Shown here one piece after another: positions 1 to 64,000 of a stretch of DNA of 64,000 nt (the stretch's first letter is position 1; each line of letters opens with the position of its first letter). A model generated the notes under the pieces. That model was given only the letters and a program-made list of their open reading frames with translations, was not told the origin of the DNA and did not search any database. The translations under genes were made by a program, and so were the position numbers. The stretch comes from Fragilariopsis cylindrus CCMP1102 (lineage: Eukaryota; Bacillariophyta; Bacillariophyceae; Bacillariales; Bacillariaceae), in NCBI GenBank assembly GCA_900095095.1, contig FMBT01000478.1:1-64000 (forward strand). Reading direction: 5' to 3'.

Positions 1-759
1 CATTCCATTATTAATCACATGCACACACACACGACACATACACACATCATTAAGAGACTACCAGTTATCCTGGTGCATAATAACTAGTGTAGGTACAGTA
101 ACAAAAATTTAACACTCTTTTGATGAATATCAAACATTTGCTAACTATTCTTTTTATTATTTGTTAGGGTAGGTTAAGCAAATGAAGGTATGTGACAGCT
201 ATAGCTGAGGGACTGATGTACCTTGCCCCCAAAATTGAGCTAGCTACTAGTGGAGTGAAGTTAATGGGGTGGAATTTCTATTAACATTGCTTTATTCTTA
301 TCATAAGGATGTGAACCAGAGGCCCTATTAACGGGGCTTTAGGTGGGCTAGTTTATTTTATGAGTATTTGTGTGGATGCTCCTGTCAAAATTGGTGTGGG
401 AGTATTTTCCAACCAACAAAATGGGGGTACTCTGCAATTACATCCAACATAATGGTGGGTTGGGATGTTAATGCTTTCCATTCACAAGTAATATGTCCTA
501 TTGAGGACAGTGAATCAATTCTGTGTTCTAATTTACCTGGTAGTATGCTTAAATAAAGATAATATATATATAATTTACCTGGTAGTATGTGTAAAAAATA
601 AAGAAAATGAAGAGCTGTGTTTTGAGCTATAATCTTACTGTGTAGTGTGGGATTGTGTGGTTTATTTCTTATTTTAATGTATGGAAATGACAGTAACAAC
701 TGCGAGCTGTATTGATTTATCTTAACAAAAGTAGTATGGAGATGGTTGGTTGGTGTTTC
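1..759. other. AT-rich non-coding stretch, possibly the inner part of repeat element 1
   Basis: No convincing coding frame is present; the short open frames have no recognisable composition or motif. The stretch runs into the degenerate 195-bp units of the TIR element to its right, so it may be that element's interior. The terminal inverted repeat expected at the element's left end is not seen here, so the element either starts before the window or has lost that end. Confidence 0.4.
529..603. repeat. short direct duplication, about 30 bp, two copies
   Basis: Copies at 529-558 and 571-603 share the core taatttacctggtagtatg followed by an A-rich tail with aataaag, separated by a short (TA) run. 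It looks like a local slippage or duplication event; no function is visible. Confidence 0.75.
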
Positions 760-2163
760 AATACAGCAGACACCAACCGGCAGATATGGGTATGTTCTAA
801 AATTGATTTTGCTGTTATGGAATGTTTAAACCACAATATTTTGACCAGAAATGAACAACACCAGATAGGTTGGGTGCACAATCATCCACATAGTGTACTA
901 GAACATTGTGTGTGCCTTCTACAACTTTTTCTGTTCATGTGGTTGAGGACTAAAGTTTGCTTTGCTGTTGATGCAGCACACACAGAACCAGTTTTTTGAC
1001 CAGAAATGAAAAACAAAATGTCTCTTCTAAAGGGTTGCAGAGGACAACACCAGATGGGTTGGGTGCACTAGCATCCACAAAAAATACTAGAATATTATGT
1101 ATGCCTCCTACAACTTTTCTGTCCCTGTGAAGGTGGAATGATATTCATTTTGCTGTGGTGGAAGGCACAAAAACAACACCATGATTTTTGATCAGAAATA
1201 ATGAATACTAAATATTTCATCTGAAAGGGTTGCAGAGGAGAGCACCAGATGGGTTGGGTGCACTAGCATCCACATAGAGTACTAGAACATTTTGTTTGCC
1301 TCCTACAACTTTCCTGTCCCTGTGAAGGTGGAATGATATTCATTTTGCTGTGGTGGAAGGCACAAAAACAACACCATGATTTTTGATCAGAAATAATGAA
1401 TACTAAATATTTCATCTGAAAGGGTTGCAGAGGAGAGCACCAGATGGGTTGGGTGCACTAGCATCCACATAGAGTACTAGAACATTTTGTTTGCCTCCTA
1501 CAACTTTCCTGTCCCTGTGAAGGTGGAATGATATTCATTTTGCTGTGGTGGAAGGCACAAAAACAACACCATGATTTTTGATCAGAAATAATGAATACTA
1601 AATATTTCATCTGAAAGGGTTGCAGAGGACAACACCAGATGGGTTGGGTGAACTATCATCCATCATACCCATACCTACAAGGTGCACATAATGCTTAGGG
1701 TTCTATGGAGGTTATGAAGGTATAGGGTTGCATTAACCACAAAATGGGCCATTTAGGCCCCCAAAACAGGGTTTTCCACTTTTGTGTGCACCTAAGCTGG
1801 ACCATCAACACAAAGAACTAAGAGTAAATTCCCTTTGGTATATATGGTGCATCCCATCCATATATTTTGGGATGGTTCATCTTTTTGAGTGTACTGTATG
1901 TCCATAAAATACTGCAAATGGTCCATTTTTGGGGTTATTTGATGTGTTCTGTGTGTGAGCCTGCATTGAGGGATACCAGTGGGCTTAGGCAACTAAGGAA
2001 TATAACTGTTCTCCATCCAATAGATCAATTGTAAACTTCATTGTTTTATTTTCCAGAAAAAAAAGACTTTTTAGGTGTAAATACTTGATGCTAAAGTTAT
2101 TATTATATAATAGACTAACAATTACTAGTAAAATTTGGGGCATGATTTAGCTTTTATACTAAT
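760..2163 (+). mobile_element. TIR element copy 1, right-hand part (non-autonomous DNA transposon-like)
   Basis: The segment holds degenerate then exact 195-bp tandem units, a unique middle part (about 1680-1960) and a right terminal repeat (about 1945-2163). The middle and terminal parts recur as the reverse complement at 36691-37180 and in the same orientation at 42680-43298. Shared landmarks are the tracts ccatttaggcccc, gtgtgtgagcct, accagtgggcttagg and ctaaagttattattata. No transposase-like frame is visible. The left terminal repeat is absent from the window. The family assignment rests on copy 3, which has both ends. Confidence 0.6.
1032..1650 (+). repeat. tandem array of 195-bp units inside TIR element copy 1
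   Basis: Units start at 1032, 1227, 1422 and 1617, each with gggttgcagagg; the period is exactly 195 bp and the fourth unit is partial. Units 2 and 3 (1227-1421 and 1422-1616) appear identical, which points to recent duplication. More diverged units precede the array, from about 760 to 1031. Landmarks in each unit are gggttgggtgcactagcatc and gaaggtggaatgatattc. Short open frames inside the array are by-products of the repeat. Confidence 0.9.
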
Positions 2164-2923
2164 AACTAGTTTCGCGGGACATACTACTCACTCCCCAGTC
2201 ACGAATCACGTTTTAGAAAAATCATCTAATATTTGGAATTGACCGTCTCCCCCACTTTTCCAATCGATGAGATCTTTCACGTCAACGGAAACGCGCGCGT
2301 GCTTTTTTTATCTTAGTAGAAGATTTTTTTTCTTCTGATGTGTGAAAGGAAGAGTGACACGTAAGTTGTGATTGGCACTGATGTATGCGTGTGGTGCAAT
2401 ATCTAGTAGAGTGATGTGATATCCGATATCCATCACCGTATCAATCTCTCAAGGCAGTCTCAAAAGTCAAACGCAGCCTACTGTACAGCACTTGTGCTTT
2501 GTTTTGTCATTATCAATAAGAGAAGGAGAAAAGAAAAGGAAATATCATAAAAAGAGATTGATTCTAGATTCGATTCGACTACGATTCGATTCATTCATTC
2601 GATTCATTCATTCATTCGTTCCTACCTCGTCGAGGTAACACCGCTAGCGTCAGGTAGATCATCTCCATCAGGTAGAACTCACGAGGCTGATTCAATTCAA
2701 ATTCAAATTCAATTCAAATTCAATTCAATTCAATTCAATTCGGTGTTGTCCAGTGTAAAGTAGCAGCGTACAGTACACATCTATCTAGCTGCTGAATTGC
2801 ATTGCATCTGAGAGCCCACGATCACATCTCATCACATCACATCACACGCACGAGAGAGAGAGAGGGGAGATTATCTTGTCAGTACTGTCTGTCTACTTAA
2901 TTGTGATTCATTCGACCTCAAAA
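2164..2923. promoter_or_regulatory. upstream region of the SLC17-like transporter, simple-repeat rich
   Basis: No gene is seen. The stretch contains attcattcg-type and aattcaa-type pentamer/hexamer runs (about 2575-2740), an atcacatc run (about 2820-2845) and a short GA run just before the gene. It must hold the promoter and 5' UTR of the transporter, but no single element can be named. Confidence 0.45.
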
Positions 2924-4900
2924 ATGTTTTCGCCATTATCGTCGTCGTTACCAACGAAAGCAGCATTGAACATGGCGGCAGGTGTTATTGGTCGTAACGC
3001 TACTGCTGCTACTGCTACTGCTACTGCCACTGCTGCTGCAACAGCTACTACCAACAATTTAGATTCTATCAATTGGAATGATAGAATTGCAAAATTGATA
3101 ATTTCATTGCTATTACGTTCCATCTTTAATATGACTATCAATAATAATGATCTGACTACTATACAGGAGAGTTATAATTATAAAATAGGATTACAAAAGA
3201 TAATTCATACCAGAACAATCCATTCGATATTAGTGGCCATGAATTTATTTTGGTATCAAGCCATACGTCAATCGGTCGCAATATTATCTGTATTTATGTG
3301 TACCGAATTTAATACTATTACAAAAATAAGAATGGATACCACACAACAGGCACAATTAATTGCTGCACCATCGGTTGGTAATATACTAACACAAGCCTTT
3401 GGTAGTTCTATCATACATTTATTAGATATAAGTGGACTGGGTGGTACCAAGACTGCTATATCTATAGCATTATTTGGTTTAGCATTTGGTTGTACAGTAT
3501 TACCATTGACTATTAATTCTGGGTCATCTTCATCCTCGTCCGAACCATTATTACAAAAAGCATTTTTATTATTAGCACTACAAGGATTATTCTTTGGAGC
3601 AATGTTTCCATCTCATTCGGTCTTGTTATCAAAATGGTTACCACCCTCCGAACGTGGTATTGGTATGGCCTATGGTGAAATTGCCATGTCCATTGCATCC
3701 ATGATTGTACCATTAGTGGTCACAGGTATTGCGGAAAAATATACTAAATATGAACAAGTACAACCTGCTACAATAACGTCGTCAACGCCAAGTAGTAGTA
3801 AAATTATACCAGGATGGAGGAATGGATTTTATGTTGTTGGTTTTGGTTGTTTTAGTTATTTATTTACATGGATAATATTTGGTCGAAATGAACCAAATGT
3901 CTGTTCTTATATATCAAAAAAGGAATTCCATTATTTAAATTCAGTATCCACATCAACAGCATCAACGAAACAGAGACAAAATAAGAAGATACAGCCGAAG
4001 AATACTGACTCGTCGTCTAGTTTATCATCATCAGCAGCAGCAGCAACTAGTTCATCATCATCATCATCATCATCAGCTGTTTCAATATTATTTCATCCAT
4101 CCATCCTATCGTTGTTTTTAGTACATATGATATATAATTTTGTGACACTGAGTATTAATTCCTGGATGCCAACCTATTACAATGATGTACTTGGAATGCC
4201 ACCAAGTCAGTCTAAAATTCATATTATATTACCACAAATCTGTTCTCTGGTCGTGAAATTATTTGTATCAAAATTTGCAGTATGGGCACGACAACATAAA
4301 CAAAACAAGTTGACAACCTTCAACAACAGCAGTAACAACAAAAACAATAGAAATATCGTCGTAAAAGAAGAAGAAGAAGAACAACGATCAACATCAATAT
4401 TATTATTCTCAAGACGACTTATGAGTTATATTGGATTTATTGTCACAGCAATCCCATTATGGTTACTACCAATAGTTGCAAATAATGCCTCATCATCTTC
4501 CACTTCAACCGCTACTACAGTTACTACTAATCCTAGATTATATTTATATTCACCATGGTATACAACACTATTATTTTGTATCTCATTAATGGGTACCGGA
4601 TTTCATTCAGAATCATTTCGTGCCAATTATTTAGATGTCACAACAGAGAATGTTGGTTTAATATCTGGTATTGGTAATTGTTTGTCGAGTGTTAGTGCAA
4701 TGATGGCACCATTTTTGGTTGGTAAAATCATACAAAAATATAGTAGTGGCAGTGGCAATAAGGGTGTTATTGCTGGTTGGTCTGTGGTATGGAAATTATC
4801 TAGTATACTATGTGTTGTGGCTGCAGTCATTTTTGGATCATTTTCAACAACAATACCAATTGAACAGCAACGTCTACGTCAACAAAAGAAGGAAGAATAA
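2924..4900 (+). CDS. SLC17-like major facilitator anion transporter
   Basis: Intronless, 658 aa. I chose the ATG at 2924; the frame stays open to a TTG at 2876, but an ATG is preferred. Residues 85 to the end carry the hydrophobic segments of a 12-helix MFS carrier. The cytoplasmic-loop motif PPSERGIGMAYGEIAMS, the block INSWMPTYYNDVLGM in the second half and FRANYLDVTTENVGLISGI near the C-terminus match the SLC17 (sodium-phosphate/organic anion) group. Low-complexity Ala/Thr, Ser and Asn/Glu inserts lie at the N-terminus and in the loops, especially the large central loop. Likely role is transport of phosphate or an organic anion across the plasma membrane or an internal membrane; substrate and membrane cannot be told from sequence. 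Family sure, substrate not. Confidence 0.82.
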   Translation: MFSPLSSSLPTKAALNMAAGVIGRNATAATATATATAAATATTNNLDSINWNDRIAKLIISLLLRSIFNMTINNNDLTTIQESYNYKIGLQKIIHTRTIHSILVAMNLFWYQAIRQSVAILSVFMCTEFNTITKIRMDTTQQAQLIAAPSVGNILTQAFGSSIIHLLDISGLGGTKTAISIALFGLAFGCTVLPLTINSGSSSSSSEPLLQKAFLLLALQGLFFGAMFPSHSVLLSKWLPPSERGIGMAYGEIAMSIASMIVPLVVTGIAEKYTKYEQVQPATITSSTPSSSKIIPGWRNGFYVVGFGCFSYLFTWIIFGRNEPNVCSYISKKEFHYLNSVSTSTASTKQRQNKKIQPKNTDSSSSLSSSAAAATSSSSSSSSSAVSILFHPSILSLFLVHMIYNFVTLSINSWMPTYYNDVLGMPPSQSKIHIILPQICSLVVKLFVSKFAVWARQHKQNKLTTFNNSSNNKNNRNIVVKEEEEEQRSTSILLFSRRLMSYIGFIVTAIPLWLLPIVANNASSSSTSTATTVTTNPRLYLYSPWYTTLLFCISLMGTGFHSESFRANYLDVTTENVGLISGIGNCLSSVSAMMAPFLVGKIIQKYSSGSGNKGVIAGWSVVWKLSSILCVVAAVIFGSFSTTIPIEQQRLRQQKKEE

Positions 4901-6250
4901 ATCTAGTTAAAAGAAATAAAAATCGTCAATACATCGATAGAAATAAACACACCAATTTGCTATGGATAATATCTTTTTAGGCTAAGCTAAGCTAAGCTAG
5001 CTAGCGGTTTTTACTAATCCTCTCCCTGACCGATAATAGAATAGACTACAGTACCACAATTGTGTACTATTATTCTTGTCGTATTTATTGTAGTCGTGAC
5101 TTTTCCCGTTTCCCGCCGTTTGCGTCGTCATTCTCATCATCTCCCGTTTTTGTTTTGTTTTTGTTTTGTTTTGTCTTATTTTATCCTTGATCCCTGCAAG
5201 GTACGTACTATAATAGTTCGTGTACAGTAGATCTTTAATAAAACTATTATATATATATTCCTTTTATGATATATACGTCGGCTTCGTCCCTTCTAGACAT
5301 TTCGTCTTCGTTGGAATCATAATTTGTCTTATATTCTGTATTTCAAGCGCCGAATTGCAGAATCAAACTTTCTTTTTTGGAAGTCGATATAATTTCGTCC
5401 GTTTATCAATACTGGTTTCTAACTTTTGTTGATGGACTTCATTTCATTTATTTTATCTTTGAATTGTAGACCGTAGAGTTTTATTTGTATCTTGCTGGAC
5501 TGCTTAGTTTTTTTAGCTTAGTTATTCTATCGAATGCAACTTTGAACCGCTATTACTGTGTATTCTACTATTGTTCTCGTACTTCCAGAATGAATCAAGG
5601 ATGCATTCTGCGCATTTTGATGACATCACTAAGAAATCTTTGACTGGTTAAGTGATTGATTCAAGTTTCATTGTGGAGCCTTTTACTGCTGATCCTTTTG
5701 TTTCCACACACTTATATCTTATTGCTTTCATAGTTTTTCGCTAATCGTTATGCTATAATGGGCTTACCGTTACACTCCAGTCAAAGGGAGATTAGATCGT
5801 TGACCTCACTTCAAAAATGCAGTTGGTCCTAGTCCTACATTGTATAGGATACTTCGTGTACGTACAGCAGTTCGCGATGCGTGCGGATTCTATCTGATCA
5901 TAGCGCATTTTCAGTTACATAAAAAGTAAATTGAAATCTCAACATGATGAACGAAAATAAAAAAGCCTCCATTACATCTTCAATTCTTCTTCTTCTTCTT
6001 TCTTTTGTACTATTATCGTTAGCTGTGAACGAAGTGCAGTGTGGCTATCGTGAACTCGAATGGACCATACTGCGTCTAGTTAGAACTAAGTGTTCCCAAA
6101 AGAATAGAAATGGATATTGTATTATTTTAAATATGTTTCTATTATTACAATGTATCTGATGTTCATGTGTTTTTCGTTTTTACGGGTGCGAATCTAATTC
6201 AGTGTGAGCGATTTTGATTGTCCCCATCCCGATTGAATGAGGTCTTTTTT
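4901..6250. other. intergenic region, no clear gene
   Basis: This lies between two convergent genes. It starts with the 3' UTR of the transporter, then has a gctaagctaagctagctagc run at about 4981-5003 and a tttgttttgtttttg run near 5150-5175. One 71-aa frame at 5944-6159 begins with a hydrophobic stretch (SSILLLLLSFVLLSLAV) resembling a signal peptide followed by three cysteines, but it has no recognisable mature part. It could be a small secreted peptide or chance; I give it about one chance in five. Confidence 0.4.
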
Positions 6251-7998
6251 CTACACCGTTGTGACAACAATAACCTTTTCTTTGTATTCAGTATTAGGGA
6301 ATTTCGAGTTGAACTTTTCTTCGCAGACTTTATTTCGTTCCTCATCGCTATCATTGACAGTTGTATTACGATACCCGACAATAGTTTTTTCATACTCTGA
6401 CACATGATCTTTGTCAATTTTGCCTTCCAAGTATTGACGGAAAACGAATGCAGATAAGTCATTATCACTACGTACATCAGGACTGAGACCATAATCTTCA
6501 TCATATTGCTCTGGACTGATAGTATCATCATAATTAAATCCCTCACATGCACGGAACTGGATTCGGAATGAATCTGGGACATGTTCAATGACCAACTTTC
6601 CATCGTCCCAAGCTAGCTGTATAATTGGTACGTCCAACGGCCTCAGTACAATCGGCACGTGCAATAACTGCACTCATATCTTCGACACAGCCACACATTG
6701 CCTGCTCACCAGCAATTAATGGATCATCAGTGATCGATTCGGCGTATCCACGAGTATACAAATGATCGTACATACTAACAAAGAATAGGTTGTTCCATCT
6801 AGCGTTTGCGTTGACGTCACCAGATGTGTCCTCTAAGGTCGACCAAGCCATTCCATGGCAGTGCAAGTCCTGTTCGGTAACTCCACCTGGGTAGGGGTAC
6901 GGACTATCGATGTCATCAACAACTTCCGTCCAGCACACATCAGTGTTGTCACCCGGATTGGATTTCGCACAGTCTTGACGAGCACAGTTTCCATTTTTAT
7001 CAAAATACTGTCGGAAATTAGAAGAAGAAATAAAAAGAAGCGAAAATCCTGTTAGAAAACACACATGACATTAATCAAATCAATAACTACAGCACTTTAA
7101 TACATAAGGATAAACAACAACAACACACACAGCACACACAGCACACACACACACACATGAGCACTTACCTGTCGGTCACGTTGCCAGCAACATACGGCAG
7201 CATTAGTGGCATTGCATCCCTTTTGAAAATCAGTGGTTGGTGCATCTAAGAATGCAACTCTCGCTTCATTTGTATAGAACTGTAAAATAGCTTCCCCTCC
7301 ATGATACGATGCGTCACTGGTGCTATAATGGTCATTTTCACGTGGATCATCACCAATATAATTGAATCGTTCCTGTCCACCACGTTTCACGAAATCATTT
7401 GCATCTTGTTGAAAGTTACCTGTTTCTTTGTTAAGGTACCCTTTACCTTCAAAGAATTCTTCTAAATCTGCGAGAAACAAAAAAGAAAAGAATAGAAAAA
7501 GAAAAGTCGTATATATTAGATGATAATGAACTGGGTAAAAGATCAATCGACTATGGACTCGACTCTCGTGCTTATTATACAATACGTACTAATTTCATGC
7601 GGTTCACTTGTAAGAGATCCCCATGTGCTTTTCGGTGAGATCATCGCTGCTGCGATGGATGCATCAAGTAACGCATCATCACATAAAAATTGCAATTGAC
7701 GCTTAGCATCACTATTTTTTTGTCCTGTTGTATTAGTGAGTGCCATCAATTCACGACCGAATCCACCGCGACATTTGACTTTCGTATCTGGATTGTTGTT
7801 TTGCAAACGAAAATGATTTTTGATTCGAAATAACAATTTACGTCCGGTACACTCAATTCCCTTCAGGTTAAAGTTGTTAAACACCTCCGAATAATCGTAA
7901 CAAGTAATAGAACGATCAACTTTTGCTTCCACGATAGAAGAAGTGAACACGACAACAAGAACGAGGAAGGTAGTAACAGCAGCAATACGAAACATCAT
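6251..7998 (-). CDS. secreted Cys-rich conserved diatom protein, unknown function, with a frame break
   Basis: Three exons on the minus strand: 7998-7590, 7467-7169 and 7007-6251. Donors GTACGT and GTAAGT and the phases (1, then 0) join cleanly. The protein starts with a signal peptide (MMFRIAAVTTFLVLVVVF...VEA). Exon 2 ends with AAVCCWQRDRQ and exon 3 carries HCHGMAW, NNLFFVSMYDHLYTRGY, MCGCVEDMSAVIARADC and, near the C-terminus, NNDLSAF-like SDNDLSAF and LEGKID. This block order fits a widespread diatom secreted family as I remember it; no enzymatic fold is assigned. Near 6612-6625 the reading frame moves by one base, from ...TNYTAS to WDDGKLVIEH. The break sits beside tt/ggg, no normal intron fits, and the downstream frame stays protein-like. 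It is either an indel in the assembly or a real lesion. Confidence 0.72.
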
Positions 7999-8712
7999 GG
8001 TTGGTGATTATTTGTGCTTTTGTTTTATTTTGTTCTATTTTATGTAGTAGTAGTTGTTGTTGTTGTTGTTGTTGTGTTCCTTGCCTTTGTTTTGTTCGAT
8101 TTGATTTTTTGGAGAAGTACATAGATTCTTTTGAACAACGTGTTGATACTTTTTAGTCATAAAGAACTACGGTAAATTATTAAATGTTTGGACATTGGGG
8201 ATCTTTGATCTTGCTTGGCAATTGCGGTCCGCCTTTAGTAATTTGTTGGGCTTACTGGTATAGTTTTTACATACAAAATATAATTATTAGTTATCTGTTA
8301 GGCTTTTATTTATTTTTAGATAAGAGTTTCGATGCGAAGTCCACTTTTGATAACATAAATATGGGAACAAGTTGAACAGTGGCGGTTCGGCAAACAAACC
8401 TGACCATCGATTTATGGCTGTAATTTGTTGGGCTTTTTTCTCATTCGAGTGAGTCGAGTGTGAGTGGACAAGGGAGGGTGGTGTCGTATGTCGATGCGAT
8501 GTCGATGCTATGTCGATGAGCATCCATAAGAGAGTGCGGCGTGTGGAAGTATATTGTATCATGGTAGCTGCCGTTCTAACCTAACCTAATCTAGCTTACA
8601 TTATTAAGATAGAAAGCTATCCTACAACCAATATTTTATTTATGCCACCAACCCTCACCGAATCTAATCCATCTTCAATCTAGCAAAAGTTGATTTTAAA
8701 AGATTAATTAAT
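7999..8712. promoter_or_regulatory. intergenic region between divergent genes
   Basis: The secreted-protein gene (-) and the MYND gene (+) point away from each other, so both promoters should lie here. Visible features are a ttgttg run at 8053-8073 and gatgcgatgtcgatg repeats near 8490-8515. No gene is seen. Confidence 0.45.
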
Positions 8713-9900
8713 ATGGGACGAAAACAAAAATTGCGACAGGAAAAAAAACATATTAAAAACAAGGCAGCGACGACAGCAGAAGTTACGGCAGCAGCAGCAG
8801 CAGCAGCAGCTGTTGCAACAACATTTTTAAACGAAGATGCAATAGCAGAGACGGCAGAAGAAAAGATGCTAGCAGTTAGGGTTAGACAAATAGAAAGGGC
8901 GCTAGCGCTAGATAATCAGTTACCGAGATCGGACACGCATGTTCAAGCAATGGCAGATACTGATAACATTAGTTACGGAGAACAATGGGAGTTATTCGAA
9001 CAAGGCGTCACAGAAGATGAGTGCGTACATAGCATGCAAGGTATGGGGGATATATATATGAATACCACAGAAGAGAAACGTATACATTTAGCTCTTCCTT
9101 GGTATTTGGAAGGAGCAATTCGTGGAAGTGTTCAATCTACAATAAGTTTGATGGGGCGTTTTATATCAGGTCAAATCGTGCATTGTATTGCTACTGGGGG
9201 AAAATCACCAAAAAATACTATGGCGGTGTTGCTTTGGTGGATCGAATGAAATTCAAAGAGTTAAAAGATCTAGTGGAACGAGAATGTGTCATTTGTTCAA
9301 AAACAGACACTACACATTTACACTCCAACAATGTAGGGTGTAGCGTGTATTGTTATGTGATGAAGGGTGTCAGACTATACATTGGAAGGAACCAAACACA
9401 GGAATGAATGTAAGCAAGTGCATATATTAAATAAGTACCATAAGCCATATGCCAAAGAAATCCGTGATGCAGTAATTCGTGGTGATAAAGAAATCCCTTC
9501 ATTAGAAAAGTTACGATACAAATTAGGGTTGACACGACCTCGAAAAGAATATATTGAATTCCATGAACCTTACCCACAATGGTAAAAAATCAATCCTGAT
9601 GATTATGTTGTTGGAGGGAAGATGGGACGGTATGGGTAGGATCTACCCCCCGTAGTCCAATCAGAACATCATAAATGAAACAAAAATACTACCTGCTCAG
9701 CAGAAAATAAATTATAGATTATCTCAACAAGAAGTACGGTGGTGACTGATGATGAGGAATGTATGCAGAATGGAACAACTCGACATACGAAAAAAGGAAC
9801 TTAACGATCCTGATGATTATCTTGGTGGAAGGGAAGATGGAACAGTATGGTAGGATCCGTTCCCAATAGTCCGATCAGACGGAACGATACTATCATAGTA
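8713..9900 (+). pseudogene. MYND-type zinc-finger protein gene, broken, with a duplicated tail
   Basis: The first frame (8713-9249) encodes MGRKQKLRQEKKHIKNK, an Ala run and a region ending AVLLWWIE. The next frame carries ECVICSKTDTTHL, followed in another frame by CDEGCQTIHWKE, then HRNECKQVHILNKYHKPYAK and LRYKLGLTRP up to 9585. Together these are the Cys/His ligands of a MYND finger, common in diatom TPR/Sel1-type proteins. At least four small frame changes separate the pieces, between about 9230 and 9410, so no intact product is predicted. A characteristic tail (NPDDY..G..DGTV-like) appears twice downstream, near 9592-9668 and 9804-9885, both out of frame and with similar trailing sequence, so the 3' end was tandemly duplicated. 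MYND domains bind proline-rich peptides in other proteins. Small assembly deletions could explain some breaks but not the duplicated tail. Confidence 0.7.
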
Positions 9901-10064
9901 CTGCCTACGCTCTACGTCAGTAGAAAATAAATAGTATATAATCTTTTATATCATATTATATTATCTTATCTTATTTCATTCATGTATCTATCTTACACTT
10001 TTTTTGTAGTTTAATAATATTATTTTAAAATGTTATTTTACTTACTATTTTACTATCTACTAAT

Positions 10065-11167
10065 TTATTTTAAACTCGAATATTCGGATGGTAAGGTAAA
10101 GGTCGACATAGAAGGATCTAAATTTTTTTGTTCATCCATATAAACAAAACCAGTAATAGGCATATGATCCCACATTAATTTTAATGTGACATCTTTTCCA
10201 CGTAATTCATTCCCTTGATCAACTAACGCATATTTCACAAACACATTCGTTTGTTGAATATGTTTTTTTCGTGGAATCAATATTTTCAATAATGTATCCC
10301 AAATAACAACATTATTAATTTCTTTACTGGGAGTGTATAACTTGCTACTACATACACAAATAATTGTTTCACATTCCAATGAAAGCTGGATTCATATCGC
10401 GTCAATATTAAAACTTAATAATGCACGATCGACACCACCATGACTTTTAATGAACGTAATGTTTGTAATTCTAATGTTTCAATAACTAGTACATACATTT
10501 AATTTAATTTTGTTATGTTAATGTTTGGGGTTCGTGAGGTGATGATTTGATTGCGAGAGAGAGAGAGAAGAGACGAAAGGTAACACAAGGGTTAGGAAAA
10601 GGATAGTAAAAATTAATAAAACGGTAGTTTTTTTTAAAACGGTGACAGAGCCGCTGCTGAACGAGCAAAGTATCGTATCACATTCATACATCGTTGCAGT
10701 ATAACCGACACGCAGGCATGGCATGCCACGCCACTCGTTCGCAACACAGCGGCACTCGATGTCTTAAGAAATAACATCCCCATTACTAACTTCCAGACGG
10801 AAACATTGTTCTAAGAAATATATTTTATGACCCCCCCCCCCCCGATTCGATTCGATTCGATTCAGTCTCCAAGACGATCAAAAATCAACCGTGACAGACG
10901 CAGATACACAACAAGATTACTAACGGTACCACTACTAGTACCATACCGTCATCCAATCGATTCGAATCGATTCAATTCATTCGGATTCGGTTTCACGAAA
11001 GTAATTTAATTTTATAAAACATATAACTTAACATAACTATATAACTTACTGGGTTGATGCATTTGAGAATGCATAATTTTCGAAAATCCAGCGAAACAAC
11101 TTAATCCTAATAATACTGTTAATCCAAAAAAGACTACAGCATTTAATCGTACCCAGACAGTATGCAT
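10065..11167 (-). CDS. SPCS3: signal peptidase complex subunit 3 (SPC22/23-like), frame-broken copy
   Basis: Exon 1 (11167-11050) encodes MHTVWVRLNAVVFFGLTVLL with the N-terminal membrane anchor typical of SPC3. The donor is GTAAGT (phase 1), and an acceptor tactag leads into exon 2 at 10485. Exon 2 encodes, in pieces, ALLSFNIDA, HWNVKQLFVYVVASYT, INNVVIWDTLL and VTLKLMWDHMPITGFVY, ending at 10065. These are the conserved luminal blocks of the ER signal peptidase accessory subunit that helps remove signal peptides. Four single-base losses are implied between about 10330 and 10450, each near a short homopolymer or dinucleotide. The 564-bp intron carries a C run (about 10831-10842) and gattcgattc repeats. 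SPC3 is normally essential, so this is either an assembly-error copy, a dead allele or a pseudogene with a partner elsewhere. Confidence 0.72.
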
Positions 11168-12119
11168 CTTATCTTGAAGTTGTTGTTTCTTGTTGTTGTT
11201 CTTGTCTGTTTTGTCTTGTCTTGTCTTGTTATTATCTTGTCTGTTTATATTAGTTAAATAAGAGTTGTTATTATTTGTTCTTCCGAATAGACTTGACTTC
11301 TTCTAATTGTTTTGTCGAAAGGTGTTGAGTTATTGTAGCGGAATAGGTGATGCTGTTGTGCCGCTTGTTCTTGACGTCGTAGTGTTGAGTCCTACTGTAC
11401 TACTCCCGTACTACCTGCTGTGAGTGTTGTTCTTGTGTTTGATCTCCGTACTACTTGTTAGGTTCCAAGATAAATCCTTCCACGTGTAGACTCAGTCCTG
11501 ATCTTATCGTTACACGCAACGCGACGCCACGCACAACGCCAATACAGTATGAAAATAAAGCTACTTCAGTCGTGGATTTTTAGTTAGTTCTCCGACCTGT
11601 TGATTATTCAGTCCCGTTATAGAGAGTCAGTCATCTGTACATGTAGGAGGAGCATCATAGAAAGTCCCGTACCGTATGTACATACTTGTACTACTAATAC
11701 TATTCCTACTATGTATGCTGCGAATGTATGAACCACAGGACGCACGAGACACGCTTCCTTTTGTTTGCAGCATTCTTCTTAGTACGGTAATAATGACCAC
11801 CACAGCAAAAACTTCACGACAACAACAACAGCAACAACGACGACACAATCATAAACAAGATCTGAGCTTTCTCTTTAAGGTAGTAGAAATTCAACGACGC
11901 TACTGCAACAGGAGACAAGCCAAGGAGAACAAGAGACTGCTGAATTGAGGTGCTGTGTGCTTGCTTGCTTGCATTCGTTTTACTTTCCTACCTACGTTAG
12001 CTGGATTTATTTGGTCTGCTATATTAAGTGAAGAAAATAAAGACAAAATCTGGTGTGGGATTTTTTTTACAATAAAAAAGCCTCTTTCATAAAATAGAAT
12101 AGAAAGTATTATAGCCAGA
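11168..12119. promoter_or_regulatory. divergent intergenic region upstream of SPC3 and glucosidase II beta
   Basis: Both flanking genes start here and point outward. Visible features are tcttgtcttg repeats at 11205-11245 and caacaacaacagcaacaacg near 11819-11840. A 90-aa frame at 11676-11948 has mixed hydrophobic and Gln-rich composition and is not convincing. No RNA gene is seen. Confidence 0.4.
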
Positions 12120-15100
12120 ATGATACAGTGTCATCGTCATCGTCGTCGGAGAGTAGTAGTAGTGCCAGTAACAACTTCGTTGATATTATTATTGCTGTCA
12201 TTATTGACGATTGGTGGTCTTCCTCGTCATGATGTACACGCTGCGTCCGCCGCCGCTGCAGTAAATAATAATAATAATGAGGATGAATTACTATTATCAA
12301 ATATAAAATGTTCCTCTGGATGGACAGCATCAGCAGCAGCATCATCACTATCTTCTACAACAGAAAATGCAATACCACATTATATACCAACATCATGGAT
12401 TAATGATGGATATTGTGATTGTCCATTTGGTAATGAAAATGGAATGACTGATGAACCAAATACCAATGCTTGTTCAGGATCCAAATCATGGCCAGGTGTT
12501 AAGGGTAGTATTATATCTACTAGGTACGTTATACATATATATACGTTTCTACGTTCTACGTTTCTACGTTACGTTTGTGTCTGTCAGTCAAGTCCGTCGT
12601 GTCTTGTGTCTTGTGTGTCTGTGTATATGCTGTCTGTTGTTTTAAAATTGAAGTATACGGTACTTCTACTACTGCGTCGTCCGGTCCGGTCTGTACCTCT
12701 ACTGTATGAAATTGAATTGAATTGAATTGAATTGAATTGAATTGAATTGTCAATGGGGTTGACTAGATTTAGAGGTGAGATGAGATCAGATGGAATGAGA
12801 TCAGATAAGATTAGACTAGATTAGATTAGATTAGATGAAAAGCTTAGAATGCTGGTCATGTCATTTCATGTACAGAACCCAATTTCCAAGCTCAGCTTTT
12901 CATCTAATCTAATCTAATCTAATCTATATACATTTCCAATCCATATAGAAAACGAATAAATGAATGAATAATGGCAGCAATCTTCAGTAGTAGTAGGTAT
13001 GCAGCAAGGACGGATTTTACTTTCCTTTCTATTCATCCTTTTCTAGTCATCCTTTTCTAGTCATACCATCACCACTCAACTCAACATAAAAGGATTGTTC
13101 GTTCTCTTATCATCACACTGATGTATCCTTGTCCTTTCCATTATTTCTTTCTCTATTTTTTCTCTTTACTGGAAACGTATTTTACTACCGACACAAACAC
13201 AGTTCTTTACCAGAAGAAACTAATACTATAACTACTACTGATGTATATTATGTCTGTCCAGAACAATCAAAATTAACATTACCACTGTCAAGAATACAGG
13301 ATGGTATCTGTGATTGTTGTGATGGATCCGATGAAGATCAGTTTACAATTTGTCCCAATAATTGCGATGAACTATTAAAAGAGGAACGCGAATTAGAAGC
13401 AAAAATTAAGCATGCCTATATAGTCGGATCACGTCAACGTGATAGTGATATACAGACATTTCAAACGGTACGGACACAAAAATTATTAAATATTGAAAAT
13501 AATTTCAAACCACAAATAATTGAGTTAGAATTAGATATCTCCAATATTTTGAATCTAATAAATGATTCAAAACAAAAATATGTTCAATCCAGAATAAATA
13601 CCATGAAAGATAGTGTTGTATCACATCAACTATCAACAGAATTACTTTCCGGACTATTGATGAGTAGCACTAGTACTAGTACTACTAATTTATTAGAAAA
13701 TTTTATTATACATTTATGTCAAATTTCTGGTGAATTAATGATGAACGATGATAATGAATTTTCAAATAAAATACCAAATGATGATCTGCATCGAAATTCC
13801 TGTTCACCATTACGTGTGGCTGCATTAGATATAGGTTTGACATGGAATGTGATGGAAGATTTTAATAATGACAATACTAGTAATAGTAATGAGAATGATA
13901 GTAATGATACTGATACTGGTAATGATACTGGTAATGGGAATGGTATCAATGGACAAGTGAATATGACAGGTGAAATGATACAAATCATATATGAGAATGC
14001 GATTGATACAGCAGCAGCAGCAGCAGCAGCAGCAATTACAGATGACAATGATGACAATAATGATAATGAGGACAAAGTAGCAGTATTATTTTCAATTCCA
14101 TCATTACGATGGACGAACACAAAAACAAAACGAAAAAACCGCAACCACGTAAGGGAGGCCGCCGTCTTGCTTTTGAAGATGAAGATTCTAATTACGATGA
14201 TGATTTTATGATGGATGAAGAATATGAACGTGACAATATGATGATGGATGATGATGACGATTTATACAATGACCAGGATCGTGATGATTATGATTATGAT
14301 GACTCATCATCATCATCCAGAGGATGGAAAGATAATGAAGATGATGACAACAATGATGAAGATATCGATAATGATGCTACTACTACTACTGACGTAGATG
14401 TAGATGTAGATGTAGATGACGAAATGACAAGTAAAGAAGATGAATTTATAAATGATTTATTAAAGAATCAATTAAAATTATTTTCAAAAATAACCCAACG
14501 TATAAATTATTTACAAGAATCAGAACAGATGATTCAAAAAATAATCAAATTTTGGATTCACCACCACCACCACTTCCGCCACCACCACCACCAACAATCG
14601 ATGTTGATATTGACGAAGAGAAGAAGAAGGAAAATGACAACGATAACAATAACAATATAGAAGAAGAAGAGGAAGAAGGAACAACGAGAGAAGGCGAAGA
14701 TGAGAAGAATACAGTAATAACAGAAAATGATGGTAATGCTGCTGACGTGGTACTAGATGAAGAGACGACTGCCGTCGCTGATGATGAGATTAATACCGCT
14801 GCTACTACTACCGAGAACGATGATAATGAGAATGAGAATAGTAATAAATTCGATCCGACCTCCTATACGATGGTTCGTCAAAAATTACGTCAAAAACAAC
14901 AAATTATTCAAAAGGGATTACGTTGGGGTGCATCCGCAAAATTACTTTTTGATGATTCTAAAAATATTTCATTTTCAAATGAGGATCTGAAAAGATTAGC
15001 AATTGGTACATTATTCTATGGTCAAATCAGTTCCTTACAAGTATGGCAAATAATAATTTCAATACTAGAATCAACATCAAACAATAATAATTCATCGGTG

Positions 15101-16087
15101 GATGATGATGATGATAATGTTGACAACCATGACAGGATGCTGAATACATGCTCTTCTCCTTGGTCCGAGTATTGTCCACCGAATCAAACCGTTTTCAAGT
15201 ACGGGAAAGACAATGACAACGACGATGAAGAATTAGAATTAGAATCAATATTGTATCCTCCATCATTTCTAATGGATGTTGCAAAAGTATTTTGTGAGGA
15301 AGAAGGATTAAAATTTGCTGCTGGTGGTAGCAGTACTAGTGCAGCTTCTTGTGGAAACAACACCAACAACCACAACAACGATGATGTTGGCGATGAAAAC
15401 GACAACGAGAAGGAGGATATTGCGATATTCGTATCGAAATATAACAATAATGATGATGATGACATGAAGGAGGATGAAGAATCTTTCTTATATAATTTTG
15501 GTTATACTGTACCGGTACGAAGAAATCCTGATGGTAGTGATCCGTTACAATCAATATTTAAATCAATTATTGAATTACCAATTGATGTTGATGGATTACA
15601 TCAATTAGAAAAGTCCAAAAAATCAAAAGAAGATGAAATTAAAGATATTAATAGATCCATTAATGACACATGGAAAGAAATTGGTGGTATAGATGGTAAT
15701 GAACTTGGTAGGGATGGTGAAATATGGAAAATTGCAGATAAATGTTTTGATATAACTGCTGGTAAGTACACGTACGAGGTATGTCTGTTTGGTAAAGCAT
15801 TACAAAAGGAAAGTTCTGATAAAGGTGGTGGTACAAATTTAGGTCAATGGACGGGTATTGAATACGAAAATGATGACAACGGCGATGCAAGTATCCGTGT
15901 AATGAAATGGGAGAATGGTGCAAAATGTTGGAATGGACCAAAACGATCTGCAACGGTATATATGAAATGCGGTATTGAACATAGAATAATTTCTGCAAAT
16001 GAACCAGATACATGCCGATACGTATTTGAAATGGAAAGTTATTTAGCTTGTGATGATTCCTACAAACTCCGTGCAGGACTGTTATAA
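12120..16087 (+). CDS. PRKCSH: glucosidase II beta subunit (PRKCSH-like), two frame breaks in low-complexity DNA
   Basis: Exon 1 is 12120-12523 (donor GTACGT, phase 2) and exon 2 is 13203-16087; the 679-bp intron is repeat rich. After a signal peptide come two LDLa-like Cys/Asp repeats (DGYCDCPFGNENGMTDEPNT and DGICDCCDGSDED), a coiled region, long acidic Asp/Glu/Asn tracts, and a C-terminal MRH lectin domain (KCFDITAGKYTYEVC, AKCWNGPKRSATVYMKCG, ANEPDTCRYVFEM) with the Gln, Arg, Glu and Tyr positions used for mannose binding. The protein partners the catalytic alpha subunit in the ER and supports glucose trimming of N-glycans in the calnexin cycle. At about 1096 aa it is roughly double the usual size because of the acidic inserts. 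The frame slips by one missing base at the A run near 14130 and again at the A run near 14540. Confidence 0.88.
12818..12920. repeat. inverted repeat (hairpin) in the glucosidase II beta intron
   Basis: The left arm 12818-12844 and right arm 12894-12920 are perfect reverse complements over 27 bases, built from attag/ctaat units plus the flank agctttt. The loop is about 49 bases. The intron also has an aattg microsatellite (about 12708-12750). The repeat could fold in the pre-mRNA; no function is known. Confidence 0.85.
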
Positions 16088-17140
16088 AATAATGATGATG
16101 AGTGATTAGGAAAAGTACGGTATGAGATGAGGTGGAAAGGGAAGTAAAGAGTGAGCGAGAGCGGACGAAAAAACAACTTTAACATACCTGGGTTACCAAT
16201 TGTGAAAAAATAAAATATTAAATAGTAGCAGTATTATATAGTATCTATTAAAAATAAACCTATCACCTATACATTTAGCTTGCATCTATCTATCTACTAA
16301 CGCTATCGCATGCATATTGGAATCAATACAGTAAATTGTACATCTCGATAATGATGGCCACAATTATGGCAATATCATCATCATCAACAATACCAATACC
16401 AATACCAACATCAACGTCAATAGTAGTGCCGTTGGGTAGTGGTTATGAATGACGAAATGCCAAAGATAGATGATAAAGATGAAGAAACGTCAAGGGTACG
16501 GTAATCTCTATGGTAGCTGTTTCTGACAGTAGCAACAACAACAACAACAACAACAACAACACGTATATTGCAACTAAACTAGCCTGCTACACACATGGAA
16601 TACTGTATGACGATACGAACGAGGAGCAACCTAGCCAATTGTTAGTGGGAGTGGGAGCAACTTAGCCAATCCAAACGTACAAATATTTGGAAATTCCCAA
16701 ATTTTTCTCCCCTTAATTGCCGCCGCGCGCATCGTCCGATTTCTCCATTATGTGTTCCTGGATTTAATTGCTATGAGTAGCTGTCACGCAGTGTTTACAT
16801 TGACCTGAAGATAAAATGCGTCCAACTAATTATAAAATTACACGACAGTTCAAAAATGTAGATGATGGGTTAACTATCGTGGTCGCTCTATCACTAGATT
16901 GGTAGTCTCCGGCGTGGTTGTGTGTATTGATATCTTTCTCTCTCTCTCTGCTATGATAGATTACAGTACTATTATTATACGCGTTCCCATTTACCCGGCA
17001 CGCCTCCCCCGGATATCCAGCCACAACATAAATTTTTGGGTGAAAGTAAGGTCTAATACGTTGTGGTGCGTGCATTTTCGTCTTCGAATAGAGAGTTGTC
17101 AATCTTCCGTGGAACGAGTTGTATCTCAAAAGAAAGGTCT
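16088..17140. other. intergenic region, no gene seen
   Basis: The 3' UTR of glucosidase II beta comes first, then a stretch with aataccaatacc-type and caacaa runs (about 16390-16410 and 16530-16560), a duplicated gagcaac(c/t)tagccaat motif near 16623-16660, and a ctctct run at 16938-16950. No coding frame is convincing. Confidence 0.4.
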
Positions 17141-17149
17141 AGTGGGTGC

Positions 17150-17960
17150 GCGCTGGCATGGCAGCACTTCGTTTGGAATGGTGCTCGGTTCTGAATGGGA
17201 ACTTGGCGAAGGACTAGGCCTGAAGCTCGGGTCTCGAACTATAAGAGCAGTACTTTGGGTGAATACTAGGAACACTACTCGGTGCACTGCTCGCATCTTG
17301 AATACAAGTAGAGCTATTAGAAAAGCACTCGATTTATCACACTCGCACTTGGAGAATCATCGCTCTCACTTGGAGAAAGGTTAGGGATAGCGCTTGCATC
17401 GACATTTAACTTGGCTCAAAACTAGGTAGGAAACTGTAGAGCGACTCACTCGGTAACTAACTCAGCTCTGAACTAGGAACAGCACATGGATTTTGAAAAA
17501 ATGATAGGAAAAACTTGGGAGAGAACTCGGTTCAGAACTAGAATCATCACTTGGAAGTGAGCTTGGTTCCAACCAGGGCAAAATATTTGAAACGAATTTG
17601 AACTCGGAATGGAACTCGGGATGGAGTTCGGGATGGAGTTGGGTTCCAACCAAAATCAGTACAGCACTCATTGATTGTGAACCGGGTGAAGCGCACACTC
17701 TGCGATATAGACTTCTTGGTTCGAAACTGAAAAAAAGCTAGTCGGTAACTCGCTCACTCTCGGCTGGTTCTGAACTATAGGAACACAGAATTGAAAGTAA
17801 CAAACTAGGCAGGCTCCTTTTCTTACTCAATTCAGATCTAGGAATCTAATCCTGTCATTTGCCCGGGAAGACCCAATAAGAACAGAACTAGAGCAAGCTG
17901 GGTTAGTCATTTACTCGGAATGGAAATCAGTCTGGCACTAGGAAAAAGTATTTGCGATAT
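17150..17960 (-). pseudogene. decayed PS-rich repeat protein gene remnant
   Basis: Translating the minus strand gives short islands of PSxxPS-type repeats in changing frames: EPNSIPNSIPSSIPSSN and EPSSLPSDDSSSEPSSLPS near 17500-17650, SSAPSSVPS near 17260-17290, SFRPSPSPSSHSEPS near 17180-17240, LSPSESDDSPSAS near 17350-17380, and SARLISIPS near 17920-17950. On the plus strand the same DNA shows a recurring loose motif around actcgg..ctgaacta. Pro/Ser repeats of this type are common in diatom surface proteins. No single frame covers the region, so it is read as a dead or strongly eroded repeat gene. Chance low complexity is the alternative, less likely because the islands all share one strand. 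Confidence 0.45.
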
Positions 17961-18250
17961 AGAGCTCAGTGACATGCGCCACTTGGGGTCATAGCTTGGT
18001 TCGAGAAACAGACTAGGAAGAAAATTTTTGTGTGTGATGTACCGTAAACTTTTCATTACCGAGTACTTTTACTAAAAGTAATATATTATGTATTCATATT
18101 TATTGATATTATTGAAATTATTGATATTTTCAGACGTTTCGTATCCTGTAAAAATTACAGGTACAGTCAATATCTTGGTACAGTGACTTTCCCATCTGTG
18201 TTAAACAACAGCCCTTTATTATTATAGTCTATATCATTATGTATTATTCA
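17961..18250. other. short intergenic stretch before the sulfotransferase 3' end
   Basis: AT-rich with two attgatatt(a/t)-type repeats near 18097-18130; it presumably contains the 3' UTR and polyadenylation region of the minus-strand sulfotransferase. Nothing else is seen. Confidence 0.4.
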
Positions 18251-21026
18251 TTATTTATAATATTTATTTCGAAATACATATTGAACAAAATCATGATTAG
18301 TTAATATTTTTTCTGGATTAATTTGACAAAATTTATTAGTATTAGCATAATAGTCATGAAATAATGTATCATGTTTCAATTTTAATGGAGTTAAACATTT
18401 CAATAATAATTCTACATTGTCGTTGTTTCTATTATTATTCATAGTATTAAAATCAAATTGTGATGAAAGAATTAAATTTGTATTCCTATATGCACGATTA
18501 TCTGATGATATTGGATTTGGATTTGGATTTATAAATTTTGAATTTGAATTTGCTAATGAATTTGAAAAATGATGTATTCTTACTAATAATATTTGTTGTA
18601 CTAAAAAATTCCAGGATAATTGTTTCAATTGTTGTAGATTAGTATCAGTTAAACATCTAAAATCATTCATTCTTTGAAAGAAAACCGTATCTGTACTTAT
18701 ATTTGTACTAGTTGTACTAATGTTATTCTGTTCATCTTCTTGAAGATGAAACCAATTTTTCATACGATCCGTAATTTGTTTACTCATTTTATTTTCATTT
18801 TTATTGTATTTAAAATTAAATTTTTCGATTAATAGTCTATTACTATTATTATTACTATTATTATCAGTAATAGTAGTATCGTTAGTGTCAGTATCAGTGT
18901 CAGTGTCAGTCATATGTCCATATCGTGCCATTTGATAGATCCGATACCGATCTTGTAATGATAAATATTCATTGATAGTATGACTGGATCGTTCATGATG
19001 ATGACCATGACCGCCACTACGTTCACGTTGACCTCCTTGATCATGATCGTGTTGTCGTTGTTGTTCTTCTTCTGCATCTTGTTGTTGTAATAATTGACAG
19101 GTATGATTTGCATTTGGTATCATTTGACAAATAAAATTTGTAAACATATTATAGTTAGTTGTAGTTGTAGTAGGCTGTGTCATATTCTTCATATTTTTGT
19201 TCAGATTCAGATTCCAATTCAAATTCAAATTTAATTTTTGTTGATGCATATCAAAGACATGCACACGATTATATAATTCACCACCACTAACATCATAAGC
19301 TCTATCATCATCATTTCCATTTCCATTTCCATTTTTAGGTACAATGTTTGAGTTTGAGTCTGAGTTTGAGTCTGATAATGATGCTATTGATTTAATTTGT
19401 TCGGACCAAAATAAATAGGACCATATTGAACCATGTATTAGATTTGGATTACCACTACCAATTTCTTTCCTACTTCCATACCATGATTTGACATTTTTAT
19501 TTAAATGTACTATTTTAGTTTTAGTAGTAGTAGTATTATTATTATTTTCCAAATTGAAATAATTTTGATTATTGATTAGATAGTCTTGAATATAATCGAC
19601 AATACCAATTGTTTTTTTATCTTGCCATAAATTTTCTAAATGTTTTTGATGATAATAGGATGGTACCCATTGAAATAAATGTCGATAGGTGGTGATAATT
19701 TTGACATTAAAACCAAATAATACTTCCAGATTATTACTATTACTATTACTATGAGTAGTATTTTGATTATTCGACTGATTATCATTATTTGACGACATTA
19801 AAAATAGATTAGTATATAATTGTTTCCATTTATTCCTTGAAAAATGTTCGGTAAAAAGTTCCGCGGAAAGAATTACATTATGGTTTTGTTGTAAATGATA
19901 TTTGATATGATGACAAAATTCTTGGGATGGTTGTCCTTCATATACAAAATCTTTCATTGGAAAGACTTTGGTAGTGGTAGTTACACTATTATTTTGACCA
20001 CTTGTATTATTATTATTATTATGATTGAATTGTATAGTATGAACTTTTCCTCCCAATTTTTCTCCTAAATAGTAATAATTATCATGAATTGCTAATTCTT
20101 TTAGTATCTTAAATAATCCAGATTGAATTGTGGTTGTACCTGTTTTGGGTGGTCCAACTAAAAATAAATACATTGATAATATACAACGGTTTTGTTAGGA
20201 GATTGAAAGGATGACGATGATGGATGATGAGATTCAAGGATGAGATCGAAGAATGAGATCGATGGACGATGATATCGATGAGAATTAAAAATGGAAAAAA
20301 GACGACGTAATAACGTAACGTAAAGTAAGAAGATTTATTCCATTAGAAACGAACGTTACGTAACGTAGCGTAACGTAACGTAAAGCCTTGCCTGATAAAA
20401 CAAAACGAGAACGAAAACTTACCATGTAATATCAAATACGGACGTCGATCTACACCATCATCGTTATCATCATCAACATCATCTGTATCTTCTGTATCTT
20501 CTTCATCTTTTTGTTTTCTCTCTCTCATAACTTCTTCAAATGACAACATATCCGATTGGTTTTGTTGTGATGGTGGTTGTTGTTGTTGTTGTTGATTATG
20601 TTGTTGTTGTTGTTGTTGTTGATTATTGTCACGACTCATTTGACTTTGTTGTTGACCATGTTCCCTGACAGTATTGTTGACGACCCCATCATCTTCTTCG
20701 TTGTCATCATTGTATATTAAATCATTACTTTTCATTTTTATCATTATTTGTGAATAATTTGATATATATTTCGAATCATAAACTATTGTACTAATACCAA
20801 CCATCAAAAATAATACAAATAAACGTACTAATATCTTATTATTATTACCTTTACTATTGCTTCCAGTAGTAGTAGGGCGGGTAATAAGAGTATTATAATT
20901 ATCGACTGCTAAGATGACTACGCCATTATCATTATCATCTTTAATCATCTTCTTCATATCTTTTCTCTTCTTCTTCGTCTTCTTTTTTTGTTTATTATTA
21001 CTATTATTATTATTATTATTATTCAT
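18251..21026 (-). CDS. type II membrane sulfotransferase-like protein
   Basis: Exon 1 is 21026-20423 and exon 2 is 20157-18251; the donor is GTAAGT in phase 1 and the join reads PYLILH-VGPPKTGTTTIQ. The protein is about 836 aa. After a basic Asn/Lys-rich tail, one membrane anchor lies at residues 65-83 (ILVRLFVLFLMVGISTIVY), then a Gln/Asn-rich stem. The P-loop-like GPPKTGTTTIQ at about residue 203 matches the 5'-phosphosulfate loop of PAPS-dependent sulfotransferases, and a later GFNVKIITTYRHLFQWVPSYY resembles the region of the 3'-phosphate loop. The architecture suggests a Golgi enzyme sulfating glycans or proteins; the acceptor cannot be inferred. Long Asn, Asp and His/Gln tracts interrupt the domain, as in many genes here. 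It may be divergently transcribed with the 244-aa gene at 22007. Confidence 0.75.
20158..20422 (-). other. intron of the sulfotransferase gene with short periodic repeats
   Basis: A 265-bp intron starting GTAAGT and ending TTTTAG on the minus strand. It contains taacgtaacg-type repeats (about 20297-20385) and a gatgatgag/gagatcgat-type run (about 20210-20280). The branch site cannot be pinpointed. Confidence 0.6.
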
Positions 21027-22006
21027 GTCTGTCTGTCTATTTTATATTCGACGTGAAGTGAAGTGAAGTGACCTGACTTCGACGTGACTTTCGACTTCGA
21101 CTTCGATGTGATGTTTTGACTCACTCACTCACTCACTCACTCACTGGGTTGATGTGTATGGTGTATGATGTATGATGTTTTTTGTTTTTGTTTTTTTTGT
21201 GATTGAGCTTAAAACATAATAATAATAACAAGAAACAAAACGGATTTAATTTATTAGGCCCTTAGTTTTGCATGGCTGAGTCGAGAATCCTTGGATGATT
21301 GATTAACTTCCTCCGGGCAACGCATGATTATTCATAAGCGCTATCCTACTGTAGTAAAAAGCACGCTAAAACCTTAATTCTACTCACAAAATACGAAGTG
21401 TAAATAGTACAAAAAAAATAAAAATAAGCGAAGGATTTTATGAACATTTAAAGGGGTTCAACGCGCTGTTACTATCGTGTAAAGATAAACAAACATATAT
21501 GCCCTCGTATCCGTTTTGAGAAATCGATTTGATTGATTGAGTTGATTTTTCCTTCGATTGATTGATTATAATTCATTCATTCATTCATTATTATTCACTC
21601 TAATAACGACCATTCTGTTGCTTTTATTACAGTACAGTTGCTAGTAGTTCATTATTTGTATTACATATACGACCGGTACGTATGTACATTATATAACTCT
21701 ATTACTCCTCCTCTCTCAGCAACGAAGTTAATTAGTGAGAGAAAACGCATCACAGAGCAATCAGCCAATTTTAGAATACAAGAGTATGTATATACCGGAA
21801 CTACGGTATTAACGTAGCCCGTTCGTATATAACGCTATTCGACTCACTCACTCGCTCGTTCCTACCGCTAGACTGTCTCTCGCTCTCACACTCTCTCTCT
21901 CTCCCTCACTATCTCTTTTGCTTCGCCTTCAATTCGCTTTGCCTACACTCTATATATACAGATCAGCCCTCGAGACACACACACACACACACACACACTC
22001 ACAAAT
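21027..22006. promoter_or_regulatory. divergent promoter region between the sulfotransferase and the 244-aa protein
   Basis: About 980 bp separate two start codons that point outward. Near the sulfotransferase start are gaagtgaagt, gacttcgac and cactcactcactc runs (21055-21145); near the other gene are a ctctctctc run (21885-21905) and an acacac run directly before the ATG (21977-21998). An unexplained AT-rich middle lies between. No gene or RNA is seen. Confidence 0.5.
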
Positions 22007-22741
22007 ATGGTTGATTTTCTTACATTAGTCCAAAATACATTTCGTAAATTACAATTAAAAGTTGAAATTGTTATACTAGATCGTGATATAACAAATCGTC
22101 AACGAAAATTTGGTATTGAATTATATGATTTAATTGAAAAACAACGTCGTGCTTTACATACACAACTTGAAAAGGATTACGGTACAACCGACGATGATGA
22201 TAATGATGACGATAAATTGAAAAAAGCAATAGCAGTAGATGATATAACACAAACATTAAAATTATTTCAAATAATTGAAAATGAAATTAAAATACCATTA
22301 GAAGTCACACGGAAAGAAATTAATAATATGCGGGAATCATCAGTAAAATTTCCACCATTATTAATTCAACGTCGTAAAGAAGACTTTGGTAGAACAATAT
22401 GGCCAATTATATGTGAAGAAACATTATGGACCCATGAAACATTAGAAAAAGATTTATTATTAAAGAATAAGGATGCTGCCAATGCCAATGCCAATGCCAA
22501 CAACGATAATACAACCATTGTTAGTAATTTTATGAATGTAGCAATAAAAGCAATAGAAAAGGGTACAAAATCAACACTAAAAAAGGTAGTTGGTAAATTA
22601 TCATTGGAAGAACGTGAAGTGGAAGCCTGTGTGGATAAAGCAAAATCTGATATTAAAGTAATCGAAAATCAAAAATTAGAAAAACAAGATGAAATTAATT
22701 CATTACTCAATGATAATACAACCATAGAATGTTCTTGTTAA
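22007..22741 (+). CDS. conserved hypothetical protein, helical, Cys-x-Cys C-terminus
   Basis: A single exon of 244 aa. The N-terminal part (MVDFLTLVQNTFRKLQLKVEIVILDRDITNRQRKFGIELYDLIEKQRRAL) and the part around residues 195-235 (EEREVEACVDKAKSDIKVIENQKLEKQDEI) look strongly helical, probably coiled coil. The FGIELYDLIEKQ block resembles uncharacterised algal proteins as I recall them, but no function can be given. A short Asp run and an (NA)n run are lineage-type insertions. The protein ends IECSC, which could be a lipidation or metal site, but that is only a possibility. There is no signal peptide or membrane segment. Part of the gene's tail and 3' UTR is duplicated near 24911-25045. Confidence 0.7.
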   Translation: MVDFLTLVQNTFRKLQLKVEIVILDRDITNRQRKFGIELYDLIEKQRRALHTQLEKDYGTTDDDDNDDDKLKKAIAVDDITQTLKLFQIIENEIKIPLEVTRKEINNMRESSVKFPPLLIQRRKEDFGRTIWPIICEETLWTHETLEKDLLLKNKDAANANANANNDNTTIVSNFMNVAIKAIEKGTKSTLKKVVGKLSLEEREVEACVDKAKSDIKVIENQKLEKQDEINSLLNDNTTIECSC

Positions 22742-22890
22742 AAAGTTGGTTGAGTAGAAGTTAAGGTTTTTAAAAGTTAGAGTTGTTGAAAGTTAAGGCT
22801 GTTATTTAAATATAAACGAAAGAGAGAGAGTGAGAGATGGAAGAGAGTATATTATAATATTAGTAACGCATAATTCATACGCGCTAGTAG
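22733..22890 (+). repeat. 3' tail of the 244-aa gene, duplicated at 24911-25045
   Basis: The sequence atgttcttgttaaaaagt at the stop codon, followed by gttgaaagttaaggttgtt-type runs and (a)acgaaagagagagag, reappears at 24911-25045 with tandem expansion of the gaaagttaaggttgttg unit. A second shared piece, taattcatacgcgctagta, lies at about 22870 and 24542. The copies lie about 2.2 and 1.7 kb apart in the same orientation, with the RGLE gene between them. Confidence 0.7.
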
Positions 22891-23261
22891 CGTTATACAA
22901 GGTCAATACATCATTCACGCCGCGACTACTATTAGTGATCATTTCCATAATTAACAAAAACTCGACGTTTCGTTCTCTTTCCAGATGTAATTACTCATAA
23001 TATTATCGTTCTCTTTCCTGTGATGTATTTATTCCTGCATGGCCTATTTAATAAAGCTAGATCGAGTGATGGCAGTAGCAGCGATGAGAGATACGGCGAT
23101 GTGCCGAAAACAAATTGTATACATAAGATATTGTAGAAAACTTTTTAGATAATTGGGCTTTATTTACTGTTACTATATCAGTTCCAAACTGGTGAAATGT
23201 ATGTCGTAAAATGATACTGTATTGTATTATGTTTCATAATCATCATACATGATGTAAGCTT

Positions 23262-23560
23262 CAATTGACATCGACTGAATACACTAAAGTATGCACATGC
23301 TATTGCTTCATCGTCGTTTAAGTCTCCTAAATACTGTTCCTCTTGCTCGGTAAAAACTGCTTCTGATGCGTCCAATCTGTAGGAAAGCCGATTGCTTTTC
23401 TATCTCGTAATCCAGTAAGCTCTGCACGGAATTGACATCGACTGGATACACTAAAGTATGCACATGCTATTGCTTCATCGTTGGTATAATCCCCTAAAGA
23501 CTGTTCCTCTTGCTCAGTAAAAACTGCTTCTGATGCGTCCAATCTGTAGGAAAGCTTGCG
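23262..23560 (-). repeat. direct tandem duplication of about 130 bp at the 3' end of the RGLE gene
   Basis: The segments 23262-23394 and 23432-23559 are near-identical on the minus strand and both encode RLDASEAVFTEQEEQ...AIACAYFSVxSRCQ. The second copy, downstream in the direction of transcription, lies out of frame with the gene, so the duplication replaced the original C-terminus. Confidence 0.85.
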
Positions 23561-23992
23561 GAGCGATTCAGAATCCAAACCCCATTCTAATCCACGCACA
23601 CATAATGAAGATTCATTAGTGTTACTACTATTATTACCATTATCACCATAATTGGAATGAAGGTAACCAGTTGTATTATCCAATGTAGATTGACAACAAA
23701 GCTCATCACTATCCTGCATTATCCTTTCCAGATGAATCTGTTCTATTACAGTGTAATTCCTTTGTTTGATCATCAAGAATTCATGTCCTTGTAACCAACA
23801 ATTGTATTTTTCTTGTTGTGTCATAGAATGACGTGATATAGTTCTCTTGATGGAAACTTTGTCCGAAAATCTTACTGATCTTACACTTGTTTGTCGCTGT
23901 TGTAACGCTGGTGTAGCAGTTGTATCAGTTATTCCAGAAGGAAATAAGGGAGAAGATAAGGACGACGTTGTCGATGGAGGACGAATTTTCAT
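23327..23992 (-). CDS. diatom 'RGLE'-family hypothetical protein with altered C-terminus
   Basis: A single exon of 221 aa. The block order VRSVRFSDKVSIKRT (a basic VRFS entry), WLQGHEFLMIKQRN, CVRGLEWGLDSESLRK, RLDASEAVFTEQEEQ and DEAIACAYFSVSSRCQFRAELTGLRD matches a large diatom family seen in many copies per genome. The family has a regulatory-looking or structural role at best; no function is established. The last 20 residues (GFPTDWTHQKQFLPSKR...) come from the tandem copy of the gene's own 3' part read in the wrong frame, so the native end is lost or shortened. Protein length is near the family's usual size. There is no signal peptide. Confidence 0.72.
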   Translation of the reverse strand: MKIRPPSTTSSLSSPLFPSGITDTTATPALQQRQTSVRSVRFSDKVSIKRTISRHSMTQQEKYNCWLQGHEFLMIKQRNYTVIEQIHLERIMQDSDELCCQSTLDNTTGYLHSNYGDNGNNSSNTNESSLCVRGLEWGLDSESLRKLSYRLDASEAVFTEQEEQSLGDYTNDEAIACAYFSVSSRCQFRAELTGLRDRKAIGFPTDWTHQKQFLPSKRNSI

Positions 23993-25167
23993 GATTGATA
24001 CGATATATCAGACTTCTATGCGTCGAATCGAATTATCCAAATAATGAAGTTACAATTTCTTTATTCAAAATATAGTTTGGTCGTGTGCAAAGTCGTGGAT
24101 GAAATCGAAAACGAAATCGATAATGACAGCAATGGCGATTATCAAGACTATAATCAACTGGAAGATGGGCGTATGCATTACTGTGTTGCGTCCTTTTGCT
24201 TATTTGGTACGTAATCAAAGAACAGTAATATATGCGGCGTTTATTATTAAGAGGTCTTTGCTGTGTTGTGTTTTCTGGCACTGACTAACTGTGCAGCGCT
24301 GCATCGTTACAACAAAACAACCAGGAAGCAGAATTAATAAGCTCACATAAAAATAAGAATAGCTGAAAGAAGAGAAGGAGAACAAAGATAATAAGTTCAT
24401 CAGCTAATACAAAAAATTCGAATGAATCCATTTAATAAAGTGAGGGAGAGATAAAGAAAGAGAGTGACCATTCTTTACTGTAGATCGATCGAACTCCATC
24501 GGATACGGTAATGAGCATAGAAATGATCTCGGCTTAAACGTATAATTCATACGCGCTAGTATCGCTTGGATAGTAAAAGTGCGTTGAACTCCAAATAAAT
24601 TATCTCTTTGCCTATATATTATATCATGCTATTTATTGTGCTTTTTTTTTTGCTATTTCACTTCATAAACTTCAACCTAGTCGCACCACCACCTAATAAC
24701 GTGTTGGGTGCGAATGCGAATCAAAAAACTCATCGTACGAGATATTTTTTGATTCATTCGCACTGTGCAGTTCCCAGTTGAAGTTACTATAAGTACGTTA
24801 AGCTATTTTTTTAACGTATTTCAATGCGAACTGTGAACCGAATGCTGTGCAGTCATCAAGTTTTAATATATACGGCTTGTATTACTATAGCGAACTTCTT
24901 CGATTATTTCTGCATGTTCTTGTTAAAAAGTAAGAAACAGTTAGTTAAGGTTGTTGAAAGTTAAGGTTGTTGAAAGTTAAGGTTGTTAAGTAAATAAAAA
25001 CGAAAGAGATAGAGAGAGAGAGAGAGAGACGAAAGAGAGTATTTCATAATTGTAACAGATACAAAAAAAATAGATTTGAATACTAAACAGTAATACAACG
25101 AAAATAATATAATAGTAGTAGTAGTGCAGTATTATCGTGTTCTCCTTGCTCACGCTCACGCTCACGC
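23993..25167. other. intergenic region with duplicated gene-tail sequence
   Basis: No convincing gene. It holds the 24911-25045 copy of the 244-aa gene's 3' end, a hairpin at 24708-24763, a GA run (25006-25028) and a cacgctcacgctcacgctca run near 25148-25166. Small frames at 24033-24284 lack any recognisable feature. Confidence 0.4.
24708..24763. repeat. inverted repeat, 19-21 bp arms
   Basis: The left arm 24708-24728 (gtgcgaatgcgaatcaaaaaa) pairs with 24745-24763 (ttttttgattcattcgcac) with a small gap and a 16-base loop containing cgtacg. It could be a terminator-like or cruciform-forming site or the tips of a very short foldback element. Confidence 0.7.
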
Positions 25168-25640
25168 TCAAGCGGTCACGGTTCCTGATACATTTTCTTC
25201 TTGTGATGGCATCGATTTGGTTACTGGTATTGTTGATACGTCTCGAGTTGTTGCTTCAACATGGGTGCTGATATCTTTAATAGGCGTTGCCAACAGTAAC
25301 AGAATCGTAAATTCAATGGTACTCCGCCAATAATCAATAGTTGAGTGGCCATAAAATATCCAATAGGCATAGGATTGTAAAGACTGATGGCGTTCATCAC
25401 GAACGACCATAGTATGAAGAAAACGATTCCACTAGCTAAGAGTAGATGGGTGAATAGTGTTTTGACTTTGTTAAGTTAGACCAAATCCACTGTAATGCAG
25501 CATACTGTGGCAAAACCGTGGCAAAAGCAACAGGGAAATTAGTAACACAGATAACCTTCAGGTCATACATTGACTGTAGTTGATTTTCTTCTTCTTAAAG
25601 TCTTTTCAGCTGACATACAGTATAGCGTATTCGGAAACAC
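25168..25640 (-). pseudogene. fragment of a polytopic membrane protein gene, frame-broken
   Basis: On the minus strand three frames in succession give protein-like pieces: QLQSMYDLKVICVTNF and AFATVLPQYAALQWIWSNLT (about 25560-25440), then THLLLASGIVFFILWSF and PMPIGYFMATQLLIIGG (about 25450-25320), then EFTILLLLATPIKD followed by a Thr/Ser-rich hydrophilic tail to 25168. The hydrophobic segments are well formed, so it is read as a gene or gene piece with at least two frame breaks. I do not recognise the family and saw no start codon or N-terminal exon. Breaks could be real decay or assembly indels. Confidence 0.35.
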
Positions 25641-25792
25641 TTTTTAGTATATTATGAGAAGAGAACTGAACTGAACTGAACTGAACTGAACTGAACTCTA
25701 GAACATTTTCATGAAGTACTTATACCCGGGAGCTTTTTATTCTTTCAGTATGTTCTTTTTGTATATTATAAGCGAATGGGCTTACTCCTTAA
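25641..25792. other. short non-coding stretch with a gaact pentamer run
   Basis: An actgagctgaact-like run of gaact units lies at about 25662-25697. Nothing else is seen. Confidence 0.5.
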
Positions 25793-26040
25793 TCAGGTAT
25801 AAGTTACCGGATGCTGCATGATTCGACGAAGTATAAATGTCAGGAGGGGGATTAAGATCTCCTTGATGCACATCTTTGCACCTGCACCAATCTGCCCTCC
25901 ACAATACGTCGACAACAAATCGCTTTCATGAATCACAGCAAGCGTACAAGCACCAGCTACACCTTGAGAAGGAGTGGCCACCGACTGGACAGTCAGCACC
26001 GCTCCCGATAGAAACACGCTATATCTTGGCGAAGCCAACG
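25793..26040 (-). mobile_element. possible Ty1/copia-like RNase H fragment (fossil)
   Basis: A roughly 80-residue stretch on the minus strand (SPRYSVFLSGAVLTVQSVA at its start, then a region with STYCGGQ) resembles the RNase H part of diatom Ty1/copia-type pol genes. No LTRs, integrase or reverse transcriptase parts are seen nearby, so only a small, old, clearly broken remnant is proposed. The match is by eye and weak. Confidence 0.28.
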
Positions 26041-26168
26041 GCGAAGCAATGTTTAAATTAAGACTTCAGCTTTTACGACGTAGCCTAATTGGCTCACATT
26101 ATTGATTTAAATATAGCCAACATTAAACAAATTATTGCTTACTGTAGAATACGTCAATGTGTGCGACA

Positions 26169-26190
26169 ACTACAGTAACTACTACTGTAG
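26169..26190. promoter_or_regulatory. palindromic CTACAGTA...TACTGTAG site upstream of the unknown ORF
   Basis: An 8-base perfect inverted repeat (ctacagta / tactgtag) with a 5-base spacer lies about 90 bases before the ATG at 26276. Its position and dyad symmetry suit a protein-binding site, but the same TACAGTA core is common in intergenic DNA of this window, so the assignment is tentative. Confidence 0.35.
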
Positions 26191-26275
26191 CATAACTGTA
26201 CAGCAGGGTAGTAGGTCATAAAATCAAAAACTTGACAACATCATCCTCAAGTACCAATACACACCGATCATTACA

Positions 26276-27313
26276 ATGACATTTCAAGCACCCGCGTCGA
26301 TTGAAGAGATGCTCTTGCGGATACCCGCACATGTACGAACGGTTCTGGAAGAAGCGATTCATACACAGGTTACAGCGAAGTATGCCCAGCAGCTCAGAAA
26401 CGAACCCGCTGCTATCCAGGCAGCAGCATCACCGCTAACAGCAAACGCTAATACGGGTGTCATTGCCTCTCAAGCAGCAGCAGCAGCAGCATCGCTACCA
26501 ACAAACTTTAGCAAAGTAACTCCAGTCAAGGCCGCAGCTGCGGTATCAAGAGGTGCACAGAGGAAACGAAAAGCACCGAATACTCCCATCTACACACAAC
26601 ACGATAATTTGATCGCAGATACCACGATCGCACCTGCAGGAGCATCCGCAGACGATGGTATTGTAATTGACTCGGATTCCGACGACATCATCAAAGTGGA
26701 GGACAATAGTAGGCCGAAGAGGGAACACGGACTTAAGATTGTCGATTATACCGATATCTGCCGTCACCTGTTTCACATGAACTCGAAGCTCCGTATCATA
26801 TACTCCAAACAGGAGCCCGGCACTTCCAAGGAACAATATCTCAACGGAACACATTTCCTTGCCACGGTCCCCACCATAACAGAGGCTCCGACAGCGGTCA
26901 TGGACCTCCTCATTGACATCAAAAACATTGGTAGCCGTAAAGACGTCAGAACAGATGACATTATCGATTTTCTTACCGCAAAAGGCGTCACGATTGTACC
27001 CTTAAACGGAGACTACGAAACAATCATGACAACGGAACACGATAACCTGATCATCATCGAGTATTCGGTAATCCGTCACGGAAAAGAGAATCCGAATCTA
27101 ACAATATCTTGGCTCCGATTCTGCCTTCTCTTTAAAAGGGAAAATTTACTTGTTCTTTTCAACGAGATCGGCTCTGCAATCATTCTTGGAAGGCAATTTA
27201 ACGAAAATAGTTGGATTGATTTCGAACATTATTGTAAGTACAATCTGAACTATAGGATCGCCCCTGTCGACAGAGTCGACGGGTATATTACACAATATAA
27301 ATCTACTAGCTAA
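26276..27313 (+). CDS. unknown 345-aa protein with GC-richer codon use
   Basis: A single open frame. N-terminal part (1-100): helical, Ala-rich, with PASIEEMLLRIPAHVRTVLEE and a basic stretch RGAQRKRKAPNTP that could be a nuclear localisation signal. Middle: an acidic patch (VIDSDSDDIIKVED, shaped like a SUMO-interacting or acidic motif). The C-terminal half (150-345) looks like a folded globular domain (HDNLIIIEYSVIRHGK, ISWLRFCLLFKRENLLVLFNE). I recognise no family. Base composition and codon choice (many C-ending codons, few Asn/Ser runs) differ clearly from neighbouring genes, which are AT-rich at third positions. It sits next to a retroelement-like fragment and a long inverted repeat, so it may belong to a mobile element or a transferred gene, or simply be a highly expressed host gene. 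Confidence 0.62.
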   Translation: MTFQAPASIEEMLLRIPAHVRTVLEEAIHTQVTAKYAQQLRNEPAAIQAAASPLTANANTGVIASQAAAAAASLPTNFSKVTPVKAAAAVSRGAQRKRKAPNTPIYTQHDNLIADTTIAPAGASADDGIVIDSDSDDIIKVEDNSRPKREHGLKIVDYTDICRHLFHMNSKLRIIYSKQEPGTSKEQYLNGTHFLATVPTITEAPTAVMDLLIDIKNIGSRKDVRTDDIIDFLTAKGVTIVPLNGDYETIMTTEHDNLIIIEYSVIRHGKENPNLTISWLRFCLLFKRENLLVLFNEIGSAIILGRQFNENSWIDFEHYCKYNLNYRIAPVDRVDGYITQYKSTS

Positions 27314-27511
27314 TATTACTAGAATGAAATGAAATGAAACGGGAGAGACGAGCACTAAATCTTTTTCTTCCCGTTTCCAGTTTATAGCATCGTCGATCAG
27401 CAAACACAAATATAGGAATGACTTCTACTGTCCCTGCACTTCTTGCTGCGAAGTATCTTGCTACCAATAATAGTAATTCAAATTCGAATTCGAATCATAC
27501 TACACAACTGA
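27314..27511. other. 3' flank of the unknown ORF
   Basis: It contains a gaaatgaaatgaaa run directly after the stop codon and an attcgaattcgaa run (27477-27496). A small frame at 27418-27681 crosses into the inverted-repeat arm and is not convincing. Confidence 0.4.
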
Positions 27512-27760
27512 CATTGAAGGAATCGAAATTGATATCAATCAAATTATATGTATCGTATCGTCGAATCGAATCGAATAAATCAATCAATCGAATGAAGTTC
27601 ATCGAATCGAATTATCGACTAATCGCAAAGCTACATGGCACTATACGAAGCTACTACACAAAGCCTGATTCAACCATCTGATAGGGTCTGGACTATGACC
27701 AATCATAAGAAATGGATAGAGGGGAGGGACGAAGCAATATAGAACACAACCACTCGCACG
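27512..27760. repeat. inverted-repeat arm A (partner at 32471-32770)
   Basis: The segment matches the reverse complement of 32471-32770 over about 250-300 bases. Shared tracts include tagggtctggactatgacca versus tagggtctagactacgacca, ggcactatac, ccaatcataag, gagggacgaagcaata and acacaaccactcgc. Differences are mainly substitutions and expansion of tcgaatcgaa units in the partner. The arms enclose about 4.7 kb with the FAS1 gene. Confidence 0.85.
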
Positions 27761-27923
27761 CAATCAAAAAGAAGAGATAGAGTAAAGAAAGAAGGAAAGA
27801 TAGATATGTAAAGAGAGAATCAATTTTTTCCAAGCATATTATATACTGTTATACAGCATAGTATTAAGACCACGTATATAATTATTGTGCATTGTTTTTG
27901 TTGCACTAAACTATAATGACTAA
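27761..27923. other. 3' flank of the FAS1 gene
   Basis: An AG-rich stretch followed by AT-rich DNA; it should hold the 3' UTR of the minus-strand FAS1 gene. Nothing else is seen. Confidence 0.4.
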
Positions 27924-30089
27924 TTAATTACGACGACGACGACGAAGGAGTTGTCGATGATGATGGTGATTATTATTGTTGCTATTACCCTGTACCTGCT
28001 GCGATTCAATATTGGTATTATCAGTAGCAACATTATTACTACCAACATTTACTATAAGAATACCATTGTCTTCTACCTCTACGCCGTCTATATCAATATT
28101 TGTATTTGTATTATCAGCAGCATTATTACTACCAATAACATTAACTGTAAGAACACCATTGTCTTCTACATCGACTTTGTCTATATCAATATTTGTATTT
28201 GTAGTTATAATATCAGTAGCAGCAGCATTATCAGCAGCAGCATTATTACTACCAACAGTAACTGTAAGAACACCATTGTCTTCTACCTCTACTTCGTCTA
28301 TATCAATATTTGTATTTGTATTTGTATTATCAGCAGCATTATTACTATCAGTAATATTTACTGTCAGAACACCACTGTCTTTTACATCTACTGCGTCTGT
28401 ATCAATATCAATATTTGTATTATCAGCAGTATTATCAGCAGCATTATTACTACCAACAATTAATGGGTTTTTCGTTGAAACAGGACGAAGTTTAGCACTA
28501 GCACTATTATTAGTAGTAGTTGTAGTTGTTGTCCTTGCAGTTATTACGGTTGTGACAGTTGACGATGAATCTTCTTTTTCTCCTTTAAAGAATGCGAATG
28601 GATCAGAATCATTATCATCATGATCATCTTCTTGAGCAGCGACAATAGCTTCTTCATCTTCTTCTTGAGCAATATCAATAGTGGTACTAGTAAATTCAGT
28701 TATCATATCTTCATGATATTCTTCATCATCATTATCTTGTGATGGTAATATAACATAATCGACCATATGTATAATACCATTACAGTTCTTCCTCTTATTA
28801 TTATTTTTCAACACAAATTTTGGTTTGATACTATTAGTATGGATACCATTCCCACTAACTCCCATCACATAGGAGACAATTGCATTGGCGTCACATCCAA
28901 TTTTGGTGATTTGTCCATTTAACATATATGTTTTGGTACCACATATCATTTTTTCGTATGGTACTGGTAAAGAATCATCATTACCAATAATATGATTTAA
29001 TAGTAATTTTGTCAAATCATGTCCACTTAACATTTGTGGTGGTGATGATATACTTTCATTTTGATATGCTTTAATAAATGCATCATTTGTTGGTACATAT
29101 ATTGTATAGAATGAATTCGTATTCGCGGACTCTGACGACGATAAGATGTGGTTGTGGTGTAGCATAGTATCTAATCCCACTTGAATCAATAAGGAACAAA
29201 ATGTACTAAAAGAAGAATCATTGTCATCACTACATATTGATTCCGTAATGGATTCACAATTATTAGTATCAGATTCTGATTCTTCTTCTTCTTCTTTTAC
29301 TACTATTGTTGCTGCTGCTTCTTTCGTTGCTGTTGCTACTGCTTCTAAAACAACGACGACAGGTACGGCAGACGATGACGATGTTCTATCTGGTACTGAT
29401 GGTGGTTTGCCTTGAATTAGTTGAATTAAACCACCATTGAATATAGGTTGACCATTCATTTTATTTAATAAATACCATTCGGCAATAATAATATTATCGT
29501 TATCAGCAGTTGTATCCTGAGCAGGATTCGAATTCGAATTCGAATTTGACGTCTGTGTCAATAACCATTGTGTATTATAGTTATTATTTGATTTATCAAT
29601 TCCATATGATTTACCATTAATAATATTATCACCAGTAGAGGATGATAGATCAATAGCTAAGACATTCCTCCATAATAATAATCCGGATGATATACCAGAT
29701 GATTCTTCAAATGATGAAAATTTAAGTGGAAGTTTTTGTTCATTCTTAATTTCATTTGCTGGTCCGATTGGAAAGAATTCTATACTATTTCCAAAATAGT
29801 TAGGACCAACACATAGGTAGTGTGGATTAATGCCACCGTCATGAATACCATTATTAGTTGGACAAGAATCACCTTCTCTAGTGGATATACTTTCATTCAA
29901 TGGTAATGAACCATATGATTCTAATACAACAGTGTTCTCATTTTCATTGATATAAACATAATATCTTAAATCAGCTTTGACAAACAAAATTGGAACTTTT
30001 GTTGTAAACGTGGTTATAAGGAACAACCCTATCGCTGTCCACGAAGACGAGAACAACGACGATGATGATGACGATGATGATAATCTCAT
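27924..30089 (-). CDS. secreted fasciclin (FAS1) domain protein with C-terminal repeats
   Basis: A single exon of 721 aa. A signal peptide or anchor spans residues 1-39. Residues 40-230 form a globular region with LRYYVYINENENTVVLESYG and NYFGNSIEFFPIGP, a layout I associate with secreted algal anchor-domain proteins; this is a guess. Residues about 280-450 are a FAS1 domain (FCSLLIQVGLDTML, YTIYVPTNDAFIKAY, LLLNHIIG, GIIHMVDYVILPS). Then comes an acidic/Thr-rich linker and, at about 555-705, imperfect repeats of about 35 aa built around NTNIDID.VEVEDNGVLTV. The tail is His- and Arg-rich (RQLLRRRRRN). FAS1 domains mediate adhesion at cell surfaces. The gene lies inside the 27.5/32.5 kb inverted repeats. 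Confidence 0.85.
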   Translation of the reverse strand: MRLSSSSSSSSLFSSSWTAIGLFLITTFTTKVPILFVKADLRYYVYINENENTVVLESYGSLPLNESISTREGDSCPTNNGIHDGGINPHYLCVGPNYFGNSIEFFPIGPANEIKNEQKLPLKFSSFEESSGISSGLLLWRNVLAIDLSSSTGDNIINGKSYGIDKSNNNYNTQWLLTQTSNSNSNSNPAQDTTADNDNIIIAEWYLLNKMNGQPIFNGGLIQLIQGKPPSVPDRTSSSSAVPVVVVLEAVATATKEAAATIVVKEEEEESESDTNNCESITESICSDDNDSSFSTFCSLLIQVGLDTMLHHNHILSSSESANTNSFYTIYVPTNDAFIKAYQNESISSPPQMLSGHDLTKLLLNHIIGNDDSLPVPYEKMICGTKTYMLNGQITKIGCDANAIVSYVMGVSGNGIHTNSIKPKFVLKNNNKRKNCNGIIHMVDYVILPSQDNDDEEYHEDMITEFTSTTIDIAQEEDEEAIVAAQEDDHDDNDSDPFAFFKGEKEDSSSTVTTVITARTTTTTTTNNSASAKLRPVSTKNPLIVGSNNAADNTADNTNIDIDTDAVDVKDSGVLTVNITDSNNAADNTNTNTNIDIDEVEVEDNGVLTVTVGSNNAAADNAAATDIITTNTNIDIDKVDVEDNGVLTVNVIGSNNAADNTNTNIDIDGVEVEDNGILIVNVGSNNVATDNTNIESQQVQGNSNNNNHHHHRQLLRRRRRN

Positions 30090-32470
30090 GATGGTTACAG
30101 TATTATAGCAGCAGTATCTGATTATATTGGTTGGGTTGGGTTGGGTTGGGTTGGGTTGGGTTGGATTCTTATATAATAAGTAAAGTCATTCATTCGGAAC
30201 GAAGTACTGTAACGTTAACGAAGTTTTTGATCGATTAAAATAAATATGTTGATATCTTTTTTTCAAAAAAATAATCCAACAAAAAATAACGGTATTTAAT
30301 TTAATCCGCGACCAACAAAAGATACAAAAACTATAATTTTATTATAAAATATAAGCCTTCTTCTTGTAACATGATGGTCAACGACAAAAATGAGCAAACG
30401 GTGGTACTACAGACAGTAGTAGGAGATGCGATAAATATCATACTTGTTCATTGTATGATATCGATGGTGTGAATGAATCAATGAATCAATATGGCAAACA
30501 AGAGTATGCGTGCTACTCTCATGATTCTTTTTGGTTGAACCATCATCTTCTTTTCAGTAGAGTAGTACGCGGATAATATAAAGGGTTCTCGTACGAAACA
30601 AGTCTATATCTGTTTGAACAACATCCTTTAAGAATACTCCCTTTTTACCGTTCTTAGACCTTGCTTTCTCTGAAACTGACTTTATCACCGTCTATAAAAT
30701 CATCGAATGACTTGTGCCATTCGGTAGATCTGTGAGCATGATTGTAATAAGGATCTATTCAATCTGTTCAGATTCAACCCAAAAGCCAGCTTTTGCCGAT
30801 GAAATAATCGTCGTGAAAGATAAAGAAGCATGGTAAGCGAAATTTGCTGGGGTGAACTTCATTTTTCGGATATATATGAAAATATTTTTTGAGAAGTGAA
30901 AACATTTTTGGAAAAGTGAATACATTTTTTGAAATTTTATCGACTGAAGTGACCTTACTGTCCCGGTCTACACCCACACTAAGGGGAACAACCCACATTC
31001 CAACAACGGAACAGAGGTCCACGAAGATATAGCAAAAGACTCAACCCTCCTTCCTAACGCCGGTACACACCGAGTGGAAAACAGCCTTGAAACACCAATA
31101 CTATTTTGTACGGTACCGGTATGCACGTTGTGTGTTCTTTTATCATATTCAATCGATAAAGAATCCAACTATTAAAAGAAGTCGACCCTATCTGTAGTTG
31201 TGAGTACAGGACGACGTCAAGAACTCCTCACAAGCTTTTCAGAAAAGACAAATCATCGTTTCTCATTCACTTGTTGAAGTTGTTGGGTACATTTGGATCT
31301 TGCTACTTGTATAATATTGTACACACGGTCAATGGTATCAATTAGCTTATATTTAATGGAACAGTACAAATAATGGAATGGTACTAATAAAGAGTGGACC
31401 ACAATCTTGTTCATGGTGAACTACAGTGTAGCTAACTCTGTCGTGTTTAGGTAGAAAATATTCCATATCAAAATTGTTCTACTTCTATACTTCTATATTT
31501 TTCATTCTTAAATCAGATCTTCTAAATAATAATAGAGTAAAATATACTCAACGTAACTGATTTCATCAACTTCTGATCATAATTAAAAAATGTTAGATGA
31601 AGCCCATCTGAATCGAACGTATCAGTCAGTCTAATTTATCGAGTACACATCTCAGCTCATCAAACTGCATCCACAGGAACGTATTCGGTTCATTCGTGGT
31701 CAAATATCTGCACGAAATATATAAACAGTATATAGTAATGCCTGGTTCAGCTTTAAAATGTTTGTTGAATGGAAGAACCATATTTAAGGTTCTTTAGTAC
31801 AAAAGCTACAGAAATTTATACAGAAAAAAAATAATAACGGGTGTGCCCATACTCTGCCTGTTGTTAACGCTGTTGCTTGTTTCGCATCATACATATATTA
31901 ATGTTACAAAGAAGAATTCTTTGACTAACTGAATCATACACGATGACGATAACGACTACGATAGACAATGTGGTACCTAAAATAGATGAAATGACATCAA
32001 AATGATGTGAATGATAATGGTACAATAGGTAGATTCACATACAGGATATTCGATAGGGGGCCAGCTGCTTTATATTATACGTTATCGACTTTGTTTGTGA
32101 TATCAAGAAGAACAATCGACTCTGCAGTACTATACGTAGCACAGCCATGATTTATACCTGTAGCGAAAACTGTAGTCGCCGCTGCTGTTGCTTGTTGTTC
32201 TTGAAGATGACAATCGTTGTGTTCATGTTGTACGGTTCCCATTTCACTAGCCTTTGTTGTTGTTGTTATTTTTGTTGTAGGAACCGTATTTTTATCATCT
32301 CCTCGTACTATTTCTTCCCATTTTGAATGCCGTCCACTTTTTACGAAACATAATGCAGCTGCAATGCAATGGACGCAACGGCGACCCAATTTTGTTCACT
32401 ACAGTAGTCGTAGCCGAAATCCGGATTCAAATTTCTATAGCCATCAGTTAAGGTAAAGATAGAACAACTG
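30090..32470. other. long intergenic region upstream of the FAS1 gene
   Basis: A ttggg pentamer run at 30127-30164 sits about 40 bp upstream of the FAS1 start codon. The rest is AT-rich with no domain-bearing frame. Aaatattttttgagaagtg-like imperfect repeats occur near 30880-30930. A 104-aa minus-strand frame at 32075-32389 (MGRRCVHCIAAALC..., Thr-rich middle) has no recognised homology and is left as unlikely coding. Confidence 0.4.
30127..30164 (+). repeat. ttggg pentamer microsatellite, about seven units
   Basis: A regular run of ttggg units just 5' of the FAS1 gene. It resembles telomere-type repeats in composition but the unit is five bases and the run is short and internal. Confidence 0.9.
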
Positions 32471-32770
32471 CGCGAGTGGTTGTGTTTTGTATTGCTTCGT
32501 CCCTCCCTCTATCCATCTCCTTATGATTGGTCGTAGTCTAGACCCTACCAGATGATTGTATCAGGCTTTTGTGTACAGTAGTAGCTTTTTGTATAGTGCC
32601 ATCTAGCTTTGATTAGTCGATGATTCGATTCGATTCGATTCGATGACTTTCATTCATTCGATTGACTTGACTTGATTTATTCGATTCGACAATTCGATTC
32701 GATTCGATTCGATTCGATTCATTCGAATGATTGATTGATTGATATTAGTTTCAATTCAATTCTTTCAATT
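32471..32770. repeat. inverted-repeat arm B (partner at 27512-27760)
   Basis: The reverse complement of this stretch aligns with 27512-27760; see that entry. This arm has longer attcgattcg expansions (about 32625-32720). The match stops abruptly near 32471 (gcgagtgg), marking one boundary of the duplication. Confidence 0.85.
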
Positions 32771-34099
32771 CATAAATTCTGAAGGTGATTGATCGAGTTT
32801 CGCGTAGTGATCCAGTATAAAATTCAGATTGTTATATATTTCCTGTTCGCAATGACCCCACCGGGTTCTGCTCCTAGTACAATCTCCACCCACTGCACCG
32901 CTATATACATTGCCATATATACATTGCCATTATCGAGTCTGTTTTTTGAGTTTTATCTTAACGCATCGCGTTTTCCGCTTTCTTTCCAAGTTAGTATTTC
33001 ACCAAGTGGCATCCTCCACCTACACTACCTACTGCATCTATCACCATCCATTATATTATCGCCAACACATCATCGAGTCTGTAGTCTACTAGTCCTAACG
33101 CGTCACCTTCCCCGCTGTTCTCTAAGTGCTCCACCCGCTTCTCCAAGTCCGTCAACGCCATCGGCCATCAGCCATCTGCTGCAACAGCTACTGCTTCCTC
33201 ATCATCAACAAAACAGATGCAAATGCAGTAATGTAAAGCCATCACCATCAGTAGTTAACATTGACACGGTAGAAGTAGAAGAAGAAGAAGAAGAAGAAGT
33301 AAAGACGACGACTAAAGTACCACTCAACGAGTGACAATAATAGCGATGATGATATGCTGTTGATGACTTTTGAAAACAACGAACACACTTTTGCGTGTAG
33401 CCGGAAATAAAAAATTTGAGTCACGATCTGTGAATGACGACAAAACTGTCATGACTACTTCAGATAAATTGAAAAAAAGATGAAACGTATATGTCATCAA
33501 CTCATCTTCTTGATACCACCACCACCACCACCTCTATCAACAACGACAACGATGTAAGCAAAAATGACATACCATTTACAGGACAGTACGTATGTACTAT
33601 CAATAGGCATCTATATACGACTGCATATACATCATGTATCAACACGACGAAAGAAGAAAGAGAAAGGGAGAAAAATAAAACGTATTTTCTTCTTCTAGGC
33701 CACTCACTCACTAGCTGGTATTTGTAGTTTTGATATGTGACTACTAGAAATGTAAATATAATAATAAATGTACTACAGTACTGATACTACAGTACTGTAA
33801 TTTAAAATGCAAACGACTTTTATATTAATAGTATATTATAATATGATAATTATAATGTGTTCTTTCTTTTTTCGGATCGTTTTTGTTTTCTTATTCTTTT
33901 TTTGGAGGGGATTTGATTTGACTTGACTTCTTTTGTATTCTTTTGTTTTCGTGCAGTAGTAATTTTTTATTCTTATTACTTACTGTAATTACTTACTGTT
34001 ATTACTTAGTATTAATTATTTGTTTCGCGTAAAATTATGACTTTGTATAATATTAAAACTTGTATTCGTATTTGTATTAAATAAAGTATTTGTTTTTTC
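32771..34099. other. intergenic region with weak coding potential
   Basis: A frame at about 32850-33334 (from MTPPGSAPSTISTH, with Ser/Pro and Glu-run segments) and one at 33491-33727 are open on the plus strand, but there is no domain, signal peptide or conserved block. The former contains two loose copies of a cgagtctgt...taacgc motif (about 32935 and 33072). I do not call either a gene. The 3' UTR of SDHA lies at the right end, with several gtactacagtactg-type motifs (33770-33800). Confidence 0.35.
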
Positions 34100-36163
34100 T
34101 TAATAGACACGTGCAAATGGTGGTACATACTTACATTCATTTTCATCTAATGTAAAGGAATGTACTGGACGATATTCTAAATGTGTTTTACTACCATCAA
34201 AATAGGCTAAGGTATGTTTCATCCAATTGATATCATCTCTGTCAGGACAATCTTCTCTGGCATGTGCCCCACGACTTTCTTTTCGATTTTCAGCACCAGT
34301 AATGGTGGTTGAGGCACATGCCACGAGATTTTGTAATTCTAATGTTTCTACTAAATCAGTATTCCATATTAATGATTTATCAGTGACGGAACAATCCATA
34401 TTAAATTTTTGGACTATATTGTCAACTTTAATCACACCATCCTTTAACGATTGTTCATCTCGATATACGGCAGCATGTTCTTGCATCGCATGTTGTAATT
34501 CAGAACGTATCACAGCAGTGGGGACAGTCCCTGCTCGATACCGTAATTCATCGAGATTTGTTAAGGATTCCATTCCTTCATCTTCTTTCATGGCAGCAAT
34601 TTTGTCACCAGGCTTGTTATCTTCTGCAATTTTTAACGCACACGCACGTCCAAATACAACAATATCCAGGAGCGAATTAGCACCTAATCGATTGGCACCA
34701 TGGACCGAGGCGGAAGCAACTTCACCGGCTGCAAATAATCCGGGTACTGGATTATCAGAGATCCATGCGTCATCTTTCGTTTTCGCGTTGGGATCATGTG
34801 TGGTTTGTAAGACTTGACCCTCATAATTCGTGGGAACGCCACCCATATTATAATGGACGGTCGGTAATGTTGGTATCGGTTCTTTCGTCACATCCACACC
34901 AGCAAAGATTGCTGCTGTTTCAGAGATACCCGGTAACCGTTCTGCTAATAAATCAGCTGGTAAATGATCTAAATGTAAATAAATATGATCTTTTTTAGGT
35001 CCCACACCACGTCCTTCCCGAATTTCCATTGTCATCGCACGTGAGACGACATCCCGACTGGCTAAATCTTTGGCCGACGGTGCATACCGTTCCATAAATC
35101 GTTCTCCTTCACTATTCCGTAATATTCCACCTTCACCACGACAACCTTCGGTCATTAAACATCCGGCACCATAAATCCCAGTGGGATGGAATTGGACAAA
35201 TTCATTATCTTGATTGGCAATACCTTTTCGTAAGGCCATGGCATTACCATCCCCGGTACAGGTATGTGCGGACGTACAACTAAAGAAGGCACGACCATAA
35301 CCACCCGTTGCTAAGACGGTATTCTTCGCACGGATTCTGTGAATACTTCCATCTTCCATATTTAAACAAATAATACCAACACATTCGGTACCATCATCAC
35401 TCATTAATAAATCTAAACAAAAATATTCAATAAAGTACGTGGTATCAAAAGCTAAACTACGTCCATATAACGTATGTAACATCGCATGTCCGGTCCGATC
35501 AGCTGCCGCACAACAACGATGTGCTTGTCCACCTTTTCCATATTCTAATGATTGTCCACCAAAGGCACGTTGATAGATTTCACCATTTTCCGTTCGTGAA
35601 AAAGGCATCCCGAAACTTTCTAATTCAATCACCGCTTGGGGTGCTTCCTTACACATATAATGAATCGCATCTTGATCTCCTAACCAATCACTACCTTTCA
35701 CGGTATCATACATATGCCATCTCCAATCATCTTCACTCATATTACCTAGTATATACAAGGATGGAAAAAGAAGAAGGAAGACGGAAGATTGGGGGATGAG
35801 AAAAATAATATAGAAAAAAAGGAGCAGGAAAAATCAAAATGACGACGGGAAGAAAAAGAGAGAGAACGATATTTAAACGTTAATATAACACGTACCTAAT
35901 GCTGCATTAATACCACCTTGTGCTGCTACTGTATGTGAACGTGTGGGGAATAATTTGGTGACACATGCTGTTTTAAATCCAGCTTCTGATAAACCCATTG
36001 CTGCTCTGAGTCCACTTCCTCCAGCACCGACAACTACTGCATCATATTCATGATCGACGACCGTATAATCACCTTTCATTCCTTTAGCGGTGACTGTTGA
36101 CATAGATTTTGCATTCCTTTTGAAAGCGTTAGTCGCTAAACGACGACTTAAATTTGATAACAT
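34100..36163 (-). CDS. SDHA: succinate dehydrogenase flavoprotein subunit, mitochondrial
   Basis: Exon 1 is 36163-35896 and exon 2 is 35745-34100 (donor GTACGT, phase 1, acceptor tactag; join [13 protein letters not shown]). The protein is 637 aa, the normal family length. An Arg/Ser/Asn-rich N-terminus of about 20 residues fits a mitochondrial presequence. The FAD dinucleotide motif [15 protein letters not shown] lies at about 43-57. [11 protein letters not shown] holds His77, the residue that carries covalent FAD in this family. Further blocks are [30 protein letters not shown] (active site) and [20 protein letters not shown]. It ends [13 protein letters not shown], the canonical C-terminus. 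The enzyme oxidises succinate to fumarate in complex II of the inner mitochondrial membrane. Unlike many neighbours it has no low-complexity inserts. Confidence 0.97.
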
Positions 36164-36690
36164 TATATTTTAGTATAGAAATTCAATTTTTTTTTCCTTT
36201 TTTGTTTCTTTCTTATTTGATTCTTTTCTTTTGTGGGGATTCTATTATGGTACTGTAAAGTATTGTTGATCACACAGAGTCGAAGAGTCGGAAGAGTCTT
36301 GGCTGAGTCGAAAGTTTGAAGTGTTACGGTAGGTGTAATAGAAGTCAAGTCAACTATCTTGATGCGGGATTTCTTTGTTGGTGTATGCGTTGTTCGTAGA
36401 TAGAGTAATACCGGTACTGTAGCGTTCTCTTGTGGTGGCGTGTGAGTGGTGCAGTGTCGTGTCAATTTTGTTTCAAGGTCTGTGCTCGTAAAGAAGAGAG
36501 TGAAAGATTCCTGCTTCGTTTCGTTTGTGCGTCCTTCGTCATAATATATAATATATTATATTGATTGGCTTGCTGACTTTAACGTGCCAGATGGTTCGTT
36601 GTTTTCTTTGCTTTTGAATACTTTTGAATGAATGCTAGTGATCCAATCAGAATTCCGTGACACGCCTCATTTTCCAAATATGCCAATAAT
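36164..36690. promoter_or_regulatory. SDHA upstream region
   Basis: A T-rich stretch right before the ATG, then gagtcgaag repeats (36279-36312) and an AT palindrome ataatatataatatatta near 36542-36560. It ends at the left terminal repeat of TIR element copy 2. No gene is seen. Confidence 0.4.
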
Positions 36691-37830
36691 AAAACTAAAT
36701 CAGGCCCAAATTTTACTAGTATTATTTGTTAGTGCAGTATAGAATAACAACTTTTACCATCAAGTATATACACCTAATGAGTCATTTTTTTGGAAGATTA
36801 AACTATGAAGTTAACAATTGACCTATTTGATAGAGAAAAATTATATTCCTTAGTCTTGTAAGCCTACTGGTATCTCTCAATGTAGGCTCACACACAGTAC
36901 ACATTAAAATAACACCCAAAAATGGACCATTTACAGTGTTTTGTGGACATACAGTACACTCAAAAAGGTAAATCATCCCAAAATATGTGGATGAGGTGCA
37001 CCATATATACCAAAGGAAACTTAATCTTGGTGCTTTGTGTTCATGACCCAGCTTAGGTGCGCACAAAAGTGAAAAAACCTGTTTTGGGGCCTAAATGACC
37101 CATTTTTGGGTTAATGCGGCCCTACAACTTCATAACCTCCATAGAAACCTAAGCATTATAAGGACCTTGTAGGTATAGGTATCATTGATGCTAGTGCACC
37201 CAACCCAAAAGGTGTTGTCCACTTGAACCCTTTCAAATGAGATATTGTGTTGTTCATTTCTGGTCAAAAATCATATTTTGTTTGTGTGCCTTCACAAAAA
37301 AGCGGATTGTAATTTATTCAACAACCTCAGAAACAAAAAATTGGTAGGAGGCAACTGCAATGTTCTAGTACACTATATGGATGCTAGTGCACCCGACCCA
37401 TCCGGTATTGTTTTCTGCATCCCTTTCAAATGAGATATTTTGTGCTTCATCTCTGATTGAAAATCTTGATATTTGTGTGCCTACCACAACAGCAGATTGT
37501 GATTTATTCAACAACCTCAGGAACAAAAAAGTGGTAGGAGGCAACTGCAATGTTCTAGTACACTATATGGATGCTAGTGCACCCAACCCATCCGGTATTG
37601 TTTTCTGCATCCCTTTCAAAAGAGATATTTTGTGGTTCATCTCTGATTGAAAATCTTGATATTTGTGTGCCTACCACAACAGCAGATTGTGATTTATTCA
37701 ACAACCTCAGAAACAAAAAAGTGGTAGGAAGCAACTGCAATGTTCTAGTACACTATATGGATGCTAGTGCACCCGACCCATCCGGTATTGTTTTCTGCAT
37801 CCCTTTCAAGTAAGATATATATATATATAT
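36691..37830 (-). mobile_element. TIR element copy 2, one end only (reverse orientation)
   Basis: Read from its left, it has a terminal repeat (36691-36890, starting ctaaatcaggcccaaatttt), the unique middle block (about 36890-37180) and 190-193-bp tandem units (37187-37812). It stops in a (TA) run at 37815-37835. This is the reverse complement of copy 1. The second terminal repeat is missing, so the copy is truncated. There is no transposase-like coding frame. Confidence 0.7.
37187..37812 (-). repeat. tandem array of 190-193-bp units inside TIR element copy 2
   Basis: Units start at 37187, 37380, 37570 and 37760 with gatgctagtgcaccc; spacings are 193, 190 and 190 bp and the last unit is partial. 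Units are the reverse complement of those in copies 1 and 3. The frames that translate these units are by-products. Confidence 0.9.
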
Positions 37831-39693
37831 ATATTATTTATGCGAATGAGTCAAGTCTAATTTCATATACCCCCACACAGTAGCACCATTATGCATACAT
37901 TGTGTACCTGCAACTGTGCCAGTATGTAGTATGCTACAGTAATGTACATTCTACTACTGTACTGTTTTATTTTATTGTGGCAGCCTAATTTCTTCAATGA
38001 TAAACATTTACTTACTTACTCACCTATTTACTTACCTAGGTATCTATGTAGTACCTAGCTAACTTGGTAAATGTAGTAAGGAAAGTGTAAACAGTTAGGG
38101 TTGCAACCGCTACATACATACTATACTTATATATACTACTTTAATGTTGTTTCATTGCATTGTTTAGTATTATTATTCTCTCCATCATAGGCATAGCATG
38201 CCTGTTGGTTCTGAATGATTAATAAACAAATGAATGCATTATTTGTACCCCATGCCATATAATATATTGCCTTCCTCATTCTATTCTATTCTACCAACCA
38301 ACCAACCCATCTGCATGTTTGTGTACTTTTAAACCAACTAATGAATCGGCAATCAATCTACATAATTATAAGTAAGTTTCCACTGTGCTGCCTCTACTCT
38401 GATACTATTACCTGGCCAGAAATTCCCAAGCACAACATCCTCCTTCCTTTCACCTTTCTTTCAGAAGCAATTTCACACAGAGAGAGATTTTGATTATCAT
38501 ATTTGCTGCTGTTGTTGTTGTTCTATATCATAATATGTAGAGAACAACTGATTGCTTCTTGACAGATACTGTAGCATTATTTCCTTGGCATGTCACACAA
38601 TGTCACACACAATGATGCTGATATCAATTTATTACACAACAGGAGGAAGTGATTTTATTATAAGGAAAAATGAGAGATACAGAGAAGGGTTTCGTCACAA
38701 ATGGTTATAGGTAAAACATGCTCCTGATTGTATTTCTGGAAAGAAGACTGCAAGATGTAAAAATACTACTAACTAACTTGTACACAACTACAGACTAAAA
38801 TGATTTCTCTTGTTTTACCTTTATCTGATGTATGATATGTACACATAATGTGAGGAATGTAGAATAATTCCTGTTGTTTTACCTCCAACTACACTCAGAG
38901 CACATATATGTAATGTGCACATCTTACTTTTACACATCATGGGGGATGGGATGGGGGTAACCCTAAATGGATGTAGGTGGTTGATACCATCCTGTTGCAG
39001 CACATAATGCTGTGTGTATATAAGTAGTGTACATGACTTGTCAAAGTATAGTACATGTCATCCATATCATAATCACAGAGATAGAAATAACAAGATGATG
39101 AACTATAGTATTACCTTTTACTGTTTACCTCTAAATTATACTGTTACCAAAAGCCAATATTCTTGGACTCATAAATGCCGGCAGAACAGAGAAGAAGAAT
39201 GACTGTACAAATTGAATCAATCCAATCCTATCCAGTCCTTGAATTCAAGAACAGTGTTTACAGTGATGAAGGCAACCAGCTCACTATAATACACACACGT
39301 GTGTAGGATTGTATAATGTGTATGCGTATGTGTAAGTGTGATGTTTGTGTGTGATGTGTGTGTATGGGATCAAGTCTATCATCATTGATAGTAACCAAAG
39401 ATGAATGATGATCCTTTAAATAATTTCCATTATTTAATTTGATTTTTCCCAACTTCAACTCTGTTATGACCGAATGAATGGTTCGCATTATTGTATTGGA
39501 GTTTACGCACGAACGCACGATTTGTTACCGTACTTCCTCCGTGCAAAAACGCAGGTTGTACGCAATAAAACACAAGGCATTTAAAAAAAAAAAAATTACT
39601 CTTGCCTTTGTTTTTTTTGCGTTTGCTTCGACCACAATATATATATATATATTCTTAGATTCAAAGATCAAAAACACAACAAGCAAAACCAAA
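37831..39693. other. intergenic region between TIR element copy 2 and the 223-aa gene
   Basis: AT-rich with no domain-bearing frame. Landmarks are the 24-bp sequence at 37834-37857 that recurs beside element copy 3, TACAGTA/TACTGTA motifs (37927-37960), two similar (c)tgttttacct segments near 38810-38885, and a GT-rich stretch at 39290-39365. The right end is the leader of the 223-aa gene, including an A run (39582-39594) and a (TA) run (39638-39652). Confidence 0.4.
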
Positions 39694-40365
39694 ATGGAGA
39701 CGGTTGCAGAGGAGGAGAAGAGTAGTAGTAGCAGGACGGAAGAGAGTACGCATCGAAGGAGATTGACTTCACTTCCCGATCTTTTTTCTCCAACAACAAA
39801 AAATGGCTCCCCCGATCGAGACAAAAAGGCGAAAAGTTGTGAGAAGAAGAAGGCAGCGTCGCAAGTGGAAAAAAAGTTATGTCCCCAATTAGGTACAAAA
39901 GGACGTTCAAATTTATGGAAAAATCTTATCGAATCCAGTTTTACCCTCTTACCTACAGGAGAACTGTTAGAAAGGATCGAACCACAAAATGCATCTAAGT
40001 ATCGCGCCGATTTTTCATCACATGATTATCGTGAATTGGCAGAAAGTTTTGAATTGAACGATCGACAGATCAAAGAATCTGTTGAGGTAGGACTTGCTTT
40101 AGCGAGAGAACAAAAGACATCATTGACTATGTTTGAATTGTATCGTGCCGCTTGTGCCGTTGGGGGTGAAGATGCTATTGCAATGAACAGCAAGGTTTTA
40201 TCGCAACAAATTGCGCAAAGAAGAAACGGCGAAGTGCAGGTACACGAAGCAATATACGAAGAAGACTACTCCTCTCCTGCAAGAGGAAAAACAGCTCTAA
40301 AACAAAAAGAAGAAGAAGAAATAGCAACTCGTCGGAAACAACGACAACGAAGCAACAGCGTCTAA
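39694..40365 (+). CDS. hypothetical protein, charged, with a small helical domain
   Basis: 223 aa from the ATG at 39694 (METVAEEEKSSSS); the frame is open upstream to 39478, but that part is Phe/Ile-rich and looks like leader sequence. Residues 1-65 are hydrophilic and Ser/Lys-rich. Residues 70-190 hold a compact, mostly helical region (KYRADFSSHDYRELAESFELND and LTMFELYRAACAVGGEDAI). The last 30 residues are Glu/Arg-rich. I recognise no family. The gene sits between two TIR element copies, so it may have been shuffled with them or simply been left between insertions. Its codon use has more G and C than most neighbours. Confidence 0.55.
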   Translation: METVAEEEKSSSSRTEESTHRRRLTSLPDLFSPTTKNGSPDRDKKAKSCEKKKAASQVEKKLCPQLGTKGRSNLWKNLIESSFTLLPTGELLERIEPQNASKYRADFSSHDYRELAESFELNDRQIKESVEVGLALAREQKTSLTMFELYRAACAVGGEDAIAMNSKVLSQQIAQRRNGEVQVHEAIYEEDYSSPARGKTALKQKEEEEIATRRKQRQRSNSV

Positions 40366-41009
40366 AATGATACAATAGAGCAAACGGCGAAGATAAATCA
40401 AACAAAGAAAAATAACAAAGAAAAATAGCAAGTACAAGCGAAGCAACAAGCGAGGCGGAACAAAACAAGAAACAGACGGATCGACGCATCTAACATGACA
40501 ATGTCCGGAACAGCATACCGATTAGCGACAGCGTCTGCAAAAGAAATAAAACAAAAGATATATAAAATGAAATAATAGTAAAAGCAACGTAATAATTAAG
40601 AAACAATTAAACAAAACAAGACACGTCTTCTTTTCGTCTTCTTCTTTTTCCTCCTGTAATAGTAAGACTACTACTACGACTCGTCCTCCTATCTCTCTTT
40701 TTCCTATTACTACTACTACTACTACTATTCATATTCCTCATCAAGAAGAAGAAGAAGAAGTAGCAACTACTACTGGTCCATCACGAAGAATATCATCGTC
40801 AACGTCATCAACGTTAACCACGACTTCAATGTCTGCTTCGACTAATTATCGACACTAGCAAGTACTAGTACTAGTACTAGTACTACAATAAATCAACAAC
40901 CAGAAGTAGTATTATCGTATGATACTAATAACTCTGTTGTTATCGCAATCAACGAAAAAAAATATATATTTTATTTATTCGAATGAGTCAAGTCGATTTT
41001 AAAAAAAAT
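40366..41009 (+). other. 3' flank of the 223-aa gene with an open, Ser/Thr-rich frame
   Basis: A plus-strand frame stays open from about 40571 to a stop at 40858 and encodes a Thr/Ser-rich stretch with IHIPHQEEEEEVATTTG and TSMSASTNYRH. It could be a last exon of the upstream gene, but no clean donor/acceptor pair was found. The phrase agcgtct near 40357 recurs at 40529. Agtactagtactagtact runs (40859-40884) follow. Confidence 0.25.
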
Positions 41010-41195
41010 GTTACCAGTATTTGTTAGTGCAGTATATAATAACAACTTTACCATCAAGTATATACACCTAAAGAGTCATTTGTTTGGAAAATTAAACTTA
41101 TGAAGTTAACAATTGACCTATTGGATAGAGAAAAATCATATTCCTTAGTCTTGTTAGCCTACTGGTATCTCACAATGTAGGCTCACACACAGCAC
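41010..41195 (+). repeat. left terminal inverted repeat of TIR element copy 3
   Basis: Aligns by eye with the reverse complement of 43123-43298 along its whole length with scattered substitutions. Shared tracts include tatacacctaaagagt, aagttaacaattgacctatt, ttccttagtc and gcctactggtatctca. Confidence 0.85.
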
Positions 41196-41276
41196 ACACA
41201 CACAGCACACATTTTAGGGATTTAAGATATAATATGTGTACACACAACAAAATATCTCATATAAAAGGGTTGCAGA

Positions 41277-41930
41277 GGACAACATCTTCTAAGCTGGGTG
41301 CACTAGCATCCGCATAGTGTACTAGAACATTGTAGTTGCCTCCTACCACTTTTTTGTTCCTGTGGTTGAGGAATAAAGTTTGTTTTGCTGTTGATGCAGC
41401 ACGCACACAACATGATTTTTCACCAGAAATGAATACAAAATATCTTATTTGAAAGGGTTCAAGAGGACAACACCTTCTAGGTCGGGTGCACTAGCATCCA
41501 CATAGTGTACTAGAACATTGTGTTAGCCTCCTATCACTTTTTTGTTCCTGTGGTTGTTGAATAAATTACAATCCGCTGTTGTGGAAGGCAAACAAACAAT
41601 AACATGTTCAATCAAAATAATGAACAACAAAATATCTTATTTGCAAGGGTTGCAGAGGACAACACCTTCTGGGTTGGGTACACTAGCATCCACAAAGTGT
41701 ACTAGAACATTGTGTTTGCCTCCTACCACTTTTTTGTTTCTGTGGTTGTTGAATAAATTACATACCCCTGGTGAGGTAGGTAGGTAGGCACAAAAATAGC
41801 ATGATTTTTTATTAACACAATGAACAACAAAATATCTTATTTGCAAGGGTTGCAGGGGACAACATCAGATGGGTCAGGTACACAAACATTCACATAGTAT
41901 TGTGTTTGCCTCCTACCATACAACCATCCC
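41277..41930 (+). repeat. tandem array of 178-200-bp units inside TIR element copy 3
   Basis: Units start at 41277, 41455, 41647 and 41847 with gggtt(g)c(a)(g/a)aggac; spacings are 178, 192 and 200 bp. They are more diverged from each other than the units of copy 1, so this array looks older or less homogenised. Confidence 0.85.
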
Positions 41931-43122
41931 TGGTGGTTCATCATCACTTGACTAAAGTAATTCTGATTGTTGTCGTTTTTATCTCACAAATTCTCCAGTG
42001 TAGTTTGGTTATTAGAATATTAAACAACTTTGAATAATAAGATAGATGAATAACTTCTCCTTAAGTTCTAGAACCAGCATGGTGCACTAAGATACCATCC
42101 AGTCATCCATCCTATACCCATAGGGGATGAACCAAGGGTCATGATCCCTTATAAATACCTTATTCTTGCCTCCAGAATACAAACATTGCATTTTGGCCAA
42201 CATGCCATGCCCCAAAGTACCATTCAGAAATAGGCTGCCACAACATCAAAAAAAGGAATTGGACCATGGTTTAAACACCTAGATACCTTCCATATATACA
42301 TATGGTCAAAATACACCAACAATACTTGGAACAGTTGCCATATTGGTGGTATGGTGGGGTGGGGAACAATAGAATAGACATAAATTGGCCCAAAATACAC
42401 ACATTGCAAAAATATTTGAGATGCTACTGCCCCCATACCAGGTATGCTGAGTCCCAAATAAAATAGCTAGACATCAGCCGGTTTTGGATTCTATCATTGG
42501 TTTAAGTAATCATACATATATTTGGGGTGCCATGGGTCAAAACCCACCGCTATTAGAACACACAATTTCTCTTAGTGCCAAGTGCGCATGTAATCAAGGC
42601 CGTGATGCACCATCAATACAGTCCTAATAACCTTGAAATATTATATTGAGCTCAACATTATACCTATGGGTACAAGGTCTAACTATTGCTTAGGGCTCTA
42701 GGGAGGTTAGGAAGGTGTCAGGGTGTGCTAAGCCCCCAAAAGGGTCATTTAGGCCCCAAAACAGGTTTTCCCCCTCTAGCGCCAACATCAGCATGGTCCT
42801 GCCCATAGCTTGCCAAGTTTATATTCTCTTTGGTGTATATGGTCAACCCCATGTGCTTACTTTGGGACAATTCATCTTTTTGAGTGTGTACTAGGTCACA
42901 TACCCCCCCCCCCCCCAAATGGGTCATTTTCCCATGTCCTAGAAGGCAGAACACCCTTTACCACCTTCCAGTGTGAAGACCACATACCTAGTGCCCCAAA
43001 GTCCGGTCCAGGTATCCACCCTATGAATATGGTAAGGTAAATGAACTCTCCCGGACCAAAAAGTAGCATTTTTCTGGAAGTTCTACCCTGGTTTGTGTCC
43101 TGAACAAGATATCTCATAAAAA

Positions 43123-43298
43123 GATGATGTGTGCTGTGTGTGAGCCTACATTTTGAGATACCAGTAGGCTTAGGAGACTAAGGAATATAACAATTCTCCA
43201 TTCAATAGGTCAATTGTAAACTTCATAGTTTAATTTTCAAAAAAAATTACTCTTTAGGTGTATATATTTGATGCTAAAGTTATTATTATACCAGTAAC
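43123..43298 (+). repeat. right terminal inverted repeat of TIR element copy 3
   Basis: Ends ...taccagtaac at 43298. Partner of 41010-41195 and homologous to 1945-2140 (copy 1) and, reversed, to 36710-36890 (copy 2). Confidence 0.85.
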
Positions 43299-43829
43299 AA
43301 AAAAGATGTTTCAAACGTGGCTTCAAACAAGATATTGTTTCAAACGTGGATCCTTTAGTCTTTTCTGATTCCCGCGACTGTGACTCACTCAACAATATTT
43401 TGTCGTGTAGCTACACGTCATAAGAATAAAAAAAGCGAAGGCATGATTCATAATTGCAATCGGATGGTGTTTGCTCAACGAAAATAGGTAAAATTGATAT
43501 TGATTCTTCAGATTGCCGATGAATTTCGATTCAATGCATTCCTTCAAAAAAATGAGACGTTGTTTGTCCTTGTGTATTTCAAAAAGGAAGCGAATGTTGG
43601 TCTCGTCGCTCACAAAATACTTCAAAGATTACAACCACTGCAACCAAAAACCAAACCAAGATCAATCATTTACAACAACAACAACAACAACAAACAGTAC
43701 GCAAAACGAGTTCGTATAAATCTCCTATATTTTATCGACCAGGAAGTCCATTTAACTTTTAAAATACGTCACAAATACACAATGATCGCTACAATCCAAC
43801 CATCCTCAACAAAACCATTGATTAGTACG
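43299..43829. promoter_or_regulatory. region between the TIR element and the silaffin-like gene
   Basis: A direct repeat gtttcaaacgtgg occurs at 43308-43320 and 43340-43352, right next to the element end. A caacaacaa run lies at 43674-43692. The promoter and leader of the silaffin-like gene must lie here. The frame is open from 43494 into the gene, but the segment before 43782 looks like leader sequence. Confidence 0.45.
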
Positions 43830-46481
43830 ATGAAATTTATATTTTTGGTGTTAGCGATTGTATCGTTAACGGTATGTTCTGCAGCAGTAGAAGGTTCACG
43901 AAGTTTAAATGCAGCTGCATCCGAACGAGATCGATTACGAGAACGTGTACGTGAACGTCAAAGTGAACGTAAACGTGGACTTAAATCGGAAAAGTACGCA
44001 AAAGCTAAACAGGCATATGATGATTATCAACAAGATTTATTACCGGTAGGAACAAATCTTGTTGATAATGCACTAGCAACATCACCATCAAAGTTGATGA
44101 AGAGCAAAAAAATTATCAGGAACGATGATAACATCTTTGCAAATGATCTTGTTGATGAAGAAGTACTACCATCGACATCAAGGTCAAAGTCGATGAAGAG
44201 CAGCAAGAAGGGTGATAAGGATAGTAAAGGCAACAGATCTAAAATAAGCAGATCTGAATCACCTTCCTTCAGTCCCACCGACTCAACATCTCCATCAACA
44301 ACAGCGATGCCCGAGACAGTAGGCACTGTAGGACGAGCTGAATCGAGTATTAGTAAGGACGACAACAAGAAGGGTGATAAGGATAGGAAAAGCAACAAAT
44401 CTAAAGTAAGCAAGAAGAGGAGTAAATCTGCATCACCTTCCTTCAGTCCCACCGACTCAACATCTCCATCAACAACAGCGATGCCCGAAACAGTAGGCAC
44501 TGTAGGACGAGCTGAATCAAGAATTAGTAAGAACGATAACAAGAAGGGTGACAAGAATAGGAAAAGCAACAAATCTAAAAAAAGCAAGAAGGAAAGTAAA
44601 TCTACATCACCTTCCTTTAGTCCAACCGACTCAACATCTCCGTCAACAGCGACGCCCGAGACAGTAGGCACTGTAGGACGAGCTGAATCAAGAATTAGTA
44701 AGAACGATAACAAGAAGGGTGACAAGGATAGTAGAAGTAACATATCCAAGGTAATTAAAAAGGGCAGTCAATCTGAATCACCTTCCTTCAGTCCAACCGA
44801 CTCAACATCTTCATCAACAACGGCAGCTGAATCTTCATCAACAACGGCAGCTGAATCCCAGATGACTAAGAACAGTAAAAGCGACAGATCTAAAATGAGC
44901 AACAAGGAGAGTAAATCTGCATCACCTTCCTTCAGTCCCACCGACTCAACATCTCCATCAACAACGGCGATGCTCGTAACAGTAAGCACTGTAGTACCAG
45001 CTGAATCTAAGATGACTAAGAACAGTAAAAGCGACAGATCTAAAATAAGTAACAAGGAGAGTAAATCTGCATCACCTTCCTTCAGTCCCACCGACTCAAC
45101 ATCTCCTTCAACAACGGCGATGCCTGTAACAGTAAGCACTGTAGTACCTGCTGAATCAAAGATGACTAAGAACAGTAAAAGCAACAAGGAGAGTAAGTCT
45201 GCATCACCTTCCTTCAGTCCCACCGACTCAACATCTCCATCCGACTCAACATCTCCTTCAACAACGGCGATGCCTGTAACAGTAAGCACTGTAGTACCTG
45301 CTGAATCAAAGATGACTAAGAACAGTAAAAGCAACAAGGAGAGTAAGTCTGCATCACCTTCCTTCAGTCCCACCGACTCAACATCTCCATCAACATTGGC
45401 GATGCCCGTAACAGTAAGCACTGTAGTACCAGCTGAATCAAAGATGACTAAGAACAGTAAAAGCAACAGATCTAAAACAAGCAACAAGGAGAGTAAGTCT
45501 GCATCACCTTCCTTCAGTCCCACCGACTCAACATCTCCATCAACATCGGCGATGCCCGTAACAGTAAGCACTGTAGTACGTGCTGTGAATGTATTCGTTG
45601 CTGCTCCTGCCAGTATACCTGTAGTGCAAGTGGAAGCTGATATTAAACTCGAAACGGAAACAGTTTTACGAGGAAGTGGTCGCCGCCGTCAACTGCAACA
45701 ACAACAACAACAACAACAACAACATCGTCCTCGTCGTTACTTACTACAGAGGTTAGACAGTACTTCAGTAGATGTAGACGCAACACAAATGGAATGTGAT
45801 GTTGTTTATAGATCCGCTGCTCCTGCTGATTTCCCGGATGATGTTGCTTGTTATGATACTGTGATCACAATAAAGACGGAAGAAGGTAGTGATATGGATG
45901 CTACAGAAGCAGCATTGATTATCAATTCTTCTATAGTTACTGGCTCCTTTGCTACTTCCGATTTAGTTTTTGTAACTGAAGATGTACCATCGATTGATTC
46001 TTCGACATCTCCTACTGCACCAACAAATAGTGATGGTCCTACTTTATCACCTACCGAATCGATCACAGCATCACCAACCAAACGTCCCACTACTATTCCG
46101 ACAGATGCACCGACAGATGCACCGACAGATGCACCGACAGATGCACCGACAGATGCACCGACAGATGCACCGACAGTTCGTAATAATAGTCCGACTGAAA
46201 TTCCGACAGATCTACCAAGCGATAGTCCCACTGCATCGCCTACTAAATCGCCCACTACGAATCCAACTGTTTCGCTGTCAGATGGTCCTACTATATTCCC
46301 TACTATATCCCCTGCTCCAACATTTGAACCAACGACATTTTTTCCAACAGGTACAGAATCACCTACTGAATCCCCTACTGTAACATTTGAACCGTCGACC
46401 TGGAATCCAACCACAACTTACAGCCCAACAACATTTGTGGAAGAATCAGAAGCTACAATGGAAAATAGAACAACTACATAA
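43830..46481 (+). CDS. secreted Lys/Ser-rich repeat protein, silaffin-like candidate
   Basis: A single exon of 883 aa from the ATG at 43830, giving a clean signal peptide (MKFIFLVLAIVSLTVCSAA); an in-frame ATG at 43782 would add 16 residues. Right after the signal lies GSRSLNAA, with RSL at residues 24-26, matching the RXL processing motif of diatom silica-associated proteins. Residues 30-60 are strongly basic. About residues 140-590 hold nine imperfect repeats of roughly 40-55 aa, each with SPSFSPTDSTSPS and a Lys/Ser-rich part such as KKSKKESKS. A short possibly folded region (about 600-700, with a Gln run and MECDVVYRSAAPADFPDDVAC) follows. The tail has PT repeats, including six DAPT units. 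Silaffins are phosphorylated Lys/Ser-rich peptides that promote silica formation; membership is inferred from composition and layout only. Confidence 0.7.
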   Translation: MKFIFLVLAIVSLTVCSAAVEGSRSLNAAASERDRLRERVRERQSERKRGLKSEKYAKAKQAYDDYQQDLLPVGTNLVDNALATSPSKLMKSKKIIRNDDNIFANDLVDEEVLPSTSRSKSMKSSKKGDKDSKGNRSKISRSESPSFSPTDSTSPSTTAMPETVGTVGRAESSISKDDNKKGDKDRKSNKSKVSKKRSKSASPSFSPTDSTSPSTTAMPETVGTVGRAESRISKNDNKKGDKNRKSNKSKKSKKESKSTSPSFSPTDSTSPSTATPETVGTVGRAESRISKNDNKKGDKDSRSNISKVIKKGSQSESPSFSPTDSTSSSTTAAESSSTTAAESQMTKNSKSDRSKMSNKESKSASPSFSPTDSTSPSTTAMLVTVSTVVPAESKMTKNSKSDRSKISNKESKSASPSFSPTDSTSPSTTAMPVTVSTVVPAESKMTKNSKSNKESKSASPSFSPTDSTSPSDSTSPSTTAMPVTVSTVVPAESKMTKNSKSNKESKSASPSFSPTDSTSPSTLAMPVTVSTVVPAESKMTKNSKSNRSKTSNKESKSASPSFSPTDSTSPSTSAMPVTVSTVVRAVNVFVAAPASIPVVQVEADIKLETETVLRGSGRRRQLQQQQQQQQQHRPRRYLLQRLDSTSVDVDATQMECDVVYRSAAPADFPDDVACYDTVITIKTEEGSDMDATEAALIINSSIVTGSFATSDLVFVTEDVPSIDSSTSPTAPTNSDGPTLSPTESITASPTKRPTTIPTDAPTDAPTDAPTDAPTDAPTDAPTVRNNSPTEIPTDLPSDSPTASPTKSPTTNPTVSLSDGPTIFPTISPAPTFEPTTFFPTGTESPTESPTVTFEPSTWNPTTTYSPTTFVEESEATMENRTTT

Positions 46482-48656
46482 AACGTTGCCGAAACACAAA
46501 TAACTGCGTACGTTGAGTACTGTATGCCTAGCTTTTTAATAATGTAATAGTAGATAATTTAATATAGATATAATTTTCATTCAGTTCGTCTTTGGTAGAT
46601 TCGCTTGGTGTTCTTTTGTAAATTGCAAATTACATCCTCTCTAAAAATCTTCTTCCTCTTCTTTTGATAGGTAGACAGATTTTTGAGATGAGTATACCAA
46701 ACTATTACAGTAGTAGGACCTGTGTTCCAGAGCATGTCATGCTGTGATTAAATGTAATAATAATAGAACGCACTCGCCTCGCCTCGAATCGAGTCCATGC
46801 ATGCATCTCCCTTCCTTATCTCAGATATCAAAATGATGTGTGCGACAGTATTATATACTGTAAACTTATTGAACGGTACTCTACTCTACTCTACTCTGCA
46901 TGACAACGACGACGATATAAGCCAGTCAGTCAGTCAGTCAGTCAAAACGATGGATCTTCCATGCAACAATACCGAAAAATTGCAAACTGCTATTACCAAC
47001 ACGAATGAATGGAGCCTACGCACCTTATCGAACAAAACGCAGGACGAGGGAATCGAATCGAATAAAATACCTCAAATAGTATGTAACATTGATATATCAT
47101 ATCATATCATATCATACCGACTAATAACTGTTGATTTACTTTTCGTTGGTATATGCCCATTCTGTTCCAGTAATATGAGGTAGGAAAAGATATATTCAGA
47201 AAAAAAAGAAAGACTTTGCAGGAAGTTGCTGAAATGAACTGCGATTGATTCAGGTAGAATACAGTACGACAAAGCACTGAAAACATGAAATCGAATTACA
47301 ACGACTAGTGTAATAATAATACACGACAAACGATTACAGTATGCGATGCAACATTTCTTGTTATAGTAGCATGACATGACGACTGCTTTGATACAGTAAT
47401 CCATCTATACAACTCTATAAGCACGCCACACACAACATACCTACATAACGCAATCAATCGTTTTGAATGTACAATAATAAGTGCGAACCCCATATTCTCT
47501 TCTATCATGATTGTACGAGTAACTTAGACTTCTCTTTTATGAGTGCGAAGAGCGAGTAGGGTATTTGATTGACATTATTTCATCGAAATTATAGTACTAC
47601 AGTATTACGGCGGGAACACGATCGACCTATATCCAACTTTATTTAATTAGGCTGCTCTACTGTCTTCATTATTATACACAATTGCATGTTATTTTCATGG
47701 AAACAACATTATGGAAACAACAGTGTCTACCTTTTTCTTCCTCTTATGGTACAGTATGTATATTTAATTAGGCTGCTCTACTCTCGTCTGAATCAAAGAA
47801 TACGGTTTGAGTAATAATATCTCTGTACATACGGTAACTTATATGACGATATGACTATTTCTATTTTAATTTTAGGGTACCCGGTTAGTAAACGAATATG
47901 CGAACCCATATTCTTTTCTATCAATCAATGTACGAGTAGGCTGCGCTGTTACTGTATGAGCGAAGAGTGATGGTTGGGTATTTGAATGACATTATATTAT
48001 TTCATGGGAATGTAGACGCGACTATCGCGACTACTACGCGAACACGCCTATTTATGAGGAAGCTAATAGCTTTGACGGCTTATATTTCGATTATTTTTGT
48101 TATTCTTTAAGATACGGTATGAGTAGGGCTTATCTCTTTTTTACAAAGACGCGACTCTCAATACTGCATCGACTGCACAAGGGTTTTTACGAAGTATGTC
48201 TTCTTCCTCTTCTTCTTCTTCTTCGAATGGTATGTCTGTACAAGGTTTTTTCGTCCATCATCTCTGCTTGTTTCATAATATGACATATATCTTTCCTTCA
48301 AAGACACATCATCGATGACCTTACACTCTTCGCTCATTTTCATTCATTGACAACATTATTAGAAACAAAAGACCTGTACCTTTTGTACACGAAACTGTGC
48401 ATCTTTATCAAGCTGTGTTCGCATTCTCTACCGTAGAGTCAGTCGGTATAGTCATTATTATTATCTAAAATTTAATTTCTATTTAGCTTTCACGTTTCAG
48501 TTGTTTGTGTTGTGTTGACACCATACTAACTCACAATCTACTACGAATATATCTTCAAATTATTACTTTTATAGCAACATAACTCCCAAACAAGAAACTA
48601 CCGTATAAAGAATATACTATCATCCATACAGTCATCCATCGTTATCCACCATCACC
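46482..48656. other. long intergenic region with duplicated segments
   Basis: No gene seen. Contents include ctactctactctactctact (46879-46897), agtcagtcagtcagtcagtc (46923-46943), atatcatatcatatcatatc (47093-47113), a 110-bp direct duplication at 47481-47590 and 47898-48010, and a second pair (taattaggctgctctact) at 47643-47660 and 47765-47782. A cttcttcttcttctt run lies at 48197-48224. Small frames inside lack conserved features. Confidence 0.45.
47481..48010. repeat. direct duplication of about 110 bp, copies 417 bp apart
   Basis: The copies at 47481-47590 and 47898-48010 share tgcgaaccc.atattct, tgtacgagtag, gagcgaagag and gggtatttgattgacattat with small differences. The shorter pair taattaggctgctctact lies between them, so the region grew by more than one duplication. 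Confidence 0.75.
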
Positions 48657-51600
48657 ATGAAACTGTAAGCCAAGTCAAGTGTAGTCAAGTGTGAAGTGTC
48701 GTGCTCAGCAGTTCTTTTGTGTTTTCATTGTCTGCGTCGTCTATCAATCTCATCTTTTCTTCTTCTTTTCCTTTCTATCTTCCGTATATAACAAACAAAT
48801 AAATAAATAAATATAAAGATCGGCTCTATCATTGACGGCATTCCTCCAGATTGGTTCCACCTCAGCAGGATGTCCATTAGCACATCTACATGAAAGTGCA
48901 GAGGGAGGTGTATCTATTGCGAATCCACATATTGCTTTAGCCAATCAGCATTCATTACAGGTACATAAAACACCACTGGTTCATTTCAAGATCCCACCAA
49001 AAGATCGTCATCATTCCTCCGCCGCGCCTGGTTTTGAAATTGTGATGGAGGGTGGTGTACTGGTAGAAAAGAAGAAGAAAGAAAACAAAGACGGGAAGAA
49101 GAATGATGATCGAGATTTACAAGAATTAAAACAAATAAAACAAGAATGGGATTTATTAGATATTATGTCTCCAGAATCTACATTAGATGAGCCATCGTAT
49201 TCGAATCAAAATGTTGGTGATGGGTTTGCAAAACCCGTCGGGGGATATAGTGCTGTACGTCAAGATGTGATTGATATGGTATTAACAAGTAATCAAGCGT
49301 TCTGGCCAGCTGATATTTTACCACCCGGTACGTATAATACTAGTATGTATTTATACATTTATCCTTCTTTCCACACCACACCACACCACACCAACAATCA
49401 CCTTTATCTCAAAAATCAATGTACAATTCCTCTCCTTTTTTTTTCTTCTTCTTTACTCTCTTCCTCTAATACATAGACGGTCCAAATTATTCTGGTTTAT
49501 TAATTCGATTAGCATGGCATTGCGCTGGTACATACCGTACTAGTGATGGTCGAGGTGGATGTGATGGTGCTGCGATCCGATTTCCACCTGAAAGTAACTG
49601 GAAAGATAATAAATCATTAGATGAGGTACGTTAAAGAAAAGTGGTGTGGCATTTTTGTGTGCATGCATTACAACGAACGAACCTACGATCGATTGAGTAG
49701 CAAAACAAAACAAACCAAAAAAATCATTACATAACCTTACATACGTATCTGGTGCAAAATTCTTTTCATCTTATCCTATATATACTACCGTAGGCAATGC
49801 AATTATTAATTCCTATAAAAGAAAAACATGGTGATAAGCTATCATGGGGAGATTTAATTGTTATAGCAGCTGATGCTGCTATTATATCAATGGGTGGACC
49901 AGTGATTGGATTTTGTGGTGGACGCATCGATTTTCAGAATGGTGATCAATCACTCCCTCTCGGTCCATCTTCTATACAACAACAGTTTATGCCATGTGGA
50001 CCAGAACAATGTCCAGTCGGTGAAGTATGTCCCGGTACGTTACGTTACGTCAGTAAATGTCATTTCCTCCTTCCATGTCACTTCAACACAATCCCCGTCG
50101 TCTCACAAAAATAAATCGATATACATTTTTTCTCTCTCTTTCTGTCTCAGGATGTGAATCACCATTAGGTACAGCAGCTCAAGGATTAATGTATGTTAAT
50201 GCAGAAGGTACACCAGTAGGTGAATTTGAAGGTACTGCTGATAATATACGTGAAGTATTTGCACGTATGGGATTTAATGATCGTATGACTGTTGCAGCTA
50301 TTGGTGGTGGGCATGCATTTGGTAAGCAAAAAAAAAACTCAGCTACAACACAACAACGTTAGCAACAATTTGGTTAATAACCTACCCTAACACACCCATA
50401 ATACACACCGACTTACTTAACTCACACACATAATTTATTTACATATCGTCACAATTGTTACAATAGGTAAATGTCACGGTCCATGTATTGAGGATGAAAT
50501 TATTGAAACATTTTGTCCAGACAAAGATACAAATTCATACGAACCACCATATACATGGGAACAAAAATATACATCAGGATTGGAAGTAACATGGACAACA
50601 ACACCAACATCTTGGGACAATGAATTCTTTAATAACATGTAAGTATTACTACGGACGACAAGTCGTCTTAATACTGTATTCGTTTCCTCGTTTCTTAGTC
50701 AGTGGCAGCGTCGTCATATCACGAGAATATCTGTCAAAAACGCACTTTTCTTACCTTGAAGGCACTATAAGTCATAAATCATATTTCTATCTTATTCCTT
50801 CTCTCACCCCATGCGATATCCTCTAAACTTTATCCACCGTCTGATCATGTTATTTATACTATTCACATACAGTCTCGATTTTACTTGGGCTAATATCACC
50901 GGTCCAGGAGGGCGTTTACAATGGTAAGTCTTATAAGCGTGCTAATAAATGTTCGTTCTTTTGAGTGGCTACAGACAATTTTCTAATTTTCTTTTCCTTT
51001 CTTCCATCTTCGTTTTCATTTTCTTGATTAAGGGAACCAGAAGAAGTAACTGCACCTAATATTCAAATGCTGACAACCGATCTTGCTTTGGTGTACGGTG
51101 ACGCAGAGTACAGAATGATTTCTCAAGAGTACGCTACGAATCTTAATTCTCTCACCGCTGATTTTGGTACAGCGTGGTATCAATTAATGACACGTGATAC
51201 TGGTAACAGACAAAGATGTTTGGGTGATGAACTTCCTCCAATCCAACCATGTAAGTCTTTTTTTTCTAAGATCTCAAATCGTTGTTGTCATATGCAAGTC
51301 AATGAGATGACGATCTTGATTACTCGAATCCTTTGTCTCTAACACGATTCTCTTAACTATCTATCTTTATAGGGGAATTGGCGATGGGTCCATTAGGTCC
51401 ATTAACAACACCCAAACCAGATTATATCCCTGTTCGATCTGCTATTCAAAAATCTATTGATGAGAAACCGTCGAATATTGCAGCATTTGCTACCTTAGCA
51501 AGTCAATGCGCAACAACATTCCGTTCTACTGATTATCTTGGTGGATGTAATGGTACGTCGTTACGTTATGGATTATTATTACGGGTTGTTATCGTTATCA

Positions 51601-52797
51601 CAACACGAACAACACTAACTTTTCGACATTCTTGTATTCGGTGTTTTTATCTTTAAAAATAATAATAGGTGCGGCTATCCGCTACTCTCCATCTATTGAT
51701 TGGCCGACAAATACAGGTGCTGTTGATTATTTGAAATTATTAGAACCAATCAAAGATGAATTCTCTGAAGTATCTTGGTCGGATCTTATTGTTTTAGCAG
51801 GACAAACTGCCATTGAAGCTGCTGGGGGATATCCAATGCCATTCTGCGGGGGTCGTTCCGATTCAGATAAAGGAGATAAATCTATTGGATTAGAACCAAG
51901 AATTTACAACAACAACAAGTATGATTCGATCATGTACGATATTACCAACAAGGTAAGTATATATTGATTATGTATTTATCTTGTTTTATTTAATTTCATT
52001 CTTCGCTCATTTCAATCAATATATATTTTCCCATATCCATGCATATACACACTATCGCTCTATCTCTATGAACAGGGTTTATCGTTAGCGGAAGGCGTCG
52101 CTCTCATGGCAACACCTGATCCTATCATTGCTGAGCTTGTTAATTTAGAAGCCGGCGTTACCGCTTCCACTCGCGCGAACAAGAGCACCTACACTTTGTC
52201 GAATCAATTCTTTGTACGTATGAACGAAACAGATGAGGATGTGATGGAATGGTATAAAGGTGATATAGCTGATATTGGGGAACAATTTATCAACGACAAT
52301 GATTACTTCTTGGAGCAGTACTCAAAAGCGTACACTTACTTAATGACAGCAGATTTATTTGATGGACCAACAAAGAATGCGTAAGTTCAAACAGAACAAA
52401 ACGGTACATTGTAGATTTTTCTGATCCGAAGCTACGTTAGACTAATATGATTTTTTTTTTTCTCTTTTTGATCATTTTTCGGAACTCGTTTGTGGTCCTT
52501 TCTTCATGCAGATGTCAAAAAGTGGATGATCCAACGATTCAGGGAGATACTCCGAAGCCTACCGATCCACCTGGTTTAGACGATGATGGAGACGACACTT
52601 ATGATGATGACGTCAGTGAGCCCATCGAACGGCAAACTGCCACGCCCACCAAAACAGGCATATACGTTTTCTCGTACGATGACAGTGACGCTACTACCAC
52701 CCCTCCTATTGACGATAGTGCCGCCAATAACAATCACGCCACTTCTCTTTCGTCTGCTTTCGCTGCTATCGTAGCAGTAGTATGGATGGTAGTCTAA
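48657..52797 (+). CDS. secreted two-domain class I-type haem peroxidase
   Basis: Twelve exons: 48657-48664, 48819-49327, 49477-49625, 49794-50034, 50151-50321, 50467-50638, 50873-50923, 51033-51250, 51373-51552, 51669-51952, 52076-52380 and 52512-52797. All phases match, giving 857 aa. The 8-base first exon joins to give the signal peptide [20 protein letters not shown]. Domain 1 has the distal [20 protein letters not shown] (Arg, Trp, His), [12 protein letters not shown], and the proximal [11 protein letters not shown]. This is a complete class I-like (ascorbate/cytochrome c/KatG-type) set, though secretion is unusual for class I. Domain 2 repeats the fold ([36 protein letters not shown]) but has [10 protein letters not shown] in place of WH and no proximal His. 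The C-terminus has an acidic/Thr linker and the hydrophobic end [15 protein letters not shown], suiting a membrane or GPI anchor. It probably reduces peroxide at the cell surface. Confidence 0.88.
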
Positions 52798-53712
52798 AGA
52801 TAATAACTATACCACGTGCATAATTGCATCTAATCATTTTTATCATCAGAAGTAGACATGTGGGGCTATGAAAACAAAAGAAGAAGTAGAAAAAAGAGCT
52901 AAGACAACCAACGATTTTGCAGCATTATAGTGTAGGACCTCACACCCACATTAGTACATCTAAATATTTACATATAATTAATTACATATATATCATTAAT
53001 AGTTTGCGACTTATTTATATATCATCTTTACTATTCCATTAGATAGTAGCTCGCGTTATGGGTGATATGTACGGCAACGATGAAGATGTAAATAGATAGA
53101 TACATAAATACGTACCATTCACCATCCTACCAGAAGATTAGCCTCTATTGTACCGACATCGATCATCCTGCCATAAGGGTTGATTTGTGGACAGAAAAAG
53201 TGATGCCCTAGCAAACATATGCCACGTTAAATTTGATTCGATTCGATTCGTCCTCTATTATATTGACATGGAACCTGGCAAAGAAGCAGATTGGTTCTAG
53301 TATGTATCGGATTACGTTGGTGATTAGAAATAGAACAAACACAACACGTTTGATGAGCTGCATCTTTATTTTTTTTGGTTCATTCTTCTTGTTTTGTTTT
53401 GGCGCATCAATCAAGAACAGAAATCGAACCACGCTATATACGGACGTGTTCTATACGCATTTTTGCTTTCCTTTTATATCGCCCTTGTTCCTATTTTTTA
53501 GAACGGAAGCAGGAGTATTGTACTATCACCATTCTGTTTTTGCTTATTTTTGTTATTTTTGTTCTTTGCAACGTTATTAACCCGTGGTAAAGAACAAAAA
53601 TAAAACCGCGAATAGATATAGATAAAATAATAATAGATTGTTGTTATCATACATCAAGCAAACATTTAAAAAAAAGTGAAAGAAAGATATAGAATCGCTT
53701 TCAATATTCGAC
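52798..53712. other. 3' flank of the peroxidase gene, no gene seen
   Basis: AT-rich DNA. A plus-strand frame at 53233-53580 is Phe-rich and a minus-strand frame overlaps it; neither shows a domain or signal. The alternation of T-rich and C-rich tracts explains both. Confidence 0.4.
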
Positions 53713-54088
53713 CATGAAGAAATGTATATTTGATAGTAGTAGTAGTAGCAGCAGTAGTAGTAGTACTACCGGCAAACGCAAGATTGACACCGGTTGTATA
53801 ATTGTGCCGCCATGTGATTGATGAGGCAGCAGCAGCAAAGCGTTTAAAAACTTATTCTACTGCGTCTAAAAGTAGTACAGTACTATCACCGTGGTTCCGT
53901 CATTGCCAGGTTTGAAGGCAAAGTCTACGTCTTTCGTCTTGTCTGATACTAGTCCTCCTTCGCCTCAACCTTCTATTGGTAGTACTACTAGTATTCCTTC
54001 AAGACGTAGCAGCAGTAATAGTACCCTTCTATATCGTTGGCAATTGTTCCAACATCTCATTTCCCATACAAACAGACTGTCAGATTAA
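53713..54088 (+). pseudogene. possible small Ser-rich gene, frame-broken
   Basis: Three frames in succession give protein-like pieces on the plus strand: MKKCIFDSSSS...GKRKIDTGCIIVPPC from 53713, IDEAAAAKRLKTYSTASKSS from about 53815, and VPSLPGLKAKSTSFVLSDTS onwards to a stop at 54088. Two one-base shifts would separate them. There is no recognised domain; the gene may be real with assembly indels, dead, or chance low complexity. Confidence 0.25.
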
Positions 54089-55625
54089 ATCGGTAGATTA
54101 TTATTAACACTATACATTACAAATAAATGTTACTACCGTAGCATTGCAGATAAGATTAGTGATGCAATATACTGAAGTACGTTTTGATCTTACATGGATC
54201 GACTATAGCTGTGAAGTATTCAATGATTTGTTATAAGGAGGATATGCATGCTGGTGGATTTTTTGAATTCTTGTGCTGTATGTGTCAAAGTTTTCACAAT
54301 TCTACCACCATCATCATCCTCATCATCGGAATGAATCTTCCACTGCTGATTGATTCGATGCCATTCAAAAAAGTTATTTGAAAACGTTCGATCGACAAAA
54401 GACGGAAGTTGAATGTGAAGAATTTGAAATTTGTAACGACAGTTCGCGCGCGTCAACCAATTCCGACAAGTCGGAATCTGATTCCGAAAAGTCGGAATCA
54501 ATCAGATTCCTACAATTCTACGCGCGGTGGAAACTGGGAATCGACTGGAATTTATTTTTTATACTGACTTGCTTTTTTATTTTTCATTCTTATCACTTTC
54601 CTTTCCTTTCATTTTATTTTATCATCATCAGTCAGTTAGTGAGCATATCAACTAAACTTTTAATGTTAGAACTATCATGCACTCCTTATTGTACGATTGA
54701 TTCAAAGTGTGGTACAGTAGTATACAGTAGTACGTAGAGCACAGGCATCCGTTGAGGACAGGACATGCATCGAGTACCGTGAGGTCTTGCATGTCTACTA
54801 CATTTGCTTGACGAGATGATATTTGGATGTAACTGTTAATTACAGCAACTGTATATCGTACAGGAATATTGTATTGATTCTTTTTCTAAAGTTCAAATAA
54901 AAGGCAGACAACGAAACGAAACGATCGAACGGCGACGAGTGTGTAGGACACGGCAATACAGCAACACGAGCGAAGGTAGAATAACGATATTTAAAAAAAG
55001 AAGAGACAACGACACAATAAAAGAATATAGCAAACAAGCAAGTAAGCAAGTACACGTGTAGTGTCGACGATACGATACGGTAGAATAGTCTGCCTTTTTT
55101 TTCAGCTAAGAAAGAAAGCAAGCAAGAGAGAATTGATTCTTGACATGACAGAAAACAAACGAACAAACAAACAAACAAACAAATAAATAAATAAACAAAC
55201 ATTGGTCCTGCTTTGCTATGCTATGCTATGCTATGCTATTTACACGGCAAAACAGAATACAGTAAGCAAAGACCGTCATCATTTTGTAGTGTCGGTATTC
55301 TACCTCAAAGTCAAAGAGAATAAGTTGATCATTGACATCACAACTATAACTACTTACTGTAGGATACATGAACTACATACAACACACTAACAAAAATAAT
55401 AGTAATAACTAGTCAGTAGATAAAGTTTGTTTAAATGTATATAAAATTTATATAATATGTTATATAATAGAGATTATGAAATATATGTAATATCATTGGT
55501 GGACTGGATGGACATTTCAATAAAGTTGCATTCTATTGTACTGTATTTTTACTGTAAAAAAAAACTTCTTCATGACGGTGCTCATGACGGTGCTGTCTGT
55601 CCAATTTAATTTATCTTATTGTTTC
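54089..55625. other. intergenic region, no gene seen
   Basis: It contains two adjacent palindromes at 54460-54498, GC-rich caaattccgac-type spots, and long gcaagcaag/acaaacaaac runs (54960-55200) that produce a hydrophobic minus-strand frame at 54840-55202 with no real features. A tgctatgctatgctatgcta run (55213-55240) and agaagaagaa runs near the LRR gene's 3' end are also seen. Confidence 0.4.
54460..54498. repeat. two adjacent palindromes, attccgac-type
   Basis: At 54460-54477 an 8-base arm pair (attccgac / gtcggaat) surrounds a 2-base centre; at 54481-54498 a 7-base pair (attccga / tcggaat) surrounds a 4-base centre. They are near-copies of each other. This could be a protein-binding site, small foldback structure or chance. 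Confidence 0.6.
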
Positions 55626-58600
55626 CTATAGCAAGAAACAATCTTGACCATTATTAGGATTACTACTACTACTAGGACAACATTCAGTACAGCATGCACA
55701 TAACAATGGAACGGGACAACTTGCTTTTAATACTAAATTTTCACCCACAGTATTCATCTTTGTTTTATAGTCATAAGCAATGGGATCACGATTTGTGATC
55801 ATTGAACAAAATTCACGTGGCACGAATCCTGTAATTTTTGTATTTTGAATATATAATTTTTCTTAATAATTTTGTATTTGTTGTAATTTTGTATTTGTTT
55901 GTATTTGTATTTGTTTTGTTTGATGACGATGAGAACAGTAGAGTGAGTGAATAAATCGTAAAAAGAAGAAGAAGAAGAGAGAATTTAGAAAGTATAAGAA
56001 GAGTCAGTCAGTCAAATGCCATGTTGCCGTTATCGTTGCTGTGTTAAACGTTCTCGTCATCGAAGTAGAGTCAGATCTTGTACGTACCAATATTCCTCCA
56101 TTGATCTAATTCTGTGGGGAATGTACCAATAATGGATTCATTATTTGATATATCAAATATACGTATTTCTGTCATTGACCCTAATTCGGTTGGTATTGTC
56201 GATTCGAATCGATTATAACTTAAATTAATACCTTGTAATTTAGTTAACATACTTAATGAGGATGGAATGGATCCACTTAATGAATTTGTATCAAAATTTA
56301 ATAATTGATAAACATTTGTTAATAAACCTAATTCATTTGGTAATTCACCAATTAAATTATTTGCCATTAAATTAATACTACGTATTGGTCGTTCGAACCA
56401 TGTTTGATCATCATCATTCTCTTGATTTAATACAATATCATCCACGAACCATGTTTGATCATCATCAAATAATGCATTAGGATTATTATTCACATTCACA
56501 TTCACATTCCCATAATTATCATCTTCCTTTATTAAAAAAGTATCATCCAATCCATCCACAACTTCATCAACAACTTCATCTTCTTCTTGTACTACTTCTT
56601 TATTTGGCATAATATTATTATCCGGTTGATCAATACCTTCCCATTGACCTGTTTCTTCATTAAACACTAAATCATCACCAGCTAAATCATCAGTTGAATA
56701 AACTAAATCATCTGCTGGAGTATAATCATCCACTTGATTATAATCATCATCCGCAGGATTACCTAATGGATCACCATAACTATACGCATCATCATTGGGT
56801 GTGTCGTATATAACTTCCGGTGCACCAGTTTGTAATTCTCTTTGTTGTAAAAACATCCTTCTTGTTGTTTGTCGTCGTAACAATCTTCTTCTTCCATCAT
56901 CATTATTATCACGTACGGCAATAATAGTAGAAGCAGTAGCAGCAGCATCTTTTTTATCATTCATTGTCATACTACTACTATCTCCACGCAATTCACCTTT
57001 ACAATTAATACCATGCCAATCACATATATCCACTGCAGGATTTAACCAATTCGTACTGATGAACCAATTCGAACCATTGGTGGAATAATACAATGATACT
57101 AATGAAAATATTGTGATTGCTTTTGATTTTTCATAATCTTTAAATGATGGATCACTGACACTTACCGGCATCACATTTGTAAATAATGTAGAGGAATTAT
57201 CAATTAAGAACATAAATGCGAAATATTGTGGACTATCAATCGAACCTAATGTATCCACTAAGGAATCCTTAGGTAATACTTCGGCTATAATTTGACGATA
57301 ATATAGTGCCATATCACTATCCATCATAATATTATCATTATCATTATAATCATTGGGAGGAGTGATGATTGGTGGGGGCGGAGTAGGAATTAGTGGATCA
57401 TTATTATTGTTGTTGTTGCTGTTATTGACTGGAGAAACGTTTGGCGAAACTGTTGGCGAAACTTGATTGTTGTTACTGCCACCACCACTAAACATATTGA
57501 AATTTCTAGTTTTATTTAAAATTGTTGCGGTAACAACTAATGCAATAATAAGAACAATCACAAGAGCACCAACTATACTACCATACGTTAAACATAATTT
57601 TCGTTTCTTTCGTCTTTCATTGTCATCATCATCTACCTCACTACTCCTAGTAGTAGAACCACCGTCACCATTACCATTACTCTTACTGAATGATCGTATT
57701 TGTTCACAATCTTCATTCACAACATCAATAGCAATCACTGCTTCCTGTTGCAATCGACGTCGAATTTCTGCTTCATAATCTGTAGCAGACACAGCTTTTG
57801 CTACTGTCACAGTTCCAGATCCACGATCCACATGTGTGACACCAAATAATGATCGATCATCATCATCATTATTATTCTCTGTTTCATTCGATGAGGTAGA
57901 AAATAATGGTATAGTACTTCTACCACCACTATCGGTTGGTGAATGATAAGTACTATTATTATCAGCCATTGTTGATCCTGATGCTGTTGCACCTGCAAAC
58001 GATACGGATCCTAAATTCAACAAGATAAGACAAGACAAAAAATAATGTGTCAAATGATACTCTATTTATCTTACAAAACAGAACAAAAAACAGTTTTGCA
58101 TACTAAAATCCAAACATCACAGCACAGCACAGAGCAGCACACAATACAATACAGCGCAACGCAAACACAACGCAAACACTTTTGCATACTTTTGTCTTAC
58201 CTGATGTTGCTCTTGATATTGATGCTGACATTGATGCAGTTGCTACTGTTCTTGATGATGCGGCCGTCATCGTCGTCATCGTCGCAGTATTTGCCAAAGA
58301 AGAATTAGGATTCGGATATCGTCTATTAGTAGTAGTAGTAGTACTAGTAGTACTACTAGGAGTACGTCGTACAGGTGGACGTAAATATTCAGTAGATGTT
58401 GCATCAATATAGGTACCAGGTCTTGGTGGTGCAATTACTGGATATTGTTGTTGTTGTTGTTGTTGATGAGCAGCAGCAGAAATTTCTTCACTACTAGGTA
58501 ATTCACTTATATCACTTACACGACTAGTAGGACTAGTCACATAATAATCACTAATAGTATGATTCAGTTGTGTTACTGATCGTCTTTGTGTGGGATGTTC

Positions 58601-59698
58601 TGAATTAGATGGAAAAACAGCAACAGCACCGGCACGATTAGTAACACTAGTACTAGTACTACCACTAGTACTGCCATTGCCACCACCACTAACATTGCTA
58701 ACTGATGTTGAACTACTACTACTACTACTACTTGTTGTTGTTCTTCGTTGCATACTGGTAGGAACAGGTAAAGGATCAGGATCAGGATTAGTTGAACTAC
58801 TACTACCACTAGTCCTACTACCAGTACCAGTATTTGGACTACTACCGTATTGTTGTAAAAGAATTCTTTGTTTTTCATCCAGTACATCTTGATCAATTGC
58901 ATCCTTATTATTATCTTTGGTAGCCGTTGTAGTTTTCTTATTTTTCTTCTTCTTCTTCTTACTTGCACTACTACTGGATGATGTATTACCCTTACTAATA
59001 ACGGATGTTGTTGAATCAGAAAGATTCTGGCGACTATTACTTGTCCCTTGTTGTTCATCGCCGCCGCCAACGCTGCTGCCACCGCTGCCACCAGATGATT
59101 GCTTCTTACCCTTCTTGGTCTTGATACTGCTGCTTCTACTACTACGACTACTTTTCGGTCTTGACAACAATGATGATGATGATGATGGTGTTGCTACTCC
59201 TGTTACTCCACTTCCTTCTCTAGTAGGTGCTCCATTAACAGCTTCATTATCCGTATTATTGTCAGTAGAAGCGGACACTGACACTGACGCAGACGCAGTA
59301 GACGTAGTTGGAGTAGTCGTATAATTCCTTATAGCTGCTGCAACAACAGCATCCACAGATTCTTTTTCTTTTTTTAATGCTTTTTTTAACTTCTTGTCTT
59401 TATTTCCCGCCTGCTGTTGTTGTTGTTGTTGTTGCTTTTTCTTCTTCTTTTTCTTCTTGGATGACGACGATGATAATGTTATTCCTACGTTATTAGGATT
59501 ATCATTGTCAACGTTATCATCATCATTGTCCACTTGAGGGTAAAGCGATGAAGTTGTAATATTATTACGACATGTTAATCCTAATACTTGTTCATTTGAT
59601 AGAGCAACAGAAAATTCAGAACTACTATTATTATTATCATCAGCATCGTCAGCAGCAGCAGCATCAGCAGCACTATTAACGCTCATAGTAGTAGACAT
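55626..59698 (-). CDS. leucine-rich repeat transmembrane protein with a long low-complexity N-terminal half
   Basis: Three exons: 59698-58201, 58010-56088 and 55828-55626 (donors GTAAGA and GTACGT, both phase 1), giving about 1207 aa. Residues 1-499 are hydrophilic, with Lys/Gln runs, KKKKKKNKKTT-type basic tracts and many Ser/Thr runs, presumably cytosolic. One membrane segment lies at about 640-665 (LTYGSIVGALVIVLIIALVV), preceded by RRKKRK, so the inside-to-outside topology is N-in. The outer part has the diatom LRR cap (LYYSTNGSNWFISTNW...CDWHGINC), acidic and Asn-rich inserts, then three to four LRRs (IRSINLMANNLIGELPNELG, LSGSIPSSLSMLTKLQGINL, GSMTEIRIFDISNN). The C-terminus is Cys-rich (ASCPVPLLCACCTECC). 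Such proteins probably bind ligands at the cell surface; the ligand is unknown. Confidence is lower for exon 3. Confidence 0.82.
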
Positions 59699-59802
59699 AA
59701 TTGATTGCTTTTACTTCAGAAAAAATTAAATCTCTACTCTCTCTACTCTCTTTCTCTCTCTCTCTCTCTCTCTACTCTCTCTCTCTACTCTCTCTCTACT
59801 CT

Positions 59803-59840
<38 letters not shown>

Positions 59841-61153
59841 CGAAGGATTGACTTGACTTGTTATTGTTATTGTTAATGTTATTCTTACAGTTGTATCTTT
59901 TTTCTCTTGAGGCACGCTAGTATTACAATGACACACAGAGACAGGCGACTAAGGTGTATTGTTTTGTACATGTATTATTGTTCCTGTAATAGGCCCAGTG
60001 GTACGCTTATTGCGTATAATGTCTTCTTGTGTCGTGGTTACTTACTTCTTGTTTTTCTTTTGGTTACACACTGTATGTACCGTGGTATGTGATGTAAAGG
60101 TGGCTGTGCATGAAGAGCGCCCAGCTGTTTTAATTTTGTTTGCTTTGTACTTTAAGTAGTACAATGTACAGTGACGAAACGATTTTGTATGTGTGTAAAT
60201 GGAGATGGCGTATAATTAAAAAATCGACTCGTAAGGGCTTATACAGATGAAAATAAAGATTACTGTTCTGTGTTCTCCTTTGGTACCCGCCCTATGTTCT
60301 CTTACGGTACGGGTATCCGCCGTACAAAAGAAATTGTTTAAATACTAAAACAAATTATAATATGAAAGATATTTTAAATTTTTTACTTCATTATTATTAT
60401 TTTCAATCGTATGAAATTTGACTTTAGTTTGTTATTGCCTTAAACATAAATAGAAAAAGCAGCGCATCTTAAGGTTATTTGGGGGTAGGCAACAACAACA
60501 TACAGTACGTACTAGCGATACGATACCGTACATACGTAATATACGTACTAATACGAATATGACACGGTATGATACTACGGTACTAATAATAGTAAAGTGT
60601 CCCGTATTGGAATAACTTATCCTGAAGAATGCTACTTGTTAGGGTAAGAATGCATGGCATGGCTTGCTTGTTTGTTAACGGGTTGGCTAGACGCGATTGC
60701 ACAATATTTTGTATTTCCGTTCGACATAATTTACTATCATTTACGCACAGTGAGGAAGATGGGAAATTTTGTCTTTTTGTATCGATGAACGTTTCCGAAG
60801 TTCGCTTTGTTCTTTTTTTTCGCGCTGCCTTCATCAAGTTCGCACACAAGCAAATCAAACCAGATAAAGATTCATGTCAAATCCAAAAAAAAATCTTTCA
60901 TTATTACTACGCGTGACGGCATGCAATTTCTAGATCTTTCTTCCTTCGTCACCGAAGGAAGCCTTGTTCGAAAAATAAAATTCTTGTTTTACCGGTACAG
61001 CCGATTTTGACATTGTACTAGTATTGTATTGTAATCAATTCTACTGTCCTGTCTTTTACTGTTACTCTACACTACTCCACTCGTAAGTCAAGGCAAAGAT
61101 AGAAGATAAGAAACAAAAAGAAAGAGCAATTAAACGACAGCCACAATAGGAAG
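59699..61153. promoter_or_regulatory. divergent intergenic region between the LRR and glucanase genes
   Basis: A CT microsatellite (about 59728-59836) lies directly upstream of the LRR start codon. The rest is AT-rich, with tttgtattt runs, gtacg/cgtac-rich DNA at 60503-60585 and small frames (60583-60916 on both strands) with no features. Promoters of both flanking genes should be here; no RNA gene is seen. Confidence 0.45.
59728..59836. repeat. CT microsatellite upstream of the LRR gene
   Basis: A long ctctct run with interspersed actctct units, on the plus strand, ending about 30 bases after the LRR start codon in the upstream direction. It reads as a GA run toward the LRR gene. Confidence 0.9.
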
Positions 61154-64000
61154 ATGATGATGATAATGAAGAAGAATTCATCATCTACTAGATCTACTAA
61201 TACTAGTATCCTATCGTCATTATTATGGTGGACGACAATTTTTACCTTTGTCTTTGCTTTCATCGTTGATGTGGCACACGCCGCAGTAGACGACAAAGTT
61301 GACATTGACGATGACGACGACGTTGTCGTTGCCGTTGATGACGACGACGAAGAGATTATTGCAACGATCAATGGAACTCAATATCCACATTTTATTGGTA
61401 CGTAGAATAATAGTAAATAGAAGAAATAGAAGTCTAGAAATCGAATTGCATCGAATCAACTCGAGTCGAATCGCATCGAGTCGACTCGACTCGATGCATT
61501 TCAATTCATTTCATTTCATCTAATCTCATTTCATTTCATCTAATCTCATCTAATCTCATCTAATCTCATCTAATCTCATCTAATCTCATTTAATCTCATT
61601 TAATCTCTTACTTTTACATATTTACACATTTATATTATATTTACTTTATTATATCAATACTTGTCTGTCTAGCACATAATGAATCATGGACCTGTACTAA
61701 TGATAAACGTTCGACTAAATTTAATGAAGCGGTACGTGGTGTGAATTTAGGTAGTTATATGGTATTAGAACCATGGATTACACCGAGTCTCTTTTATCAA
61801 TTTTTAGGGAAAAGTGAAATAGAAGGTGTCGCGATGGATTCTTATTCATTTTGTGAAGTATTAGGTGGGAAGGAAGCAAATCGACAATTACATAATCATT
61901 GGAAAACATGGGTCACCGAAGATATTATTGTCGAATTGAAAGAATCGGGTGCAGTGAATTCATTACGACTACCGATTGGTGATTATCAATTTATACCCTA
62001 TGGACCATATTTAAATGGTTGTTGGGATGGTGGTTTAGGTACGTTGAATGTTGAAAGTGTGTTGTTGTTATGAAAGTGTGTTGGTGTTGTTGTACTATTG
62101 TTGTTTTGTTTTGTATTCATTCGTTTCGCTTCAACTTCTTCTCGTCCGTCCGTCTCATTTCTCACATACCCTCTCTCTCTCTTACACACACACACAAACA
62201 CTCCTCACACTCAAAACCCTACTCTACTCTACTCTCACTCTACACACACACACACACACACACACACTCAAAACACACTCAAAACAATACTATATAGACT
62301 ATGTGGATAAAGTATTAGATTGGGCCTATTCCAATGGTATGTCAGTCTTGTTAGATATACATGCCATGAAAGGTTCCCAAAATGGTTTTGATAATTCTGG
62401 ACAAACATTAGGTTTTAATTGGACGACAGCTATTGGGTATGAATTTTCACCACAACATACCTTTGAACATTGGCCATTACGTAGTGCAGAATGGATGGGT
62501 ACATTTAATTATACAACAGCATCCTATCCCATTATTAATAAAGCAAATATACAACATTCATTAAATGTAATCCAATTAATTCTTGATCGTTATAAGCATC
62601 ATCCAGCAGTAATGGGTATTGAACCAGTGAATGAACCATGGGAACATACACCAATCCAAGAATTAAAACAATTTTATTGGGAAGGATATTTAAAAGTCAA
62701 ACGTGACGCACCCTATTGGAGATATGTCATGCATGATTCCTTTCGACCATCGACTGAGATCTGGGGTGGGTATATGGCAGGTTGTCCCGATCGTGCAATT
62801 GATATGCATATCTATCAAGCATGGCGTGATCCGGATTCCAGATTGGGTTATTATCGTGATGCATGTGCACAAAAACGGAATATTGCGGCAATGGAAGTCG
62901 AATTTGGACCAATTATTGTTGGTGAATGGTCATTAGCAACAGATAATTGGTATGTATAATGTGTAATGTAATATGTAGTGTTATGTGCTATGTGCTATGT
63001 TAAATGTTATGGTTTGTTGTTGTTGTTGTTGTTACTGTTCGTTTCATCGTTGTTTGTCGTTGTCGTACATTTTTCGCCTTTTTGCTATTTATTTATTTAT
63101 TTTCTAATCCAAACATACCTCTCCCGTTTTTGCATTTTTTCTAATCTCTTTATATCTATCTATCTACCGTCGTGGTCAATCGTCAAATGTCAAATTGTCT
63201 TTTTGGTACTTATACCTCCCCGTCCCGTCCCGTCCCGTCCGTTCTGTTCTAATACAAACAACAAACAACAAACAACAAACAACAAACAACAATTACGTAT
63301 ATATAGTGCAATGTGGTTAAATGGATTTAATGATAATTTACCTGGTTTTCCAAGATTGCCATGTAAGTATATACCTTGTAGTGATCCATATATGGGATTA
63401 GATGCAAAACAACCGAATACACCAGTCGATTCAACGAAACCAATTCAGGGTCCATTTGGTACGGGAATGTCTGGTCCATCATTTGGGTATTGTCCAGTCG
63501 ATCGTGATTGGTCAAAAGAATCTTCGGGTAATCCACAAACTGGACGTGATTGGGTCCGAGCACCACCCAATATGCCACATTTCCTCGATGATACGGATAA
63601 TGTAATGAGTCATTTAGCATCGAAAAAAATTAATGCCTTTAGTGGTATTGGACATGGGTTTTATTTTTGGAATTTTAGAACTGATTTAAATAATCCACAA
63701 TGGTCGTATATGTTGGCATTAGAAAGAGGTTGGATACCCAAAGGTAATTTAGGAGAAGATAAAATATTAAATGCCTGTCATGCCGAAGATTCTGGATTAT
63801 TTCGTTGTATATTGAAAAAACATATACCAGATCAACCAATTATTGATGCAATTCATTATATTAATGATGTTACAGCAAATAGTAGCATAACGCCATCACA
63901 ACGTGCAATAGAATTAATGACTGGTAAAGAATTACGTGTGAATGCTGGTCCAATAGTGGATTTATTTTTTCAAAATGGTAGAGGTTCTGGTGTCACATGT
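61154..64000 (+). CDS. GH5 glucan 1,3-beta-glucosidase (exo-beta-1,3-glucanase), cut by the window end
   Basis: Exons 61154-61397, 61673-62038, 62298-62949 and 63307 to beyond 64000 (donors GTACGT, GTACGT, GTATGT; phases 1, 1, 2), giving at least 652 aa. A signal or type II anchor (SSLLWWTTIFTFVFAFIVDVAHA) is followed by an Asp run, then the catalytic domain: VRGVNLGSYMVLEPWITPS, DYVDKVLDWAYSNGMSVLLD, GIEPVNEPW with the acid/base Glu at about 317, and IIVGEWSLATDN with the nucleophile Glu at about 412. The join ATDN-CAMWLNGFND is a family hallmark. This is the GH5 subfamily that removes glucose from the ends of beta-1,3-glucans. Diatoms store chrysolaminarin, so turnover of that glucan or of cell-wall callose is the likely role. 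Introns carry cacaca, tcccg and acaac runs. Confidence 0.9.

Follow-up and report, generated by a model that had tools for sequence, protein, structure and literature searches.

The diatom locus and its gene

The window, the whole 64,000-nucleotide stretch of Fragilariopsis cylindrus DNA that was analyzed, carries a gene for a long, repetitive and apparently secreted protein, and the question raised by this locus is whether the protein belongs to the silica-associated proteins of the diatom cell wall. Given its layout, its make-up and the company of its C-terminal domain (C-domain), the best single reading is that of a silaffin-like precursor of the cell wall that is secreted and then processed by proteolysis, to which a probability of roughly 55% is assigned. 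A sequence-only reading had pointed to this gene and described a leader, an RXL motif, Lys/Ser repeats and a PT-repeat tail, and the observation was confirmed as a whole, as one open reading frame (ORF) with that layout. An upstream in-frame ATG, the C-domain and a second site of the array had escaped that reading. The features are as follows.

43830-46481, + strand: gene of the putatively secreted repeat protein, a single intact ORF of 883 amino acids without internal stops
43782..43829, + strand: alternative in-frame ATG 48 bases upstream, adding 16 amino acids (MIATIQPSSTKPLIST) before the signal-like segment
43830..43886, + strand: signal-peptide-like leader, residues 1 to 19, with a hydrophobic core and the small residues SAA at its end
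43899..43907, + strand: RXL site RSL, residues 24 to 26, kept in the C260 allele
43974..43982, + strand: RXL site RGL, residues 49 to 51, about 30 residues past the leader, kept in the C260 allele
44169..45590, + strand: array of nine Lys/Ser repeats with SPSFSPTDSTSPS, residues 114 to 587
45591..45992, + strand: conserved C-domain, residues 588 to 721, about 134 amino acids, with no Pfam family over it
45687..45695, + strand: RXL site RQL, residues 620 to 622, inside GRRRQLQ of the C-domain
45735..45743, + strand: RXL site RYL, residues 636 to 638, in the C-domain, kept in the C260 allele
46005..46478, + strand: PT tail, residues 726 to 883, without a hydrophobic C terminus

The window is contig C571 of the 67.9-Mb assembly that was searched, and this search retrieved a second allele on contig C260. 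The second allele encodes 828 amino acids with 8 repeat units rather than 9, is open from start to stop, and retains the leader, the RXL sites, the C-domain and the PT tail. The in-frame ATG at 43782 is present in both alleles as a possible alternative start, and the frames diverge upstream of the ATG. Between the alleles, dN/dS (from small numbers) is 0.48 for the whole gene, 0.40 for the array, 0.25 for the C-domain and 0.65 for the tail. Residues 1 to 120 carry eight nonsynonymous differences and one synonymous difference, so that the N-terminal region shows no sign of constraint. When residues 1 to 235 were searched against the assembly, they matched both alleles and an array on contig C714, and nothing else.

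Elsewhere in the window, a fasciclin-domain protein is encoded at 27927-30185 on the minus strand (PF02469, E = 7.3e-9); the domain is followed by repeats rich in Asn and Asp (NNAADNTN...VEDNGVLTV). Neither an Rfam family at gathering score nor a tRNA was found in the window. Silicon transporters are represented in the genome by 27 family matches, which favors the silaffin-like reading.

Leader, RXL sites and PT tail

The best 11-residue hydrophobic window of the leader, FIFLVLAIVSL, has a mean Kyte-Doolittle value of 3.22 by a hydrophobicity heuristic, and the leader is strong in both alleles as judged from hydropathy with an ambiguous start codon. The signal peptide claimed earlier stands as a signal-like hydrophobic N terminus, from which we infer a signal peptide function. 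The RSL motif was correctly placed at residues 24 to 26, and three further RXL sites follow at residues 49, 620 and 636. All four are common to both alleles, and this number compares with 1.0 expected in shuffles (P = 0.018). Since an RXL string also occurs somewhere in 8 of 12 PT-only control ORFs of the genome, the motif alone says little; the silaffin trait of an RXL site after the leader is present (RSL at 24, RGL at 49) and is not specific.

The PT-repeat tail was borne out, with 28 PT dipeptides in 158 amino acids and a Pfam PF04886 match at E = 6.7e-7. This tail drives the whole-protein homologue search, which gave 310 matches at an E value of at most 10 among 7,975 scored (best, 6.6e-33), and these were rejected as kin. 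Within the best 120 of the 310, PF04886 is found in 105, next to varied partner domains, and where an alignment is given (all but 4 rows) the aligned part is at most 20% of the query, with the exception of P0015, which aligns over 61% of the query at 27% identity. Residues 1 to 722 have no homologue at an E value of up to 1 among 7,978 candidates, a search in which Lys/Ser low-complexity words may crowd out relatives. The best solved-structure match to the protein has an E value of 0.033 and is not meaningful. A separate PT-tail protein family, with repeated Cys/Lys units (CENSDSFRF...TCDSYVAKKPNKRCRKK), was observed at loci L012, L014, L015 and L069.

The frequency of PT tails on unrelated proteins weakens the silaffin-like reading, and it fits a protein of the secreted or cell surface matrix that serves in mucilage, adhesion, cell chains or an organic casing and has no direct role in silica. 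The array and the PT tail would then be glycosylated or phosphorylated extended spacers. This alternative is rather unlikely, although it carries more weight than the other rivals considered below, and the long Lys/Ser array, with its pentalysine clusters and RXL sites, stands against it.

Composition of the repeat array

The array is repetitive far above chance (TRF scores of 895 and 896), and the description of nine Lys/Ser repeats with nine copies of SPSFSPTDS was correct. The unit length given earlier, about 40 to 55 amino acids, is close to the 44 to 58 amino acids measured: units 1 to 4 have 56 to 58 amino acids and contain KKGDK, and units 5 to 9 have 44 to 53 and contain MTKNSKS. A charged stretch lies between the RGL site at residue 49 and the array, and the array itself is free of Cys.

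The Scheffel criterion asks for at least 18% Ser and at least 10% Lys per 100-amino-acid stretch (PMC3478156). It is passed by 444 of the 784 such stretches of the protein, spanning residues 53 to 596, and by two of the 37 stop-to-stop ORFs of at least 150 amino acids in the window. The second of these, at 58103-59710 on the minus strand, shows Lys runs and no obvious leader, and by its look is a false positive of the screen. Pentalysine clusters are defined as five nonconsecutive lysines within 12 to 14 amino acids (PMC5501833, PMC9650480); six clusters without adjacent Lys start at residues 48, 181, 184, 239, 444 and 494, the one at 184 overlapping that at 181. A stricter screen demands repeated K(S/G)(S/G)K motifs, 1 to 6 residues apart (PMC5501833). 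The 883-amino-acid protein failed it, with a single KSSK at residue 123. Thus, the KxxK-like clusters noted earlier hold for KxxK of any kind, of which there are 38, but just one has Ser or Gly inside.

The comparison with the layout of silica proteins was accordingly upheld in part: Ser/Lys content and pentalysine clusters agree with it, whereas the repeated K(S/G)(S/G)K screen and two cysteines, Cys 656 and Cys 674, do not. This single strict KXXK motif and the two Cys in the mature chain weaken the silaffin-like reading, and the two Cys, which lie in the C-domain, also speak for a matrix protein.

A C-domain shared with other Lys-rich genes

The C-domain is marked by VxVAAP..., RRxLQ, the two cysteines and C-Y-x-x-V-I-T-I; the whole protein has three Cys, one of them in the leader. 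A single-sequence structure model of the domain reached a mean pLDDT of 31 and was unusable. Run against 243 proteins, gathered by their PT tail or by their match to the ABC protein (see below), a profile of the domain brought the window's own protein alone above the inclusion threshold.

Searches of the assembly with the C-domain alone (residues 587 to 727) or with single relatives, the upstream part being excluded from the query, revealed the domain at five other loci: the frame is open at three, interrupted by a break at one and decayed at one. The best E values were 2.4e-9 for C674, 2.8e-9 for C234 and its allele C307, 4.6e-9 for C15, 0.002 for C459 and 0.059 for C587. C234 and C307 have two tandem copies of the domain. 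Leave-one-out profiles, searched against a database of 804 ORFs, recovered the window protein at 1.1e-18, C674 at 2.4e-24, C234 at 1.2e-30 and C459 at 8.7e-9, while C587, never used in profile training, scored 9.8e-8 with the full set and 5.0e-8 to 1.9e-5 in other runs. The loci with a broken or decayed frame are the following.

C674, about 335700-338560, - strand: gene with KGGKGSKGSK, Tyr-rich stretches, DUF285 repeats, a frame break, the C-domain and a PT tail
C15, 6600-8100: decayed C-domain copy with stops, frame changes and Lys-rich remnants, nearest to the C234 gene

At all five loci, a Lys-rich stretch lies beside the C-domain, and at three of them it contains KSSK/KGSK runs resembling those of cingulins. 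Upstream of the domain, C674 encodes KSSKSGGGYYG...KGGKGSKGSKGG, followed by Tyr-rich stretches, DUF285 repeats and the frame break, which is either an assembly error or the mark of a broken gene. C459 has KSSKSLKSSKKDKD and KSSKSSKKDKDKESKSSKSNK in this position, and C587 has KSSKSSKSSKSSKSS (ELKSSKSSKSSKSSKSS...). The corresponding part of C234 is Lys-rich with poly-Lys and little Ser, and that of the C307 allele is Lys-rich too. By eye, leader-like starts are apparent in just two of the relatives, C674 and C234; C587 has a hydrophobic stretch some way in from its start.

A basic site precedes Leu-Gln in the window protein (RRRQLQ), C674 (RHRHLQ), the first C234 copy (RRNLQ), C459 (RRRNLQ) and C15 (RRNLQ), and is absent from the second C234 copy and C587. 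RRxLQ-like strings were also observed in unrelated matched proteins, such as P0005, so that the site is probably a general one.

Five proteins with the C-domain, from the window, C234, C459, C587 and C674 (5' part), were compared with 12 control stop-to-stop ORFs from 9 contigs; neither the remnant on C15 nor the alleles on C260 and C307 entered the count. The controls had matched mainly on the PT part and were taken as lacking the C-domain; C632, C442 and other PT matches were not included among them. A Lys cluster, counted here as five Lys within 14 amino acids or six K(S/G)(S/G)K, occurs in all five C-domain proteins and in 3 of the 12 controls, a small comparison that was made after the relatives had been seen. 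Five or more K(S/G)(S/G)K were found in 3 of the 5 proteins, whereas none of the 12 controls has this motif in any number. The Ser/Lys criterion is passed by 3 of the 5 (window protein, C459 and C587; C674 falls just short and C234 well short) and by 2 of the 12 controls, which just pass. One control, the first ORF on C589, shows a weak match to the domain profile (E = 0.0088 to 0.038, in 4 of 6 top-ten lists); it has no Lys cluster and may be a distant member of the C-domain family, judged from this profile match. Other weak C-domain matches, with E values of 0.03 to 0.93 (C108, C770, C131, C253/C421, C78, C166/C754, C447, C90, C41 and C68), were left out of all counts.

The absence of K(S/G)(S/G)K from the 12 PT-tail controls and its single occurrence in the window protein favor a matrix protein, but the C-domain relatives, with their Lys-rich and partly cingulin-like stretches, do not. 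These same stretches beside a shared domain strengthen the silaffin-like reading. The C-domain would be a constant part with a role in folding, sorting or assembly, and Lys-rich modules of different kinds would be joined to it. Both the domain and the repeat are apparently undescribed, according to Pfam and to literature searched by topic. Silaffin-like proteins have so far been screened by composition or motif and not by shared sequence; a C-domain that recurs beside Lys-rich modules would offer a homology handle for finding them, and as the constant part its role in sorting or assembly could be tested apart from the variable part.

An array copy on an ABCG-type transporter

The third locus with the array encodes an ABC protein.

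C714, 23500-33000 (L010), positions 4185-6640 within it, - strand: ABCG-type half-transporter gene with four array units at the C terminus

The four units occupy residues 377 to 605 of the exon-2 frame and follow in frame after the last hydrophobic segment. A search of the assembly with this ABC protein found no other copies of it. Its relatives number 424 at an E value of at most 0.01; the 120 listed span 341 to 995 amino acids, and the array motif is absent from all of these best 120 of 424. Organisms among the matches listed include Thalassiosira, Fistulifera and Seminavis. The closest relative among the matches listed, P0124 (96%), is a fragment with a different, also Lys-rich repeated tail, and P0125 (88%) has a short tail. 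A model of P0125 from 32 sequences gave a mean pLDDT of 79 and a pTM of 0.77, and its best solved-structure matches were ABCG25, ABCG5/8 and ABCG2 (E = 9.5e-7, TM of about 0.5, large rmsd). The topology of ABCG transporters sets the side of the membrane on which the C terminus lies, and on the modeled fold the array-bearing C terminus of the C714 transporter should be cytosolic. Contact with silica is unexpected at such a place, and the presence of the same array there weakens the silaffin-like reading.

The last C714 unit ends in VVRAVK, compared with VVRAVN at the end of the array in the window gene, and the C714 array begins at the internal AES of a unit; for both reasons a window-like gene is the likelier donor. 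A false join in the assembly is a possible source of the fusion. C714 and C70 were considered as two alleles of the ABC locus, and this was rejected, as just the neighboring CRAL-TRIO gene aligns (1,026 bases, 91%). A dispersed repeat was observed at 41244-43301 of the window, just upstream of the gene, with other pieces near 1940, 36700 and 41000, and also beside the C714 gene. As carrier of the array it is unsupported, since its position is upstream for the window gene but downstream for that of C714; its opposite sense relative to the genes and its commonness (40 matches scored for 43000-43310) disfavor it further. Immediately upstream of the ABC gene (L010, about 6640-6830, - strand) lies an LTR-like stretch, about 190 bases long, which has many copies, several of them paired about 6 kb apart.

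The C714 copy bears on two further alternatives. The array could be a coding minisatellite, spreading and varying in length under little selection, its Lys/Ser make-up tied to no one function. The 9 and 8 units of the two alleles, the homogenized units and the copying of four units onto the ABCG-type tail, where a short stretch at the joint is shared, would suggest this. Such a reading is improbable: no unit is interrupted or out of frame at the three loci (window, C260 and C714), allelic dN/dS stays at 0.40 in the array and 0.48 in the whole gene, and dS exceeds dN in 24 of 24 nonindependent pairs of C714 units with window or C260 units (ratios of 0.25 to 0.92). The second alternative makes the array a general module, phospho-regulated and bearing many charges, that suits either side of a membrane: secretory in the window protein, and a cytosolic binding or regulatory tail on the transporter. 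This appears very improbable. It draws on the in-frame array after the last helix and on the Lys-rich tail of P0124; its basis is one contig of one genome, read from sequence alone, and the ends of the ABC relatives among the matches listed are, by eye, mostly mixed or acidic.

A broader proposal is a new diatom protein family in which a constant two-Cys domain and an RRxLQ processing site are combined with exchangeable Lys-rich, silaffin- or cingulin-like modules that move between genes, one of them onto the cytosolic tail of an ABCG-type protein. This proposal is tentative and, as a whole, doubtful. If true, the array on the ABCG-type protein could link a membrane pump with the charge-based chemistry by which the wall forms. 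As a natural transfer of a module, the array on this transporter separates the action of the repeat from its location.

Proposed processing of the putative precursor

For a silaffin-like precursor, the leader would take the protein into the endoplasmic reticulum (ER), and cleavage at RSL and RGL would remove a short propeptide. Cleavage at residues 620 to 638 would free the array from the PT tail and the greater part of the C-domain. Within the ER and Golgi apparatus, Ser residues of the array may be phosphorylated and the clustered Lys residues modified. Sorting would then bring the resulting chain, disordered and with many charges, to the silica deposition vesicle, where it could bind silica and long-chain polyamines. 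The window protein is a candidate silaffin-like wall precursor, identified by its layout and composition in genomic DNA; the two Cys, the strict motif screen and the lack of a homologue among the candidates scored tell against naming it a silaffin outright.

Comparison with known silica-associated systems

At most one Cys is present in silaffins, cingulins and silacidins (PMC5525289), and silaffins are fully disordered; the mature chain of the window protein has Cys 656 and Cys 674. Silicalemma-associated proteins (SAPs) have a single transmembrane segment and a conserved cytoplasmic domain; such a segment is not seen in the window protein on hydropathy, which beyond the leader reveals one marginal hydrophobic 19-amino-acid window, starting at residue 581. 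Silicanins have an Asn/Gln-rich domain with many Cys and a C-terminal transmembrane helix; the 883 amino acids of the window protein include 35 Asn, 19 Gln and 3 Cys, without a C-terminal hydrophobic segment.

The protein shares a leader (signal-like in its own case), Ser/Lys content, pentalysine clusters and RXL sites with the silaffin-like proteins (SFLPs) of Thalassiosira pseudonana retrieved by the Scheffel and KXXK screens. Fourteen SFLP/KXXK proteins of this diatom, including TPSIL1, also have PT repeats, a feature reported for many silicon-regulated products (PMC5501833). It differs from the SFLPs in having one K(S/G)(S/G)K, with Lys interleaved with Asp, Asn and Arg besides Ser and Gly, and in its conserved two-Cys C-domain. 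Repetitive Lys clusters are shared with the cingulins CinY and CinW, and the Tyr-rich stretches with KGGKGSKGSK of C674 are near in style to the lysine-enriched regions of cingulins (PMC9650480). In contrast to the cingulins, the window protein has no Trp/Tyr-rich regions, its 1 Trp and 7 Tyr being scattered over 883 amino acids.

Thaps3_24597, from the Tpsil3 expression cluster, has 53-amino-acid repeats with 18.7% Ser and 12.8% Lys (PMC3478156). Set beside the window protein by this description, it likewise has Ser/Lys repeats of about 50 amino acids; unlike it, Thaps3_24597 has several KXXK, mostly KSSK, and the excerpted account mentions no PT tail. Sil1p of Cylindrotheca fusiformis resembles the window protein in the succession of a leader (signal-like in the window protein), an N-terminal part and basic, Lys-clustered repeats. 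Ends with RRIL and RRNL are missing from the mature Sil1p peptides (PMC4557024), and these RR(I/N)L sites compare with RRRQL in the window protein and RRNL in the relatives C234, C459 and C15, located at the C-domain. By description, the repeats of 44 to 58 amino acids with SPSFSPTDS and no RRxL between units set the window protein apart from Sil1p, as does its length (883 versus 265 amino acids). Finally, the ABCG half-transporters ABCG25, ABCG5/8 and ABCG2 share the order of nucleotide-binding and transmembrane domains (NBD-TMD) and the helix layout with P0125, at 12 to 17% identity and a large rmsd, and to this design the C714 gene adds four silaffin-like units.
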